This document shows positions 1 to 64,000 of a stretch of 64,000 nt of DNA, piece after piece. The notes under the pieces were generated by a model, which was not told the DNA's origin, did no database searches, and saw nothing but the letters and a program-made list of their open reading frames with translations. How positions within the stretch are numbered: the stretch's first letter is position 1; the number at the start of each line of letters is the position of its first letter. The translations under genes and the position numbers were made by a program. This stretch comes from Porpolomopsis calyptriformis (Eukaryota > Basidiomycota > Agaricomycetes > Agaricales > Hygrophoraceae), in contig OX621170.1 of the NCBI GenBank assembly GCA_951640195.1, positions 1,860,001-1,924,000 on the forward strand, read 5' to 3'.

Positions 1-1815
1 CTTGAAGAATGGAGACATTATCTGGAAGGGGTGAAACATCAAGTAACTATCTTATCAGATCACCAAAATCTGCAGTATTTTGCCTCAGCAAAAACCCTGA
101 CCAGACGACAAGCAAGATGGAGCTTATTCCTAACAAGATTTGATTATATAATCAAACATCAACCTGGAAGACTAGGTGGAAAACCAGATAAATTGTCAAG
201 ACGAGCAGATTACCAGATAGAAGGAGAAGAAAACCAGGGACAGATTCTATTGAAGCCAGAAGTTTTCAAAATAAAAGCTCTGTTTCAAGGACATATGACA
301 ACAGTCAAAGATCACCCTATACTACAAACAATTCAAGCCTCTGAAGCTTTCGACTCTGAAATCGAAGAAGCCTTGAAAATAGTCAAAGGAGGGATGCCTA
401 GAAGACTCAGAAAAGGATTGGAAGACTGGAACACCGAGAATGGTCTAATTCTTTTCAAAGGAAAAGTCTATGTCCCAAAAGATGAGGAAATAAGGAGGGA
501 TTTAGTACATCTGCATCATGATACCTTGGAAGGAGGGTATCAAGGAGAATACCGAATGCTGGAACTACTCACCTGAAATTACTGGTGGCCAGGAATCACG
601 ACTTATGTCAAACATTATGTGAAAACCTGTGACACCTGTAATCGAAAGAAAAGATCCTATCACAGAGCCAAAGGAAGGTTGATACCAATACTGCCTTCAG
701 AAAGACCATGGGAGATGGTAACAAATGACTTCATTATGGAACTACCCAAATCGGAAGGTTACGATGCCATCTGGGTTGTGGTGGATCAGTTAACAAAAGA
801 AGCTCATTTTATACCAACAACTATTGAGGTGGACACAGAGGAGACAGTAAAACTATATATGAATCATATTTGGAGGCTACATGGGGTCCCAGAGAAGATG
901 ATTTCAGACCACGGAACACAATTCACATCGAAACTAATGAGGGGAATTTTTAAGAAACTAGGGATCGAAGGGGCCTATTCAACAGCATATCACCCTCAAA
1001 CTGATGGACAAACTGAACGCATTAACCAAGAATTAGAGTAATACCTCAGAACATTTTGTAATTATTGACAAAATGACTGGGCCAAATTCTTACCAATGGC
1101 AGAATTTGCCCACAATAACAATGAAAACTCGTCCATGAAAAGGACTCCATTCTATGCTGCAAGAGGATATCATCCAAAGATGGCGATCCCTCAGGCTGGA
1201 AAGTCTGAAGTACCGAGAGCCCAAGATCTGACCGAAGAGATAAAGAGAGTTCAAGAAGAAATCAAGGCATCAATCAGGCTAGCCCAGAATACAATGAAAG
1301 ACTATTATGATAAGAAAACGGAAGAAGTACATAGGGAGGTTAGAGATAAGGTCTGGCTGGATGCAACAAACATCAGCACTACCGCCCCTAGCAAAAAACT
1401 GGCAGATAAGAGATTGGGACCCTTTGAAATAGAAAGGAAACTCTCAGACCAAGTCTACAAATTGAAATTACCAGGGACGTACCGAATACATCTGGTCTTT
1501 CATGGAAATTTACTCAGCACTTATGAGGACTCAGAGATAAAAGGGAGAAGACTGGAAGAACTGGAGGGAATAGAAATAGAAGGGGAGGAAGAGTACGAGG
1601 TTGACCAAATCCTGGATGGAAGGCTCTGGCGAAACCAAAAACAATATTTGGTACAGTGGAAGGGGTACTCTATTTCGGAAAACTCCTGGGAACCCGGAAA
1701 AAATCTGGAAAATGCGGCGGAAAAGGTCTCGGAATTTCATGACAAGCATCCTGACTTCAAATTTGAGAAGAGAAGAGCTTTGGGTCCATCCTCGCATAGC
1801 TCCAGTGGACTCTAG
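1..1815 (+). pseudogene. pol: Gypsy pol, C-terminal part: RNase H end, integrase, chromodomain (family E)
   Basis: One reading frame runs from base 1 to the TAG at 1813. It begins in the C-terminal part of RNase H, around the [10 protein letters not shown] motif. The integrase zinc-binding region follows (histidines near 515-530, CDTC near 630). The core carries the acidic residues in VTNDFI, ISDHGTQF and the E of QTDGQTER. A chromodomain covers roughly 1590-1760 (EYEVDQIL, YLVQWKGY, SWEP), which would tether integration to modified histones. In-frame stops lie at 574 (TGA), 1039 (TAA) and 1066 (TGA). Each falls where the family has R or Q, so C-to-T changes of CGA or CAA explain all three. 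The copy cannot make functional integrase. Confidence 0.9.
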
Positions 1816-1826
1816 GGAGGGGGTAA
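1813..1826 (+). other. Polypurine tract before the E 3' LTR
   Basis: The pol stop codon TAG is followed at once by GGGAGGGGGTAA, which abuts the LTR start TGTCATG. Position and composition fit the plus-strand primer used by LTR retrotransposons. Confidence 0.75.
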
Positions 1827-1984
1827 TGTCATGAAATTGGCGTTCACTCTCTTAAAGTTCCTCTCTTTTCGTCACTCTTTTCTTTTCTTTCTTATGCCTA
1901 TTCTTTTGGAGGAAGGGCTGTCTTTATTGGCAGTGGAAACTACTTGTACGAAAGGGGGAATCCATGTCCGACTAGCTAATTATA

Positions 1985-2814
1985 CTAGTCCATCTTGGCA
2001 ATCTCCTGCACCATACTATCCCTCAAGAACTCTACAAAACTCGACACTACTTGACCATCTATTGCGGCCAACTTATTACCCCAGTAGATTGCCCTATTGG
2101 TGTTACCACCGGAGGCCTGCAACTCGGCAGCCTTCCCTTCAACGAAACTCATCGCTATCTTTCTCGCTTCCTCACCCAACCAATCGTTGGTGGGACTCCA
2201 TAACAAACTGGGAGGAACTTCTTCCTCCTCGATCTTAACATTAACGTTAGTCAATGACGATGACAAATCTTCCACTAAGAATAAAGAGTCAACAATCACG
2301 AAGAGAGCAAGAGAATTAAGAGCTTACCACTAGATAAAGAACTCATTGGACCAGGGGTCCAAGGACGGAAGGGGGGACTGGCAGCCCAGTCGACTGCCTC
2401 CTTCTTGACAGAAGGGAGGGAATCAGCCCACTTGTCAGACCCCCAATTAACCTGCTCCTCCAAAGGGAGCTGGGAAGTAGGGGGAGGGGTGTCATCATCC
2501 CAAGCTAAGAAAGGGAAAGCCTATTATCAACAAACACAGACTAATAAAGACAAAACAAAATACTCACCAAGCGGATCCTCCATCAACCCGCAAGCATGCT
2601 GGATTGGCCAGCGAATGAACAGACACTTCTTGACTTTGTGCTTGCCACCGCAAGCGAAGCAGGAGAAGGAAGACCAACAGAGGTCGGCGTCGGAGGGGAT
2701 GCGCTGGAGGTAGTAGTGAAACGAATCACAATTGAGAAAGACAGGAGCAGTGCGGTGCACCACTCCAGACTGCTTGAAGAATCAGACGTAGTGGCCTTGG
2801 TGGGAGGGAGTCAT
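1985..2814 (-). pseudogene. Antisense three-exon gene in the U3 of the E LTR, copy 1 (one nonsense codon)
   Basis: Read on the minus strand. Exon 1 is 2568-2814 (247 nt), exon 2 is 2328-2504 (177 nt), exon 3 is 1985-2274 (290 nt). Introns are 63 and 53 bp with GTGAGT..TTAG and GTAAGC..TTAG ends. The exons sum to 714 nt, exactly 238 codons with the stop. A cysteine/histidine motif CX2CX3HX4C lies at residues 52-64, a one-residue-shorter variant of the retroviral zinc knuckle. Exon 2 is proline- and tryptophan-rich. Exon 3 is acidic, then helical-looking. Codon 11 is TGA (2782-2784) where the intact copy at 20399-21229 has CGA. Function is unknown. It could be a captured host gene or a regulator of the element. 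Confidence 0.7.
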
Positions 2815-2861
2815 GATGAATTGACAAGGATTGAACTGAAGTGTAGGGATACAACCCCACA

Positions 2862-2870
2862 CCTTTTATA
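2862..2870 (-). promoter_or_regulatory. TATA box of the antisense LTR gene
   Basis: TATAAAAGG on the minus strand lies about 50 nt upstream of the antisense ATG (2814). It is conserved in the other two copies (for example 21276-21284). Confidence 0.6.
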
Positions 2871-3010
2871 TGCTCAGACACAAAAGGAAGACCAAAAGGA
2901 GGTTCCTCAGTCAAAGAAGAGAAACCCGATACGCCAGACAAGAGATAGAAACAATGGCGATCTCATGACTAGAAGAACAATGGGAACCAGTCATGAGACA
3001 GCACAGCCTA

Positions 3011-3073
3011 ATACTGTGGAAGGCTATGCCCAATAGAGTTGAGTCATCAAAACAACACAGCCTTCCACAGTAT
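3011..3073. repeat. 15-bp perfect inverted repeat in the E LTR
   Basis: ATACTGTGGAAGGCT (3011-3025) is the reverse complement of 3059-3073, with a 33-nt spacer. It sits between the antisense TATA box (2862) and the sense TATA box (3173). Equivalent repeats are at 14260-14322 and 21425-21487. In the last copy both arms changed at position 3, keeping the pairing. Confidence 0.8.
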
Positions 3074-3172
3074 GACTAAGAACAATGGCAAACCTTAAAT
3101 CGGAAGCTGTGAACAATAGAAAATGGGGTGACTGCGGAGATTGACTCATAATGACTCCTATTTTAGAAATAC

Positions 3173-3180
3173 TATATAAA
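3173..3180 (+). promoter_or_regulatory. Sense TATA box of the E LTR
   Basis: TATATAAA is conserved in the three LTR copies (21586-21593 in the third). The predicted element transcript would start near 3205. Confidence 0.6.
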
Positions 3181-3532
3181 CCCTGAGGGCGAAGCGGATC
3201 ATCACTTCGTCCTCCTGTGAGATTACTTGTAGTAGCACGAATGCAATCAGAATCATCAGACTTCTTTTCCATCAGAACAAGAAAAGAGAAACACAAAACA
3301 CAACTACTGAGCCAACCGTTCATGCCCATATTCCCTAAACTCTCAGCAGAGGCACGCAACAGATTCAACCCGCAGAACAACTTCTTTGTAGAAGTAAAAC
3401 TTAATTCAGAAGGGATCATCACTCTATACGAAGACGTCCCTGTCAGAACTTTCTTCTACATCCTACTAGACTTATTGAGCTCCAAGGCCTGCCTTGTGAT
3501 TAATGAAAAGACTTGCAACTACAGTTGTGACA

Positions 3533-5397
3533 GTGATGCATTCTGTTCTATGCAAGATCCTCACTTGCCATCAATTCGCCAGGACATTCCTGCTTTGACA
3601 GTTGACAATGTTGATCTAAAAGACATGATTAATGACTTCACCTTGAATGTTGAGCAAGCGCAAGCCTTCAGAATTATCTGTGAACATAGTATGCAAATGA
3701 AACCAGAACCACTCTGCATGTACCTTGGTGGACCTGGCGGAACAGGTAAATCGCGAGTAATTCATGTGCTGACAGAATTTTTCAAATGTTGCGATCAAAG
3801 TCGTCGATTCCATTTAGCATCTTATACAGGTGTCGCTGCCAGAAACATACATGGCATGACATTGCACTCTGCCTTGTGTCTTAATTAAAGAACCGCTAAC
3901 TAAATGAAGACAAGAACTCACCGAGATCTCATTGCGATGTGGGAAGGAGTTGACTACCTGTTTATTGATGAAGTTTTGATGATCGGTTGTGCCTTTCTGT
4001 TACAAATCAGTGAAGTATTAACAGAAGCTAAAGGAAATACTTCCGCATTTGGGGGAATGAATGTCATATTTTGTGGTGACTTTGCCCAGTTACCTCCCGT
4101 TGGCCAGACTCGCCTGTTCGCTCACCTCAATACTAAAGGTTTAGCTCAAACTGGGACCAAAAAAGGTCAGAATGCGATATTCGGGAAGCTGTTGTGGCTA
4201 TCAGTAAAGGTAGTTGTTATGTTGCATGAAATAAAAAGACAATCTGGTCCTGAAAATCTACCATTCATCAGTCTATTGAATCGTCTACGTGAAGGGAAAT
4301 GCACTGATGCTGATTATGATTTGCTTAATGCTTGCCTGTTGAACCACATGTGACCCAATTGGAGTGACTTGATATGGCAAGATGTCCCTATCATTGTTAC
4401 AGAAAATGCTGTAAAAGATGCATTAAACATTAGAGCAACTATGGCTTTCACTGAACGTACCGGTCGGCAGTTACACTAGTACTATTCCACAGACACAAGA
4501 GGTAGAAATTTATTAACAGATGATGTCTTGAAAGCTCGTCTTGAAAGTTTTCATTCAGGACAGACAAACCAAAGACTAGGAAAGATACCTTTGGTTATAG
4601 GTATGCCAGTGATGTTTACACAAAATTTTGATGTGGAAGGCAGAATAGTCAACGGGAGTTCTGGCATGTTAAAAAGCATCAGATATAAAGTAGATGCTAT
4701 GGGATGTCGTCATGCGATTTCTTGTGTGATTTATGTCCAAGATACGACTGACTCGCAACTGCCTCATCTCCCGCATCACTCATTTCCAGCCCTTGAAGAT
4801 ACTGTTGATATGATATTCACCCATCCTTACTCGAAAAAAAAATGCTTGATCAAACGTACCCAATTACTGATATTGCCTGCTTTCGCTATGACCACGCACA
4901 AAGCCCAAGGAAAAACTTTACCAAGAGTTATCGTAGACTTGGAATCCTGTAGGGGAACAGAAGCACCTTATGTTATGCTCTCTCGTGTTACCTTGCTTGA
5001 TGGTTTGTTAATCATGCGACCTTTTTCCAAAGGGAAGATTATATGTCGTCGATCAGAAGACTTGAGGAATGAAAGTAAATGATTAGAATTTCTTCGACTA
5101 CAGACAATTGTACAATTTGGATCTACAGAAGAAATAAAATCAGCCCAAGCGCGAGCAGATGTTTGCAATATAGAACATGAGAACGAACTTGTGGGTAATG
5201 ACTTACAAATTGACGAGGCCATCACACGTCTAAACAGACTGCAATCTAGGATCGCATCGCATCCCTCAGCTCAACTATCTCTGTCTCAGCAACCACCATC
5301 GCAAGGCGCTAATCTTACTGCATTGCAATCATTACATTGTCCTGCTTCACAATACATTTTGCCCGAGAGGTCTAGAAAAAAGCAAAAAATTAGATGA
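3533..5397 (+). pseudogene. PIF1-like helicase of a Helitron, 3' half, decayed
   Basis: A single frame shows the motifs of the PIF1/RecD family helicase that Helitrons carry. These are Walker A GGPGGTGKS (about 3727-3753), Walker B FIDEV near 3962, GDFAQLPPVG near 4076, and the late motif FAMTTHKAQGKT near 4885. In-frame stops lie at 3886, 3901, 4351, 4477 and 5080, mostly explained by C-to-T changes. The frame ends at 5397 with a basic tail. The 5' half is absent because family E is inserted at 3532/3533, so the Rep part, if present, is left of the window. I could not identify the Helitron 3' terminus. Confidence 0.85.
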
Positions 5398-6267
5398 CAA
5401 TATCAAACACGTTTTATTCCAATGTATGTATCAATGTATAATTCTACTCCCGCCCACTCGATTAATCGAATAACAGTAAGTCAGGGTCATCTTTTGAGAC
5501 TGAATTCTACTAATCCCTTAACAGATCAACTAATTCACGAACAGTTCACTACTTGACAACTCAGCGTTGTATTATCCATGGTGTAATGAAGTTATATATG
5601 GTTTAAAGCGTGAACAGGAACACAAGTAATCGGTAAAGATAGGGCAAGGAAAGAACAAGAGGAAAAGTTGCCGTGTGTGATGTTGATAGCAAGGGGAAGG
5701 CAAGGTGAGTAATACTCCGATCGCATTTCCTTGGTATTAACCAAAGTTGTACTTTCCATTAGACCTTTGCTCAATTTTTTTTTGATTGCATAAAATCTGC
5801 TACCTGTTAGTGCCGTAGCTCATTGCCTCACACATGTATGTTTTTTGGTTTTGTTTTTTTGTTTCTTTTACTGACCCTGAAGCACACCTTGACGATACCC
5901 AGATTTGCACCTCTTCCCCCCCTTTTTTGGTTTCAATTTTCCTTTTTCTCTCTCCTTTACTAGCATTCCACAATTGCATCGGCTTCTTGTCGGAGTGAAA
6001 TCACACACACGTGTAGGTCCACTCATTAACTTGTTGATCGGTACACACTGAAACATCTACGCTTCCGTCACTTTGCCTTTCATTTTACCAAAACAGCCCC
6101 TGGTTGTCGTACCGCCTGCTTTCCGATCTCATAGACAACATTGGATTCACACAGTTAACTACATTATTGATTCTTTTCTTACTCTGAATGTACTAGTAAC
6201 TTGAAAAAATGGAGACAATTTTGATGTATATAAGAAACGAGTGTTGGATTGTGAATCAATATTCACA
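5398..6267. other. Non-coding stretch after the helicase
   Basis: No supported gene. Open frames here are short and lack family motifs. T-rich runs occur near 5775 and 5840-5950. The Helitron 3' end is probably here or further right. Confidence 0.4.
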
Positions 6268-7763
6268 ATGCAAATTCCTTCTTCTCCCTCCAGTGGTACA
6301 GCTCCTTCCGACAATGAAAATGAACCCGATCCCCTCGCTCAATCTCTTCTCATTTTCTCTCGTCACGCCGACTGCCCTGGCTCTCCTGGCTGGTTTGACA
6401 GTGTGCCAATTGAAAACCAGCCCCGCACCCTTGAAGGGATGCCTGACACCGCAGATTACTTCATCAACCAACACGGCCAACCTCTGATTGTCATTTTCCC
6501 AGCTGAACTCGATCTCAGAGGCAAATACAATCGAACCGATTCATACTTTAATCTTCCAGATGATGTAAGCTGTCTTTCATTAAATATACATCTCTAATTG
6601 ACTTGCCTTTATACAGTTCGGCTTCGCTGATCTCAGAAAAGCCCATGCTCATTTTGAGCTGTGTCTCTTAGACGATGATTGTCCTGCCGATGCTGTTCGA
6701 GCATCTCGCGTCACCTTTGAAACATTGGTTGTACTTTTTAATGAAGTTGAAACCAAGAGGAATGGTGGTAAGCTCTATGTATTACTGTCAGCAAACATTT
6801 TCTCATTTCAACTGTTATATGAAAGACTTACCTGCAGACAAATGCCTAAACGTCACTCCTTTTTGGAGATCATATGATGCAAACTCTGGCAACTGATACA
6901 CTCTCATAGTCCAAACTGATCCACTACTCAACAACGTTCCTGACCCCAAGAAAGCGCCTGTCCCAATGATGGACCGCAGCGACGTCGGTAGTAAGTGTCC
7001 ATTGCTTACCGTCACTGTTAAACTGATGTGGTTATCATATCTTAGAAACGGTCGAACCACCTAGTCCCAGTAAGTTCCGCTTGTTACGCAGTATAACTGT
7101 TCTTAACTTGCACCTTCAGGTAAGGTGAGACAGAGGCCTGTGCCAACCGTCAAAGCTTCCTTGAAGATGGCGAATTTAAAAGGCAACTTTTTTTTTTCTG
7201 TTTGTTGTGTTGATTTATGTCTATTTTCTTTTCATTTTTAATAGGCACTCATGACTACAAACTATCTGATCTCGTGGATCCCGACGGCCATTATGCTGCC
7301 TTGCAGCCTGGTAGCACCAAAGATATTACATTCAACATACCAGATGTCTGAGATGGGAATGGCCTTCTTATTCACCTGAAGGATTATGCATGAACACTTG
7401 TTCACGGAAGCAAAGTCATCATTGAAGCCAAATTGAAACTGTAAGTTGACATCAAATATTACTTGTCGCAATCGATTCAACCCTCCCCCCCCCACTACAG
7501 TTGGAACATCTGTGCCATGGATAAATCTAAAGCATCTGCCCCTTCTAGGTGGAGATCTCGAGATGGACCAGACAAAGGCTCTCGAACGTATCAGATCATC
7601 CTCAACAAATTGCAGGTTTTACCTCTTGCCGATATAAGCAAGAATATATTTACAACACCTGCTACTTTGAGCAATATCATCACAAAACGTAAAGCCGAGA
7701 ACATTGCCTCTTCCTCAAAGAAGATTCGCATTGATGACAATATTTTTGCCATGGATCAATGTG
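6268..7763 (+). pseudogene. Degraded multi-exon gene of unknown function
   Basis: Proposed exons: 6268-6564, 6617-6767, 6838-6990, 7046-7069, from 7120, about 7244-7442, and about 7501-7763. The first introns are 50-70 bp with GTAAG donors and phase-consistent joins. The frame encodes stretches such as FGFADLRKAHAHFELCLLDD and, near the end, VHGSKVIIEAKLKL then WNICAMDKS. Within the joined frame there are TGA stops at about 6895, 7348 and 7390, each replaceable by CGA. I do not recognise the family. It may be a host gene or a fragment carried by the neighbouring Helitron. The exon 5/6 join (about 7170-7243) is uncertain. Confidence 0.5.
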
Positions 7764-7839
7764 TGTATCTTACTATATGTTTCTTTTGCTTCCTCACTGA
7801 AATTAACCCATAGAATTTTGAGTGGTCTCATCTCATGCC

Positions 7840-7997
7840 GTGTCATCCCTGTCCTGTGTCATCCCCGTCTCATATCGCCCCCATCTCGTATTGCCCCTGT
7901 CTCGTCTCGTCCCCGTCTCGTCTCATCCCTGTTTCGTATCGTCCCCATTCCATATCGTCCCCGTCTCATCACATCTCATCACATCTCGTTACTGTTG
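7840..7997 (+). repeat. Degenerate C/T-rich minisatellite
   Basis: Imperfect tandem copies of a short unit resembling CGTCTCGTCCC (about 10-20 bp) run across this stretch and end in CATCTCATCA-type units. Overlapping frames are open in more than one register, as expected of a repeat rather than a gene. Confidence 0.65.
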
Positions 7998-8621
7998 CAT
8001 CTCGCAACATCTCAACGTAACCTAATGTCACTAGTATCCCTGTGCAACATGAAAACAGGAAAAAAAAAGAAGGAAACGTAAAAACCATTTAAAAAATATA
8101 TATATACTTCATGTACATATGAAATCGAGCCCTTAAAGCTTGTTTCCTTTGCAATACAGTATGGGACCATTCAAGTCCCAATTTATTTAAATGTTATTGC
8201 AACTAGGTTTTAACAAAACAGCCTGGTAGCAGGCATTGCCATGAAGGTGGCCCTCCAGCTTTATATAATTATAACACAGCCAAATGTGGCAGGACAGCTG
8301 TGTGCAACCTAGCCAACCTTTAGTGGATGCCCATACTCTCTGCAAACCCACCTCTGCCACTCTTAAACTCTACTTTACTATTAGGATTATTCTATTAGGC
8401 ACTCCAGGGTGCACGCTCAGGTACAAAGCACCCCTCCCCAAGCATTTTTTGGACCCAGGGTGCACATTTGACTAGTGCACCCCCCTCTGGCCATCCTGTT
8501 GGTGATAAGCTCTAGCATTTGTGACCAAGACACAGTGACCTTGGAGTGAGACAGTTCTAACTGATGTAGTCTAACCTGGTGCATATATTTTGTACAGTTG
8601 CGCTAATGATGTCAGGGCTGC
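7998..8621. other. Unassigned sequence left of element F
   Basis: No coding region or repeat could be supported. It ends in GCTGC (8617-8621), the target site duplicated by element F. Confidence 0.4.
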
Positions 8622-9032
8622 TGTTATAAACTGGTTGTTGTCGAGACGGTTTTACTTCGGAGTGCTCTGTCCCAAGATGATGATAATGTCTCAAGTCCTA
8701 GTTATTGGGTGTCTAACAAGGAATCAGACTTAAGGTCTGAGTATGACTAACTAGGAGTTTATATACTGACTACGCTACTGTGGATGAGTCAGTGTTTACA
8801 TGAGGAATACATGCGATGAGTAAAGATAAGCATGATAGAAGACTCGGAGCATGTGAAGAGATGAAACATAATCGTCGGAAATGAAAAGTGTCCTATCTAG
8901 GATAGATGAAAAAGATAAGGTCATGGTAAGTCCCATAACGAAATTGTGGGGAATCCCAAACAAAGATAAGACTAATCCAACTAAGCAACAATGACTAACA
9001 TAGAGAAGGAAAGAAAATTTACATCCATGACA
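8622..9032 (-). repeat. 3' LTR of element F
   Basis: 411 bp, TGTTATAAAC to ATCCATGACA on the plus strand. It pairs with 19691-20101. Confidence 0.9.
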
Positions 9033-9390
9033 TACACCTCGCCTTTCGGGAAATTCGACCCGAATTTCAAACCTGGGTGATGTCAGTCGTTTCATTCTCT
9101 GAGGCCTGTGTCACAGTCGTAATTTTCTTTTCTTTCCTTTATCTTATCATATGCAAACCTGTATCTTATCCTGGGATTCCCCACATTCTTTCATTGGGAT
9201 TCCCCATTACCTTTCTCTGGGATTCCCCACTACTCTATCCATATGTGGACACCCTTCATTTCTGTTATGTTTCAACCCCTTATGATTCATCATCGATCAT
9301 GATGACTCACCCTTATCTTTGACTCATGTTTATATCACACTGACTCACACAGATAAGTAGTCAGTATATAAAGAGTACTTCTTGTATGTA

Positions 9391-9413
9391 CAGTTGAAAT
9401 TGTCATAATGCAT
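9391..9413 (+). repeat. Left TIR of the pogo element
   Basis: Begins CAGTTGAAATTGTCATAATG. It is the reverse complement of 11860-11882. Confidence 0.9.
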
Positions 9414-9645
9414 GTCATTAATATGCATAAATCTAATAATGCATTGCTTTTCATAGGGAACCACACTGGGGTGCAGGGAAAATACTTACATGTTGCATAT
9501 TGCATATTGCATAGGGTAGCAACGCGATGTATGTATTATGGGGTCATATGGAGGGGACCACGTGGGCACATCAATTTGATAAAAATATAAATACGAAGAG
9601 GGGAATTGAGCATGTAGGCATCACCTCCCAGTTCAGAGCCCAGCC

Positions 9646-11748
9646 ATGCCTGCTGTACCAACATGAAAGCCCCGCGACAAGCCTGCACCCTATACCCGGA
9701 AACCTGGACCCAAGGGGAAACAACCAAGTGCCAGAGCGGCAACATCAGCCAAAACTCAGCCAGCAGATAAGCACAACAATCTCACCCTTCAAGACTGGAT
9801 GACCGTCTTCGCATTCATTGACTCCCACCCAACCCTTGGCCAACCAGCCATTGTTAAACATTTCAAGTCAAAAGTCGATGGTGCTCTTGTTTTTACCCAA
9901 TCTACTTTGTCACGCAAAATGAAGAACCGGGAAAGTCTTGAGGCCCGTGTACATGCCAATCCAAATGCTTTGAGCTCAAAGCATCCCCGTGTAGTGACCA
10001 GACCTGATGTAGAATGTGCCTTAGTGCTCTGGATGAGGTCTATGGAGGAGAAAAGAGAGATGGTTACTGGTCCAATGCTGGCAGAGAAACGAAAGCAGTT
10101 TGAAAAAGAGTTGAAGGTGCCACTAGAAGAGTGCCTTGTTGGTGAGGGTTGGATTCGAACTTTCTGCAAAGTGTGAGTTACACACAACACATGCTAATAC
10201 CTTTTTAACTAAACATAAAGGCAGATATAAGATCAAGGAGTATCGACGACACAGGGAAGCTGGATCTGTGGATCCTGCTGCAGTTGAGGCCAAGCAAAAA
10301 TGTGTGCAAGAAATTCTTGCACCATATGCTAAGAAAGACTGGTGGAATTTTGATGAATCTGGTCTCTTCGCATTTGCACCTCCAGACTGTGGACTAGTAA
10401 TGAAACAGATGAGCGGTAAAAAGAGAAGCAAGTTTCGGATCACCGTTGGCTTGGCTTGTAATGCAGATGGCAGTGAGAAAATGCTGCTCATATTCATTGG
10501 GAAGGCCAAGCAGCCGAGATGCTTCAAAAAAATAACCCCTGCAGACCGAGGCTTTTACTATCGCAATAATAAGAAAGCTTGGATGACATTAGACCTATTT
10601 GAGGAGTAAGTGGATGCAGCACATCTAGCTTCGAAACTTATGGTATAATATATAGGTGGATCCAGAAATTTGACTTGACAATGCGCCAGCAGAATCGTAA
10701 AGTCTGCCTTGTGATGGATAACTTCTCTGCTCACGAGATTGTATATGAGCCAACAAATGTGCAGCTTGAATTTTTCATGCCAAACTTAACGTCGTTTATC
10801 CAACCCTTGGATGCTGGCATCATCCGTTGCTTCAAAGCGCACTATCGACGAGGCTTTTGTAATCGAGCACTCGACCTTGACAATGCAGGGGAGCGAGATA
10901 TCTACAAGATCAATTTACTCGAGGCAATGTATATGGCAAAGGAAGCTTGGCGTGCCATTGATGCAACCACAATTGAACACTGCTGGAACCACACAGCCAT
11001 CCAGAGAGATCCTATCATGATCCGCATTCCTGCAACTTCTACCCCTGCGAAAATCACTTCGAATCCCCAAGAAGCGGTCGCTTGGGATATCATCCACGAA
11101 TTTGCAACAAGCGATATGTCCTTACCCCAGGCTGAACAAGCCTTGAAGGACCACCTTGCAGATGAAGATGCAGATACCAAGTGGAGACAAGCATTGGATG
11201 CTGTCATGGCTGCCGAAAACGATGTCAACATCGCCCTTGAAAATATCCACAAGATCCGACTTGCCTCAATGCAGAATCCATCTTCTGCTGGTCTTCCCCC
11301 TCAGCATGCTTCAACAGCTCAGTCTGAATTTGTTGAAGCAGAGCTGGTGAAGTCAGTGATCAAGTTGAAGGAGCGTAACCAGATTTTTGGACCAATTCCC
11401 ACCATTGATGAATTGATTGATTTGGCTGAAGAAGACGAGATTGGAGATTCCCCACACAGGTTTGAAGGTAGAGATGATGAGATTGTTGCCCAAGTCCTTC
11501 ACGAACAGGCTATAGAACGAGGAGAGGTCATTGAGGTTGAATCTGATGAGGAGGAGGATGAAAGCGGCACCTTAACTGTTGCCCAGATGATGGAGATGTC
11601 CAAGCAGCTTGAAATTGCGAGCCTTGGATGTGTTGCAGAAAGCTCTTTTGAGGTAGCGCAAGTCCTGCGTCACTTCCGGGCTGAGCTTGCGCAGACCGAG
11701 TTTCGTCGGGTAAAGCAGGTAACCCTAACCTCATTATGGCAGACGTAG
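9646..11748 (+). CDS. pogo/Tigger-type DDE transposase, three exons, one nonsense codon
   Basis: Exons 9646-10172, 10225-10605 and 10656-11748 are joined by 52- and 50-bp introns and sum to 2001 nt (666 aa), in frame throughout. The N-terminal part (residues about 45-175) resembles the CENP-B/Tigger helix-turn-helix region. The catalytic core has aspartates in WWNFDESGLF (about 10340), CLVMDNFSAH (about 10705) and SFIQPLDAGI (about 10795), the DDD pattern of pogo elements. The C-terminal third is acidic. A TGA at 9664-9666 (codon 7) looks like a decayed CGA. Translation from the ATG at 9799 would avoid it but drop 51 residues. This is the best-preserved DNA transposon gene here. Confidence 0.85.
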
Positions 11749-11859
11749 GCAGTATTCATGTCACGCTTTTGGCCTAGGTCACAGACATGTCACGATGAGT
11801 GACAATTTCTCTACTGCATATTTCTCATAACGCATTGCCGTGAGGTGGGAACCAACCAT

Positions 11860-11882
11860 ATGCATTATGACAATTTCAACTG
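11860..11882 (-). repeat. Right TIR of the pogo element
   Basis: Reads into the element as the same 23-bp sequence as the left TIR. It is followed by TA. Confidence 0.9.
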
Positions 11883-13800
11883 TATCAGACTTTAAGTCTG
11901 ATTCCTCGTTAGCTACTCATAACAAGGACTTAGAACCATACCTTCACCTCTTGGGACAGAACACCTGAAGTAAAACGCATTCTAAACAACCAGTTTATAA
12001 CAGCCTGGGTCTGGATTTCCTCAGTGGTGGGGGCCTCAATGACCACTGAGAGGGAAGCGATGGGGGTGGCTTCCGAGGCCGCTTCAATGGGGGAAGGGGC
12101 TCGGACTGTCATGACATCGTCGTTGTCGTCCGGGTACTCTAAGTCAAGGTCGATGGGGTGTTCGACCGATCTCCCATATTCAATCAGCATCTCTCTCATT
12201 GCGAGATCTCGCTGAGACCACAAAAAGTCTTCTCTGGTGAGCCATTCGGCTCAACGACTCTCTTCTACGAGTTTGATAATGACAGCATGGGTGGTGACAT
12301 CGTAACAGTCTACCCACATACACTTCTTTTGTCATTGGAGCTCCCAAAGTTTGAGCTCACCCTCATCCCAACAATTCTTCCAGTATGCAATTCTTTCTCA
12401 TAATAACTTGTTTTTGGCTTGCAGGGCATTGCGCTCCTGACGAAGTTCTCAGTTCCAGTTGCTGACACTGTTGCTGTGAACCGTGAGATGGGAAATGGTA
12501 ATGGCGGGATCTTTGGGAGGAGGGGTTTGTCCTCCAAAGAAGTCTTCTACGCGAGTATGAGCCTGTTGGCGTAATTGTCAAGGAGAGGAAGCAGAGGTGG
12601 AGGGACCAGGGGTAGGGGAACGGATGGTGGATGAGGAGATCCGTCCAGCATGTCGGATGGTGACTTGTCAGTTGGGCGTGGAGGTGCGAGAGGTGGGCAT
12701 TGTTGAATGATGATTTTCAACGTTGGTATTGAGAACAACAGTATTGGGTAGAACTAGGAGGTGTCGTCAAAAGTGGGGAAGGATTGGATGGAGTTGTATC
12801 AATGACTCTGGGTTTATAAGTGCCTCTTGGATCTAAGAATAGAATTCAAAAATGGACAGCCAGAATGATAACAAATGAGTTAAGTCACTGTTTGAATTGA
12901 GTCTTCATAAGTCTTCACAATTTCCTTGGTGTGTCGTAAGATGTTCGATCATTCTTCCCAGGTAGCTTCTTCGATCAGATAACCTTTCCATTTGACCAAA
13001 TACTTTCGTTGGCGTTTAGCTCCAGAGTGTTGAAGAATAGATTCAACTTCATACTCTTCTTTGTTCTCGATCAGATCTGGGGGAGGTTGAGATCTATCAG
13101 TGATATCAGGGTGGAGTGACTTATCTTCGATGTTTGGTCTCAGGAGTGATACGTGAAAGACTGGGTGGAGCTTCCATGTTCCGGGGATGTCAATAAGATA
13201 CGCAAGATCCGATACTTGTTTCAGGATCTTGAATGGTCCAGTCCTTCAGTTATCCAGCTTCTTGGCAGGTCGAGTCATCTTGATGTTCTTAGTATCCAAC
13301 CAAACCAAATCTCCGACTTTGAAGGGGGGAGAGAGTTTCTGTTTTCGATCAGCATATTTCTTCATCGATTCTGTAGCATGTGATAGTAATTCGCTAGCAT
13401 TCTTCTGAGCATGCATGAGACATTCGTGAAAGGTGTTTGCTGTGGGGATGTTACTTGGGGATTCAATAGTGATCAGCAAATGAGGGTGATGGCCATATTC
13501 TAGATAGAAGGGTGATTGTGAAGTAGCAGAGTACTGTTGATTGTTGTAAGCAAATTCAGCAGAAGCTAGCCATTCGGACCAGTCATCTTGCATAAAGTTG
13601 GTATAGAATTGTAGGTAGACTTCGAGTTCTTGGTTTGTACACTCGGTCTGACCATCAGTTTTAGGATGATAAGCAGTGGATAGTCCAGAAATGGTTCCTA
13701 GAAGTTTGTTAAGGGCTTCAGTGAATTTCAATGCAAATTGAACTCCACGATCGGAAATGATCTTCTTTGGGCATCCATGATGTTTCCAGATGTGATCACG

Positions 13801-15507
13801 TGTCACAACTGTAGTTGCAAGTCTTTTTGTTAATCACAAGGTAGGCCTTGGAGCTCAATAAGTCTAGTAGGATGTAGAAGAAGGTTCTGACAGGGACGTC
13901 TTCGTATAGAGTGATGATTCCTTCTGAATTAAGTTTTACTTCTACAAAGAAGTTGTTCTGCAGGTTGAATCCATTGCGTGCCTCTGCTGAGAGTTTAGGG
14001 AATATGGGCATGAACGGTTGGCTCAGTAGTTGTGTTTTGTGTTTCTCTTTTCTTGTTCTGATGGAAAAGAAGTCTGATGATTCTGATTGCGTTCATGCTA
14101 CTACAAGTAATCTCACAGGAGGATGAAGTGATGATCCGCTTCGCCCTCAGGGTTTATATAGTATTTCTAAAATAGAAGTCACTATGAGTCAGCTTCCGCA
14201 GTCACCCCATTTTCTATTGTTCACAGCCTCCAGTTTAAGGTTTGCCATTGTTCTTAGTCATACTGTGGAAGGCTGTGTTGTTTTGATGACTCAACTCTAT
14301 TGGGCATAGCCTTCCGCAGTATCAGGCTGTGCTGTCTCATAACTGGTTCCTATTGTTCTTCTAGTCATGAGATCGCCGTTGTTTCTATCTCTTGTCCGGC
14401 GTATTGGGTTTGTCTTCTTTGACTGAGGAACCTCCTTTTGGTCTTCCCTTTGTGTCTGAGCATATAAAAGGTGTGGGGTTGTATCCCTACGCTTCAGTTC
14501 AATCCTTGTCAATCATTATGACTTCTTCCCACCAAGGCCACTACGTTTGATTCTTCAAGCAGTCTGGAGTGGTGCACCGCACCGCTCCTGTCTTTCTCGA
14601 TTGCGATTCGTTTCATTACTACCTTCAGCGCATCCCTTCCGACGCCGACCTCTGCTGGTCTTCCTTCTCTTGTTTTGCTTGCGGTGGCAAGCATAAGGTC
14701 AGAAAGTGTCTGTATGTTCGCTGGCCAATCTAGCATGTTTGTGGCTTGATGGAGGATCCGCTTGGTATGTATCTTGTTTTGTCTTTATTAGTCTGTGTTT
14801 ATTGATAATAGGCTTTCCCTTTTTAGCTTGGGATGATGACGCCCCTCCTCCCACCTCCAAGCTCCCTTTGGAGGAGCGAGTTGATTGGAGTTCCGACCGT
14901 TGGGGGTATCCCCTCCCCTTTGATGATGCTAAGCCTGAGGACTTGGCTACCAGCCCCCCTTTCCATCCTTGGACCCCTGGTCCAACAAGTGTTTTGTCTA
15001 GTGGTGAGCCTTTAACTCTCTCACTCTCTTCATAGTTGCTGATTCCCTGTCTTTTTTAGTTGAAGATTTGTCGTCGTCGTTGACCAACGTCAACGTCAAG
15101 ATCGAGGAGGAAGAAGTTCCTCCCAGTTTGTTATGGAGTCCCACCAACGATTGGTTGGGTGAGGAAGTGAGAAAGATAGCGATGAGTTTCATTGAAGGGA
15201 AGGCTGCCAAGTTGCAGGCCTCCGGTAGTGACACCAATGGGGCAATCTACTGGGGTAATAAGTTGGCCGCAATAGATGGTCAAGTAGTGTCGAGTTTTGT
15301 AGAGTTCTTGAGGGACAGTATGGTGCAGGAGATTGCCAAGACAGACTAGTATAATTAGCTAGTCGGACATGGACTCCTCCTTTTGTACAAGTAGTTTCCG
15401 CTGCCAATAAAGACAACCTTCCTCCCAAAAGAATTGGTATAAGAAAGAAAAGAAAAGAACAAAGAAAAGAGAGGAATTTTAAGAGAGTGAACACCAATTT
15501 CATGACA
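13801..15507 (-). mobile_element. Solo LTR of family E, copy 2 (TSD TCACG)
   Basis: 1707 bp, TGTCACAACT to TTTCATGACA on the plus strand, the exact inverse of 1827-3532. TCACG lies at 13796-13800 and 15508-15512. No internal E sequence is left, so LTR-LTR recombination probably removed the body. Confidence 0.92.
14518..15349 (+). pseudogene. Antisense LTR gene, copy 2 (two nonsense codons)
   Basis: Exons 14518-14764 (247), 14827-15003 (177) and 15060-15349 (290) have exactly the lengths of the other copies, with GTATGT and GTGAGC donors and TTTTAG acceptors. Codon 11 is TGA and codon 72 is TAG. Exon 2 differs strongly in amino-acid sequence from copies 1 and 3, yet has no insertion or deletion. 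The zinc-knuckle-like residues of exon 1 are kept. A TATA box lies just upstream (14462-14470). Confidence 0.65.
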
Positions 15508-18124
15508 TCACGGAAGAGTTGGGTAGCGCCTTCTGATGAAAGATTGGAAGTCGTTGGAATACAATGGGCACATTTTATAAAGCGATTGACAACTACCATC
15601 ACAGCATCATATCCAAATGAGTCAGACAGTTGAACAATGAGATCGACGGTTATCTCAGTCCATGGTTTGGTAGCAGGGGGTATGGGTTGTAGGAGTCCTG
15701 TCAGCTTTGAGGGGTAGTTCTTGTTTTGTTGACAAGCGGGGCAGGACTGTACATAGTTGATAACGTCTTGAGAGACGCCATCCCAAACAAAGTTTCGGAG
15801 CACCAGCTCCTTCATCTTCTCAATGCCAGGGTGTCCAGTGTGGGGGTAGGCATGGGACAGTCATATTATGTCTGTGCGCAAAGATACTTCCTCTGGCACC
15901 ACAATTCGACCTTCAACATTGCGAACCAACCCATCGGCTTGGTCCCAAAACAATGAGGCATCCTTGATTTTCTGTGAGATCTTATTTGGTATTGGTAGCT
16001 TGAAGCATAGTTTTGCGAAAAAGTTCAGTTTTGAAAGTTTGACGATTGAATTGATCCAATGGTCATCTGCGATTAAAATCTCATTTTCCACTTCGCCTTT
16101 ACCTTCATCAAAATAATCCGGATGCCTGGATAGTCCATCGGCTTTGTTCTTCCTCCCTGGGATGTACTCAATTTTGTATTCGTATCTTGCTAAAATCTCC
16201 GACCAATGAGCACGTCTTCTAAATAACACATGAGCGATACTGAAATATTTGAGGGCAAGACTGTCAGTATGGATTAGAAGGTCGTGTTGCGAACCCTCCA
16301 AGAGATGTCACCATGTCTTGAGACAGTCTATTATCGCTAAAAGCTTGGCATCATGAGTTGGATACTTCTTTTCAGCAGGGGCTAAAGATCTTGAATGAAA
16401 GCCTATGGGTTTCCAATTGTTTCCATGTAGCTGAGACAGTATACCTCCTAAGGCAAATCCAGAGGTGTCAGTCTCCAAGCAATATGGCAGGTCTTGGTCT
16501 GGTACTTTGAGGACAGGAGCATTCATGAGGGAGTGCTTTAACTGATCAAAGGTGTGTTGTCATTCGGGGGTCCATTCCCACATGGTATCTTTGTGGAGTA
16601 ACTGGTTAAGTGGTTGAGCGATCTTTGAGAAGTCCTTAATGTATTTTCTCCAGAAATTCAGGCTTCCGAGGAAGGACTGAAGTTGTTTAATGGTTCAAGG
16701 TTCAGGCCATTTGGCTATGGCTTTGATCTTCTTGGGATTAGTTCTGATATGACCTTTCGTCAAAGTCATTCCCAGATAGATCACCTCTTCCTTCTTGAAT
16801 TGGCATTTGACAGGTTTACAGGAGAGTTTGTTCTTCTTCATGATATCAAGGGTTTTGAACGTCTAGTAATGCAGTTCTTCTAGGTCATCTCCGCAGATGA
16901 GAACATTGTCAATATAGATAAAAACACAACCTGATTTTAGCACTTCAGCAAATCGCGTATCGATCATCTGTTGGAATGTAGCTGGGGAATTTTGTAGACC
17001 AAAGAACATCACTCTTGGAATGTAGAGTCCATCAACTATATTGAAGGCAGCTTTCCATTTGTCACCTTCTTTGATATGTACATTGTTGAATCCCCATTGG
17101 ATATCCACAACTGTGAATAGCATAGCAGATCACAGCTTGGGTTGTTGGACAATTTGATGTAAGAGTGGAAGGGGATAACAGTTGGGAACTGTGAAGTGAT
17201 TCAGGTAGTGATAGTCTTCAATTGGTCTGTATCCAGCATCTTGTCCTTTCACATTGATTTCTTCAGGTTTCTTTCCCAAGAAGAAGGGAGCAGCTTGAGG
17301 CAAAGATCCTTTGAATATTCATCCAGTGGCTACATTTTCAGCTAAAAACTTCTTCAGGAATTCTTTCTCTCAAGGGGACATTGGATAAATCATGTCAGTT
17401 TGAGGCATGAAATTGTCTCTGAGATCAATGACGTGATCGAACTCGGAATGCGGTGGAAGGCAATCGAAGGACTCCTTGGCAAAGACACTAGCATAGTCTT
17501 TCCAATAGACCTCTGGTACAAACTTTCTCATATCTTCCTCCACCATGCTGGCTCGAGATTCATCCAATTTTGAAATACTTGTAATCGCCAGTGAGACCGA
17601 TTCTACCACAGAGGGCTCTGCTTCACTGCTACAATACTGATAAGAAGTCTCTTTGCCTCCAAGAGCCAGTGTTGACTTTTCCCAATCAATACTAGGGTTT
17701 TGAGCTCTGAGCCATGGGCAGCTGAGGATAACATCAATTTTGGATCCAAGGTCAGTCACTTCCAAATGGATCCTTTCAATGTGTCCACCTGGAGCTTCTA
17801 TCCAGACATCTGTGTCAAAAATGATTGGGCCTCCTCAGTTCTCTGACCCATCAGCATTCCATACAGGGATTGGGGTTTCCAAATCCTGAAAAGTAAATTT
17901 GTGACAAGTTGTAAAGGTCTCGTCCATAAAGTTTCCAGAAGCTCCGCTATCAATAAGACACATGGTGGGGATATGTCAGCTAGTGTCTGAAGCTTTGATC
18001 CAAATGTCCATCATAAGTCCTGAGTTGCCCTTTTCGATAGCACCAAGAATTCGAAATAGATTGCATGGGGTAATGGTATATTGAGTGGTATGGTCCATAA
18101 TGTTGGGCAAATCATCTGAACCTT

Positions 18125-19330
18125 TCAAAAACCCTGGGACTTCAAGTCCGTTGCCAGCCTCTTTTTTCGATCATCCGACCAATTGCGTATACTACATTTT
18201 GCCATATCCGATGGAGTCTCACTCATTGCCAGTGCAGCAGGCGAGCTGATGTTCTCCATGTTGGGCTCAGCGGTAATAACACGTACGTCACAGCCTCATC
18301 CTCATCCTCATCCTCAGTAACCTCCTCTACCTCGATAGTATCCTCCTCGATGTGAGGAAGAGGTATCGGGTATATTCTTTGCATCACCAGTGACATGGTT
18401 TGGGCAGGCATTCGCGAAGTGCCCAGGTTGGCCGCAGGAGTAGCAATTTCCATACAGGATCGTAAGGGCAGAAGAGGAAGACTCTTCTCTTTTAACTGTG
18501 GGGGCTGCTGTCATTTGACAGGTCATTGTTGCAGCCACGGATGATCCTTGGGTAGGAAAGGGGTTGGAATATTGGGGTTGGGATGTGGAGGACTGTTTCT
18601 GTGAGGCGAGAATGTCCTTTTGATGTTGGTAATGTGTCGTGGCGTCCTTCCACTCTTGAAGTGTGGTAGGGACGGCAGGGAGTCAGTAAACAAATTCTAT
18701 GAACTCAGAGTCGAGTCCAGCCTGGTAGAGATCGATGAGGGTAGCGTCATTGAAACCGGTATCAACCTGTAAAGCACCGAAGTGCAGGTTGTAATCCTCA
18801 ATTTTCTTTCTTCCCTGGCAGAGATTCTTGATATCGTTACAAGCATGAGACTGTCTGTCGATTCCTTCAAATGTTGATTGGAATCGAGTTACAAATGCAG
18901 CCCAGGTAGCAGTCAGGCCTGTCTAGTTGACAGCTCTCATGTTGTTGGTTCCTTTCTCGGACCAGGTTTGGGCCATCATACCCTTCATAAAGGAAAGGGC
19001 GAAGGGGATCTTGTGTTCGTCGCGGTATGGTTTTCCCATAAAATACAATTTGCAGCTGTTAATGAATTTGTTGACATCCTGCTGTTGACTAGTAAACTCG
19101 TCTGGTTTAGCCATCTTTATCTCAATAGTGGGAGCGGCAGGAGGTTGCAGTTGAGGTTGCGGTGGGGGCTGAGGCTGAGCTTGAGCGGCAAGTTGTTGAT
19201 TGAGATTCTGAATCTCTGTCGCCTGCTGAGCATTTGAAGCCTGAAGATTAGCCATTTCTCTCCGCAAGTCATTCATGACTGTGAGGATCTCATTGAGGTT
19301 GGGAACAGGGGGATTGGCACAAGAACCCAT
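18125..19330 (-). pseudogene. gag: Gag of element F with CCHC zinc knuckle
   Basis: The minus-strand frame carries a glutamine/proline-rich N-terminal region, the capsid-like domain, and one CCHC knuckle (CYSCGQPGHFANAC, near 18425). A glycine-rich C-terminus follows and the frame stops at TGA 18125. Stops lie near 18921 and 18690. Four more TGA codons fall in a row of alternating GGA-TGA codons near 18296-18317, where CGA would give an RG repeat. The true start may lie upstream of 19330, beyond a TAG in the leader. Confidence 0.8.
18128..18134 (-). promoter_or_regulatory. -1 frameshift site GGGTTTT (F)
   Basis: In the gag frame the sequence reads G GGT TTT TGA. Slipping back one base enters the pol frame. 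Confidence 0.75.
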
Positions 19331-19678
19331 TGGATCTGGATCTGGTGAAGGTGAAGGTGTTGTTAAGGGTGAAGACGGTTGAGTAGGTTGTTGGAACAGG
19401 AAGGGTTGATATCTAACAGTAGGGGGAGTGATGGGATGTTGTGACTAGGTGGCGGTGAGTAAACAAGTTGTTTCACTTCGAGTTCTTCCTAGAGCTTGTG
19501 AGATACCTGGTAGAGGGGGAGCTTGACTAGCTTCCTCATTCGGTTCTGGGAAGATTCGGGTTTGCAAGTAAAGCGATTGAGAAAGAGGATTCTGCTTAGA
19601 GGAGTTATAAAGATCGTCGTCGTCGTCATCTAGTGTGAAAACAAAGGTGGATCAAGTAGAGGGGAGAGAGCAAGAAGG

Positions 19679-19689
19679 AAGTCTGATTC
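19679..19689 (-). promoter_or_regulatory. Self-complementary primer-binding site of F
   Basis: GAATCAGACTT on the minus strand, one base inside the 5' LTR, is the perfect complement of AAGTCTGATTC in the LTR (19790-19800). That LTR site lies 34 nt after the TATA box. Confidence 0.7.
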
Positions 19690-19690
19690 T

Positions 19691-20101
19691 TGTTATAAAC
19701 TGGTTGTTGTCGAGACGGTTTTACTTCGGAGTGCTCTGTCCCAAGACAATGATAATGTCTCGAGTCCTAGTTATTGGGTATCTAATGAGGAATCAGACTT
19801 AAGGTCTGAGTATGACTAACTAGGAGTTTATATACTGACTATGCTACTGTGGATGAGTCAGTGTTTACATGAGGAATACATGCGATGAGTAAAGATAAGC
19901 ATGATAGAAGACTTGGAGCATGTGAAGAGATAAAACATAATTGTCGGGAATGAAAAGTGTCCTATCTAGGATAGATGAAAAGGATAAGGTCATAGTAAGT
20001 CCCATGATGAAATTGTGGGGAATCCCAAACAAAGATAAGACTAATCCGACTAAGCAACAATGACTAACATAGAGAAGGAATGAAAATTTACGTCTGTGAC
20101 A
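19691..20101 (-). repeat. 5' LTR of element F
   Basis: 411 bp. The minus-strand TATA box TATATAAA is at 19827-19834 and the predicted start is near 19800. Followed by the duplicated GCTGC (20102-20106). Confidence 0.9.
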
Positions 20102-20239
20102 GCTGCAAGCACTGTCAACAGGACTTCTCAATGCATTTTATGATGAATCAAATAGTATTCTATGTATATACTATACAGTACAAGGTGTAATTGCAGGTGC
20201 TGATATTGCTCACCCTAGACCTGGTGTCCTGAAGCCTCC
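20102..20239. other. Unassigned sequence between element F and the E solo LTR
   Basis: Continues the sequence interrupted by F (left of 8622). No gene seen. It ends in CCTCC, the target of the E solo LTR, and resumes at 21947-21972. Confidence 0.45.
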
Positions 20240-21946
20240 TGTCATGAAATTGGCGTTCACTCTCTTAAAATTTCTCTCTTTTCTTCGTTCTTTTCTTTTC
20301 TTTCTTGTGAACAGTTCTTTTGGGAGGGAGGCTGTCTTTATTGGCAGTGGAAACTACTTGTACAAAGGGAGGAGTCCATGTCCGACTAGCTAATTATACT
20401 AGTCTGTCTTGGCAATCTCCTGCACCATACTGTCCCTCAAGAACTCTACAAAACTTGACACTACCTGACCATCTATTGCGGCCAACTTATTACCCCAGTA
20501 GATTGCCCCATTGGTGTCACCACCGGAGGCCTGCAACTCGGCAGCCTTCCCCTCGACGAAACTCATTGCTATCTTCCTCGCTTCCTCACCCAACCAATCG
20601 TTGGTGGGACTCCATAACAAACTAGGAGGAACTTCTTCCTCCTCGATCTTAACGTTGACATTAGTCAACGACAATGACAAATCTTCCACTAAGAATAAAG
20701 AGTCAACAATCACGAAAGAGAGTGAGAGAATTGAGAGCTTACCACTAGATAAAGAACTCATTGGACCAGGGGTCCAAGGACGGAAGGGGGGACTGGCAGC
20801 CCAGTCAACTGCCTCCTTCTTGACAGAAGGGAGGGAATCAGCCCACTTGTCAGACCCCCAATTAACCTGCTCCTCTAAAGGGAGCTGGGAAGTAGGGGGA
20901 GGGGCGTCATCATCCCAAGCTAAGAAAAGGAAAGCCTATTATCAACAAACACAGACTAATAAAGACAAAACAAAATACTCACCAAGCGGATCCTCCATCA
21001 ACCCACAAGCATGCTGGATTGGCCAGCGAACGAACGGACATTTCTTGACTTTGTGCTTGCCACCGCAAGCGAAACAGGAGAAGGAAGACCAACAGAGGTC
21101 GGCGTCAGAGGGGATGCGCTGGAGGTAGTAGTGAAACGAATCGCAATCAAGAAAGACAGGAGCAGTGCGGTGCACCACTCCAGACTGCTTGAAGAATCGG
21201 ACGTAGTGGCCTTGGTGGGAAGGAGTCATGATGATTGACAAGGACTGAACTGAAGCGTAGGGATACAACCCCACACCTTTTATATGCTCAGAAACAAAGG
21301 GAAGACCAAAAGGAGGTTCCTCAGTCAAAGAAGAGAAACCCGATACGCCGGGCAAGAGATAGAAACAACGGCGATCTCATGACCAGAAGAACAATAGAAA
21401 CCAGTCATGAGATAACATAGCCTCATTCTGCGGAAGGCTATGCCCAATAGAATTGAGTCATCAGAAGCACACAGCCTTTTGCAGAATGACTAGGAACAAT
21501 GGCAAACCTTATTTGAAGGCTGTGAACAATAGAAAATGGGGTGACTGCGGAGGCTGACTCATAATGACTCCTATTTCAGAAATACTATATAAACCCTGAG
21601 GGCGAAGCGGATCATCACTTCGTCCTCCTGTGAGATTACTTGTAGTAGCACGAACGCAATCAGAATCATCAGACTTCTTTTCCATCAGAACAAGAAAAGA
21701 GAAACATAAACCCATAACTACTGAGCCAATTGTTCATGCCCATATTCCCTAAACTCTCAGCAGAGGCACGCAACGGATTTAACTCGCAGAACAACTTCTT
21801 TGTAGAAGTAAAACTTAACTCAGAAGGAATCATCACCCTTTACGAGGACATCCCCATCAGGACTTTCTTCTATATCCTACTAGACTTATTAAGCTCCAAG
21901 GCCTGCCTTGTGATTGATGAAAAGACTTGCAACTACAGTTGTGACA
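20240..21946 (+). mobile_element. Solo LTR of family E, copy 3 (TSD CCTCC)
   Basis: 1707 bp, TGTCATGAAA to GTTGTGACA, flanked by CCTCC at 20235-20239 and 21947-21951. It carries the only uninterrupted copy of the antisense gene. Confidence 0.92.
20399..21229 (-). CDS. Antisense LTR gene, copy 3: intact 237-aa protein, zinc-knuckle-like
   Basis: Exons on the minus strand are 20983-21229 (247 nt), 20743-20919 (177 nt) and 20399-20688 (290 nt), giving 714 nt with no internal stop. Introns are 63 and 54 bp with GT..AG ends. The start ATG lies about 50 nt after a TATA box (21276-21284). Residues C52, C55, H59 and C64 form CX2CX3HX4C, close to the CX2CX4HX4C knuckle of Gag proteins that binds nucleic acid. 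The middle exon is P/W/D-rich (AWDDDAPPP). The last exon has an acidic run (KIEEEEVPP) and a probable helix. I recognise no known family. Conservation of exon lengths across three copies argues that it is, or recently was, a real gene. Confidence 0.7.
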
Positions 21947-21972
21947 CCTCCATCCATTGTGAGTGTGGTGTC

Positions 21973-22340
21973 TGTTATGATTTGGTAGTTGAAGGTTTTA
22001 CTCTCACATTGGAGGGGCTGATAAGGAATTGGATATTCGACTAAAGAGTGGGGAGCTAACTAGGAATCAAACTTAATCTACTGACTATAAAATTAGGGTT
22101 TATATACTAACTACCTAAGTTGACATGAGTCAATCGTAAGGATAATTACAAAGTGGAATCTGGAATGTGACTGGTGAAGAGTCACAAAAGAATAAAGGAA
22201 ATGGAATGTGATTTGTGAAGAGTCAGAATGAAAGCACATGTGATCAGTCTCTATATATAAATCAGTGAGATGGAAGGATAAATGGCTAAGAGACTAATCA
22301 AGTCTGACTAAAAGGAAAAAGAAAAAATACATCTGTGACA
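21973..22340 (-). repeat. 3' LTR of element D'
   Basis: 368 bp, TGTTATGATT to ATCTGTGACA. The reverse complement matches the D LTR at 58543-58911 at reduced identity. Confidence 0.88.
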
Positions 22341-22428
22341 CACACCCACACTAAAAGGAATTTTGTCCTGAAATCCAAGGCAATTTTTGAAAGGGTTTGC
22401 TGGGTGCAGTGGAGGGGAAGGAGTGGGA

Positions 22429-22960
22429 TCACTCCTTATTATGATTGTTGGTCGACAGAGAAATAATGTCAACTGGGAAAGGGATGTTGTTATTGGGAAT
22501 GGTGATGGGGTTTGACAATGAACTAGCAGGGATAATGAGCAGACCAGGGAAAATGGGGGGAGTAGGAGAATTGAGATGGGGAAGTACCTTTGCAACTTCC
22601 TTATATTTGGCCTCCCAATACTTGGCCTGTTCCCTCCAGTGCCCACTTGTCCTCCTTTCTTGGTCTAACTCTGACCATTGGATGTATAATTCATCATTCA
22701 ATCTTGCAACTTCAGCCTTGTAGTAGTCAACATCCTTTTTCAGTGATTCAATAATTTCCTCAGGGGGGATAGGTGGTGCATTGATTTCCTCAGGCCACAT
22801 GGAGAGGGCCTGGTTCCTTGTGTGGTGGTTATGTTGCCAGAGTTGTCCAGTGAGCTCAGCTTCACTATAAGCAGAAGAGGTAGAGGCAAGTAGAGGGGGA
22901 GCACAATGAGGGGGTTGCCTTCCAGTGGATATATGAGGGGATTATGGCATATGACTACTA
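22429..22960 (-). pseudogene. Third ORF of D', coiled-coil-like
   Basis: A minus-strand frame is open from the ATG at 22800 to 22429 (123 codons) and appears to extend upstream of that ATG. It contains ESLKKDVDYYKAEVARLNDE and SELDQERRTSGHWREQAKYW, typical of a coiled coil. It lies between pol and the 3' LTR, as in families A and F. Function unknown. Confidence 0.55.
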
Positions 22961-23139
22961 GTGGACTTGTGAGTGGTTTGGGAGTGACATTGGCCTTATT
23001 CAGTGGGAATAGTGATGTCAGTTTCTGGGGGAAAGATAAAGATGGAGGGGGTTATAAAGAACAATCGGAGTTGGAAAAGGGGTGATAAAAGTGAAAAATG
23101 TAAACAAGGGGAGTTGATACTGTGAAGGAATGATTGAGT

Positions 23140-24297
23140 TGCTGTTTGAATTGATCATTCATATTCTATAATTTGTTCTTTCACATGAAGGAGGTTCTTC
23201 TTTGGTTCCCAGGTTGCTTCTTTGATGGGATAACTGACCTATTTAACCAAATACATGCAACATTGGGTAGACCTGTGATATTGAAGAATTTGTTTGACCT
23301 CATATTCTTCTTTCTCTTGAATAATATCTAGAGGTGGGCAGAGATCATTGTTTACTTCTTCTGGATAGAGATTAGTGTTAATGTTGGCAGGTCTCAGGAG
23401 TGAAATGTGAAAGATGTTGTAGATTTTCCAGGAAATAGGGAGGGCTAAGTAATAAGAAACTTTTCTGATTCTTTCTAGAATTTTGAAAGGTCCAGTGTGT
23501 TGGACATTGAGCTTGAGGGTTGGATGACCTGTCTTTAAGTTACAGGTATCAAGATAAACAAATTGACCTATTTGGAGTTGGGTATCTTTCCATTTATAAT
23601 CTGCAAAGCATTTCATAGTTTCTGCTATTGCTTCTAGAGCTTTTGAGGTTGCTTCATAGGCTTCTGTGAGATGATCATGGAAGGCATCTGCTGTGGGATT
23701 AGAAGTGGAAGTCATAGGGATAGATAGAATAAAGGGATATTGACTAGTATTGAGATAAAAGGGAGTGTGTTTTGTCAAGGAGTGTTGTTAGTTATTGTAT
23801 GCGAATTCAGTTAGGGATAACCAATTGGACCAATCATCTTGCATGAAGTTGGTATATAAATGAAGGTATTATTTGAGTTCTTGATTGGTACATTCCATTT
23901 GGCTATCAGTTTGGGGGTGATAGGTAGTGGATAAGCTGGAAATGATTCCCAAGTAAGTATTGAGAGCTTTCACGAATTTGGAAGTGAATTGAGTTCCTTG
24001 ATTGGTTATGATCTTCTTTGGCCAACCATGGTGTTTCCACACATTGTCCCTAAAGAGTTTTGCAACTCCTTCTTCTGAGATATTTGATTTTGTCAGAATA
24101 AAGTGAGCACATTTAGTGAAATGATCAACAACAACTAAAACAGTATCATAGCCAGATGATTGGGGGAGTTCCACAATCAGATCAGTGGTGATTTCTTCCC
24201 AAGGTTGAGATAAAGGGGGAATGGGTTCAAGGAGACCTGCAGGCTTTGAAGGATAAAGCTTGACTTGTTGGCAAGTTGGATAAGATGATATGAATAC
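23140..24297 (-). pseudogene. pol: Pol of D', integrase core to chromodomain
   Basis: The minus-strand frame shows the integrase N-terminal region (cut at 24298), catalytic-core stretches (TDLIVELPQSSGYD, KKIITNQGTQF), QTDSQMECTNQE, and a chromodomain (EYEVKQIL, MYLVK) with stops. It is a diverged, CpG-poor relative of 63000-64000. Confidence 0.8.
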
Positions 24298-24652
24298 TGT
24301 TACAGATGTTTTATCTTTTCATCATCTTTGTTCACTTTCTTTCTTATCTTATCTTATCTCCCCTTATCTAATCACTAATACTCATAGATTAGAGGTGATT
24401 ATGCTATTAGTTGTTGAAGATATGCTCCGCAGTAGCTATGCAAGGCTACACAATTGGTCAGCATTTGTCAGCTGTTCCATGGATCATCTCTGTAGCAATC
24501 ACTATCACAATCAAGACTCAGATAGATATAAGTAGAGTACAGCATGCTTGTACTTCCTTAGTCTTGATTATTAATAACATTTCCTCCATCTTATGCAATA
24601 GACCCATTGTTGTCCCTGGAAGCTACCTGAGACTTCGACAGCTGATATAACA
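24298..24652 (+). repeat. 5' LTR of element C
   Basis: 355 bp, TGTTACAGAT to GATATAACA. TATAAG at 24527, predicted start near 24560. Confidence 0.85.
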
Positions 24653-24653
24653 G

Positions 24654-24665
24654 ATAATCAAGACT
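24654..24665 (+). promoter_or_regulatory. Self-complementary primer-binding site of C
   Basis: ATAATCAAGACT, one base after the LTR, is the perfect complement of AGTCTTGATTAT in the LTR (24560-24571), 33 nt after the TATA box. Confidence 0.7.
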
Positions 24666-24824
24666 CCTTCCTCACTTAGCTTCTCTTTGCAAGAGCCACT
24701 GGTCAATCTTCATCTGACACCAACTGCCTTGCTTTGAGTTATCAAGCAAGGCCATTGCTGTTGCCTCCCTGGAATTTTGACAGGCTCCCCCTCAACTAGC
24801 CTATCCTCTCTTGTTTCAAAAACC

Positions 24825-26554
24825 ATGGAGACAATCTGCACAGTGTCGAACTCAACCACCACCCTAGACCTGTCCTCCTTTGATCTGCCCCCATCCTACT
24901 CTCCCCCTCATCAATCCCCTTAGGCTTCCTTGAGTCAGCTTATTAGCTACTCTAAACAGCAAGCTGTTGATGCCCTAGACATTGAACAGGCCCAGCTTGC
25001 AGCTCTTACACTTGAGTTCTCCCACCTCGCATTTGAAATCACCCCTCCTACCTCTGCTAACCCTTCTCCCACTTTATCTCACTCTTTGCTTTCTCTTGAT
25101 TCATTTTACACCACTCCTTCACCCCTAGATTCATCAGATGACAGTCTCAACCCTTTCATTGAAATCGAACCATGGACATTTAATTGCGTATGTGTTAGGA
25201 TCTACTAGTCTCCTACCCTCATTGTGAATTTCCTCACCTCTTCCCTCTGTGTGTTTTACCATTGCGGATTCTCTAGTTACATCATGGAGATCCACATCCA
25301 AGATAACTTATCACTATGCCTCCCCATGCAGGTTCCCATTGACCAAGCTTCAGGCTCACAGAGGAGGAGCTAGACTTCCAGGACACTATCAATGATGAGA
25401 CTGAGATTCAATCACCTTTCTCATCTCAGATCCTCAATCCTTTGACCCCCTCTATCTATTCCCTCCTCAGACCAACCACTCTCCCCTCCCCACAACTGCA
25501 ACAAGCACCTCTTACATTTGGATATGCTCATTTCCAATGTACCCCCCCTCCTCTCACAGTCTTTGTCCACTCCTGTAAAGGTGAATCCTCCCTCTTCCCC
25601 ACAATAACCATTACCTGAGACTCCCAAGAAAAATCCTCCCCAGCCCTCTGAATCAAATCCAGCCCCTCATTCTCCTTCACCTTCTATTCCTCTGTCTTCA
25701 ACTCCACCACCCCCAAACCCAAACCCACTTCCCCCTTTGCAATCAACTCTAATGGCTTCTGCATCAAACAAGATCAAGCTTGCCCAGCCTGATTCCTTCA
25801 ACAGAGACAAGAAAATGTACAAGAACTGGTTCCAACAAGTTATCATCTTCCTCTGTGGCAGCAATGTCACCAATCCTGAAAAGATGATTCTTGTTGTGCT
25901 CTCATATATGAAGGAAGGCATTGCTGCTGAGTGGGCACAATAATATGTGGATACATTCTTCAGTTGCACAGATGCTGCTAGCAACCTTGTCCCTTTGGGG
26001 ACCTAGGCTACCTTTAAAGGCTTACTGGATGCAACCTTCATTGACCATGCCATTGAGCAACATGCTCGCAAAGAGGTTGAACATTTTTCCCAAGGATGTT
26101 TAGGTATTGTAGACTATTTTATTAAGTTGGAACTCTTGTTCTGCCAAGCTGGCCTCACTGGCCAGGATAAAGAATACATCAGGATTGTTAAGAAGAATGT
26201 CCATCAGGATGTAATTCAACAAATGTATGTGAACCTGCTACTCCCCACTAAGTATGACAAGTGCTACAAGAAGGTGATGGCAAATGGACAACTCATGGAA
26301 CATTTCTGTGAGCAAGAACACTACCAACATCCAGTTTCTCCCCTTCCTTGTCTGTCTTTCAGGCCCTTTGTGCCTCATTTCCAACCTCCACCCCAACAGG
26401 ATCGCCAGGTGCCCTCAGGCACTATCCATAGTAGTTAGGGCTTACCTATGGACCTTGGCAAGACATGTCAAGTAAACAAGTGCTACAATTGTAGCCAAGT
26501 CAGACATTTCCATTGGGACTGTCCTCAGGAACTCAAGAAGGTCAACGTTCATAC
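24825..26554 (+). pseudogene. gag: Gag of element C (5' part)
   Basis: The likely start ATG at 24825 matches the gag start of B (30196). A proline/serine-rich region is followed by the capsid-like domain (KNWFQQVIIFLCGS, GIVDYFIKLELL) and a CCHC knuckle (CYNCSQVRHFHWDC, near 26482). Stops occur at several sites, including a TAA near 25941. A1 interrupts the frame after the knuckle. The last codons of gag resume at 56799 and end at TAG near 56920. Confidence 0.8.
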
Positions 26555-26913
26555 TGTTAGACAGCAGTCTAGGATTGATCACAAGGTTTTACTTCAGGCT
26601 CTGGGTGTAGGGTTTTAAAGGGCTAGCAGACTACTGATTGGGGTGTTAATGAAAGAAACAGACTTATCCTAAGTCTATCTGCTGCTAGCTTTATATACTA
26701 GCTAAGTATGAGTCATACTGACTACGTGTGAGTCATAATGACTATGGATGAGTCATGTAGATAAGGAGAGTGATGGTAGACTAAATATGGATATGGCTTG
26801 GTCACCTTCTATTACTAAGCAGAGCTTGGGTGGCTAAGTGGTTATTGATGTAAACTGTCTGATGTAAATAGGAATAGATGAGCAAAGGAAAAAGAAAAAA
26901 TATATCTCTGACA
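26555..26913 (-). repeat. 3' LTR of A1
   Basis: 359 bp, TGTTAGACAG to TCTCTGACA. Paired with 56435-56793. Confidence 0.92.
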
Positions 26914-27086
26914 TTCACCTCCACAAAAAGGAAATTCATCCCGAATTTTGAGAAGACCCTTCAAAGCGAAGGAAGGGTGTCAAGGGGAGGTGTAAAGGGA
27001 TGGTAGGGGTGGGCAGAGGGGTAATGAGATAGGTGAGTGATGAAGAGGAGGGATGAGTGGATAGTTGTCGGATCAAAGACTATCCA

Positions 27087-27885
27087 CTAGGTAGACTTTT
27101 CCTCAACTCTCCAGTAGATATCACCTTCTCTAACCACACATCCAGAAGGGAGGCGCAAGGTGTACCCATCGTTCGGGAACAGCATGCAGTCCCTAGGGCG
27201 CGCTATCATAAACTGGGGGTTGAAGCAGGTGTCCATCTGGGTCAAACCAGTGGTAGAGGCCATCCAACTCCTGGGCACATCGCAACCAAGTTTCAGCCAG
27301 CTCCCTACACATCACAGCATTCTCCTCCAGGTCAAGGATCATTTCGTACTTGGCATCCATCATCGAGCGGTAGCCATTCTGGGCAGTATAGAGTCAGTCG
27401 GCAACGCGATGGATGCGGTGTGAGATGGGGTCTTCAGGGATAGTGGGGGTGGTGACGTTGGATTCGTCCTGGTCCAGTATAACTATCAAAAGTTGGTGCC
27501 CAACTTGGTATGCCTCCAGCCAATCTTCAAGTTGATTCTTCTTGTTATTAAAGTCGCTGTCCTTGTCGAACGTGTACCAGTGACGGTCATAGTTGAGTTC
27601 GCATCGACGTGCTCCAGAGATAAATGGGATGTAGGTTTCGGGGCACCCAGATAGGTGCTTGACCTTGGCAAAGGGGAGCCCTCGGTAGTTACAATTTCAT
27701 CCCGGCTTGTTAATAGTATCGGTGCGTCGTTTTGGCTTCTTGAACCATTGGGCAACTAAGATGCTGTCAGACGAGGAAGAGGAGGAAGAAGAATCAGGGG
27801 GGAGATTGGAAGTAGAAGCGGGGGGGTTCCCTCGGGGTGGATGCCTCCCAGTCGACTTGCGAGCGTAAAGAACTTGGTGGGGCAT
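27087..27885 (-). pseudogene. Third ORF of A1
   Basis: Starts MPHQVLYARKSTG at 27885, 114 bp after the end of pol. A serine run is followed by KKPKRRTD, then, in the same frame, NYRGLPFAKVKHLSG and on through the ARRCELNYD stretch. A TGA near the middle fits CGA decay. A2 has a one-base deletion here, and comparison of the two copies shows which frame is real. The last 60 or so codons (RLPSGCVVREGDIYWRVEEK) lie in another frame in both copies. Confidence 0.6.
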
Positions 27886-27999
27886 TTCATTCTTCTTTTG
27901 ATAATTGTTGGGAAGGCGAAGTCCTTATAATTGTCGGAGATTGAAAAAGAGAAAAAGAGGTTCAATGATTGTGATGTCGGTAGTATCCGTGAAAGAGAG

Positions 28000-29635
28000 T
28001 TAAGTCGCCGCTTGAATTGACTTTTCATAACTCATCAAGATGTCTTTTGCGTGCTTGAGGTTCCATTGTGGTTCCCAGGTGGCTACCTCTATCAGGTAGC
28101 CTTTCCACTTGATTAAGTATTGCCGATTTCGTTTTCCTGGGGTGTGATTTAAGATATGTTCTACTTCATACTCGGGCTCTTCTTCAATCACATCTGGAGG
28201 TGGTCGGAGGTTATCATCTTCCTCAATTGGGGGATGGAGATTGAGATTCTCCTCTAGAGCTTTGAGTAGCGAAATGTGAAACACGGGGTGGATCCTCTAT
28301 GACAGCGGTAGCTTTAGTTGGTAAGCCACAGGCAATACTTGTTTTAGAATTATAAAAGGTCTGAGCTGGCGGACATCCAGTTTCTTTGCTGGCTGGCCAG
28401 TTTTCAAATTCTTGGCATCAAGCCAGACCCTTTGTCCTTCATAAAATGTGGGTTCCTTTTGACATTTTCGATCGGTATAGAGCTTCATTGAGTTAGTGGT
28501 CTTTTGGAGGGATTCTTCAGCGTTCTCTCTAGCTCTGGTGAGCTGCACGTAAAACTCGTTGGCATCTGGATTTGAGGTTTGGGTTGGAACTGATAAGGGG
28601 GTGTGAGGGTGTCGACCATATTCAAGCCAGAAGGGGGATTGGTGAGTGGAGGAATGTTCTTGGTTGTTATAAGCGAACTCTGCTAGAGCTAACCAATCTT
28701 TCCAATTGTCTTGCATGAAGTTAGTGTAGAGCTGTACATACTGCTCTAACTCTTGATTGGTTCATTCAGTTTGTCCATCTGTTTGGGGGTGATAGGTGGT
28801 AGAAAGCCCAGAAGTGGTTCCTAGGAGTTCATTCAATGACGTAGCAAATTTTGATGAGAATTGGGTTCCTCGATCAGTAATGATCTTCTCTGGCCATCCA
28901 TGGTGCTTCCAGACATGTTCTTAAAACAGCACAGCAGTTCCTTTAGCAGATAGGTTTCCAGTTGTTGGGATGAAGTGAGCCCATTTGGTGAATCTGTCCA
29001 CCACAACTAGAATAGCATCAAATCCTTTTGAGTTAGGGAGTTCCACGATAAGATCAGCAGTGATCTGTTGCCACGGTTTAGTAGGAGGGGGTAACGGTTG
29101 GAGAAGTCCAGTGGGTTTCTGTGGATAAACCTTGGTCTGTTGACAGGCAAGGCAGGACTTCACATAATTGGTGATATCTTGTGGGGCACCTTCCCATGTG
29201 TAATTATGGAGGAGCAGTTCCTTCATCTTCTCAATGCCGGGATGGCCACCAGTGGGTGTGTCGTGGGTCAATCGAATAATTTCTATGCGCAAAGATACGT
29301 CCTTTGGCACAACTATACAATCTCCAGCATCGCACACAATGCCATCTACATGGGTGTATCTGGAAGAGGGATCTTCAATTTTGGCCATGATCTTGAGAGG
29401 TAGGGGGGAATGAAAACAAAGCTTGGATAAAAAGTTGGGGGATGATAAACTGATAATCGCATTGATGAAAAGTGCATTGACAAAAAGTTCTTTTGGCAGA
29501 AGGACCTTGTCCTCCACCTCCTCATAAGACTCCGGGTAATGATCTGGACGCTTAGAGAGTCCATCGGCCTTATTCTTGATCCTAGGCTGGTAGCTGATTC
29601 TAAACCAAAAGCGAGCTAAAAACTCAGACCATCTA
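28000..29635 (-). pseudogene. pol: Pol of A1, integrase to chromodomain (3' half)
   Basis: Minus strand: the end of the RNase H region, integrase with HHCC (HDTPTGGHPGIEK, CLACQQTK) and core, and a chromodomain (EYEVEHIL, YLIKWKGY) ending at 28000. Element B is inserted at 29635/29636 within the RNase H region. Stops are at CGA-derived TGA codons. Confidence 0.85.
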
Positions 29636-30024
29636 TGTTACGGTCACTTCATTTTGTCATCTCAACAACTTTCCTTTTTTGTCTTATCTAATCTTATCCT
29701 CAACCTAATCTTATCTTATCCCTCCTTATCTAATCTTTTATCTTATCTCCTCACAGATCAGAGGTGATAACGCCATTGGCTGATGAAGATGTGCTCCGCA
29801 GTAGCTGCGCAAGGCTATATGGTACTGCGCATTAGTCAGCTGTTCCATGGATTGTCACTGTGGTTATCACAATCACAGCCCAGACCAGGTAGATATAAGT
29901 AGAGTACAGAATGCTTGTACCTCCCTAGTTTTCGTCCTTCAATGTTGTCACCCTTAGTTTATGCGCTGAGCTCTCCATTGCCCCCCCGTCTAAGTGACCT
30001 GAGGTTTCGACTGCTGACATAACA
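29636..30024 (+). repeat. 5' LTR of B
   Basis: 389 bp, TGTTACGGTC to GACATAACA. TATAAG at 29894, predicted start at about 29927. Confidence 0.93.
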
Positions 30025-30038
30025 GAAGGACGAAAACT
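30025..30038 (+). promoter_or_regulatory. Self-complementary primer-binding site of B
   Basis: GAAGGACGAAAACT, directly after the LTR, is the perfect 14-nt complement of LTR positions 29927-29940, 33 nt after the TATA box. Confidence 0.75.
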
Positions 30039-30497
30039 CTCCCTCACCTCGCTTCTCTTCGCAAAAGCCTCTGGTCAAGATTCATCTGACACCGACCGCA
30101 TTGTTTTGGGTTACCAGACAACGCCATCGCTGTTGCCCCCCTGGAATCCCAACCAGGCTCCCCTGACTGATCCATCCTCTCTTGCCTCGAGAACCATGGG
30201 AGACACTTTGGTATATCCCCGCACGGTATCAAGAGTGACTACCACCCTGGATCGTTCCTCTTCCACTCCGCCTCCGTCCTATTCCCCACCTCACCAATTA
30301 CCCCAGGCCTCGTCCAGTACGCTCATTAGCTACTCGGAACAACAAACCATCGACGCTCTAAAAATCAAACGAGAACAACTCGAAGCTCTTACGCTCGAGT
30401 TTTCCCATCTCGCCTTCAACATCACTCCTCCTGTTTCCGCCAACCTTTCCCCCACCTTGTCGCACTCTTCTCTTTCTTTGGACTCATACTATACTGC

Positions 30498-30856
30498 TGT
30501 TAGACGGCAGTCTAGGGTTGATCGCAAGGTTTTACTTCAGGCTCTGGGTGTAGGGTTTTAAAGGGTTGGAAGACTACTGATTGGGGTGTTAACGAAAGAA
30601 ACAGACTTATCCTAAGTCTATCTACTGCTAGCTTTATATACTAGCTAAGTATGAGTCATATTGACTACGTGTGAGTCGTAACGACTATGGATGAGTCATG
30701 TAGATAAGGAGAGTGATGGTTGACTAAATATAGATATGGCTTGGTCACCTTGTATTACTAAGCGGAGTTTGGGTGGCTAAGCGGCTATTGGTGTAAACTG
30801 TCTGATGTAAATGGGAATAGACGAGCAAAGGAAAAGGAAAAAATATATCTCTGACA
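30498..30856 (-). repeat. 3' LTR of A2
   Basis: 359 bp, TGTTAGACGG to TCTCTGACA. The purine-rich GTGGAGGTGAA on the minus strand abuts it (30857-30867). Confidence 0.95.
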
Positions 30857-31029
30857 TTCACCTCCACAAAAAGGAAATTCGTCCCGAATTTTGAGGAGAC
30901 CCTTCGAAGCGAAGGAAGGGTGTCAAGGGGAGGTGTAAAGGGATGGTAGAGGTGGGTAGAGGGGTGATGAGATGGGTGAGCGATGAAGAGGAGGGATGAG
31001 TGGATAGTTGTCGGATCAAAGACTATCCA

Positions 31030-31827
31030 CTAGGTATACTTTTCCTCAACTCTCCAGTAGATATCACCTTCTCTAACCACACATCCAGAAGGGAGGCGTA
31101 AGGAATACTGTTTGTTCGGAAACAGCATCCGGTCCCTAGGTCGCGCCATCATAAACTGGGGGTTGAAGCAGGTGTCCATCTGGGTCAAACCAGTGGTAAC
31201 GGCCATCCAACTCCCGGGCACGTCGCAACCAAGTTTCAGCCAGCTCCCTACACATCACAGCATTCTCCTCCAGGTCAAGGATCCTTTCGTACTTGGCATC
31301 CATCATCGAGCAGTACCCGTTTCGGGCAGCATAGAGTCGGTCGGCGACGCGATGGATGCGGTGCGAGATGGGGTCTTCGGGGATAGTGGGGGTGGTGACG
31401 TCGGATTCGTCCTGGTCCGGTATAACCATCAAAAGTTGGCGCCCAACTTGGTACGCCTCCAGCCAATCTTCGAGTTGATTCTTCTTGTCATCAAAGTTGC
31501 TGTCCTTGTCGAACGTGTACCAGTGACGGTCATAGTTAAGTTCGCATCAACGTGCTCCAGAGATAAAAGGGACATAGGTTTCGGGGCACCCAGATAGGTG
31601 CTCGACCTTGGCAAAGGGGAGCCCTCGGTAGTTACGGTTCGTCCCGGCTTGTCGATAGTATCGGTACGTCGTTTCGGCTTCTTGAACCGTTGGGTAACCA
31701 AGACACTGTCGGACGAGGAAGAGGAGGAAGAAGAATCGGGGGGGAGGTTGGAGGTAGAAGCGGTGGGATTCCCTCGAGGTGGACGCCTCCCAGTCGACTT
31801 GCGAGCATAAAGAACTTGGCGGGGCAT
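31030..31827 (-). pseudogene. Third ORF of A2
   Basis: Begins MPRQVLYARKSTG at 31827, 115 bp after the pol stop. It carries a serine run and a basic patch (FKKPKRRTD). A one-base deletion near 31640 relative to A1 shifts the frame, and a TGA follows in SGAR*CELNY where A1 has CGA. The reconstructed middle part (HWYTFDKDSNF, RILDLEENAVMCRELAETW) is helical and charged. The C-terminal RLPSGCVVREGDIYWRVEEK is in a third frame. No membrane segment or known domain is seen. Confidence 0.6.
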
Positions 31828-33966
31828 TTCGTGCTTCTTTTGATGATTGTCGGGAAGGGGAAGTCCTTATAATCATCGGAGATTGAAAAGGAGAAAAAGA
31901 GGCTCAACAATCGTGATGTCGGTAGTATTTGTGAAAGAGAGTTAAATCGCCGCTTGAATAGACTTTTCATAATTCATTAAGACATCTTTTGCGTGCTTGA
32001 GGTTCCATCGTGGTTCCCAGGTGGCTGCCTCTATTGGGTAGCCTTTCCACTTGATTAGGTATTGTCGGTTCCGTTTTCCTGGGGTGTGATTGAGAATACG
32101 TTCCACTTCATACTCGGGCTCTCCTTCGATCACATCTGGAGGTGGTCGGAGATTGTCATCTTCTCCGATCGGGGGGTGGAGATCGAGATTCTCTTCTAGA
32201 GCCTTGAGTAGCGAAACGTGAAACACGGGATGAATCCTCCATGACAGCGGTAGCTTTAGTTGGTAAGCCACAGGCGATACTTGTTTTAGAATTATAAAAG
32301 GTCCGAGCCGGCGGACATCCAGTTTCTTTGCGGGCCGGCCAGTTTTCAAATTCTTGGCATCAAGCCAGACCCTTTGTCCTTCGTAAAACGTGGGTTCCTT
32401 TTGATGTTTTCGATCGGCATAGAGCTTCATTGAGTTAGCGGTCTTTTGAAGAGACTCTTCAGCGTTCTCTCTAGCTCTAGTAAGCTGCACGTAAAACTCG
32501 TTGGCATCGGGATTTGAGGTTTGGGTTGGAACTGATAAGGGGGTGTGAGGGTGTCGGCCATATTCAAGCCAGAAGGGGGATTGGTGAGTAGAGGAATGTT
32601 CTCGGTTGTTATAAGCGAACTCCGCCGGAGCTAACCAATCTTTCCAATCGTCTTGCATGAAGTTAGTGTAGAGCCGTATGTACTGCTCTAACTCTTGATT
32701 GGTTCGTTCGGTTTGTCCATCTGTTTGGGGGTGATAGGCGGTAGAAAGCCCAGAAGTGGTTCCTAGGAGTTCATTCAATGACGTAGCGAACTTCGATGAG
32801 AATTGGGTTCCTCGATCAGTAATGATCTTCTCTGGCCATCCATGGTGCTTCCAGACATGTTCTTGAAATAGCGCAGCAGTTCCTTTAGCAGACAGGTTTC
32901 CAGTTGTTGGGATGAAGTGAGCCCATTTGGTGAATCTGTCCACCACAACTAGAATAGCATTGAATCCTTTTGAGTTAGGGAGTTCCACGATAAGATCAGC
33001 AGTGATCTGTTGCCACGGTTTAGTAGGAGGGGGTAACGGTTGGAGAAGTCCAGTGGGTTTCTGTGGATAAACCTTGGTCTGTTGACAGGCAAGGCAGGAC
33101 TTCACGTAATTGGTGATATCTTGTGGGGCACCTTCCCATGTGTAATTATGGAGGAGCAATTCCTTCGTCTTCTCAATACCGGGATGGCCACCAGTGGGTG
33201 TGTCGTGGGTCAATCGAATAATTTCTGTGCGCAAAGATACGTCCTTTGGCACAACTATACGATCTCCAGCATCGCGCACAATGCCATCTACGTGGGTGTA
33301 TCCGGAAGAGGGATCTTCAATTTTGGCCATGATCTCGAGAGGTAAGGGGGAATGAAAACAAAGCTTAGATAAAAAGTTGGGGGACGATAAACTGATAATC
33401 GCATTGATGAAAAGCGCATTGACAAAAAGTTCTTTTGGCAGAAGGACCTTGTCCTCCACCTCCTCATAAGACTCCGGGTAATGATCTGGACATTTGGAGA
33501 GTCCATCAGCCTTATTCTTGATTCTAGGCTGGTAGCTGATTCTGAACCAAAAGCGAGCTAAAAATTCAGACCATCTAGCCTGGCACCTGGAGAGTTGATG
33601 ACTGGTCATGAAATATTGGAGGGACTGGTTATCAGTCTTGATCATAATAGGCTGTCGTGTCCCTTGTAGAAGGTATCTCCATTCATTCAAGGCAGATATG
33701 ATGGCCAAAAGCTCTTGGTCATGGGTGGGGTAATTTCGTTCAGCTGGGAGGAGGGTCTTGGAGTAGAAGCCAATGGGATGCCAATCCTCTTTGTCATTCT
33801 CTTTCTGGGTCAAGACTGCACCCAGTGCAACACCAGAAGCATCCGTCTCCAGAAGGTAAGGAAGATTTGGCTTTGGGGTCCTCAAAACAGGAGCAGAGGT
33901 AAGCGCACTCTTGAGGGTATCAAAAGCACATTGTTGCCTAGGAGTCCAAATCCATTCTTGATCCTT

Positions 33967-33969
33967 TCA
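33967..33969 (-). other. Single in-frame TGA of A2 pol
   Basis: CTA TGA AAG. The identical codon context occurs in A1 (53310-53312). Element D has CGA at this position. Confidence 0.9.
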
Positions 33970-35519
33970 TAGGAGCTCATTAAGAGGACAAGCAATCAGG
34001 GAGTAATCCTTGATAAACCTCCGCCAAAAGTTGGCAGTGCCAAGGAAGGATTGGAGATCTCGTTTCTTCTGGGGGATAGGCCAGGTTCTGATCGCCTCAA
34101 CCTTCTTGGGGTTAATAGCAATGTGGCCTTTTGAGATCATCATCCCCAGATAAATCACTTCCTTTTTCTCGAACTGGCACTTGACGGGTTTGCAGGACAG
34201 TTGATTCTTCTCCATGATCTCTAGAGTTCGTTCTGTCCAATAGGTGAGTTCAGTGAGGTCCTTTCCCATGATCAGGATATCGTCAATATAGATATGGACC
34301 TGCTTGGAATCGATAACCTCTTTGAAGAGAACGTCGATCATTCGTTGGAAGGAGGCAGGCAAGTTTCGCATTCCAAAGAACATAACGGTGGGCTCGAACA
34401 GCCCTCGTCGAGTGTTGAAGGCTCCTTTCCATTCGTCTCCTTCTTTGATACGAATATTGTTAAAGCCCCATCGGATATCCATGACTGTGAACAGTTCCGC
34501 TTCTGATAACTTGGTCTGTTGAATAATCTCAGAGATGAGAGGTAAGGGATAGGCGTCTGGGATTGTGTGAGCATTCAGATAGCGATAGTCTTGGATTGGA
34601 CGTAGTCCAGCATCTTGTCCTTGGGCATTAACTTCTTCACCTTTGGCAGCAAAGAAGAAGGAGGCAGCTTGTTTGGAGTTCGATCGTCGTATTCGTCCAC
34701 TTGCAAGTTGTTCCTCCAGGAATTCATTCAGCTTTCCCTGTTCGTACTCAGTGAGTTTGTACACCTTTCCGATCTTGGGTCTAAAGGTAGGTTCGAGATC
34801 AATCGCATGGTCAAATTCTGGTCGTCGTGGGGGAAGTTCATCGAAGGTGGTCTTCATAAACACCTTCCAGTGCCTCCAGTATTTCTTCAGCACATACTTC
34901 TTCATATCTTCCTCCACGGTAGTGGGTCTTGCATGGTCTCCCAGTGAGACCAATCTGATAATCTTGGCGTAGGAGTCACCATTCAATGTAGAGCCTACTC
35001 GTGACACTATCACTCCAGCCTGAGAAGTCTTGGTTGGGGCCACAGTCTGACGTGAAGTCAGTGTTCCAGCCTTCCAGTCAACCAGGGGATCATTACGTTT
35101 GAGCCACGGGTAGCCGAGGATAACCTGTATCATATCTCCTAAATTTGTCACTTCCAAATGGGTTCGTTCCCTAAGAAAATCCGGCGTCTCCATCCACAGG
35201 TCTACAGCATATTCGATGGGACCTCCTCGGTTGTCTGTCCCATCTGCGTTCCGCACGGGGATTGGTCCTTCCAATCGATAAAAAGGGATATCGCGCTCCT
35301 GCACAAAATTCCAGTTTATAAAGCATCCAGAGGCGCCAGAGTCTATCAATGCACTGGCGGCAATTCGTCTACCAGTGTCTGTGGTTTCCAACCAAAGGGG
35401 TATGGTTAAAGCTTCTTCGCTTGAATCAAGTGCACCAAGAATTTGGGAAATAGATTGCATAGGGGTAGTGGTACACATAGAAAAGGAGTCCGCAATGCAC
35501 GAGCTATTGTCCGGACTGT

Positions 35520-36941
35520 TCAAAAACCCTGTTTCTCCAAAGCTCTCTTCAGCTCTTCTTTCCTCTTAGGCTCCCAGTTGACGATACCACACTTCTCGAA
35601 GTCTTGACGAGAATCTTCATTGGAGTTGACCTCCTCAATCGAGGCTGAGGTCTCCAGAACTCGAACATTTCTTCCTCGACTGGGTTTCTTTCCTCCACGA
35701 CCTCTAGCTGCTGGGGTGAAGGGGCGGCTTCCAGAACCAGAAGTACTCGTCCTAGGAGCATTGGGACAAGAACTGGCAAAGTGGCCAAATCGTCCACAGT
35801 TGAAACATGCTCCTTTGGGAATTCCTCCTAGTGAAGCAGGCTTTTCTTCTTGTTTGATTCTGGGGGCAGCAGGGTTGGAATAGGTGGAGGGACCAGCAGG
35901 TGGTCCTTGTCGGTAGGGGGTGTTGGTGATGCGGGTGTTACAAGTCTGGGGCTTAGAAGATGTTCTAGCCAGGAATTCTCGATGTCGTCTGTCAAGTTCT
36001 GCAGCACGAGACTGCCATTCAAAGAGGGTGGTGGGTTGACGATCTGAAAGGTAGATCTGTCGCAAAAGGGAGGGGTTGAGTCCGTCTTTATACAAAGTCA
36101 CCGAAGCTTCTTGTCTGTATCCAGTATCATGGGCCCATCGATTGAAATTGATGTTGTACTCCTCTGCGCTCTTGTTGAACTGCTTGACGTCCTTGATCTT
36201 CAGTTGAGCAGTTGACTTGGGGTCCAAGTCTCCAAAGTCTCGGGTGAGGGCTTGTTCAAAGACAGCCCAATCGGCACCAACCCAGTTCAACGTTGTGTAA
36301 GCGTCTACTTGACGCTCAGCCCATGGTTCTGCATTTCCTCCGATCATAAACGACAAGGCATAGATAATCTTGTCGGCCTCTGAGATTCCTGGTCGTCCCA
36401 AATGATTCAACTTCACTTGACGCAGGAAGTTGCAGAGCTTGGTGGGATCACCAGAGAATTCGTCAGGAGGGTTCATTTTGATCTTGGCGGGGGCAGGGGC
36501 AGGGGCAGGGACAGGGGCAGGGGCAGGGACAGGTTGGGGGAATACTGGGGGTGCTTGGAGAGGTTGTGGGAATAGCCCAAGAGGGGCAGGGACAGGTTGG
36601 GGGCCTATGAGGTTGGCCATCAATACTTGAAGTTGTTGTTCGATTCTATGACTCACTTGCGCTTGGTCTTGTTGGACCTGCAGCAATTGTTGATAATCCT
36701 GCTTCATGATCTCAAAGGCTACGCGTGGATCTTCTTCTTCATCCTCATCATTGTCCTCAGCTCGACCTTTCCCTTTTGAGTGAGAGGGACCTGCTTGTTC
36801 TTCTTGTTCTTGTTCTTCTTCTTCTTGGGCAGGGTCAACCGTCTCGTCGAGGATGGGAGCTGGGGCAGGAGGGAGAGAGCCTTCCTGGGAGAGAGGGATA
36901 GCAGGGTGAGGGATAGTGGATGATGAACGAGTCAAAACCAT
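35520..36941 (-). CDS. gag: Gag of A2, intact
   Basis: The first ATG in frame (36941, MVLTRSSST) gives 473 aa. The N-terminus is proline-rich and acidic, with an E/Q run. The proline/alanine/valine repeat (about 36480-36600) precedes the capsid-like domain (KIKMNPPDEFSGDPTKL onward). One CCHC knuckle (CFNCGRFGHFASSC, about 35766-35807) and an R/G-rich segment follow. The frame ends in the slippery GGGTTTT then TGA. Gag forms the particle and its knuckle binds the element RNA. This is the only complete gag in the window. Confidence 0.92.
   Translation of the reverse strand: MVLTRSSSTIPHPAIPLSQEGSLPPAPAPILDETVDPAQEEEEQEQEEQAGPSHSKGKGRAEDNDEDEEEDPRVAFEIMKQDYQQLLQVQQDQAQVSHRIEQQLQVLMANLIGPQPVPAPLGLFPQPLQAPPVFPQPVPAPAPVPAPAPAPAKIKMNPPDEFSGDPTKLCNFLRQVKLNHLGRPGISEADKIIYALSFMIGGNAEPWAERQVDAYTTLNWVGADWAVFEQALTRDFGDLDPKSTAQLKIKDVKQFNKSAEEYNINFNRWAHDTGYRQEASVTLYKDGLNPSLLRQIYLSDRQPTTLFEWQSRAAELDRRHREFLARTSSKPQTCNTRITNTPYRQGPPAGPSTYSNPAAPRIKQEEKPASLGGIPKGACFNCGRFGHFASSCPNAPRTSTSGSGSRPFTPAARGRGGKKPSRGRNVRVLETSASIEEVNSNEDSRQDFEKCGIVNWEPKRKEELKRALEKQGF
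35523..35529 (-). promoter_or_regulatory. -1 frameshift site GGGTTTT (A2)
   Basis: Gag frame G GGT TTT TGA. The -1 frame reads GGG TTT TTG AAC into pol. The same site occurs in A1 at 54866-54872. Confidence 0.8.
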
Positions 36942-37109
36942 TGGTGGAACGGTGGCAGTTGGATATTGGGGGGCTTGACGGGAATACAAGGGGAGAGAGC
37001 AAGTCTAATTGATGTTAATGTCTGGGTGGTGAAATTGATCTCGTGGGTGAAGACCTTCAGCACTGGCCAGACAGAGTAGGGGTTGTATAGCGTGGAGTGA
37101 GCAAGAAGG

Positions 37110-37122
37110 AAGTCTGTTTCTT
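37110..37122 (-). promoter_or_regulatory. Self-complementary primer-binding site of A2
   Basis: AAGAAACAGACTT on the minus strand, beginning at the last LTR base, is the perfect 13-nt complement of LTR positions 37220-37232. That segment starts 32 nt after TATATAAA (37257-37264). Confidence 0.78.
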
Positions 37123-37480
37123 GTTAGACGGCAGTCTAGGGTTGATCGCAAGGTTTTACTTCAGGCTCTGGGTGTAGGGTTTTAAAGGGTTGGAAGACTA
37201 CTGATTGGGGTGTTAACGAAAGAAACAGACTTATCCTAAGTCTATCTACTGCTAGCTTTATATACTAGCTAAGTATGAGTCATATTGACTACGTGTGAGT
37301 CGTAACGACTATGGATGAGTCATGTAGATAAGGAGAGTGATGGTTGACTAAATATAGATATGGCTTGGTCACCTTGTATTACTAAGCGGAGTTTGGGTGG
37401 CTAAGCGGCTATTGGTGTAAACTGTCTGATGTAAATGGGAATAGACAAGCAAAGGAAAAGGAAAAAATATATCTCTGACA
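37122..37480 (-). repeat. 5' LTR of A2
   Basis: 359 bp. Promoter TATATAAA at 37257-37264 on the minus strand. Confidence 0.95.
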
Positions 37481-37789
37481 ACTGCCCCGTCTCCTTCGGA
37501 TTCTTCAGACAATCTCGACTCCTTCATCGAAATCAAACCGCATATGTTCAATCGCATTCGCGTCAGAGTCTATCATACCCCCATGCTCGTTGCCAATTTC
37601 CTTGCCTCCTCCATTCGCGTTTTCTACCATCGCGGATCCCCTGGTCACATCCGAGAGATCCACGTCCGAGATAACCTGTCACCACGCCTCCCCATGCAGG
37701 ATTCTGTTGACCCAGCTTCAGGCTCACAGACGACGAACTAGAGTTCCAGGACGCTGTCGACACTGCTGAGATATTTTCACCTCTATCGT

Positions 37790-38398
37790 TGATACGTCTG
37801 CTTCATGTATGAGAACCGAACACAGAACAAGGTGCGAGGACGACTATAAAGAGTCTCGACTCAGCCTATGATCGATAATCGTGGAAAGGGAGTCTTCGAT
37901 CGTTCGCGAACGAGATCGATCGGGGAATCGGAAGGATCGGAAAGTCGAAAGAGGAAGTCTTAGAAGATCTAAAGAGGATCTAGACTCGAGAGCGAGAAAG
38001 AAGCGAATATCTAACTTGTTGGATCACTAGCTACAACATACAGTATATATATCTTCTAGTACAAGGATCCCTTTGAGTGTATATGATAAAAGGGGAGCCT
38101 CTCTAATGATCTAAGGGGAAAGTAGTGAATAGGAATGAAGGAATCGAATGAAAAAGGGAGAAATAGAAGAGAACTGATGCCTTTGAATAGTGTCTTCCCT
38201 TTGATATACAAACTTTCATTCGCGTTCGGAAAGCTTCGATCGCGTTCGGAGCGTTCGATGATTCTCGAAGTCGTTCGGGACGTTCGGGAGCTATCGGGAG
38301 GGTTCGGAGGGTTCGTGTTCGTGTTCGAAGGACTTGGTAGGCGTCTAGTATTCGTATAGTTGAATATACGGTGCTCAGGGGACGGAGGGGTCATATCA
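37790..38398 (-). repeat. 3' LTR of H
   Basis: 609 bp. It has a 20-bp insertion near 38238-38257 relative to the other LTR, in a cluster of CGTTCGG-like words. Confidence 0.9.
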
Positions 38399-38399
38399 T

Positions 38400-38419
38400 C
38401 TCCTCCTCACTGAAATGTT
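38400..38419 (-). promoter_or_regulatory. 3' polypurine tract of H
   Basis: AGTGAGGAGGAGA on the minus strand abuts the 3' LTR. A 20-nt match including it recurs inside pol (41724-41743). Confidence 0.7.
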
Positions 38420-38469
38420 GACTGTCCTCAGTCAATCACGTGATTTGCCGGTAGTTGCCGAGGCACGTT

Positions 38470-38475
38470 TATAAG
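38470..38475 (+). promoter_or_regulatory. Possible TATA box of the inverted gene in H
   Basis: TATAAG, about 95 bp upstream of the ATG at 38566. Confidence 0.45.
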
Positions 38476-38565
38476 TGTGACATCTGTGTCACATTCATCT
38501 TTAGACATGACCGTCTTCGAACCGCGTACCACAACGCCAAGAAAACCGCGACAAGCCGTTTAAAA

Positions 38566-40173
38566 ATGACGCAGAACATTATCAATATCGCGAAACAGAA
38601 GATTTGCGACCAAATGAGGTCGCTTCCGGATGGGGTTGCCGAACCCGAAGATTACAAAATCTGGGGGCAACAGTTTTGCAAGTTACTGGTGAGTTTTTGT
38701 TTTTCTAATCATTTTCTTCTGCTAATCCATCTTTTAGATCGCATATAATCGGGTCGTAAAGGCCCTGAAGCAAACATCAATGGACGACGAGGTCGTCGTG
38801 TGGCAAAAAGAGGCCCGCGAGACCTTCGACGCTTTCAAAGAGTGAGAGTGGTTGGAATGGGCGGGGGAGCTGCTGATGCCAAGGTTGGCAGAGGTGGCAC
38901 GTCGCGAGGCCGAGGAGAAAGCGGAGGCGGAGAGGGTCGAGCGAGAGCGAAGGGCGGAAGAGGAACGCGAGGCGAGGGAGAGGGCGGAGACGTCTGCGCG
39001 GGAGGAACGAGAGAGGGTCGAGCGCAAGGAGCGAGAGGAGCGAGAGCGAGCGGAGCGTGAGGAACAAGAGGAACGAGAGGAGCGCGAGCGGGTTGAGAGG
39101 GCGGAGCGAGAGGTACGAGAGAAGCGGGAGCGAGAGGAGCGAGAAGAACGAGAATGGGAGGAATGGGACGCGGAGGATCGGAAGCGGATGGAGGAAACCT
39201 ACGAGAGGCTCCTCCAGTCGCTTATGGACGGGAAGATCGATGAGGAGGAATTCCGTCGAGAAACGGAAAAGGCGGCGGGCGAGAGTGGGACGAAGGCAGC
39301 GGAGGTGTCGGCAGACACACCAGACATGACGGGGGGGACGACGGAAACGACGGAGGACGGGCACCAGCCCTCGGTTGACGAAGACGAATCGGCGGCAGCA
39401 GCGCAATCGCTGACTGCAGAAGAACTGGTCGAGCGGTCGAAGGCGGCGCATCGGGAGAGGATGGCGGCGAAGGGACGGTCGCTCCCTGCGATCACGACGC
39501 GGGAGTACCGCAAGCGAAAGGCGGTAGAAGAGGCTTTGCGCCCGGTCGAGGGCAAAGTAAGTCTCTTTCTTTTTCTTATTTTATTTTTTTTATTTTTTTA
39601 TTTTTTGTTTTTTACTAACGGACTTCTTTATTTCGCAGTGTGATTTTTGCGAGAAGGTGGGCGTGGAGTGTGAGATCGGCCCCGCGGATCCATTATGCGC
39701 CAAGTGCGTAACGGATAAGCGCGGTTGCTATTGGAAGGGGGAAACCCACTTGGGCAAGAAGTTCAAGCTGCGGCCCAAGGGGGAGTCGAAGGGCGTGAAC
39801 AAGTCGGCGACAGCAGAGGAATTGAAGAAGGGGGTTCAGAAGTTGGCGAGGGCCGTTTCTCGTAAGTTTTTCCTTTTTCTTTTTGTTTTCTTTATTCTAA
39901 TCTTTTCTTTCTATAGGTCCAGTAGTCTATATCGATGAGACGCCGCCTTTCGAGGAGGAGACGGTGGGCGAAGGCTCGAAGGAAACGACGCGGCCGGTCG
40001 CGGGTCGGAAAGGGAAGGGGAAGGCGAAGGCGGTCGATGAAGAGAAATCGCGAGAGGTTTTGGCGGCGATCGCGGAGGAGAAAGCGCGTGTAAAGGTGCG
40101 AATCGTCGTTCTCGAAGAGGTTTTGAGGGGTTTAGAAGAGAGGGAAGAGGAGATGGTCTTAGAGAATCTGTAG
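38566..40173 (+). CDS. Inverted four-exon gene in H: charged helix plus Zn(II)2Cys6 cluster (one TGA)
   Basis: Exons 38566-38688, 38738-39556, 39639-39861 and 39917-40173 are joined by 49-, 82- and 55-bp introns with GTGAG/GTAAG donors and TTTTAG, CGCAG and TATAG acceptors. They sum to 1422 nt (473 aa), in frame throughout. Residues about 90-187 are almost pure E/R/A, a single-helix or coiled-coil stretch. Cysteines 315, 318, 325, 334, 337 and 344 form CX2CX6CX8CX2CX6C, the fungal Zn2Cys6 DNA-binding cluster, followed by a basic linker. A TGA at 38843 (codon 77) probably was CGA. It reads opposite to the element and ends 122 bp from the pol end, tail to tail. A regulator captured from the host, or a regulator of the element, are both possible. 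Confidence 0.75.
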
Positions 40174-41723
40174 ACTTGTCTTGAATAATTTGTAGCCTTT
40201 AGTCTTTTTCTTATAATTTTTGTATTTCTGTGTCTAAAAAAAATGAAAGAAAGACTTTGGAATGAAAAAAGTGCGTAGCGATGTGTTACGGCAGGTTACA
40301 AGTCCTCGATCACAATGCTATCGAGTGGTTCGCTAGCTAGCGAACGTTCCATCTCTCTAAGTCGTGAAGTCGATATGTCGAGGAATCGTTCGGGAATTGC
40401 GATCGACCTTCGAGCGAAGTACGGGATGACTCTAAATGCGGCGATCGGGCGATGTAAGATGGATCCGTCGAGTTCCGCGACGATATAAGCTTTCCCTAGG
40501 TTTCGAGATACCACGACTAGGGGTCCTAGGTATCGAGGACGCATCTTCCGATTGAGAGACTTCTCGATTTTTGTGTTCCGAATGAGTACGAGATCGCCAG
40601 TCTTGAAATCGTAGTCGCGAATGGTCTTCTCGTGTTTCTTCTCGAATCGAACGGTGGATCGTAGACGAGCGGCGAGAACCTTCGATCGGAGTTGGTCTAA
40701 ATCAGCGTCTCGTTTCTGTAGGGCGATCGCGCGTTGCGATATTAGATCAGTCGTCGAGAGAACCGAATCTGGAGCGGGAAGGAGATATGTTGCTTCGGAA
40801 ATATCTAACAGAAGCAATGGCTGAGACCCTGTAACGGCGAAGTAGGGTGAGCATCCCAGTCGCTTTCGGGTAGTGACGCGCTCAGCCCAGAATACAGAGT
40901 AGGCTCCGATCGACCATTGCTTCTGATCGCCATCGACGGCTTTGAATAGCGATTGTCGTACGTCGAAGTGAGATCGTTCGACTATTCCATTCGCGCGAGA
41001 GTTGTATCCGCTAATGCGAATATGGTTGATTCGATAGCGCTTGGCGAGATGATCTACGGCTCCTAAGAAAGCTGTTCCGTTGTCCGTGACGATTTCTCGA
41101 AGAGAGCCCCATTGACAGATTATATCCTCGAAGATCCATTCGCCAATCGATTTCGCTGTTTCCGAACGAAGCATTCGAAATTCGGGATAGTGGGTGAGGG
41201 AGCATCGCCCTTGAACGATATATCGAAATGGGCCGGATCGGGGCATATGCATAGTGTTGACGTAGATTTTGGCGAATAGGGGAGCTGGCGTGGCAACGGT
41301 CAGAGGGACGAGGGCTTGCGTGGTTTGGCGAACCTGACAGGTATGACATGTCCGAACGAACCAGACTATGTCGGGGGCCATATGGGGCCACCAGAAGCGT
41401 TCGGAAATGATCGATCGGGTAGTGAAGATAGCCTTGTGGCCTGTTCGATCGTGAAGTTCCGTCATGATCGCTAATCGGCGATCCGGATCGATGACTAATT
41501 TATGAGCTCCTTGTCTATCCTTTCGCCATAGTTGGTGGTCGTCGATAAAGAACTCTTCGCAGTATCGTATAAAACTCGCGTAGTCGCTGTCGGACATGTT
41601 GCTTGGTCGTTCGAGATCTGAAAGCCATTTTCGAACGAGGAGAAGTCGTCGATCATCTTGCTGAGCTGCTTCTGATCGCGGAACGATGTTGTAAGAATCG
41701 GTACGTTGGTGGATAGGGTCCTC

Positions 41724-41743
41724 CTCCTCCTCACTGAAATGTT
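41724..41743 (-). promoter_or_regulatory. Candidate central polypurine tract in pol of H
   Basis: Twenty bases identical to 38400-38419 at the 3' end (minus strand AACATTTCAGTGAGGAGGAG), here encoding KHFSEEEED within pol. Confidence 0.5.
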
Positions 41744-43816
41744 TACTCTGCGAGTAAACTGAGGTGGGCATTTGGAGGGTTTTCGTTCGGGGCGCGGGCG
41801 AATCGTTGATATGGTGCATTAGTCCGTGGACGCGATCGATCCAATCATCAAAGTCTTTATCGATCGGTTCTTCGTTGTCTTGGTCATCGGGCTGTCGGGG
41901 GCGTCGAGAGAGACCGTCGGGACCGTGGTTCGAACCGGCGACGTGTACCAAGGTAAAATGGAACGTTAGGATCGCTATGATCCATCTGTTAATACTAGCT
42001 TGCGGCGCGATGTCTGGGTTCGCTAGCATTCCCTTGATATAGCGGGCGTCGACTTCTATAATGAGGTTCCGCACGCCGATGAGGTAGAGTCGGAGCGATC
42101 ACAAGGCTCGATACAGACCGTAGATTTCGAGTTTCGGCTGAGAGAACCGTCTTTCTCGATCGTTCAACGTGATCGAACCGAATCGATTATAGTACCGTTT
42201 CTTCAGGTCGTCGGGATCGCATTGGCAGAGATGAAAGCCAACCGCAATATGTGATGTGTCGACGGCAAGTATGACGGGAGCGTCAGAAGTATAATCGAGA
42301 ACTCGTAGAGCGGGCGATTCTAGAAGAGCTTGTTTCAAGTCCTCTTGAGCGGCGAGTTGGTCGGGATCGAATTCGAAGGGCATATCCTTCCTAGTGAGCT
42401 TGACTAGGTGGTTCGCTCGATGCGCGAAGTTGCGAATAAATATCCGAACGACGCCAATAGTGCCAAGGAAGGCTCGAACTTCGGAGAGGTCTTTACAGGG
42501 GCCCCAATTTCGGATCGCAGATACGCGTGATTCGTCAGGTAGTCGTCCTAAGTGAGTACATTGATGTCCGAGAACGGTGGTTTCTTCTGCGCACAAGAAC
42601 GATTTATAGCCTGACATCGTTCCACCGCAATATTTCATTCACTGGACTATCTGATTCAGATTCCCAAAGTGTTCCCATACGAATCGTCGAATTCCGTCGT
42701 TTTCGGGAATCGTTTCATAGGATCCATCGGGGAGTACATATCGAGTCGCGGGACCCTTCACAGGGATATCGTCGATATAGGGGATCGTAAACTCAGGAAT
42801 CTCCGGTTGGAGGATATAGGTGACATCGTCGTGAAAAACGGGCACAGAGTTGGTCCATCCCATGGGTAGGGTAACTAGTCGATGAGCCCCATAGGGTGTC
42901 TGGAACGTGGTTAAATCGTGAGATGAAGGCGCGATTACTCGTTCATCATATCCGACGTAAAGGTCAAACATAGCGCCACAGGATCGACTGCCGAACTGTT
43001 CGGCCAAGTGTTCGGGGATTGGCGTTACTCCCGAATGTCGAATCGTGACTTGATTGAGTGGTTCGAGACTGTGAACGATTCTAAGTTCCTTCCCTCCTTT
43101 CTTTAGAACGGTGAACCATCGCGATTGGTAGGAGGAGTTCAAGGGTTCGTAGACACCAGCGTTGATTTTTCACTGGATAACTTTACATACTTCGTGGTAG
43201 ATCCCTGGGGGAATCGGAATATTCTTTTGTACCCAGGGCGTATGTGGTATGACTGGGAGATCGACGGGAGGGAAAAAGTCGGATCTGAAACGTCCTCGTT
43301 CGGAGTCGTTCCAGGCGAAGGCGAGATCTTGTCTTCTCATGAAATCGTGAAGGAGGGCCCTTTCTTGAGGCCAAAGGAAATCTCCGGGGTGAGCTTTATC
43401 GAAAAGCTCCATCCGTTCGATCGTATATCGTTCGGTCGGGGTAAACGTGGGGGGGTTCGGGTCGAGTGTTGGCATATTCGCGAGTGGATCGCCAAGGATT
43501 TTCCGAATGATTCGGAATTTGTCAGGGAGTTCAGCTACTACGGAGCGAACTTTCTTCGAGACAGGTTTATATTTCTTTTTCGATGCGAGGAAGGTTGCAA
43601 TTTCCATCAATCGATCGAGACGGTCGGAAGCGGAATGTCGATCGCTAGTCGATCGAGATTTAGAGATAAGGTCGGGGAGGTCACAAGCGGATAAATAAGC
43701 GTGGGAAACTGTTGAAACTTTATTTGTTGCGCATAGAGGCGCACAGGAATTGACAGATAGCATAGACGTAGTGTGGTTGTAATCTAGAAGTATCGCGATC
43801 TCTCCTTGATCAGGAA

Positions 43817-45934
43817 TCAAATCCTCGATGAGCGAAAATCCGAACGGTGCTTCAGTAGTCCTCGTGGAACCGTCGGAATTGTGACGGTTCTTCCGCTATT
43901 CAGATCGCAAATGGTGATCGTCTGGTTTTCGTCGGTGAAGTTCTTGACGAGGCTTTGAGCTAAAACGTCGAACGGTCTTCCGAGCAGGATATCGTAGGCG
44001 GGAGCGCGAATGACGTGGATCTGGAGGTAGAGGGTTATGTCGCCAATCTGACATGGGACATTCCTTGCGAGACCTAACGATTGGTCTATTTCGCCGTTGG
44101 CCGATTGCATGTTGAGTTGGATAGTTGGGTTGTAGATCAGTCCTAGGTCGTGACAAACAGCTTCGGACATAGCGATTATCTGAGATCTGGGATCGACGAT
44201 GCATTCGATCGTTTCTTTATGATCGATCAACATCACGATCGATCGGAGGGCGTGCGATTCCTTTGCAACAGTAACGGTGTGAGGGGTTTCATCGGACGAG
44301 AGAGTGTTTAGATACGATTCGTAGGGGTCGGGCACGGTAATGGAACAATCATCGTCATCGCAATAAGGCAGGGCGTCGTTTGGAATCGCTTCCACTTCGA
44401 CGGTTTTGACCGCGATCGGACGACTAGGCGGCTGAGTTCGTTTAGGGGTTACTGCCTCTCGAACCTTCGATCGAACTTCGGGTGAGAGGGATAACAACTC
44501 TTCGGGGGAAAGCGTGACGCAAGGGGTTTTCATTGAACGATTATAGACGTTGGAGGCGATCTTGGCGTCTTGGATCGGCGCTTGAGTGTGGTACGAGGGG
44601 TCTCTGTCTCTTTTCGCCATCGGAGAGCCAAAGTTCCGGACGTGGGGCGGTACGTAGTTGGACTCTTTTGCTTTCGCGAACGGATGTTCCGTTGTAGCGG
44701 GTTGAGTCGGGATGGTCGCGATCGGAGCACTCGATGGTTTGTCGGTTGCTTTCTCTTTGTCCTGTTCTTGTCATCGAGGCTGAACTATCTCTACTCCATC
44801 GAACGTCTTCTTGCTCCTTAACGTGAATATCTCTTTTTCGAGAGCAGCGATCCATTCGTCGGCCGATAGTTGGTAAGTCTCGGTCGCTGGATCGCGTTGG
44901 ATACCTGCTGAAATTCCGTACATCATTCCAGCGGTCGGGGTCGGGTTTTGCTTGTACCATTCGTCCATTCGTTCTTTCAAGGTTTTTCCCGGCATTTGCT
45001 GGGGGACGAACCTGTCATTCGGGAGTACGATCCTTCCTTCGAAGTTCTTCTTGCATCGACCATTCTGGATATATTCGCGGCAGGTCGGGCAGCTTCCGAT
45101 GAAGTGATCGGGACTTCCACAGAAAATGCAGGTTTTCGGCTCGAATGGGTCAGGAGCGTTGGGTCGTCGTTCCAAAGTTTGTGGTGTTCGAGGGGGCAGG
45201 TTTCATTTCGGGGGACCTCTATTGTCCAGGGTTTTGACCAACGTAGTCATTAGTTTTTCCATGAAGACGCTGAGGTCTTCTTGTTTCGTGGCAGGGGTAG
45301 TAGTCGTCGTCGAAGTCGTCGTTTCGCGTGGTAGAAAGGTGTTCAGAGACGTTCCATATAGAACGAAATGAGCCGCCTCGTTGATATCGTTTACCCCATA
45401 AGGATCGTCGGGGAAGTGGTCGGGGAACTTGATTTCCAGTCGTCGGACGATTCTAGTCCAGAGTTCGGGTTGGAATCCTCGGATGAAGGCGCGACTTTGT
45501 TCTGCTTTGGAGATTCTGTTCTTCGATCGCAGGAATTTAGTAATCGCAAGGAACGATCGGAAATATGCTCCGAGTTCGTTTGTGTTCATAATCCCTAGTC
45601 GAAGCTGTTCTCCGACTATCTTGTCCATGTCGGCGATGGACCACTTTCAATCGTCTTCCGATCCTGGGTATAGCTTATAGATGGCGGCGACGAATTCGTC
45701 GAACGTATGTCCGGCTTGGAACTCCGTTTGGTATTCCCAGAGTTCGGAGGTATCAATGTCGACGTACTTGCAGGCGTAGGTCTTCTTAGCATTGTCGTCG
45801 GTGATGCTACAATTAGCGAAAAGACCTCTGAGGTCTTGGAAGTATCTTCGAAGTTCTCGTGGTTGTTCGGGGTTGAACTTCGGGGCAGTCGAGTGACCGC
45901 GAGCGGGCATTACTAGGTTTGGTGGGGTCGTCAT
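43817..45934 (-). pseudogene. gag: Gag-protease of H
   Basis: One minus-strand frame from ATG 45934 to TGA 43817, broken by TGA codons after YPGSEDD, NRGPPK and IVQPR (each explicable as CGA). The capsid-like part is followed by a zinc-binding motif (CIFCGSPDHFIGSC, about 45094-45135) and a low-complexity linker. A retropepsin-like domain follows, in which the active-site region reads CIVDPRSQII. A glycine is expected after the aspartate pair position, so the protease may be dead. The frame ends 15 nt after the slippery GGATTTT. Confidence 0.8.
43835..43841 (-). promoter_or_regulatory. -1 frameshift site GGATTTT (H)
   Basis: Gag frame G GAT TTT CGC. The -1 frame continues as open pol (GFSLIEDLIPDQG). 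Confidence 0.7.
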
Positions 45935-46181
45935 AGTTATTGTAGAAATTGATGATAATGAGGAAAGTGATAAGGTAGAGGAGGGTTCATTGGGGGAGTC
46001 GGGATTGTTGATCGAAGTTGAATTCTGTTTTATTTGAGAGCTGGGAAGTGTTGGTTGGGTCGGATCGATGTTCCGAGTGAATCTATCTCGTAAGGTTGTG
46101 CTTCGAGTGACTCGATTGTGCGTCAGGAATGGCGGTTCGAAGGACTGAGTCGAAGGAATCTTTTAAGATTTTAATAGTGGG

Positions 46182-46199
46182 CCCTCGCGGTGGGCTCCA
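46182..46199 (-). promoter_or_regulatory. tRNA-type primer-binding site of H
   Basis: Three T bases after the 5' LTR (minus strand), TGGAGCCCACCGCGAGG begins with TGG, as expected for pairing to a tRNA 3' CCA end. No matching segment is seen in the LTR, unlike the other families. Confidence 0.55.
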
Positions 46200-46202
46200 A
46201 AA

Positions 46203-46791
46203 TGATACGTCTGCTTCGTGTATGAGAACCGAACACAGAACAAGGTGCAAGGACAACTATAAAGAGTCTTGACTCAGCCTATGATCGATAATCGTGGAAA
46301 GGGAGTCTTCAATCGTTCGCGAACGAGATCGATCAGGGAATCGGAAGGATCGGAAAGTCGAAAGAGGAAGTCTTAGAAGATCTAAAGAGGATCTAGACTC
46401 GAGAGCGAGAAAGAAGCGAATATCTAACTTGTTGGATCACTAGCTACAACATACAGTATATATATCTTCTAGTACAAGGATCCCTTTGAGTGTATATGAT
46501 AAAAGGGGAGCCTCTCTAATGATCTAAGGGGAAAGTAGTGAATAGGAATGAAGGAATCGAATGAAAAAGGGAGAAATAGAAGAGAACTGATGCTTTTGAA
46601 TAGTGTCTTCCCTTTGATATACAAACTTTCGTTCGCGTTCGGAGCGTTCGATGATTCTCGAAGTCGTTCGGGACGTTCGGGAGCTATCGGGAGCGTTCGG
46701 AGGGTTCGTGTTCGTGTTCGAAGGACTTGGTAGGCATCTAGTATTCATATAGTTGAATATACGGTGCTCAGGGGACGGAGGGGTCGTATCA
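46203..46791 (-). repeat. 5' LTR of H
   Basis: 589 bp, TGATACGTCT to GTCGTATCA. It differs from the other LTR at about a dozen mostly CpG positions and one 20-bp indel. Confidence 0.9.
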
Positions 46792-48074
46792 TCGTCTCAG
46801 ATCCTCAACCCCTCAACTCCCTCCATCTTCTCCATTCTCAGTCCGACCACTCTCCCTGCCCCTTCTCCGCAACCTGTAGAAACACCCTCACCTTTCGCAT
46901 TCGGATATCCCTGTTTCCTCCAAACCCCACCTCAACCTCTGTCTCGTTCATCTTCTTCTCTTTCTCCCTCGAAGGCGACTACCTCCGCTACCCCGCAACG
47001 ACCACTTCTGGAGACCCCCTGGAAGCTGAAAGACTCTCCTCCATCGAGAAGGTCTCCCTCCCCTGAACAGAATCCTTCCCCTCATTCCTCTCCGGCTGTT
47101 TCCCCTTCTTCATCCCCACCGCCTTCAAACCTGAACCCACTTCCCCCCATGCAACCAACAGCTCCCATGGCTTCCGTCTCGAAGACCATCAAACTCACCC
47201 AACCTGACGTCTTCAATGGCGACAAGAAATTATACAAGAACTGGTTCTGCCAGGTCATTATCTTCCTTCGCGGCAGCGAAGTAACAGACCCAGAGAAGAT
47301 GATACTGGTGACCTTGTCATACATGAAGGAAGGTATCGCCGCCAAGTGGGCCCAGCAGTACGTGGATGCCTTCTTCGGTCGAACAGACCCAGTCACTGGT
47401 AATCTCCTTCCCCTTGGACCCTGGAAGGACTTTGTGGACATTTTAGATGTCGTTTTCACCGACCATGCCACGGAGCAGCATGCCCATGAGGAAGTAGAAC
47501 ACTTTTCACAAGGACGTTTAGGTATCGTAGACTGGTTCGTCAAGTTGGAACTCTTGTTCCGCCAAGCTGGCCTCGTCAGCCAGGATAAAGAATGTATCCG
47601 GATCCTTGAAAAGAATGCTAACCAGAGCATCATTCGTCAAATGTACATGTCACCCCCGCTCCCCACCACCTACCCCAAGTACCACGACAAGGTCGTGGCC
47701 ATTGGCCAATTACTGGAATGTTTCCATGATCAGGAATGTTGTTAGCATCCGACAGCCCCCCCTTCTTGCCCAGCCTTCTGCCCCTCTGCTCCACACTTCC
47801 ATCCCCCACCTCCCCAGGATAAGCAAGTGCCGTCTGGCACCATCCATGGAGGACAGGGCTTACCCATGGATCTGAGCAAGACGCGTCAGACTAATAGGTG
47901 CTACAATTGCAGACAAGTCAGCCATTTCCATCGGGAATGCCCACAAGAGCTCAAGAAGGTCAACGTTCGTGCACTCCAGCACGAACTGACCATCGACGAG
48001 ATATCTGAGCTGATGAACTTCCTTTCTGTAGAGGAACACAGCTCGCCTGAGCCCGCCCCCGACAACGACGAACA

Positions 48075-48081
48075 GGATTTT
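48075..48081 (+). promoter_or_regulatory. -1 frameshift site GGATTTT (B)
   Basis: Gag CAG GAT TTT GGC. The -1 frame reads GGA TTT TGG and stays open into pol (MRSLYSTES). C has the same site at 56901-56907. Confidence 0.75.
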
Positions 48082-51000
48082 GGCAACGGTCAATAGAGAT
48101 GCGCTCGCTCTATTCGACAGAATCATGCCTACTCTGGCATTGTGAACAGATAGTACCAGACACCCTTTTTGTTACCACTTCTCCTCTTTCCATTCTTTGT
48201 ACTAGCACGACGGCATGTACAATATTAGATACCAACAAGCCCGTCAAAGAAATTTGTCCCCCACTGTCTATGTCAGAGGCAAGCACTGAGTGCCCTGAAT
48301 TCCCTGACCCCCCCATTCCCAAATCACCGTCTCTCCCTTCTGTCGATTCGATCAACATCAACTCTCTTTCTTCCCCTTTGGAAATCGTTAACGCTATTAA
48401 GGAACAGGTTAATTTCGCAATCCCAATTCTTTCAAAATGGTCTCACCCTGCCCGATCGTTGGAGATGACTCAGACCACGATCGACCAGATCAACGCCCTT
48501 TCAATAGAGAACACCATCCAAGCCCTCAACGAACTCAAGGAACCTTATGTGTTCGTTTGTGGCTCAGGCTCCAGGAATCAATTGACCCTTAAAACCACTA
48601 TTATCACCTTGGATAATCATACTGAACACATCGCAACTGCTCTCGTCGACAGCGGCTGCGAAGGTTCGTGTATTGATATCAAGTACGTTCGCGAAAACGA
48701 CCTCCATACAACCAAACTCGCTCGACCTATTCTAGTACACAATGCCGATGGACAACCCAACTCCGAGGGACCCATCTCCGAAATGGTCATGCTTGAGCTT
48801 AAGGTCGGAACCCACATCGAATGGATCAACTTTGGTATCACGAACCTCTGCAAGTCTCAGATTTTCCTCAGACATGATTGGCTAAAGGTTCACAATCCCT
48901 CCATTGATTGGAAGGCTAACTCTCTCGTTCTCAATCGTTGTCCCCCTGATTGTCATCCTTCTCCCCTCCCGGATTCTATCAACATCAACAAACTCACCCT
49001 CGAGGATGGTGAGCAACTACTCATGGTTGATTTCAACCCCGCCATCCAAATTCGTTTGATGGGAACAAAGTCTCAGGACCTCGCAATCAAGGCTTGGGAA
49101 GCCCAGAAGAAGGACCACAACTGGAAAGAAATCGTACCCGAATATCTCCATGAATTCCAAGACATCTTCACCAAGGAAGACTTTGACGAACTTCCCCCAA
49201 GTTGTCCCTGGGACCACGCAATCGAACTTCTCCCTGGAACCGAAGAGAAGCTCAACTGTAAGGTCTACCCACTCTCCGTGGACGAACGTGCTCAATTGGA
49301 TGAATTCTTGGAAGAGAATCTCCGCACTGGATGAATTCGAAAGTCAATTTCTCCCATTGCCTCCCCATTCTTCTTCATCAAGAAGAAAGATGGTCGACTA
49401 CGCCCCATCCAAGATTACCGAAAGCTCAATAACATGACTGTCAAGAATCGCTACCCCCTCCCTCTGATCAATGAATTGATTGACACCCTGCAGAATGCCC
49501 GCTATTTCACTAAGCTGGATGTTCGTTGGGGATACAACAATGTCCGGATCAAGGAAGGAGACGAACACAAGGCTGCATTCTGAACCAATCACAGCTTGTT
49601 CGAACCTCTCGTCATGTTCTTCAGACTCACCAACTCACCCGCTACCTTTCAAAACATGATGAACGACATCTTCCACATCCAAATCATTGAAGGACACATC
49701 CTAGTCTACATAGACGACATCCTCATCTTCGACAAGGATCTCAAAACGCACCACCAACATGTTTACAAAGTGATGACCACACTTCGCGAGCATAAACTCT
49801 ACCTTAAGCCAGAGAAGTGCGATTTCGACCAATGCCAAGTGGAATACCTCAGTGTCATCGTGTTGGAAGGCCACGTCAAGATGGACCCTGTCAAGGTCCA
49901 AGGAATCACTGACTGGCCAACCCCCAAATGCAAGCAAGATGTCCAAGCTTTTCTTGGATTCTACAACTTTTACCATCGATTCATCCATCACTTTGCCAGG
50001 ATTGCTCAACCCCTCAACACGTTAACTGGAAACGCTCCTTTTGACTGGACCCCCGAATGCCAGGATGCCTTCGACACCCTGAAAACAATCATTACTACTT
50101 CTCCCGTTCTCTCCATCGCAAATGATAACAACTTACTCCGTGTGGAAACTGATGCCTCTGACTATGCATTGGGTGCTATATTATCACAAAAACAGGACAA
50201 TGTTTGGAAGCCCATCACCTATGTCTCCAAGGCCTTTACCCTGGTGGAACGAAACTACCAGATTTACGACCGCGAGTTGCTCGCAATTATGACTGCGCTC
50301 CAGGAGTTTCGCAAGTGGCTGTTATCTGCTAAACAAGTTTTTGAGGTATGGACGGACCACGCCAACCTCCAGTACTTCAAGCTACCTCAGAAGCTGAACA
50401 GGCGCCAGGCTAGGTGGCTCACGGAGCTTCAGGATTATCATCTCACTCTCCACCATGTCGCCGGCAAGGCCAATTCCAAGGCCGATATCCTGTCAAGATG
50501 ACCAGGTTTTGAGAGGGGGGTGAACGACAATGACGAGGTTACTTTACTACCATCTAATCTCTTTCCCACTTCGGATCACCCTATCGTAGATCTCCATCAG
50601 GTTCAACATGAGATTGAACCCACTAATTTCCACTCCCGGATTAGAAACTCATACTGAAACTCCAAAAAACAAATTACGCTCCTTCAAGAAAAACGCAAAA
50701 CCAATTGGAAAACCCAAGACGACGGCATCAAGACCTTCTTGGACTGAATCTATGTCTCAAAGGACACCCCACTCTGTGGCAAAATCATTGCTCAATACCA
50801 CAACAATCCTCTCTCCAGACACTATAGCTCCTTCAAGACTTCTGAAGCCGTGTGTCGCGACTATTGGTGGCCCACCATTAGGAGAGATGTTGAAACCTAT
50901 GTTCGTGGTTGTGAAACATGCCAACGCACCAAGGCATCCTGATTGCCTGTGAAAACCCCACTCCATCCCTTCGATCCCCCACCTTGACCCTGGGATACGA

Positions 51001-52331
51001 TTACAGTCGATCTCGTTGGCCCCATACCTGAATGCCAGGGCTACAATGCGATCCTCATGATTGTTGACCATTTCTCAAAGGCTGTCAAGTTCGAAGCCAC
51101 CCACATCGAGCTGAACTCCAAAGGGTTCGCGAAGATCATTCGGGATCGCGTCATCTGAGATCATGGTGTCCCCCGACGTATCATCCACGATTGCGATCCA
51201 CAATTTGTTTCTAAATTTATAACTGATCTCTTCCGCCTTCTGGGCACCTCCCAGAACGTTTCCACAGCCTATCACCCCCAGACCGACAGCCAGTCCGAAT
51301 GAATGAATCAGACACTCGAACAGTACCTTCAAGTTTTCGTCAATTATCATCAGGACAATTGGAAGGAATGGCTTGCACTGGCAGAGTTCTCGTACAATAA
51401 CTCAGTCCACACAGCCACACGACAAACTCCCTTCTATGTCAATTACAGCCAGAATCCCTGGAAAGGAAACGACACCACAAGAGAAGTCTGAAACGAATCC
51501 GCGACTCAGTTTGCTGATCGTATGAAAAATGTTCATCAAGAAGTCGAAGCCGCCCTCAAGAGAGCAAATGAAACGATGAAGGCTGCCCATGACAAACATG
51601 TCCAGACTGTTCAAGAGTATTCACCAGGAGACAAGGTTTGGCTAGCTGCTACCAACATTAAGACTAAACGACCAATGAAGAAGCTCGACAACAAGCACTT
51701 CGGTCCTTTCAAGGTTGTTGAGAAGGTTGGTCACTCTGCCTACAAACTTGATCTCCCCCACGAATGGTTGGGACTTCATCCAGTCTTCAATGAATCCTAC
51801 CTCTCCCCCTATCGATCTCCTTCCTTTCCCAATCAAAGAAAACCTGTCCCGCCCCCTCCTATCCAACTGGAAGGTGACTCCGAATACGTTGTCGATGAAA
51901 TCTTGGACTCCTGTCTGCGACAAGGAAGACTTCAATACCTGGTACACTGGGAAGGTTACACCAGTGAGGAAAACACCTGGGAACCTGAGTCGAACATCAA
52001 GAATGCTCAGGAACTGATTGACGAATTTCATACTCTCCACTCTGATCGACCAGCTCCTCAACTCCAACTCTGCGTTATCTGGATGGATGACTTCTTTGGA
52101 ATCAACGAGCGTCTGTACAATCCAATCACGGACTCTACTGGAGAGGATTACAAATCGCCAAAGGTCAGCGATAACATCGATGTTCTTATCCCACTCCATC
52201 CAACAGAAGTCGACCGATTACTGGAATGCGACTTCGACAGTTCTGTTTTCTTCCCCCACTTGCCTTCATCCGTTCGTCGAGCATGGATCTATGAATCCAG
52301 CCCTGTCAATGCGGTCACAGCTGTCCTATGA
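48075..52331 (+). pseudogene. pol: Pol of element B with C-terminal extension after the chromodomain
   Basis: One frame. Protease has ALVDSGCEGSCID (near 48640). RT starts near 49150 and has VYIDDILIF (near 49708). RNase H has VETDASDYALG. Integrase has CETCQRTK, a core with TVDLVGP, a degenerate HDCDPQF and QTDSQSE. A chromodomain covers about 51880-52030 (YVVDEILD, YLVHWEGY, TWEPE). Roughly 90 further codons run to TGA 52329, longer than in the other families. About ten in-frame stops are present, mostly TGA. The copy is dead but little rearranged. Confidence 0.88.
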
Positions 52332-52526
52332 CTGGATACTCAAGGTCAAATGCTCCGGATGTATCAATTAGTCTCTCCCTTGTCTGCTCTAGAGATTCGT
52401 CGACGGTACCAATACCATCTCCCCACCTCTCCCTGTTATGTGCCTCAGTGGCTGTTGCGAGACTGTTCAAGACATCTCCAACGCCTGTTCTAACATCGCG
52501 CGGATGCGAATTTGAAGAGAGGGTGA
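52332..52526 (+). other. 3' leader and polypurine tract of B
   Basis: No gene. It ends GAAGAGAGGGTGA directly before the LTR, a fitting plus-strand primer. Confidence 0.65.
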
Positions 52527-52915
52527 TGTTACGGTCACTTCATTTTGTTGTCTCAACAACTTTCCTTTTTCGTCTTATCTAATCTTATCCTCAACCTAAT
52601 CTTATCTTATCCCTCCTTATCTAATCTTTTATCTTATCTCCTCACAGATCAGAGGTGATAACGCCATTGGCTGATGAAGACATGCTCCGCAGTAGCTGCG
52701 CAAGGCTATATGGTACTGCGCATTAGTCAGCCATTCCATGGATTGTTGCTGTGGTTATCACAATCACAGCCCAGACCAGGTAGATATAAGTAGAGTACAG
52801 AACGCTTGTACCTCCCTAGTTTTCGTCCTTCAACGTTGTCACCCTTAGTTTATGCGCTGAGCTCTCCGTTGCCCCCCCGTCTAAGTGACCTGAGGTTTCG
52901 ACTGCCGACATAACA
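52527..52915 (+). repeat. 3' LTR of B
   Basis: 389 bp, paired with 29636-30024. Followed by ATCTA. Confidence 0.93.
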
Positions 52916-52920
52916 ATCTA

Positions 52921-54872
52921 GCCTGGCATCTAGAGAGTTGGTGACTGGTCATGAAGTACTGGAGGGACTGGTTGTCAGTCTTGATCATAATGGGCTGTCA
53001 TGTCCCTTGTAGGAGGTATCTCCATTCATTCAAGGTGGATATGATAGCTAAAAGCTCTTGGTTATGGGTGGGGTAATTCCGTTCAGCTGGGAGAAGGGTC
53101 TTGGAGTAGAAGCCAATGGGGTGCCAATCTTCTTCGTCATTCTCCTTCTGGGTTAGCACTGCACCCAGAGCAACACTAGAGGCATCCATCTCCAGAAGGT
53201 AAGGAAGATCTGGCTTTGGGGTCCTCAAAACAGGAGCAGAGGTAAGCGCATTCTTGAGGGTATCAAAAGCACATTGTTGCCTAGGGGTCCAAATCCATTC
53301 TTGATCCTTTCATAGGAGCTCATTGAGAGGACAGGCAATCAGGGAGTAATCCTTGATAAACCTTCGCCAAAGGTTGGCAGTACCAAGGAAGGATTGGAGA
53401 TCTCGTTTCTTCTGGGGGATAGGCCAGGTTCTGATCGCCTCAACCTTCTTGGGGTTAATAGCAATATGGCCTTTAGAGATCATCATTCCCAGATAAATCA
53501 CTTCCTTTTTCTCAAACTGGCACTTGACAGGTTTGCAGGACAGTTGGTTCTTCCCCATGATCTCTAGAGTTTGTTCCGTCCAGTAGGTGAGTTCAGTAAG
53601 GTCCTTTCCCATGATCAAGATATTGTCAATATAGATGTGGACCTGTTTGGAATCGATAACCTCTTTGAAGAGAACGTCAATCATTCGTTGAAAGGAGGCA
53701 GGCGAGTTCTGCATTCCAAAGAATATAACGGTGGGCTCGAACAGCCCTCGTCGAGTGTTGAAGGCTCCTTTCCATTCGTCTCCTTCTTTGATATGAATAT
53801 TGTTAAAGCCCCATCGGATATCCATGACTGTGAACAGTTCCGCTTCTGATAATTTGGTCTGTTGAATAATCTCAGAGATGAGAGGTAAGGGATAGGCGTC
53901 TGGGATTGTGTGAGCATTCAGATAGCAATAGTCTTGGATTGGACATAGTCCAGCATCTTGTCCTTGGGTATTAACTTCTTCACCTTTGGGAGCAAAGAAG
54001 AATGAGGCAGCTTGTTTGGAGTTTGATCGTTGTATTCGTCCACTTGCAAGTTGTTCCTCCAAGAATTCATTCAGCTTTCCCTGTTCGTACTCAGTGAGTT
54101 TGTACACCTTTCTGATCTTGGGTCTAAAGGTGGGTTCAAGATCGATTGCATGGTCAAATTCTGGTTGTCATGGGGGAAGTTCATCAAAGGTAGTCTTCAT
54201 AAACACCTTCCAGTGCCTCCAGTATTTCTTCAGCACATACTTCTTCATATCTTCCTCCACAGTAGTGGGTCTTGCATGGTCTCCCAGTGAGACCAATCTG
54301 ATAATCTTGGTGTAGGAGTCGCCATTCAATGTAGAGCCTACTCATGACACTATCACTCCAGCCTGAGAAGTCTTGGTTGGGGCCACAGTCTGATGTGAAG
54401 TCAGTGTTCCAGCCTTCCAGTCAACCAGGGGATCATTACGTTTGAGCCACGGGTAGCCGAGGATAACCTGTATCATATCTCCTAAATTTGTCACTTCCAA
54501 ATGGGTTCGTTCCCTAGGAAAATCTGGCATCTCCATCCACAGGTCTACAGCATATTCGATGGGACCTCCTCAGTTGTCGGTCCCATCTGCGTTCCACATG
54601 GGGATTGGTCCTTCCAATCGATAAAAAGGGATATCGCGCTCCTGCACGAAGTTCCAGTTTATAAAGCATCCAGAGGCACCAGAGTCTATCAATGCACTGG
54701 CGGCAATTCATCTACCAGTGTCTGTGGTTTCCAACCAAAGGGGTATGGTTAAAGCTTCTTCGCTCGAATCAAGTGCACCAAGAATTTGAGAAATAGATTG
54801 CATAGGGGTAGTGGTACACATAGAAAAGGAGTCCGCAACACATGAGCTATTGTCCGGACTGTTCAAAAACCC
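52921..54872 (-). pseudogene. pol: Pol of A1, protease to RNase H (5' half)
   Basis: The minus-strand frame begins at the frameshift site 54866-54872. Protease is recognisable but has stops around 54536-54760. RT (53310-54107 and flanks) has the catalytic motif changed to YIDNILIM, by CG-to-CA change relative to A2. A TGA at 53310 coincides with that of A2. The RNase H N-terminus is cut at 52921 by element B. Confidence 0.85.
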
Positions 54873-56254
54873 TGTTTCTCCAAAGCTCTCTTCAGCTCTT
54901 CTTTCCTCTTAGGCTCCCAGTTGACAATACCACACTTCTCAAAGTCTTGACGAGAATCTTCATTGGAGTTGACCTCCTCAATTGAGGCTGAGGTTTCCAG
55001 AACTCGAACGTTTCTTCCTCAACCAGGTTTCCTTCCTCCACGACCTCTAGCTGCTGGGGTGAAGGAGTGGCTTCCAGAACCAGAAGTACTCATCCTAGGA
55101 GCATTGGGACAAGAACTAGCAAAGTGGCCAAATCATCCACAGTTGAAACATGCTCCTTTGGGAATTCCTCCTAGTGAAGCAGGCTTCTCTTCTTGTTTGA
55201 TTCTGGGGGCAGCAGGGTTGGAATAGGTGGAGGGACCAGCAGGTGGTCCTTGTCAGTAGGGGGTATTGGTGATGTGAGTGTTGCAAGTCTGGGGCTTAGA
55301 AGATGTTCTAGCTAGAAATTCTCGATGTCGCCTGTCGAGTTCAGCAGCACGAGACTGCCATTCAAAGAGGGTGGTTGGTTGACGATCTGAAAGGTAGATC
55401 TGTCACAAAAGGGAGGGGTTGAGTCCATCTTTATACAAAGTCACTGAAGCTTCTTGTCTGTATCCAGTATCATGGGCCCATCGATTGAAATTGATGTTGT
55501 ACTCCTCTGCGCTCTTGTTGAACTGCTTGACATCCTTGATCTTCAGTTGAGCAGTTGACTTGGGGTCCAAGTCTCCAAAGTCTCGGGTGAGGGCTTGTTC
55601 AAAGACAGCCCAATCGGCACCAACCCAGTTCAATGTTGTGTAAGCGTCTACTTGACGCTCAGCCCATGGTTCTGCATTTCCTCCAATCATATACGACAAG
55701 GCATAGATAATCTTGTCAGCCTCTGAGATTCCTTGTCGTCCCAAATGGTTCAGCTTCACTTGATGCAGGAAATTGCGAAGCTTGGTGGGATCACCAGAGA
55801 ATTCGTCAGGAGGGTTCATTTTGATCTTGGCAGGGGCAGGGGCAGGGACAGGTTGGGGGAATACTGGGGGTGCTTGGAAGGGTTGGGGGAATGGCCCAAG
55901 AGGGGCAGGGATAGGTTGGGGGCCTATGAGGTTGGCCATCAATACTTGAAGTTGTTGTTCAATTCTATAACTCACTTGTGCTTGGTCTTGTTGGACCTGC
56001 AGCAATTGTTGATAATCCTGCTTCATGATCTCAAAGGCTACACGTGGATCTTCTTCTTCATCCTCATCATTGTCCTCAGCTTGACCTTTCCCTTTTGTGT
56101 GAGAGGGACCCGCTTGTTCTTGTTCTTCTTCTTCTTCTTGAGTAGGGTCAACCATCTCATCATGGAAGGGAGCTGGGGCAGGAGAGAGAGAGCCTTCCTG
56201 GGAGAGAGGGATAGCAGGGTGAGGGATAGTGGATGATGAACGAGTCAAAACCAT
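54863..56254 (-). pseudogene. gag: Gag of A1
   Basis: Colinear with intact A2 gag. TGA after LNPSLL (near 55401) and another TGA inside the zinc knuckle, where A2 has CGA. The P/A/V repeat is shorter than in A2. Confidence 0.85.
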
Positions 56255-56434
56255 TGGTGGAACAGTGGCAGTTGGATATTGGGGGGCTTGACAGGAATAC
56301 AAGGGGAGAGAGCAAGCCTAATCGATGTTGATGTCTGGGTGGTGAAATTGATCTGGTGGGTGAAGACCTTCAGTGCTGGCCAGACAGAGTAGGGGTTGTG
56401 TAGTGTGGAGTGAGCAAGAAGGAAGTCTGTTTCT

Positions 56435-56793
56435 TGTTAGATGGCAGTCTAGGATTGATCACAAGGTTTTACTTCAGGCTCTGGGTGTAGGGTTTTAACG
56501 GGCTAGCAGACTACTGATTGGGGTGTTAATGAAAGAAACAGACTTATCCTAAGTCTATCTGCTGCTAGCTTTATATACTAGCTAAGTATGAGTCATACTG
56601 ACTACGTGTGAGTTATAACGACTATGGATAAGTTATGTAGATAAGGAGAGTGATGGTAGACTAAATATGGATATGGCTTGGTCACCTTCTATTACTAAGC
56701 GGAGCTTGGGTGGCTAAGTGGTTATTGATGTAAACTGTCTGATGTAAATAGGAATAGACAAGCAAAGGAAAAAGAAAAAATATATCTCTGACA
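56435..56793 (-). repeat. 5' LTR of A1
   Basis: 359 bp. The primer-binding site AAGAAACAGACTT lies at 56423-56435 on the minus strand. Followed by CATAC. Confidence 0.92.
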
Positions 56794-56900
56794 CATACTC
56801 TCTAGTATGAACTGATGCACAACGAGCTTTCCAAGCTGGTGAACCTCCTTTCTGTAGAGGAGCTCAGCTCAGAGGAACCCACCCCTGACTTGATTGATCA

Positions 56901-58542
56901 GGATTTTGGCAATGGTCGTTAGAGATGTGCTCCCTCTACTCAACAGAAAGCTGTTTACTTTGGTATTGTGAACAGACAGTATTGGACTTTCTCCCTTCTC
57001 CTCTTTTTCCTCTTTGTAATACTACAATGGCATGTATATTACATGATACCACCAAGCCTGTCAATAAAACCAGTCCTCTACTGTCTATGCCAGATGTGAA
57101 CATTGAGCACCCTGAATCTCCCTATACTCCTATTCCCAAATCATTGTCTCTCCTTTCTGTCAATTTAATCAGCATTGACTCTCTTTCTTCCCCTTTAGAA
57201 ATTATCAATGCTATTAAGGAACAGGCTAATTATGCAATTCCCATTCTCTCTAAATGGTCTCACCCTGCCCAATTGCAGGAGATGACTCAGGATACAATTG
57301 ATCAAATTAATGCCCTTACCCCCAAGAATGCCATCCAAGCCCTGAATAAACTCAAGGAACCTCATGTGTTCATTTGTAGCTCAGGAGGAAATCAGCTAAC
57401 CCTCAAAACTGTCATCACTACCTTGGATAACCAGACTGAACATCTCACTACTGCTCTTATCAACAGTGGTTGCAAAGGTTTATGTATTAATGTCAAATAC
57501 ATTTGTGAACACAATCTACACACTACTAAGCTTGCCTGACCAATCCCTGTACACAACACAGATAGACAACCCAACTCTGAAGGACCCATCTCAGAAATGG
57601 TTGGACTCAAGCTCAAGATTGGTTCCTACATCGAATGAATCAACTTTGGCATTATGAACCTCAGTAAGTCTCAGGTTTTCCTTGGATATAACTAGCTGAA
57701 AGTCCACAACCCCTCCATTGATTGGAAGGCAAACTCCCTCATTCTCAATTGATGCCCCCTTAACTGTTATCCCTCTCCCTTTCCTGATTCTGTCAATGTT
57801 AACAACCTCAACCTTGAGGATGGCAACTATCTGCTCATGGTTGACTTCAACCCCACTATCCAAGTTCACTTAATGGGAATGAAATCATAGGATCTCACAA
57901 TCAAAGCCTGGGAGGCCCAGAAGAAGGATTGCACATGGAAAGAGATTATGAATTCCAAGACATCTTCACAAAGGAAGACTTTGATGAACTCCCTCCAAGT
58001 TGTCCTTGGGACCATGCAATTGAACTTCTCCCTGGAACCAAAGAGAAGCTTGACTGTAAGGTTTACCCTCTCTCAGTGGACAAATGTGCTCAATTGGATG
58101 AGTTCTTGGAAGAGAACCTCTGCACTGGACAGATTTGGAAATCTATCTCTCCCATTGCCTCCCCTTTCTTCTTCATCAAGAAGAAGGATGGTTGACTATG
58201 CCCCCCAAACCAATGGCCAGTCCGAATGAATGAATCAGATGCTTGAACAGTATCTTCACGTCTTCATCAACTATTGTTAGGATAATTAGAAGGAATGGCT
58301 TGCACTAGCAGAGTTCTCATACAACAACTCCATTCATGCAGCCACATGACAAACCCCCTTCTATATCAATTACAGCTAAGACCCCTGGACAGGAAGCGAC
58401 ACTGCAAAGGAAGTCTGAAATGAATCTGCAACCCAATTAGCTGATCGGATGAAAAAGGTCCATTAAGAAGCTAAAGCCACTCTCAAGGAAGCAAATGAAA
58501 GGATGAAGACTGCTCATGACAAGCATGTCCAAACCACCCAAG
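56901..58542 (+). pseudogene. pol: Pol of element C, with a large internal deletion
   Basis: From GGATTTT (56901) the frame follows B pol through a degraded protease (the DSG aspartate reads N, in ALINSGCKG) and the RT N-terminus (FFFIKKKDG). At about 58200 it jumps from the start of RT into the end of the integrase core (PQTNGQSE). Relative to B about 1.87 kb is missing, and the join lies in a CCCC run. It is cut at 58542 by the D LTR. Confidence 0.8.
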
Positions 58543-58911
58543 TGTCACGGACGCTTTTTTCCTTTTTCTTTTTAGTCATACTTGATTAGTCTCCATTCCA
58601 TTCATCCTTCCGCTTTACCGCTTTATATATAGAGACTGACCACATGTACCTTCCTTCCGACTCTTCACAAGTCACATTCTGTTTCCGCTATTCTTTCTGT
58701 GACTCTTCACAAGTCACATTCCATATTCCGCTTTGTAATTGTCTATACGACTGACTCATGCTGACTCAGGTAGTTAGTATATAAAGCCTGATCTCTAGTC
58801 AGTAGGTTAAGTTCGATTCCTAGTTAGCTCCCCCACTCTTTAGTCAAATTTATATTCCTTATCAGCCCCTCCAACGCGAGAAGTAAAACCTCCGACTACC
58901 GAATCATAACA
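58543..58911 (+). repeat. 5' LTR of D
   Basis: 369 bp, TGTCACGGAC to AATCATAACA. TATATAAA at 58778-58785, predicted start near 58809. Confidence 0.9.
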
Positions 58912-58912
58912 A

Positions 58913-58923
58913 GAATTGAACTT
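58913..58923 (+). promoter_or_regulatory. Self-complementary primer-binding site of D
   Basis: GAATTGAACTT pairs with AAGTTCGATTC in the LTR (58809-58819) at 10 of 11 positions. The exception is a G-U pair that CpG decay in the primer site would explain. Confidence 0.6.
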
Positions 58924-59086
58924 CCTTCTTGTGCACCAAACCACTTCCACTCTGGATCCCGCTGAAGACTTAACAAGGTCAATCTTTTCATCTGCGGATT
59001 CAGATACTCCCTTTCAACCCATAGTATTCCAAACCCCTGCACAATCCATCATCCCCCTTTCCCCCTCATCATCATCGCTAACATCA

Positions 59087-60520
59087 ATGTCTCAAACATC
59101 TCAACAAGAGTATGAAGCCAATCAAACCATTCCCACACCGGGACCCAGCAACATTCCCCCCACCATTCAAGAAGAAGAAGAAGATGTTGTCCCATTTAAC
59201 ATGGAACAAGAGCTCAAAGATCTGAGAGCACAAATCGACCAGTTCCGTGGCTGGTATTATAACGAGGTCGACGTCAACGATGAACTTCGTAAAGAGCTAA
59301 AAGCCCTCAAAGAAGGTCGACAAGAAGAATTTGAACCAGCCACCCCTCCCCCACGATGACAATCTATGCTTCGGGGACCTGGGCTTTCCCCATCAAACCC
59401 TTTCGTTTACGCCCCAAGAAGAACTCAGTCTGTCCAACCCCCTTTCCAACCATCCTTTCCCACTGACCCTCAACCAACTACCCAAATGACTGCTCCCCCT
59501 ATACTTCCTGCCCCTACCAAAATCAAAATTGCCGATCTGACTGAATACGATGGAACCCCTGAGAAGCTAGAGGACTTCATTCACCAATGTCGACTCAACT
59601 TTGTGGTTAAAGACTACAATGACAAACAGAAGGTCATCTATACGCTCTCCTATCTTGGTGACGGCAACCCACGGGCTTGGGGACGACTGTTTACGGAAAC
59701 GGTTGATGGAACGAGGAACTATGTATGGAACTACGCAACATTTTTGGACGAATTTCGAGAAGCATTTGGAAGGATCAACCCAGCGGCGAAAGCGTGGATC
59801 GAGCTAGAAAAAGTGAAGATGACAGGAACAATAGAAGACTACAACCTTCGGTTCATGCAGCACACGACAAGAACTGAGTACAACGAGGCCACCCTTCTTC
59901 GGTTTTACAAAGCCAGACTCCCCCAGCCAATCCGAACACGGATTTACTCGATGGATAATATGCCGTCAACTTTGCTGGATTGGATGACGAAAGCGGCCCA
60001 ATTCGAAGAACAGTACCAGGAACAACGAGCCGAACAAGCATTGTGGTCAAGTCGAGATCAAAAAGGAAAGAAGTCCGAAGCCAAATCGAATCCCCGAGGA
60101 AACCCTTCCCGCTCCACCATCACTACTTCATCCCCGATTAAACAAGAATTGAAAGAAGCCTCTCTCAAAACTGCAAAACGAGACAACTCCTCCATTACTT
60201 GCTACAACTGTGGCAAAAAAGGACACTACGCCAACGAATGTCGAAGCCCACGCGCTGAAGACGTTCCGGCACATCAAGAGACCTCAACTTCTACTCGAGG
60301 AAAAGGAGGAAATCGCGGTTGAGGTAAAGGACGAAATGTCCGAACGATCAATCGGGTCGACACAGAAGAATCGGAAGTGCGGATCGAGGAAGTACCAGAG
60401 GACGACGAGAAAGAGAAAAGGATGGCAAAGGACGACCTGAAGGATATGGGAATCGCGAATTGGGACAAGGAGAGATGGGCTGTGCTAGCTCGAGCGTTAA
60501 AAGAGCAAAAGGATTTTTAG
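59087..60520 (+). pseudogene. gag: Gag of D (two nonsense codons)
   Basis: ATG 59087 (MSQTSQQEYE) is the first in-frame start. An acidic coiled-coil-like stretch (MEQELKDLRAQIDQF) is followed by the capsid-like domain, the knuckle CYNCGKKGHYANEC (near 60190) and a basic tail. The frame ends at TAG 60518, just after GGATTTT. TGA codons at 59357 and 60320 fit CGA decay. Otherwise it is colinear with A2 gag. Confidence 0.87.
60511..60517 (+). promoter_or_regulatory. -1 frameshift site GGATTTT (D)
   Basis: Gag AAG GAT TTT TAG. The -1 frame reads GGA TTT TTA GTC into pol. Confidence 0.75.
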
Positions 60521-63500
60521 TCTGGCCAAGTGCTAAAAGCCCAAGCACTTTGGCTGTGTCCCATGTATGTGTACCACCATCTATGAAAAGTTTTCGTTTT
60601 CTTGGCACACTTGAACAGGGCAAAGGCGCTCTCGAATTCTATCTTTGGATCACGAGTGCCGACAATCTTCGACGAGTGGCTATCATAGCACTCATTGACT
60701 CTGGCACCTCAGGGAATTTTATTGACAAAGCATTCATTCATCAAATGGAGATATCGACCTATCCGTTGGATGAGGTTATACCAGTATGAAACGCTGATGG
60801 TTCCGAGAACCGAGGAGGTCCTATCACACACGACACAGACCTGTTTATTGAGGCACCAGATCTATCTTTTCGAGAACGAATACGGTTGGAGGTCACCAAC
60901 TTAGGAAGAAAACAACAGGTCATCCTCAGCTTCCCATGGCTCTTGCGACACAACCCCACCATCAATTGGACAAAAGGCACCTTAACCTTCGCGTCTGGTG
61001 ACACGCTGTTCAGTAGTATGCGAGTCGGAGTGTTGCCCCCACAGGAAGAACTCTACGTCTTTGATTCGAGTCTGAAACATGACTCCTTTATCCGCTTGGT
61101 TGGAGTTGACCACTCCCGACCAGTTTCCATCGAGGAGGACATCAAATCCTTTATTCCCAGTCGTTACCACAATTTCTGGCGTGTTTTCCATACTGCAGAA
61201 TTCGACAAACTTCCTCCTCAACGTCCCTTTGATCATGCGATCAACCTCTACCCGAACACCAAATTTCAAGTCGGAAAACTCTATCCCCTTTCCCCCTACG
61301 AACAGGTGGAACTTAATAAGTTTATTGACGAAAATCTCAGAACAGGTCAGATACGCCCATCGAAATCGCCGCAAGCTGCTCCTTTCTTCTTTGCAAAAAA
61401 GGCTAAAGAGATCAACGCCAAAGGTCTCAGTGCTGGTCTATGTCCCATCCAGGACTATCGCTATATCAACTCAAAGACCATTCCTGATCATTACCCCCTT
61501 CCCCTTTTGTCGGAAATCCTCCAAGTACCGAAGCTTGCCACTGCTTCGCTCTTCACCGTTATCGATATTCGATGGGGATTTAACAACATACGACTCAAGG
61601 AAGGCGACGAATGGAAAGCGGCTTTTATCACCAATCGAGGACTCTTTGAACCGACCGTTATGTTCTTTGGACTACGAAATTCCCCAGCATCTTTTCAACG
61701 AATGATAGACGTTCTCTTCAAACCCATCTTGGACTCTGGCTGTGTCCACATTTACATTGACGACATTCTCATCATGGGCGACACCCCCGAAGAAATTCGC
61801 CACTGGACCGACGAAACACTCAAACTCATGGAGAAAAACCAATTGTCCGCCAAACCCGTCAAATGTCAAATGGAGAAGACCTCTGTTACCTATCTTGGTA
61901 CAATCATCAGCAAGGGTCAACTTGCTATCAATCCAAAAAAGGTGGATGCCATTGTTAATTGGCCGACACCCCAAAAACTGTGAGATCTCCAATCCTTCCT
62001 TGGCACTACCAACTTTTGGTGCCGTTATATCAAAGCTTCTCCTCAGTCGTTCGTCCCCTCTGTGGCCTTTTACGAAAAGACCAACCTTGGGATTGGTCTT
62101 TTTTGTGTCAAAAAGCCTTTGAACAACTCAAACATCTTGTCACTACAGCCCCTGTCCTTCTTACCCCGCGGCCAGACCTTCCTTACCTCTTGGAGACCGA
62201 TGCCTCTGATTTCGGTATTGGCGCGGTCTTATCTCAAAAACACGACAATGGTTGGCACCCTGTTGGCTTTTTCTCGAAGTCCTTACTCCCTGCCGAGTAC
62301 AACTATCCTACCCATGATCTAGAGATGCTTGCGATCATCACTTCCCTCAAGTATTGGCGCTATCTTTTAGAGGGTGCAAGGGATACTGTATTGATAAAAA
62401 CGGACAATTTAGCGCTCAAATATTTCATGCAGAACAGATCCCTCTCCAGATGACAAGCATGTTGGATGGAATTCTTAGGCAGATTCAACTTCAAAATCGA
62501 GTATTCCCCTGGAGTCAAGAACAAAGCCAATGGACTCTCTCGCCGACCCAATCACCGTCATACAGGAAAAGAAGAATTAGAAGGCCAAGCCCTCCTCCCT
62601 CCCGAACGTTTTATCAATGCTATCATTTCCATGTCTGAACCCTCCTTCATGTCAGGACTTCGCTTCCCCGACTTCGATCAAATCCCAGAGGACATTCGCA
62701 TCAAACTATCCAATCCCTCTTCTGGCTACTCCTTCACTGATGGAATTGTGAGAGATGCAGGAGATCGTATTGTCGTGCCAGCGGACGTATCGCTACGCAC
62801 AGAGATAATTTGATTGACCCACTCCCTACCCCATGGAGGCCATCCTGGAATTGAGAAGACATGTGAGCTTGTGTTGCGGAACTACACCTGGAGTAGTGCT
62901 GCCCCTGACATCCGTGTATTTGTATCATCCTGTCCGACCTGCCAACAAGTCAAGCTTTATCCTTCAAAGCCTGCAGGTCTCCTGGAACCCATTCCCCCTT
63001 TGTCTCGACCTTGGGAAGAAATCACTGCCGATCTAATTGTGGAACTCCCCCAATCGTCAGGCTACGATGCTGTCTTAGTCGTTGTTGATCGCTTTACCAA
63101 ACGCGTTCACTTTATCCCGACGACTTCGAATATTTCAGCAGAAGGAGTCGCAAAACTCTTTAGGGACAACATATGGAAACACCACGGCTGGCCAAAGAAG
63201 ATCATAACCAATTGAGGAACTCAATTTGCTTCCAAATTCGCGAAAGCTCTCAACACCTATTTGGGAATCATTTCCGGTCTATCCACCACTTATCATCCCC
63301 AAACCGATGGTCAAACGGAACGTACCAATCAAGAACTTGAACAATACCTTCGTTTATATACCAATTTTATGCAAGACGATTGGTCCAACTGGCTATCCCC
63401 AGCTGAATTCGCGTATAATAACCGACAACACTCCTCAACGAAACACACTCCCTTTTACCTTGATACTGGCCAACATCCCTTCGTCCCATCTATTCCCGTG

Positions 63501-64000
63501 ACCCCTACTCCCAACCCCACAGCAGATGCCTTTCACGATCATCTCACAGAAGCCCATGAAGAAGCCACAAAAGCTCTGGAAACAACAGCCGAAACCATGA
63601 AACGCTTCGCAGATCGCAAACGGAAAGATACCCAACTCCAAATAGGTCAATTTGTTTATCTTGATACCCGTAACTTAAAAACAGGTCGTCCAACCCTCAA
63701 ACTTGATGTCCAATGCACTGGGCCATTCAAAGTTCTAGAAAGAATTGGAAAAGTCTCTTATCGCCTAGCCCTTCCCTTATCATGGAAAATACACGACGTC
63801 TTTCACGTTTCACTCCTGAGACCCACTAACATTAACTCCGATCTCCACCTAGAGGAAGTAGATGATAATCTCTGCCCACCTCCAGATGTCATTCAAGAGA
63901 AAGAAGAATATGAGGTCGAACAAATTCTCCAACACCACGGGTCTACCCGACATTGTACATATTTGGTCAAATGGGTCGGCTATCCCATTGAAGAAGCAAC
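60511..64000 (+). pseudogene. pol: Pol of D (protease-RT-RNase H-integrase-chromodomain)
   Basis: Protease has ALIDSGTSGNFID (near 60690). RT keeps YIDDILIM (near 61752). A one-base deletion near 62035 shifts the frame between RT and RNase H. RNase H has ETDASDFGIG. Integrase has HHCC (GGHPGIEKT, CPTCQQVK) and its core, where a motif reads ITN*GTQF in place of ITDRGTQF. The chromodomain (EYEVEQIL, YLVKWVGY) runs to the window end. TGA codons at 60787, 61981, 62451, 62811 and 63213 all fit CGA decay. Confidence 0.88.

Follow-up and report, generated by a model that had tools for sequence, protein, structure and literature searches.

Evidence that selection keeps intact an antisense gene with two intron-like gaps in the U3 of a fungal chromovirus LTR

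Results

The window analysed here, a stretch of 64,000 nucleotides from Porpolomopsis calyptriformis, holds three copies of the LTR of one retrotransposon family, E. Copy 3 (20240..21946, plus strand) is a 1.7 kb solo LTR of an E-family chromovirus that starts with TGTCATGA and ends with TTGTGACA, has TG...CA ends and is flanked by a 5-bp target duplication, CCTCC, at 20235-20239 and 21947-21951. Copy 2 (13801..15507, minus strand) is also a solo LTR, with the target duplication CGTGA. Copy 1 (1827..3532, plus strand) has a polypurine tract directly upstream, which identifies it as the 3' LTR of a full element whose start lies beyond the left end of the window, where the contig also carries an RT match and an LTR-primer-site junction. 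A frame resembling DDE_1 superfamily transposases occupies 10675-11748, between LTR copies 1 and 2. Two other pairs of LTR-like direct repeats, of 359 and about 600 bp, are present in the window, and at 30498-37480 on the minus strand stands another Gypsy chromovirus, with three long gag/pol frames and 359-bp LTRs that are 99.7% identical, which is probably a recent insertion.

The minus strand of copy 3 carries, inside the LTR, a complete gene. Read in its own direction it has a TATA box (ATATAAAAGG, 21276..21285), an ATG at 21229, exon 1 of 247 nt (20983..21229), intron 1 of 63 nt (20920..20982), exon 2 of 177 nt (20743..20919), intron 2 of 54 nt (20689..20742), exon 3 of 290 nt with the stop codon (20399..20688) and the poly(A) signal AATAAA (20337..20342); both introns are GT-AG and their lengths are those of copy 3. 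Because a TATA box stands upstream of the ATG and AATAAA lies past the stop, a full transcription unit fits inside the LTR. The coordinates, exon lengths, TATA box and CX2CX3HX4C motif listed in the initial annotation are all there in the sequence of copy 3, and the frame reads open for 237 aa, as had been claimed. Exons of 247, 177 and 290 nt were likewise found in all three window copies, with one in-frame stop in copy 1 and two in copy 2. Across 60 aligned copies the TATA box of the antisense gene is identical in 57, and the poly(A) signal reads AATAAA in at least 42 and AACAAA in at least 14, both counts being lower bounds from the six commonest forms. We regard as confirmed that a real and complete minus-strand gene, with TATA box, ATG, three exons, two GT-AG introns, stop and AATAAA, lies within this LTR, and we infer from these signals that it is transcribed and spliced.

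The internal region of one full element (L045) encodes gag, protease, RT, RNase H, integrase and Chromo in that order (Pfam; Chromo E 1e-15), and by this domain order the E-family element is a Ty3/Gypsy chromovirus. The two LTRs of an element differ at 24 of 1708 sites in L045 and at 35 of 1706 in L044. Among the matches listed (150 scored of 892 candidates), the nearest RT outside the E family is at most 58% identical. Four other elements were fetched, three of which have LTR pairs of 369-479 bp; the fourth (L067) has only a 67-bp cut end. The sense TATA box of the E element (21585..21595, plus strand) is identical in 60 of 60 copies, and 21 bp past its end starts CACTTCGTCCT (21616..21626, plus strand), a putative self-primer that complements the primer-binding site. 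That site starts 2 nt after the 5' LTR and is complementary to CACTTCGTCCT over 11 nt in the three elements examined (3/3). In Tf1-type self-priming, an 11-nt primer is complementary to the 5' end of the element RNA. The E element would thus be self-priming as well, its RNA starting near 21616 as judged from the TATA box, and given such a start U3 would span about 20240-21615 and contain the whole antisense gene. The two TATA boxes lie about 300 bp apart and point away from each other; between them stand TGAGTCA (21454..21460) and TGACTCA (21555..21561), each in 48 of 49 copies, TGASTCA sites of U3 that we take to be AP-1/GCN4-like.

Past U3, a second constrained frame was noticed on the sense strand. 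It starts in U5 (MPIFPKLSAEA..., 21736-21946, plus strand) and continues past the LTR in six elements (L044, L045, L048, L081, L082 and L083), crossing the primer site to reach a length of about 167 aa and overlapping the apparent gag start in another frame. Its pN/pS is 0.131, the two remaining sense frames giving 1.08 and 1.93, its LTR part is stop-free in 47 of 49 copies, and all six elements share the same end stop, with earlier stops in L045 and L083.

Genome-wide (33.5 Mb in 17 contigs), the final 20 bases of the LTR matched at 253 places with at most 2 mismatches, and a control gave no match. Junctions between LTR and primer site numbered 16, and those between polypurine tract and LTR 18 (22 bases each, at most 3 mismatches). 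Counting two LTRs per element, LTR ends outside full elements outnumber the full elements by some 14 to one, a ratio that includes fragments and rests on slightly unequal search thresholds. The 253 ends beside 16 primer-site junctions speak of many solo LTRs or fragments and few full elements. Three E LTRs (L011, L019 and L030) are apparently nested in other E LTRs. Two pairs of copies, L038 (C9:443644) with L039 (C1:3656989) and L046 (C1:3715095) with L051 (C9:385776), share the same 12-nt flanks on each side, which speaks for a duplicated segment or an assembly duplication and against separate insertions.

The 60 copies aligned were selected mainly by their similarity to copy 3, a choice that favours intact copies. 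A first set of 42 comprises the 40 full-length rows among 45 matches listed together with window copies 1 and 2; a second set holds 18 of 20 copies picked from protein matches, L062 and L064 having been dropped as interrupted. A 5-bp target duplication on both sides, as in solo LTRs, marks 32 of the 42 first-set copies. The whole antisense frame is intact in 25 of the 42 and in 33 of all 60, a share that is biased upward since the first set consists of the best matches to copy 3. GT-AG is kept at both introns in 59 of 60 copies, the exception (L061) having lost one splice site. The initial annotation had named frequent frame-breaking exon indels as grounds for giving up the gene. Across the first 42 copies not one frameshifting indel occurs in the 714 exon nt, a single 3-nt deletion is the sole variation in exon length, and the non-exon part, 1021 alignment columns, shows 40 distinct gap intervals. 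Frame-breaking exon indels do occur in 3 of the 18 second-set copies (L056, L057 and L061), and L058 is cut short.

Does the protein matter, or only the DNA? Pairwise counting was applied to the 49 of 60 copies whose exons all measure 247, 177 and 290 nt; of the other 11 copies, seven have in-frame deletions of 3 or 6 nt and four (L056, L057, L058 and L061) are damaged or truncated. The true antisense frame gives pN 0.033 and pS 0.235, a pN/pS of 0.139; in the two remaining antisense frames the ratio is 1.66 and 1.58. All three exons score low (0.162, 0.194 and 0.102 for exons 1, 2 and 3), so that the ratio near 1 which had been set down as counting against the gene lies far above what we find. 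Read as codons, the region 21230-21946, which includes a real sense frame, gives 0.41-0.88. A codon model fitted by maximum likelihood to 28 intact copies gives an omega of about 0.28 (0.23-0.41 by exon). For comparison, the element's RT has a pN/pS of 0.129 over 13 copies, 8 of them with stops (a count that excludes the family's two partial RT matches). Introns and flanks diverge by 0.06-0.14 vs 0.235 at synonymous sites, and parts of them must therefore also be constrained or homogenised; intron 2 is the most variable block of the LTR. Purifying selection on the antisense protein is clear. One could object that the open frame arose by chance, mirrored from coding constraint on the sense strand of the same DNA, as there is a 205-aa open frame on the plus strand, and one of the three sense frames (1.34, 0.201 and 1.78), the mirror frame whose third positions coincide with those of the gene, also scores low. 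However, the antisense frame scores lower than its mirror, its exon ends fall on GT-AG, TATA box and AATAAA stand at the right ends, and in the first 42 copies length variation in other than multiples of three is confined to introns and flanks; we hold such mirroring to be extremely improbable.

When this selection acted can be read from the sharing of variants among 47 copies, L039 and L051 having been dropped as sharing flanks with L038 and L046, respectively. Variants present in three or more copies comprise 95 synonymous, 57 missense and 1 nonsense, vs 36 synonymous, 57 missense and 6 nonsense among the 99 private ones (Fisher p = 1e-4, with related copies that are not independent). The 44 variants found in exactly two copies are intermediate (21, 17 and 6, respectively). 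Given that common variants are mostly synonymous and private ones are not, constraint acted during multiplication of the family and is largely relaxed after insertion, a timing that presumes private variants mostly post-date insertion; the private synonymous share (36/99) still exceeds the neutral one of about 26%, hand-worked from variant counts. Constraint during multiplication points to the element rather than to a host copy. A captured host gene that serves the host, its copies kept by host-level selection (domestication), would account for introns, TATA box and poly(A) signal of host-gene kind and for the 33 intact copies. Against this, private stops, 6 of 99, are near the neutral share (about 4% expected, hand-worked), so single copies decay after insertion, and 27 of 60 copies are not intact; domestication is in our view quite improbable. 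The protein matches listed from the same genome are filled by the E family.

Exon 2 had been described as diverged between copies without any indel, and so it is: between copies 2 and 3 the two types are of equal length and 64% identical in the middle, and exons 1 and 3 are 91% and 94% identical. The divergence is not private decay of copy 2, since a 124-base piece of its exon 2 recurs at 98-100% identity in all 40 places scored, out of 249 candidates; both sequence types have been amplified. Within an LTR that is otherwise more uniform, exon 2 and intron 2 thus exist in two diverged types (about 14823-14999 of the window and 39 further places), which looks like exchange with a diverged sister lineage of the element. 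Genes of the second type carry two stops in copy 2, one in the L004 copy and several in the part present in L030; the L008 piece, in part of the second type, has exons 1 and 2 open and ends without exon 3.

The 237-aa protein is Cys/His-rich at its N-terminus, acidic and rich in proline in the middle and conserved at its C-terminus. Its motif CX2CX3HX4C, CFACGGKHKVKKC, lies in exon 1, and among 25 exon-1 peptides there is no variation at C29, C52, C55, C64 and C75 and almost none at H59 and C46; the N-terminus is probably zinc-binding. The canonical retroviral zinc knuckle is CX2CX4HX4C, so the exon-1 spacing is one residue short, and with no zf-CCHC match in Pfam either, the motif is not a retroviral CCHC knuckle. 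Pfam gives no match to the full protein up to E 10, hence no bZIP domain of the HBZ kind; exon 1 alone gives zf-CHY at E 0.067, and 5 of 25 exon-1 peptides match it, the best at 0.039, far below the cut-off. Neither exon 1, exon 3 nor the sense ORF has a family in NCBIfam, and PDB profile searches with exons 1 and 3 gave a best E of 0.75, treated as chance. The search against fungal proteins that the initial annotation had called for, run on a protein collection that includes basidiomycetes (Trametes, Phanerochaete, Dentipellis) and by a method that requires shared 5-residue words, gave no homologue (0 of 295 candidates at E <=10), and an exon-1 alignment confirmed 0 of 37 candidates there. 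Viral contigs yielded 93 pattern matches, none confirmed. By tblastn the best hit in the four other fetched Gypsy elements was at E 0.01, not a good match, and in the window outside the three LTRs at E 0.65. Derivation from a duplicated Gag knuckle was considered and rejected: exon 1 does not align with the Gag-knuckle ORF of L044, and the Gag region of two other elements gave only E 0.01 and 0.026.

Discussion

Taken together, the data support a U3 antisense gene with two intron-like gaps that is kept intact by selection. We consider it highly probable that E is a self-priming chromovirus with a complete accessory gene on the opposite strand of its U3, and that the protein of this gene acts for the element itself. 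On this account U3 would be a divergent promoter, from which genomic RNA would run rightward from the TATA box at 21585, and the accessory mRNA leftward from that at 21285, to be spliced twice and to end at AATAAA, still inside the LTR. The rightward transcript would run clear of the accessory gene in solo LTRs and in the 5' LTR; genomic RNA would cross U3 in the 3' LTR only, where the introns read CT...AC. Being backwards in genomic RNA, the introns should stay unspliced, and since they are not removed, reverse transcription would give each daughter element an intron-containing copy of the gene in both of its LTRs, strand transfer renewing U3 at both ends. That antisense placement would protect the introns is a sound deduction from this layout.

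The same overlap in the 3' LTR admits another explanation, in which the antisense RNA is the functional product, pairing with the 3' end of genomic RNA and feeding silencing or interference, and the frame is incidental. RNA silencing by antisense transcripts has been raised for other LTR elements, according to excerpts of PMC7264820. Pairing, however, needs no codon constraint, and the frame has it; exon indels are rare and splice sites are kept. We therefore judge a role of the RNA alone highly improbable and return to the protein as the product.

What might this protein do for the element? A small, probably zinc-binding protein under a constraint like that of RT is best read as an accessory factor. 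Tentatively, we picture a protein that binds nucleic acid and regulates either LTR expression or the RNA of the element, a role that the present data do not separate from packaging or integration; a helper in packaging or integration would be our next choice. Some 200 LTR ends lie outside full elements, and many sampled LTRs still have the whole gene. It is conceivable, if doubtful, that solo LTRs remain a source of a protein that acts in trans on the few full elements left, controlling or helping them, in which case the element would seed the genome with its own regulator at each recombination out. Regardless, the locus suggests that a complete, spliced protein gene can travel as cargo in an LTR and share one divergent promoter with the element. 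As LTRs outlive elements in the form of solo LTRs, such a gene is multiplied and preserved as gag-pol is not, and annotation that masks LTRs will miss it.

Several known systems share part of this design. HTLV-1 HBZ and HIV-1 ASP are antisense protein genes read from LTR-associated promoters, HBZ being spliced; most of their coding sequence lies outside the LTR, whereas that of the E gene lies inside, and the likeness is one of layout. MMTV sag is a protein gene largely within an LTR, as here, yet it is in sense orientation and the E gene in antisense. Tf1/sushi chromoviruses share the 11-nt self-primer and a chromodomain integrase, and we know of no U3 antisense gene in chromoviruses of that type. 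Among fungi, the Boty element of Botrytis cinerea was reportedly found by Zhao and colleagues in 2011 to have an antisense gene, brtn.

The available parts of PMC7264820 and PMC8365987 place brtn between pol and the 3' LTR. Both brtn and the E gene are thus extra genes antisense to gag-pol in a fungal LTR element; compared by description only, brtn sits in the internal region, and the E gene is confined to U3, is interrupted by two introns and survives in solo LTRs. According to the excerpts of PMC7264820, the plant antisense ORFs of Grande (gene23), RIRE2, Retand and PvRetro13 also lie between pol and the 3' LTR, and gene23 is driven by an upstream promoter of its own and yields a nuclear product; like the E gene they are antisense accessory ORFs of undefined function, and they differ in their internal position and in being from plants. 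The E gene, inside the LTR and in U3, is not of the aORF-3R type of brtn and gene23, and it belongs with antisense accessory ORFs in the broad sense, as an antisense coding frame conserved across family copies. The role of such genes in LTR elements is not yet determined according to the same excerpts (PMC7264820), and E offers a tractable case. Cassandra, Helenus and Ajax, as far as the partial text of PMC10886601 goes, are non-autonomous elements with small-RNA sequences and (likely) Pol III promoters in the LTR; they too hold gene-derived sequence inside an LTR that is copied to both ends, and differ in encoding no protein.

Open-licence PMC keyword searches of titles and abstract starts returned no antisense protein gene inside a fungal LTR, which is weak evidence of absence. 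The view of the initial annotation, that no fungal LTR gene of this kind had been described, therefore stands in part: antisense genes in fungal LTR elements are already established by brtn, and what appears new against the literature searched is a spliced gene wholly in U3, with its own promoter and poly(A) signal, that is carried by solo LTRs.
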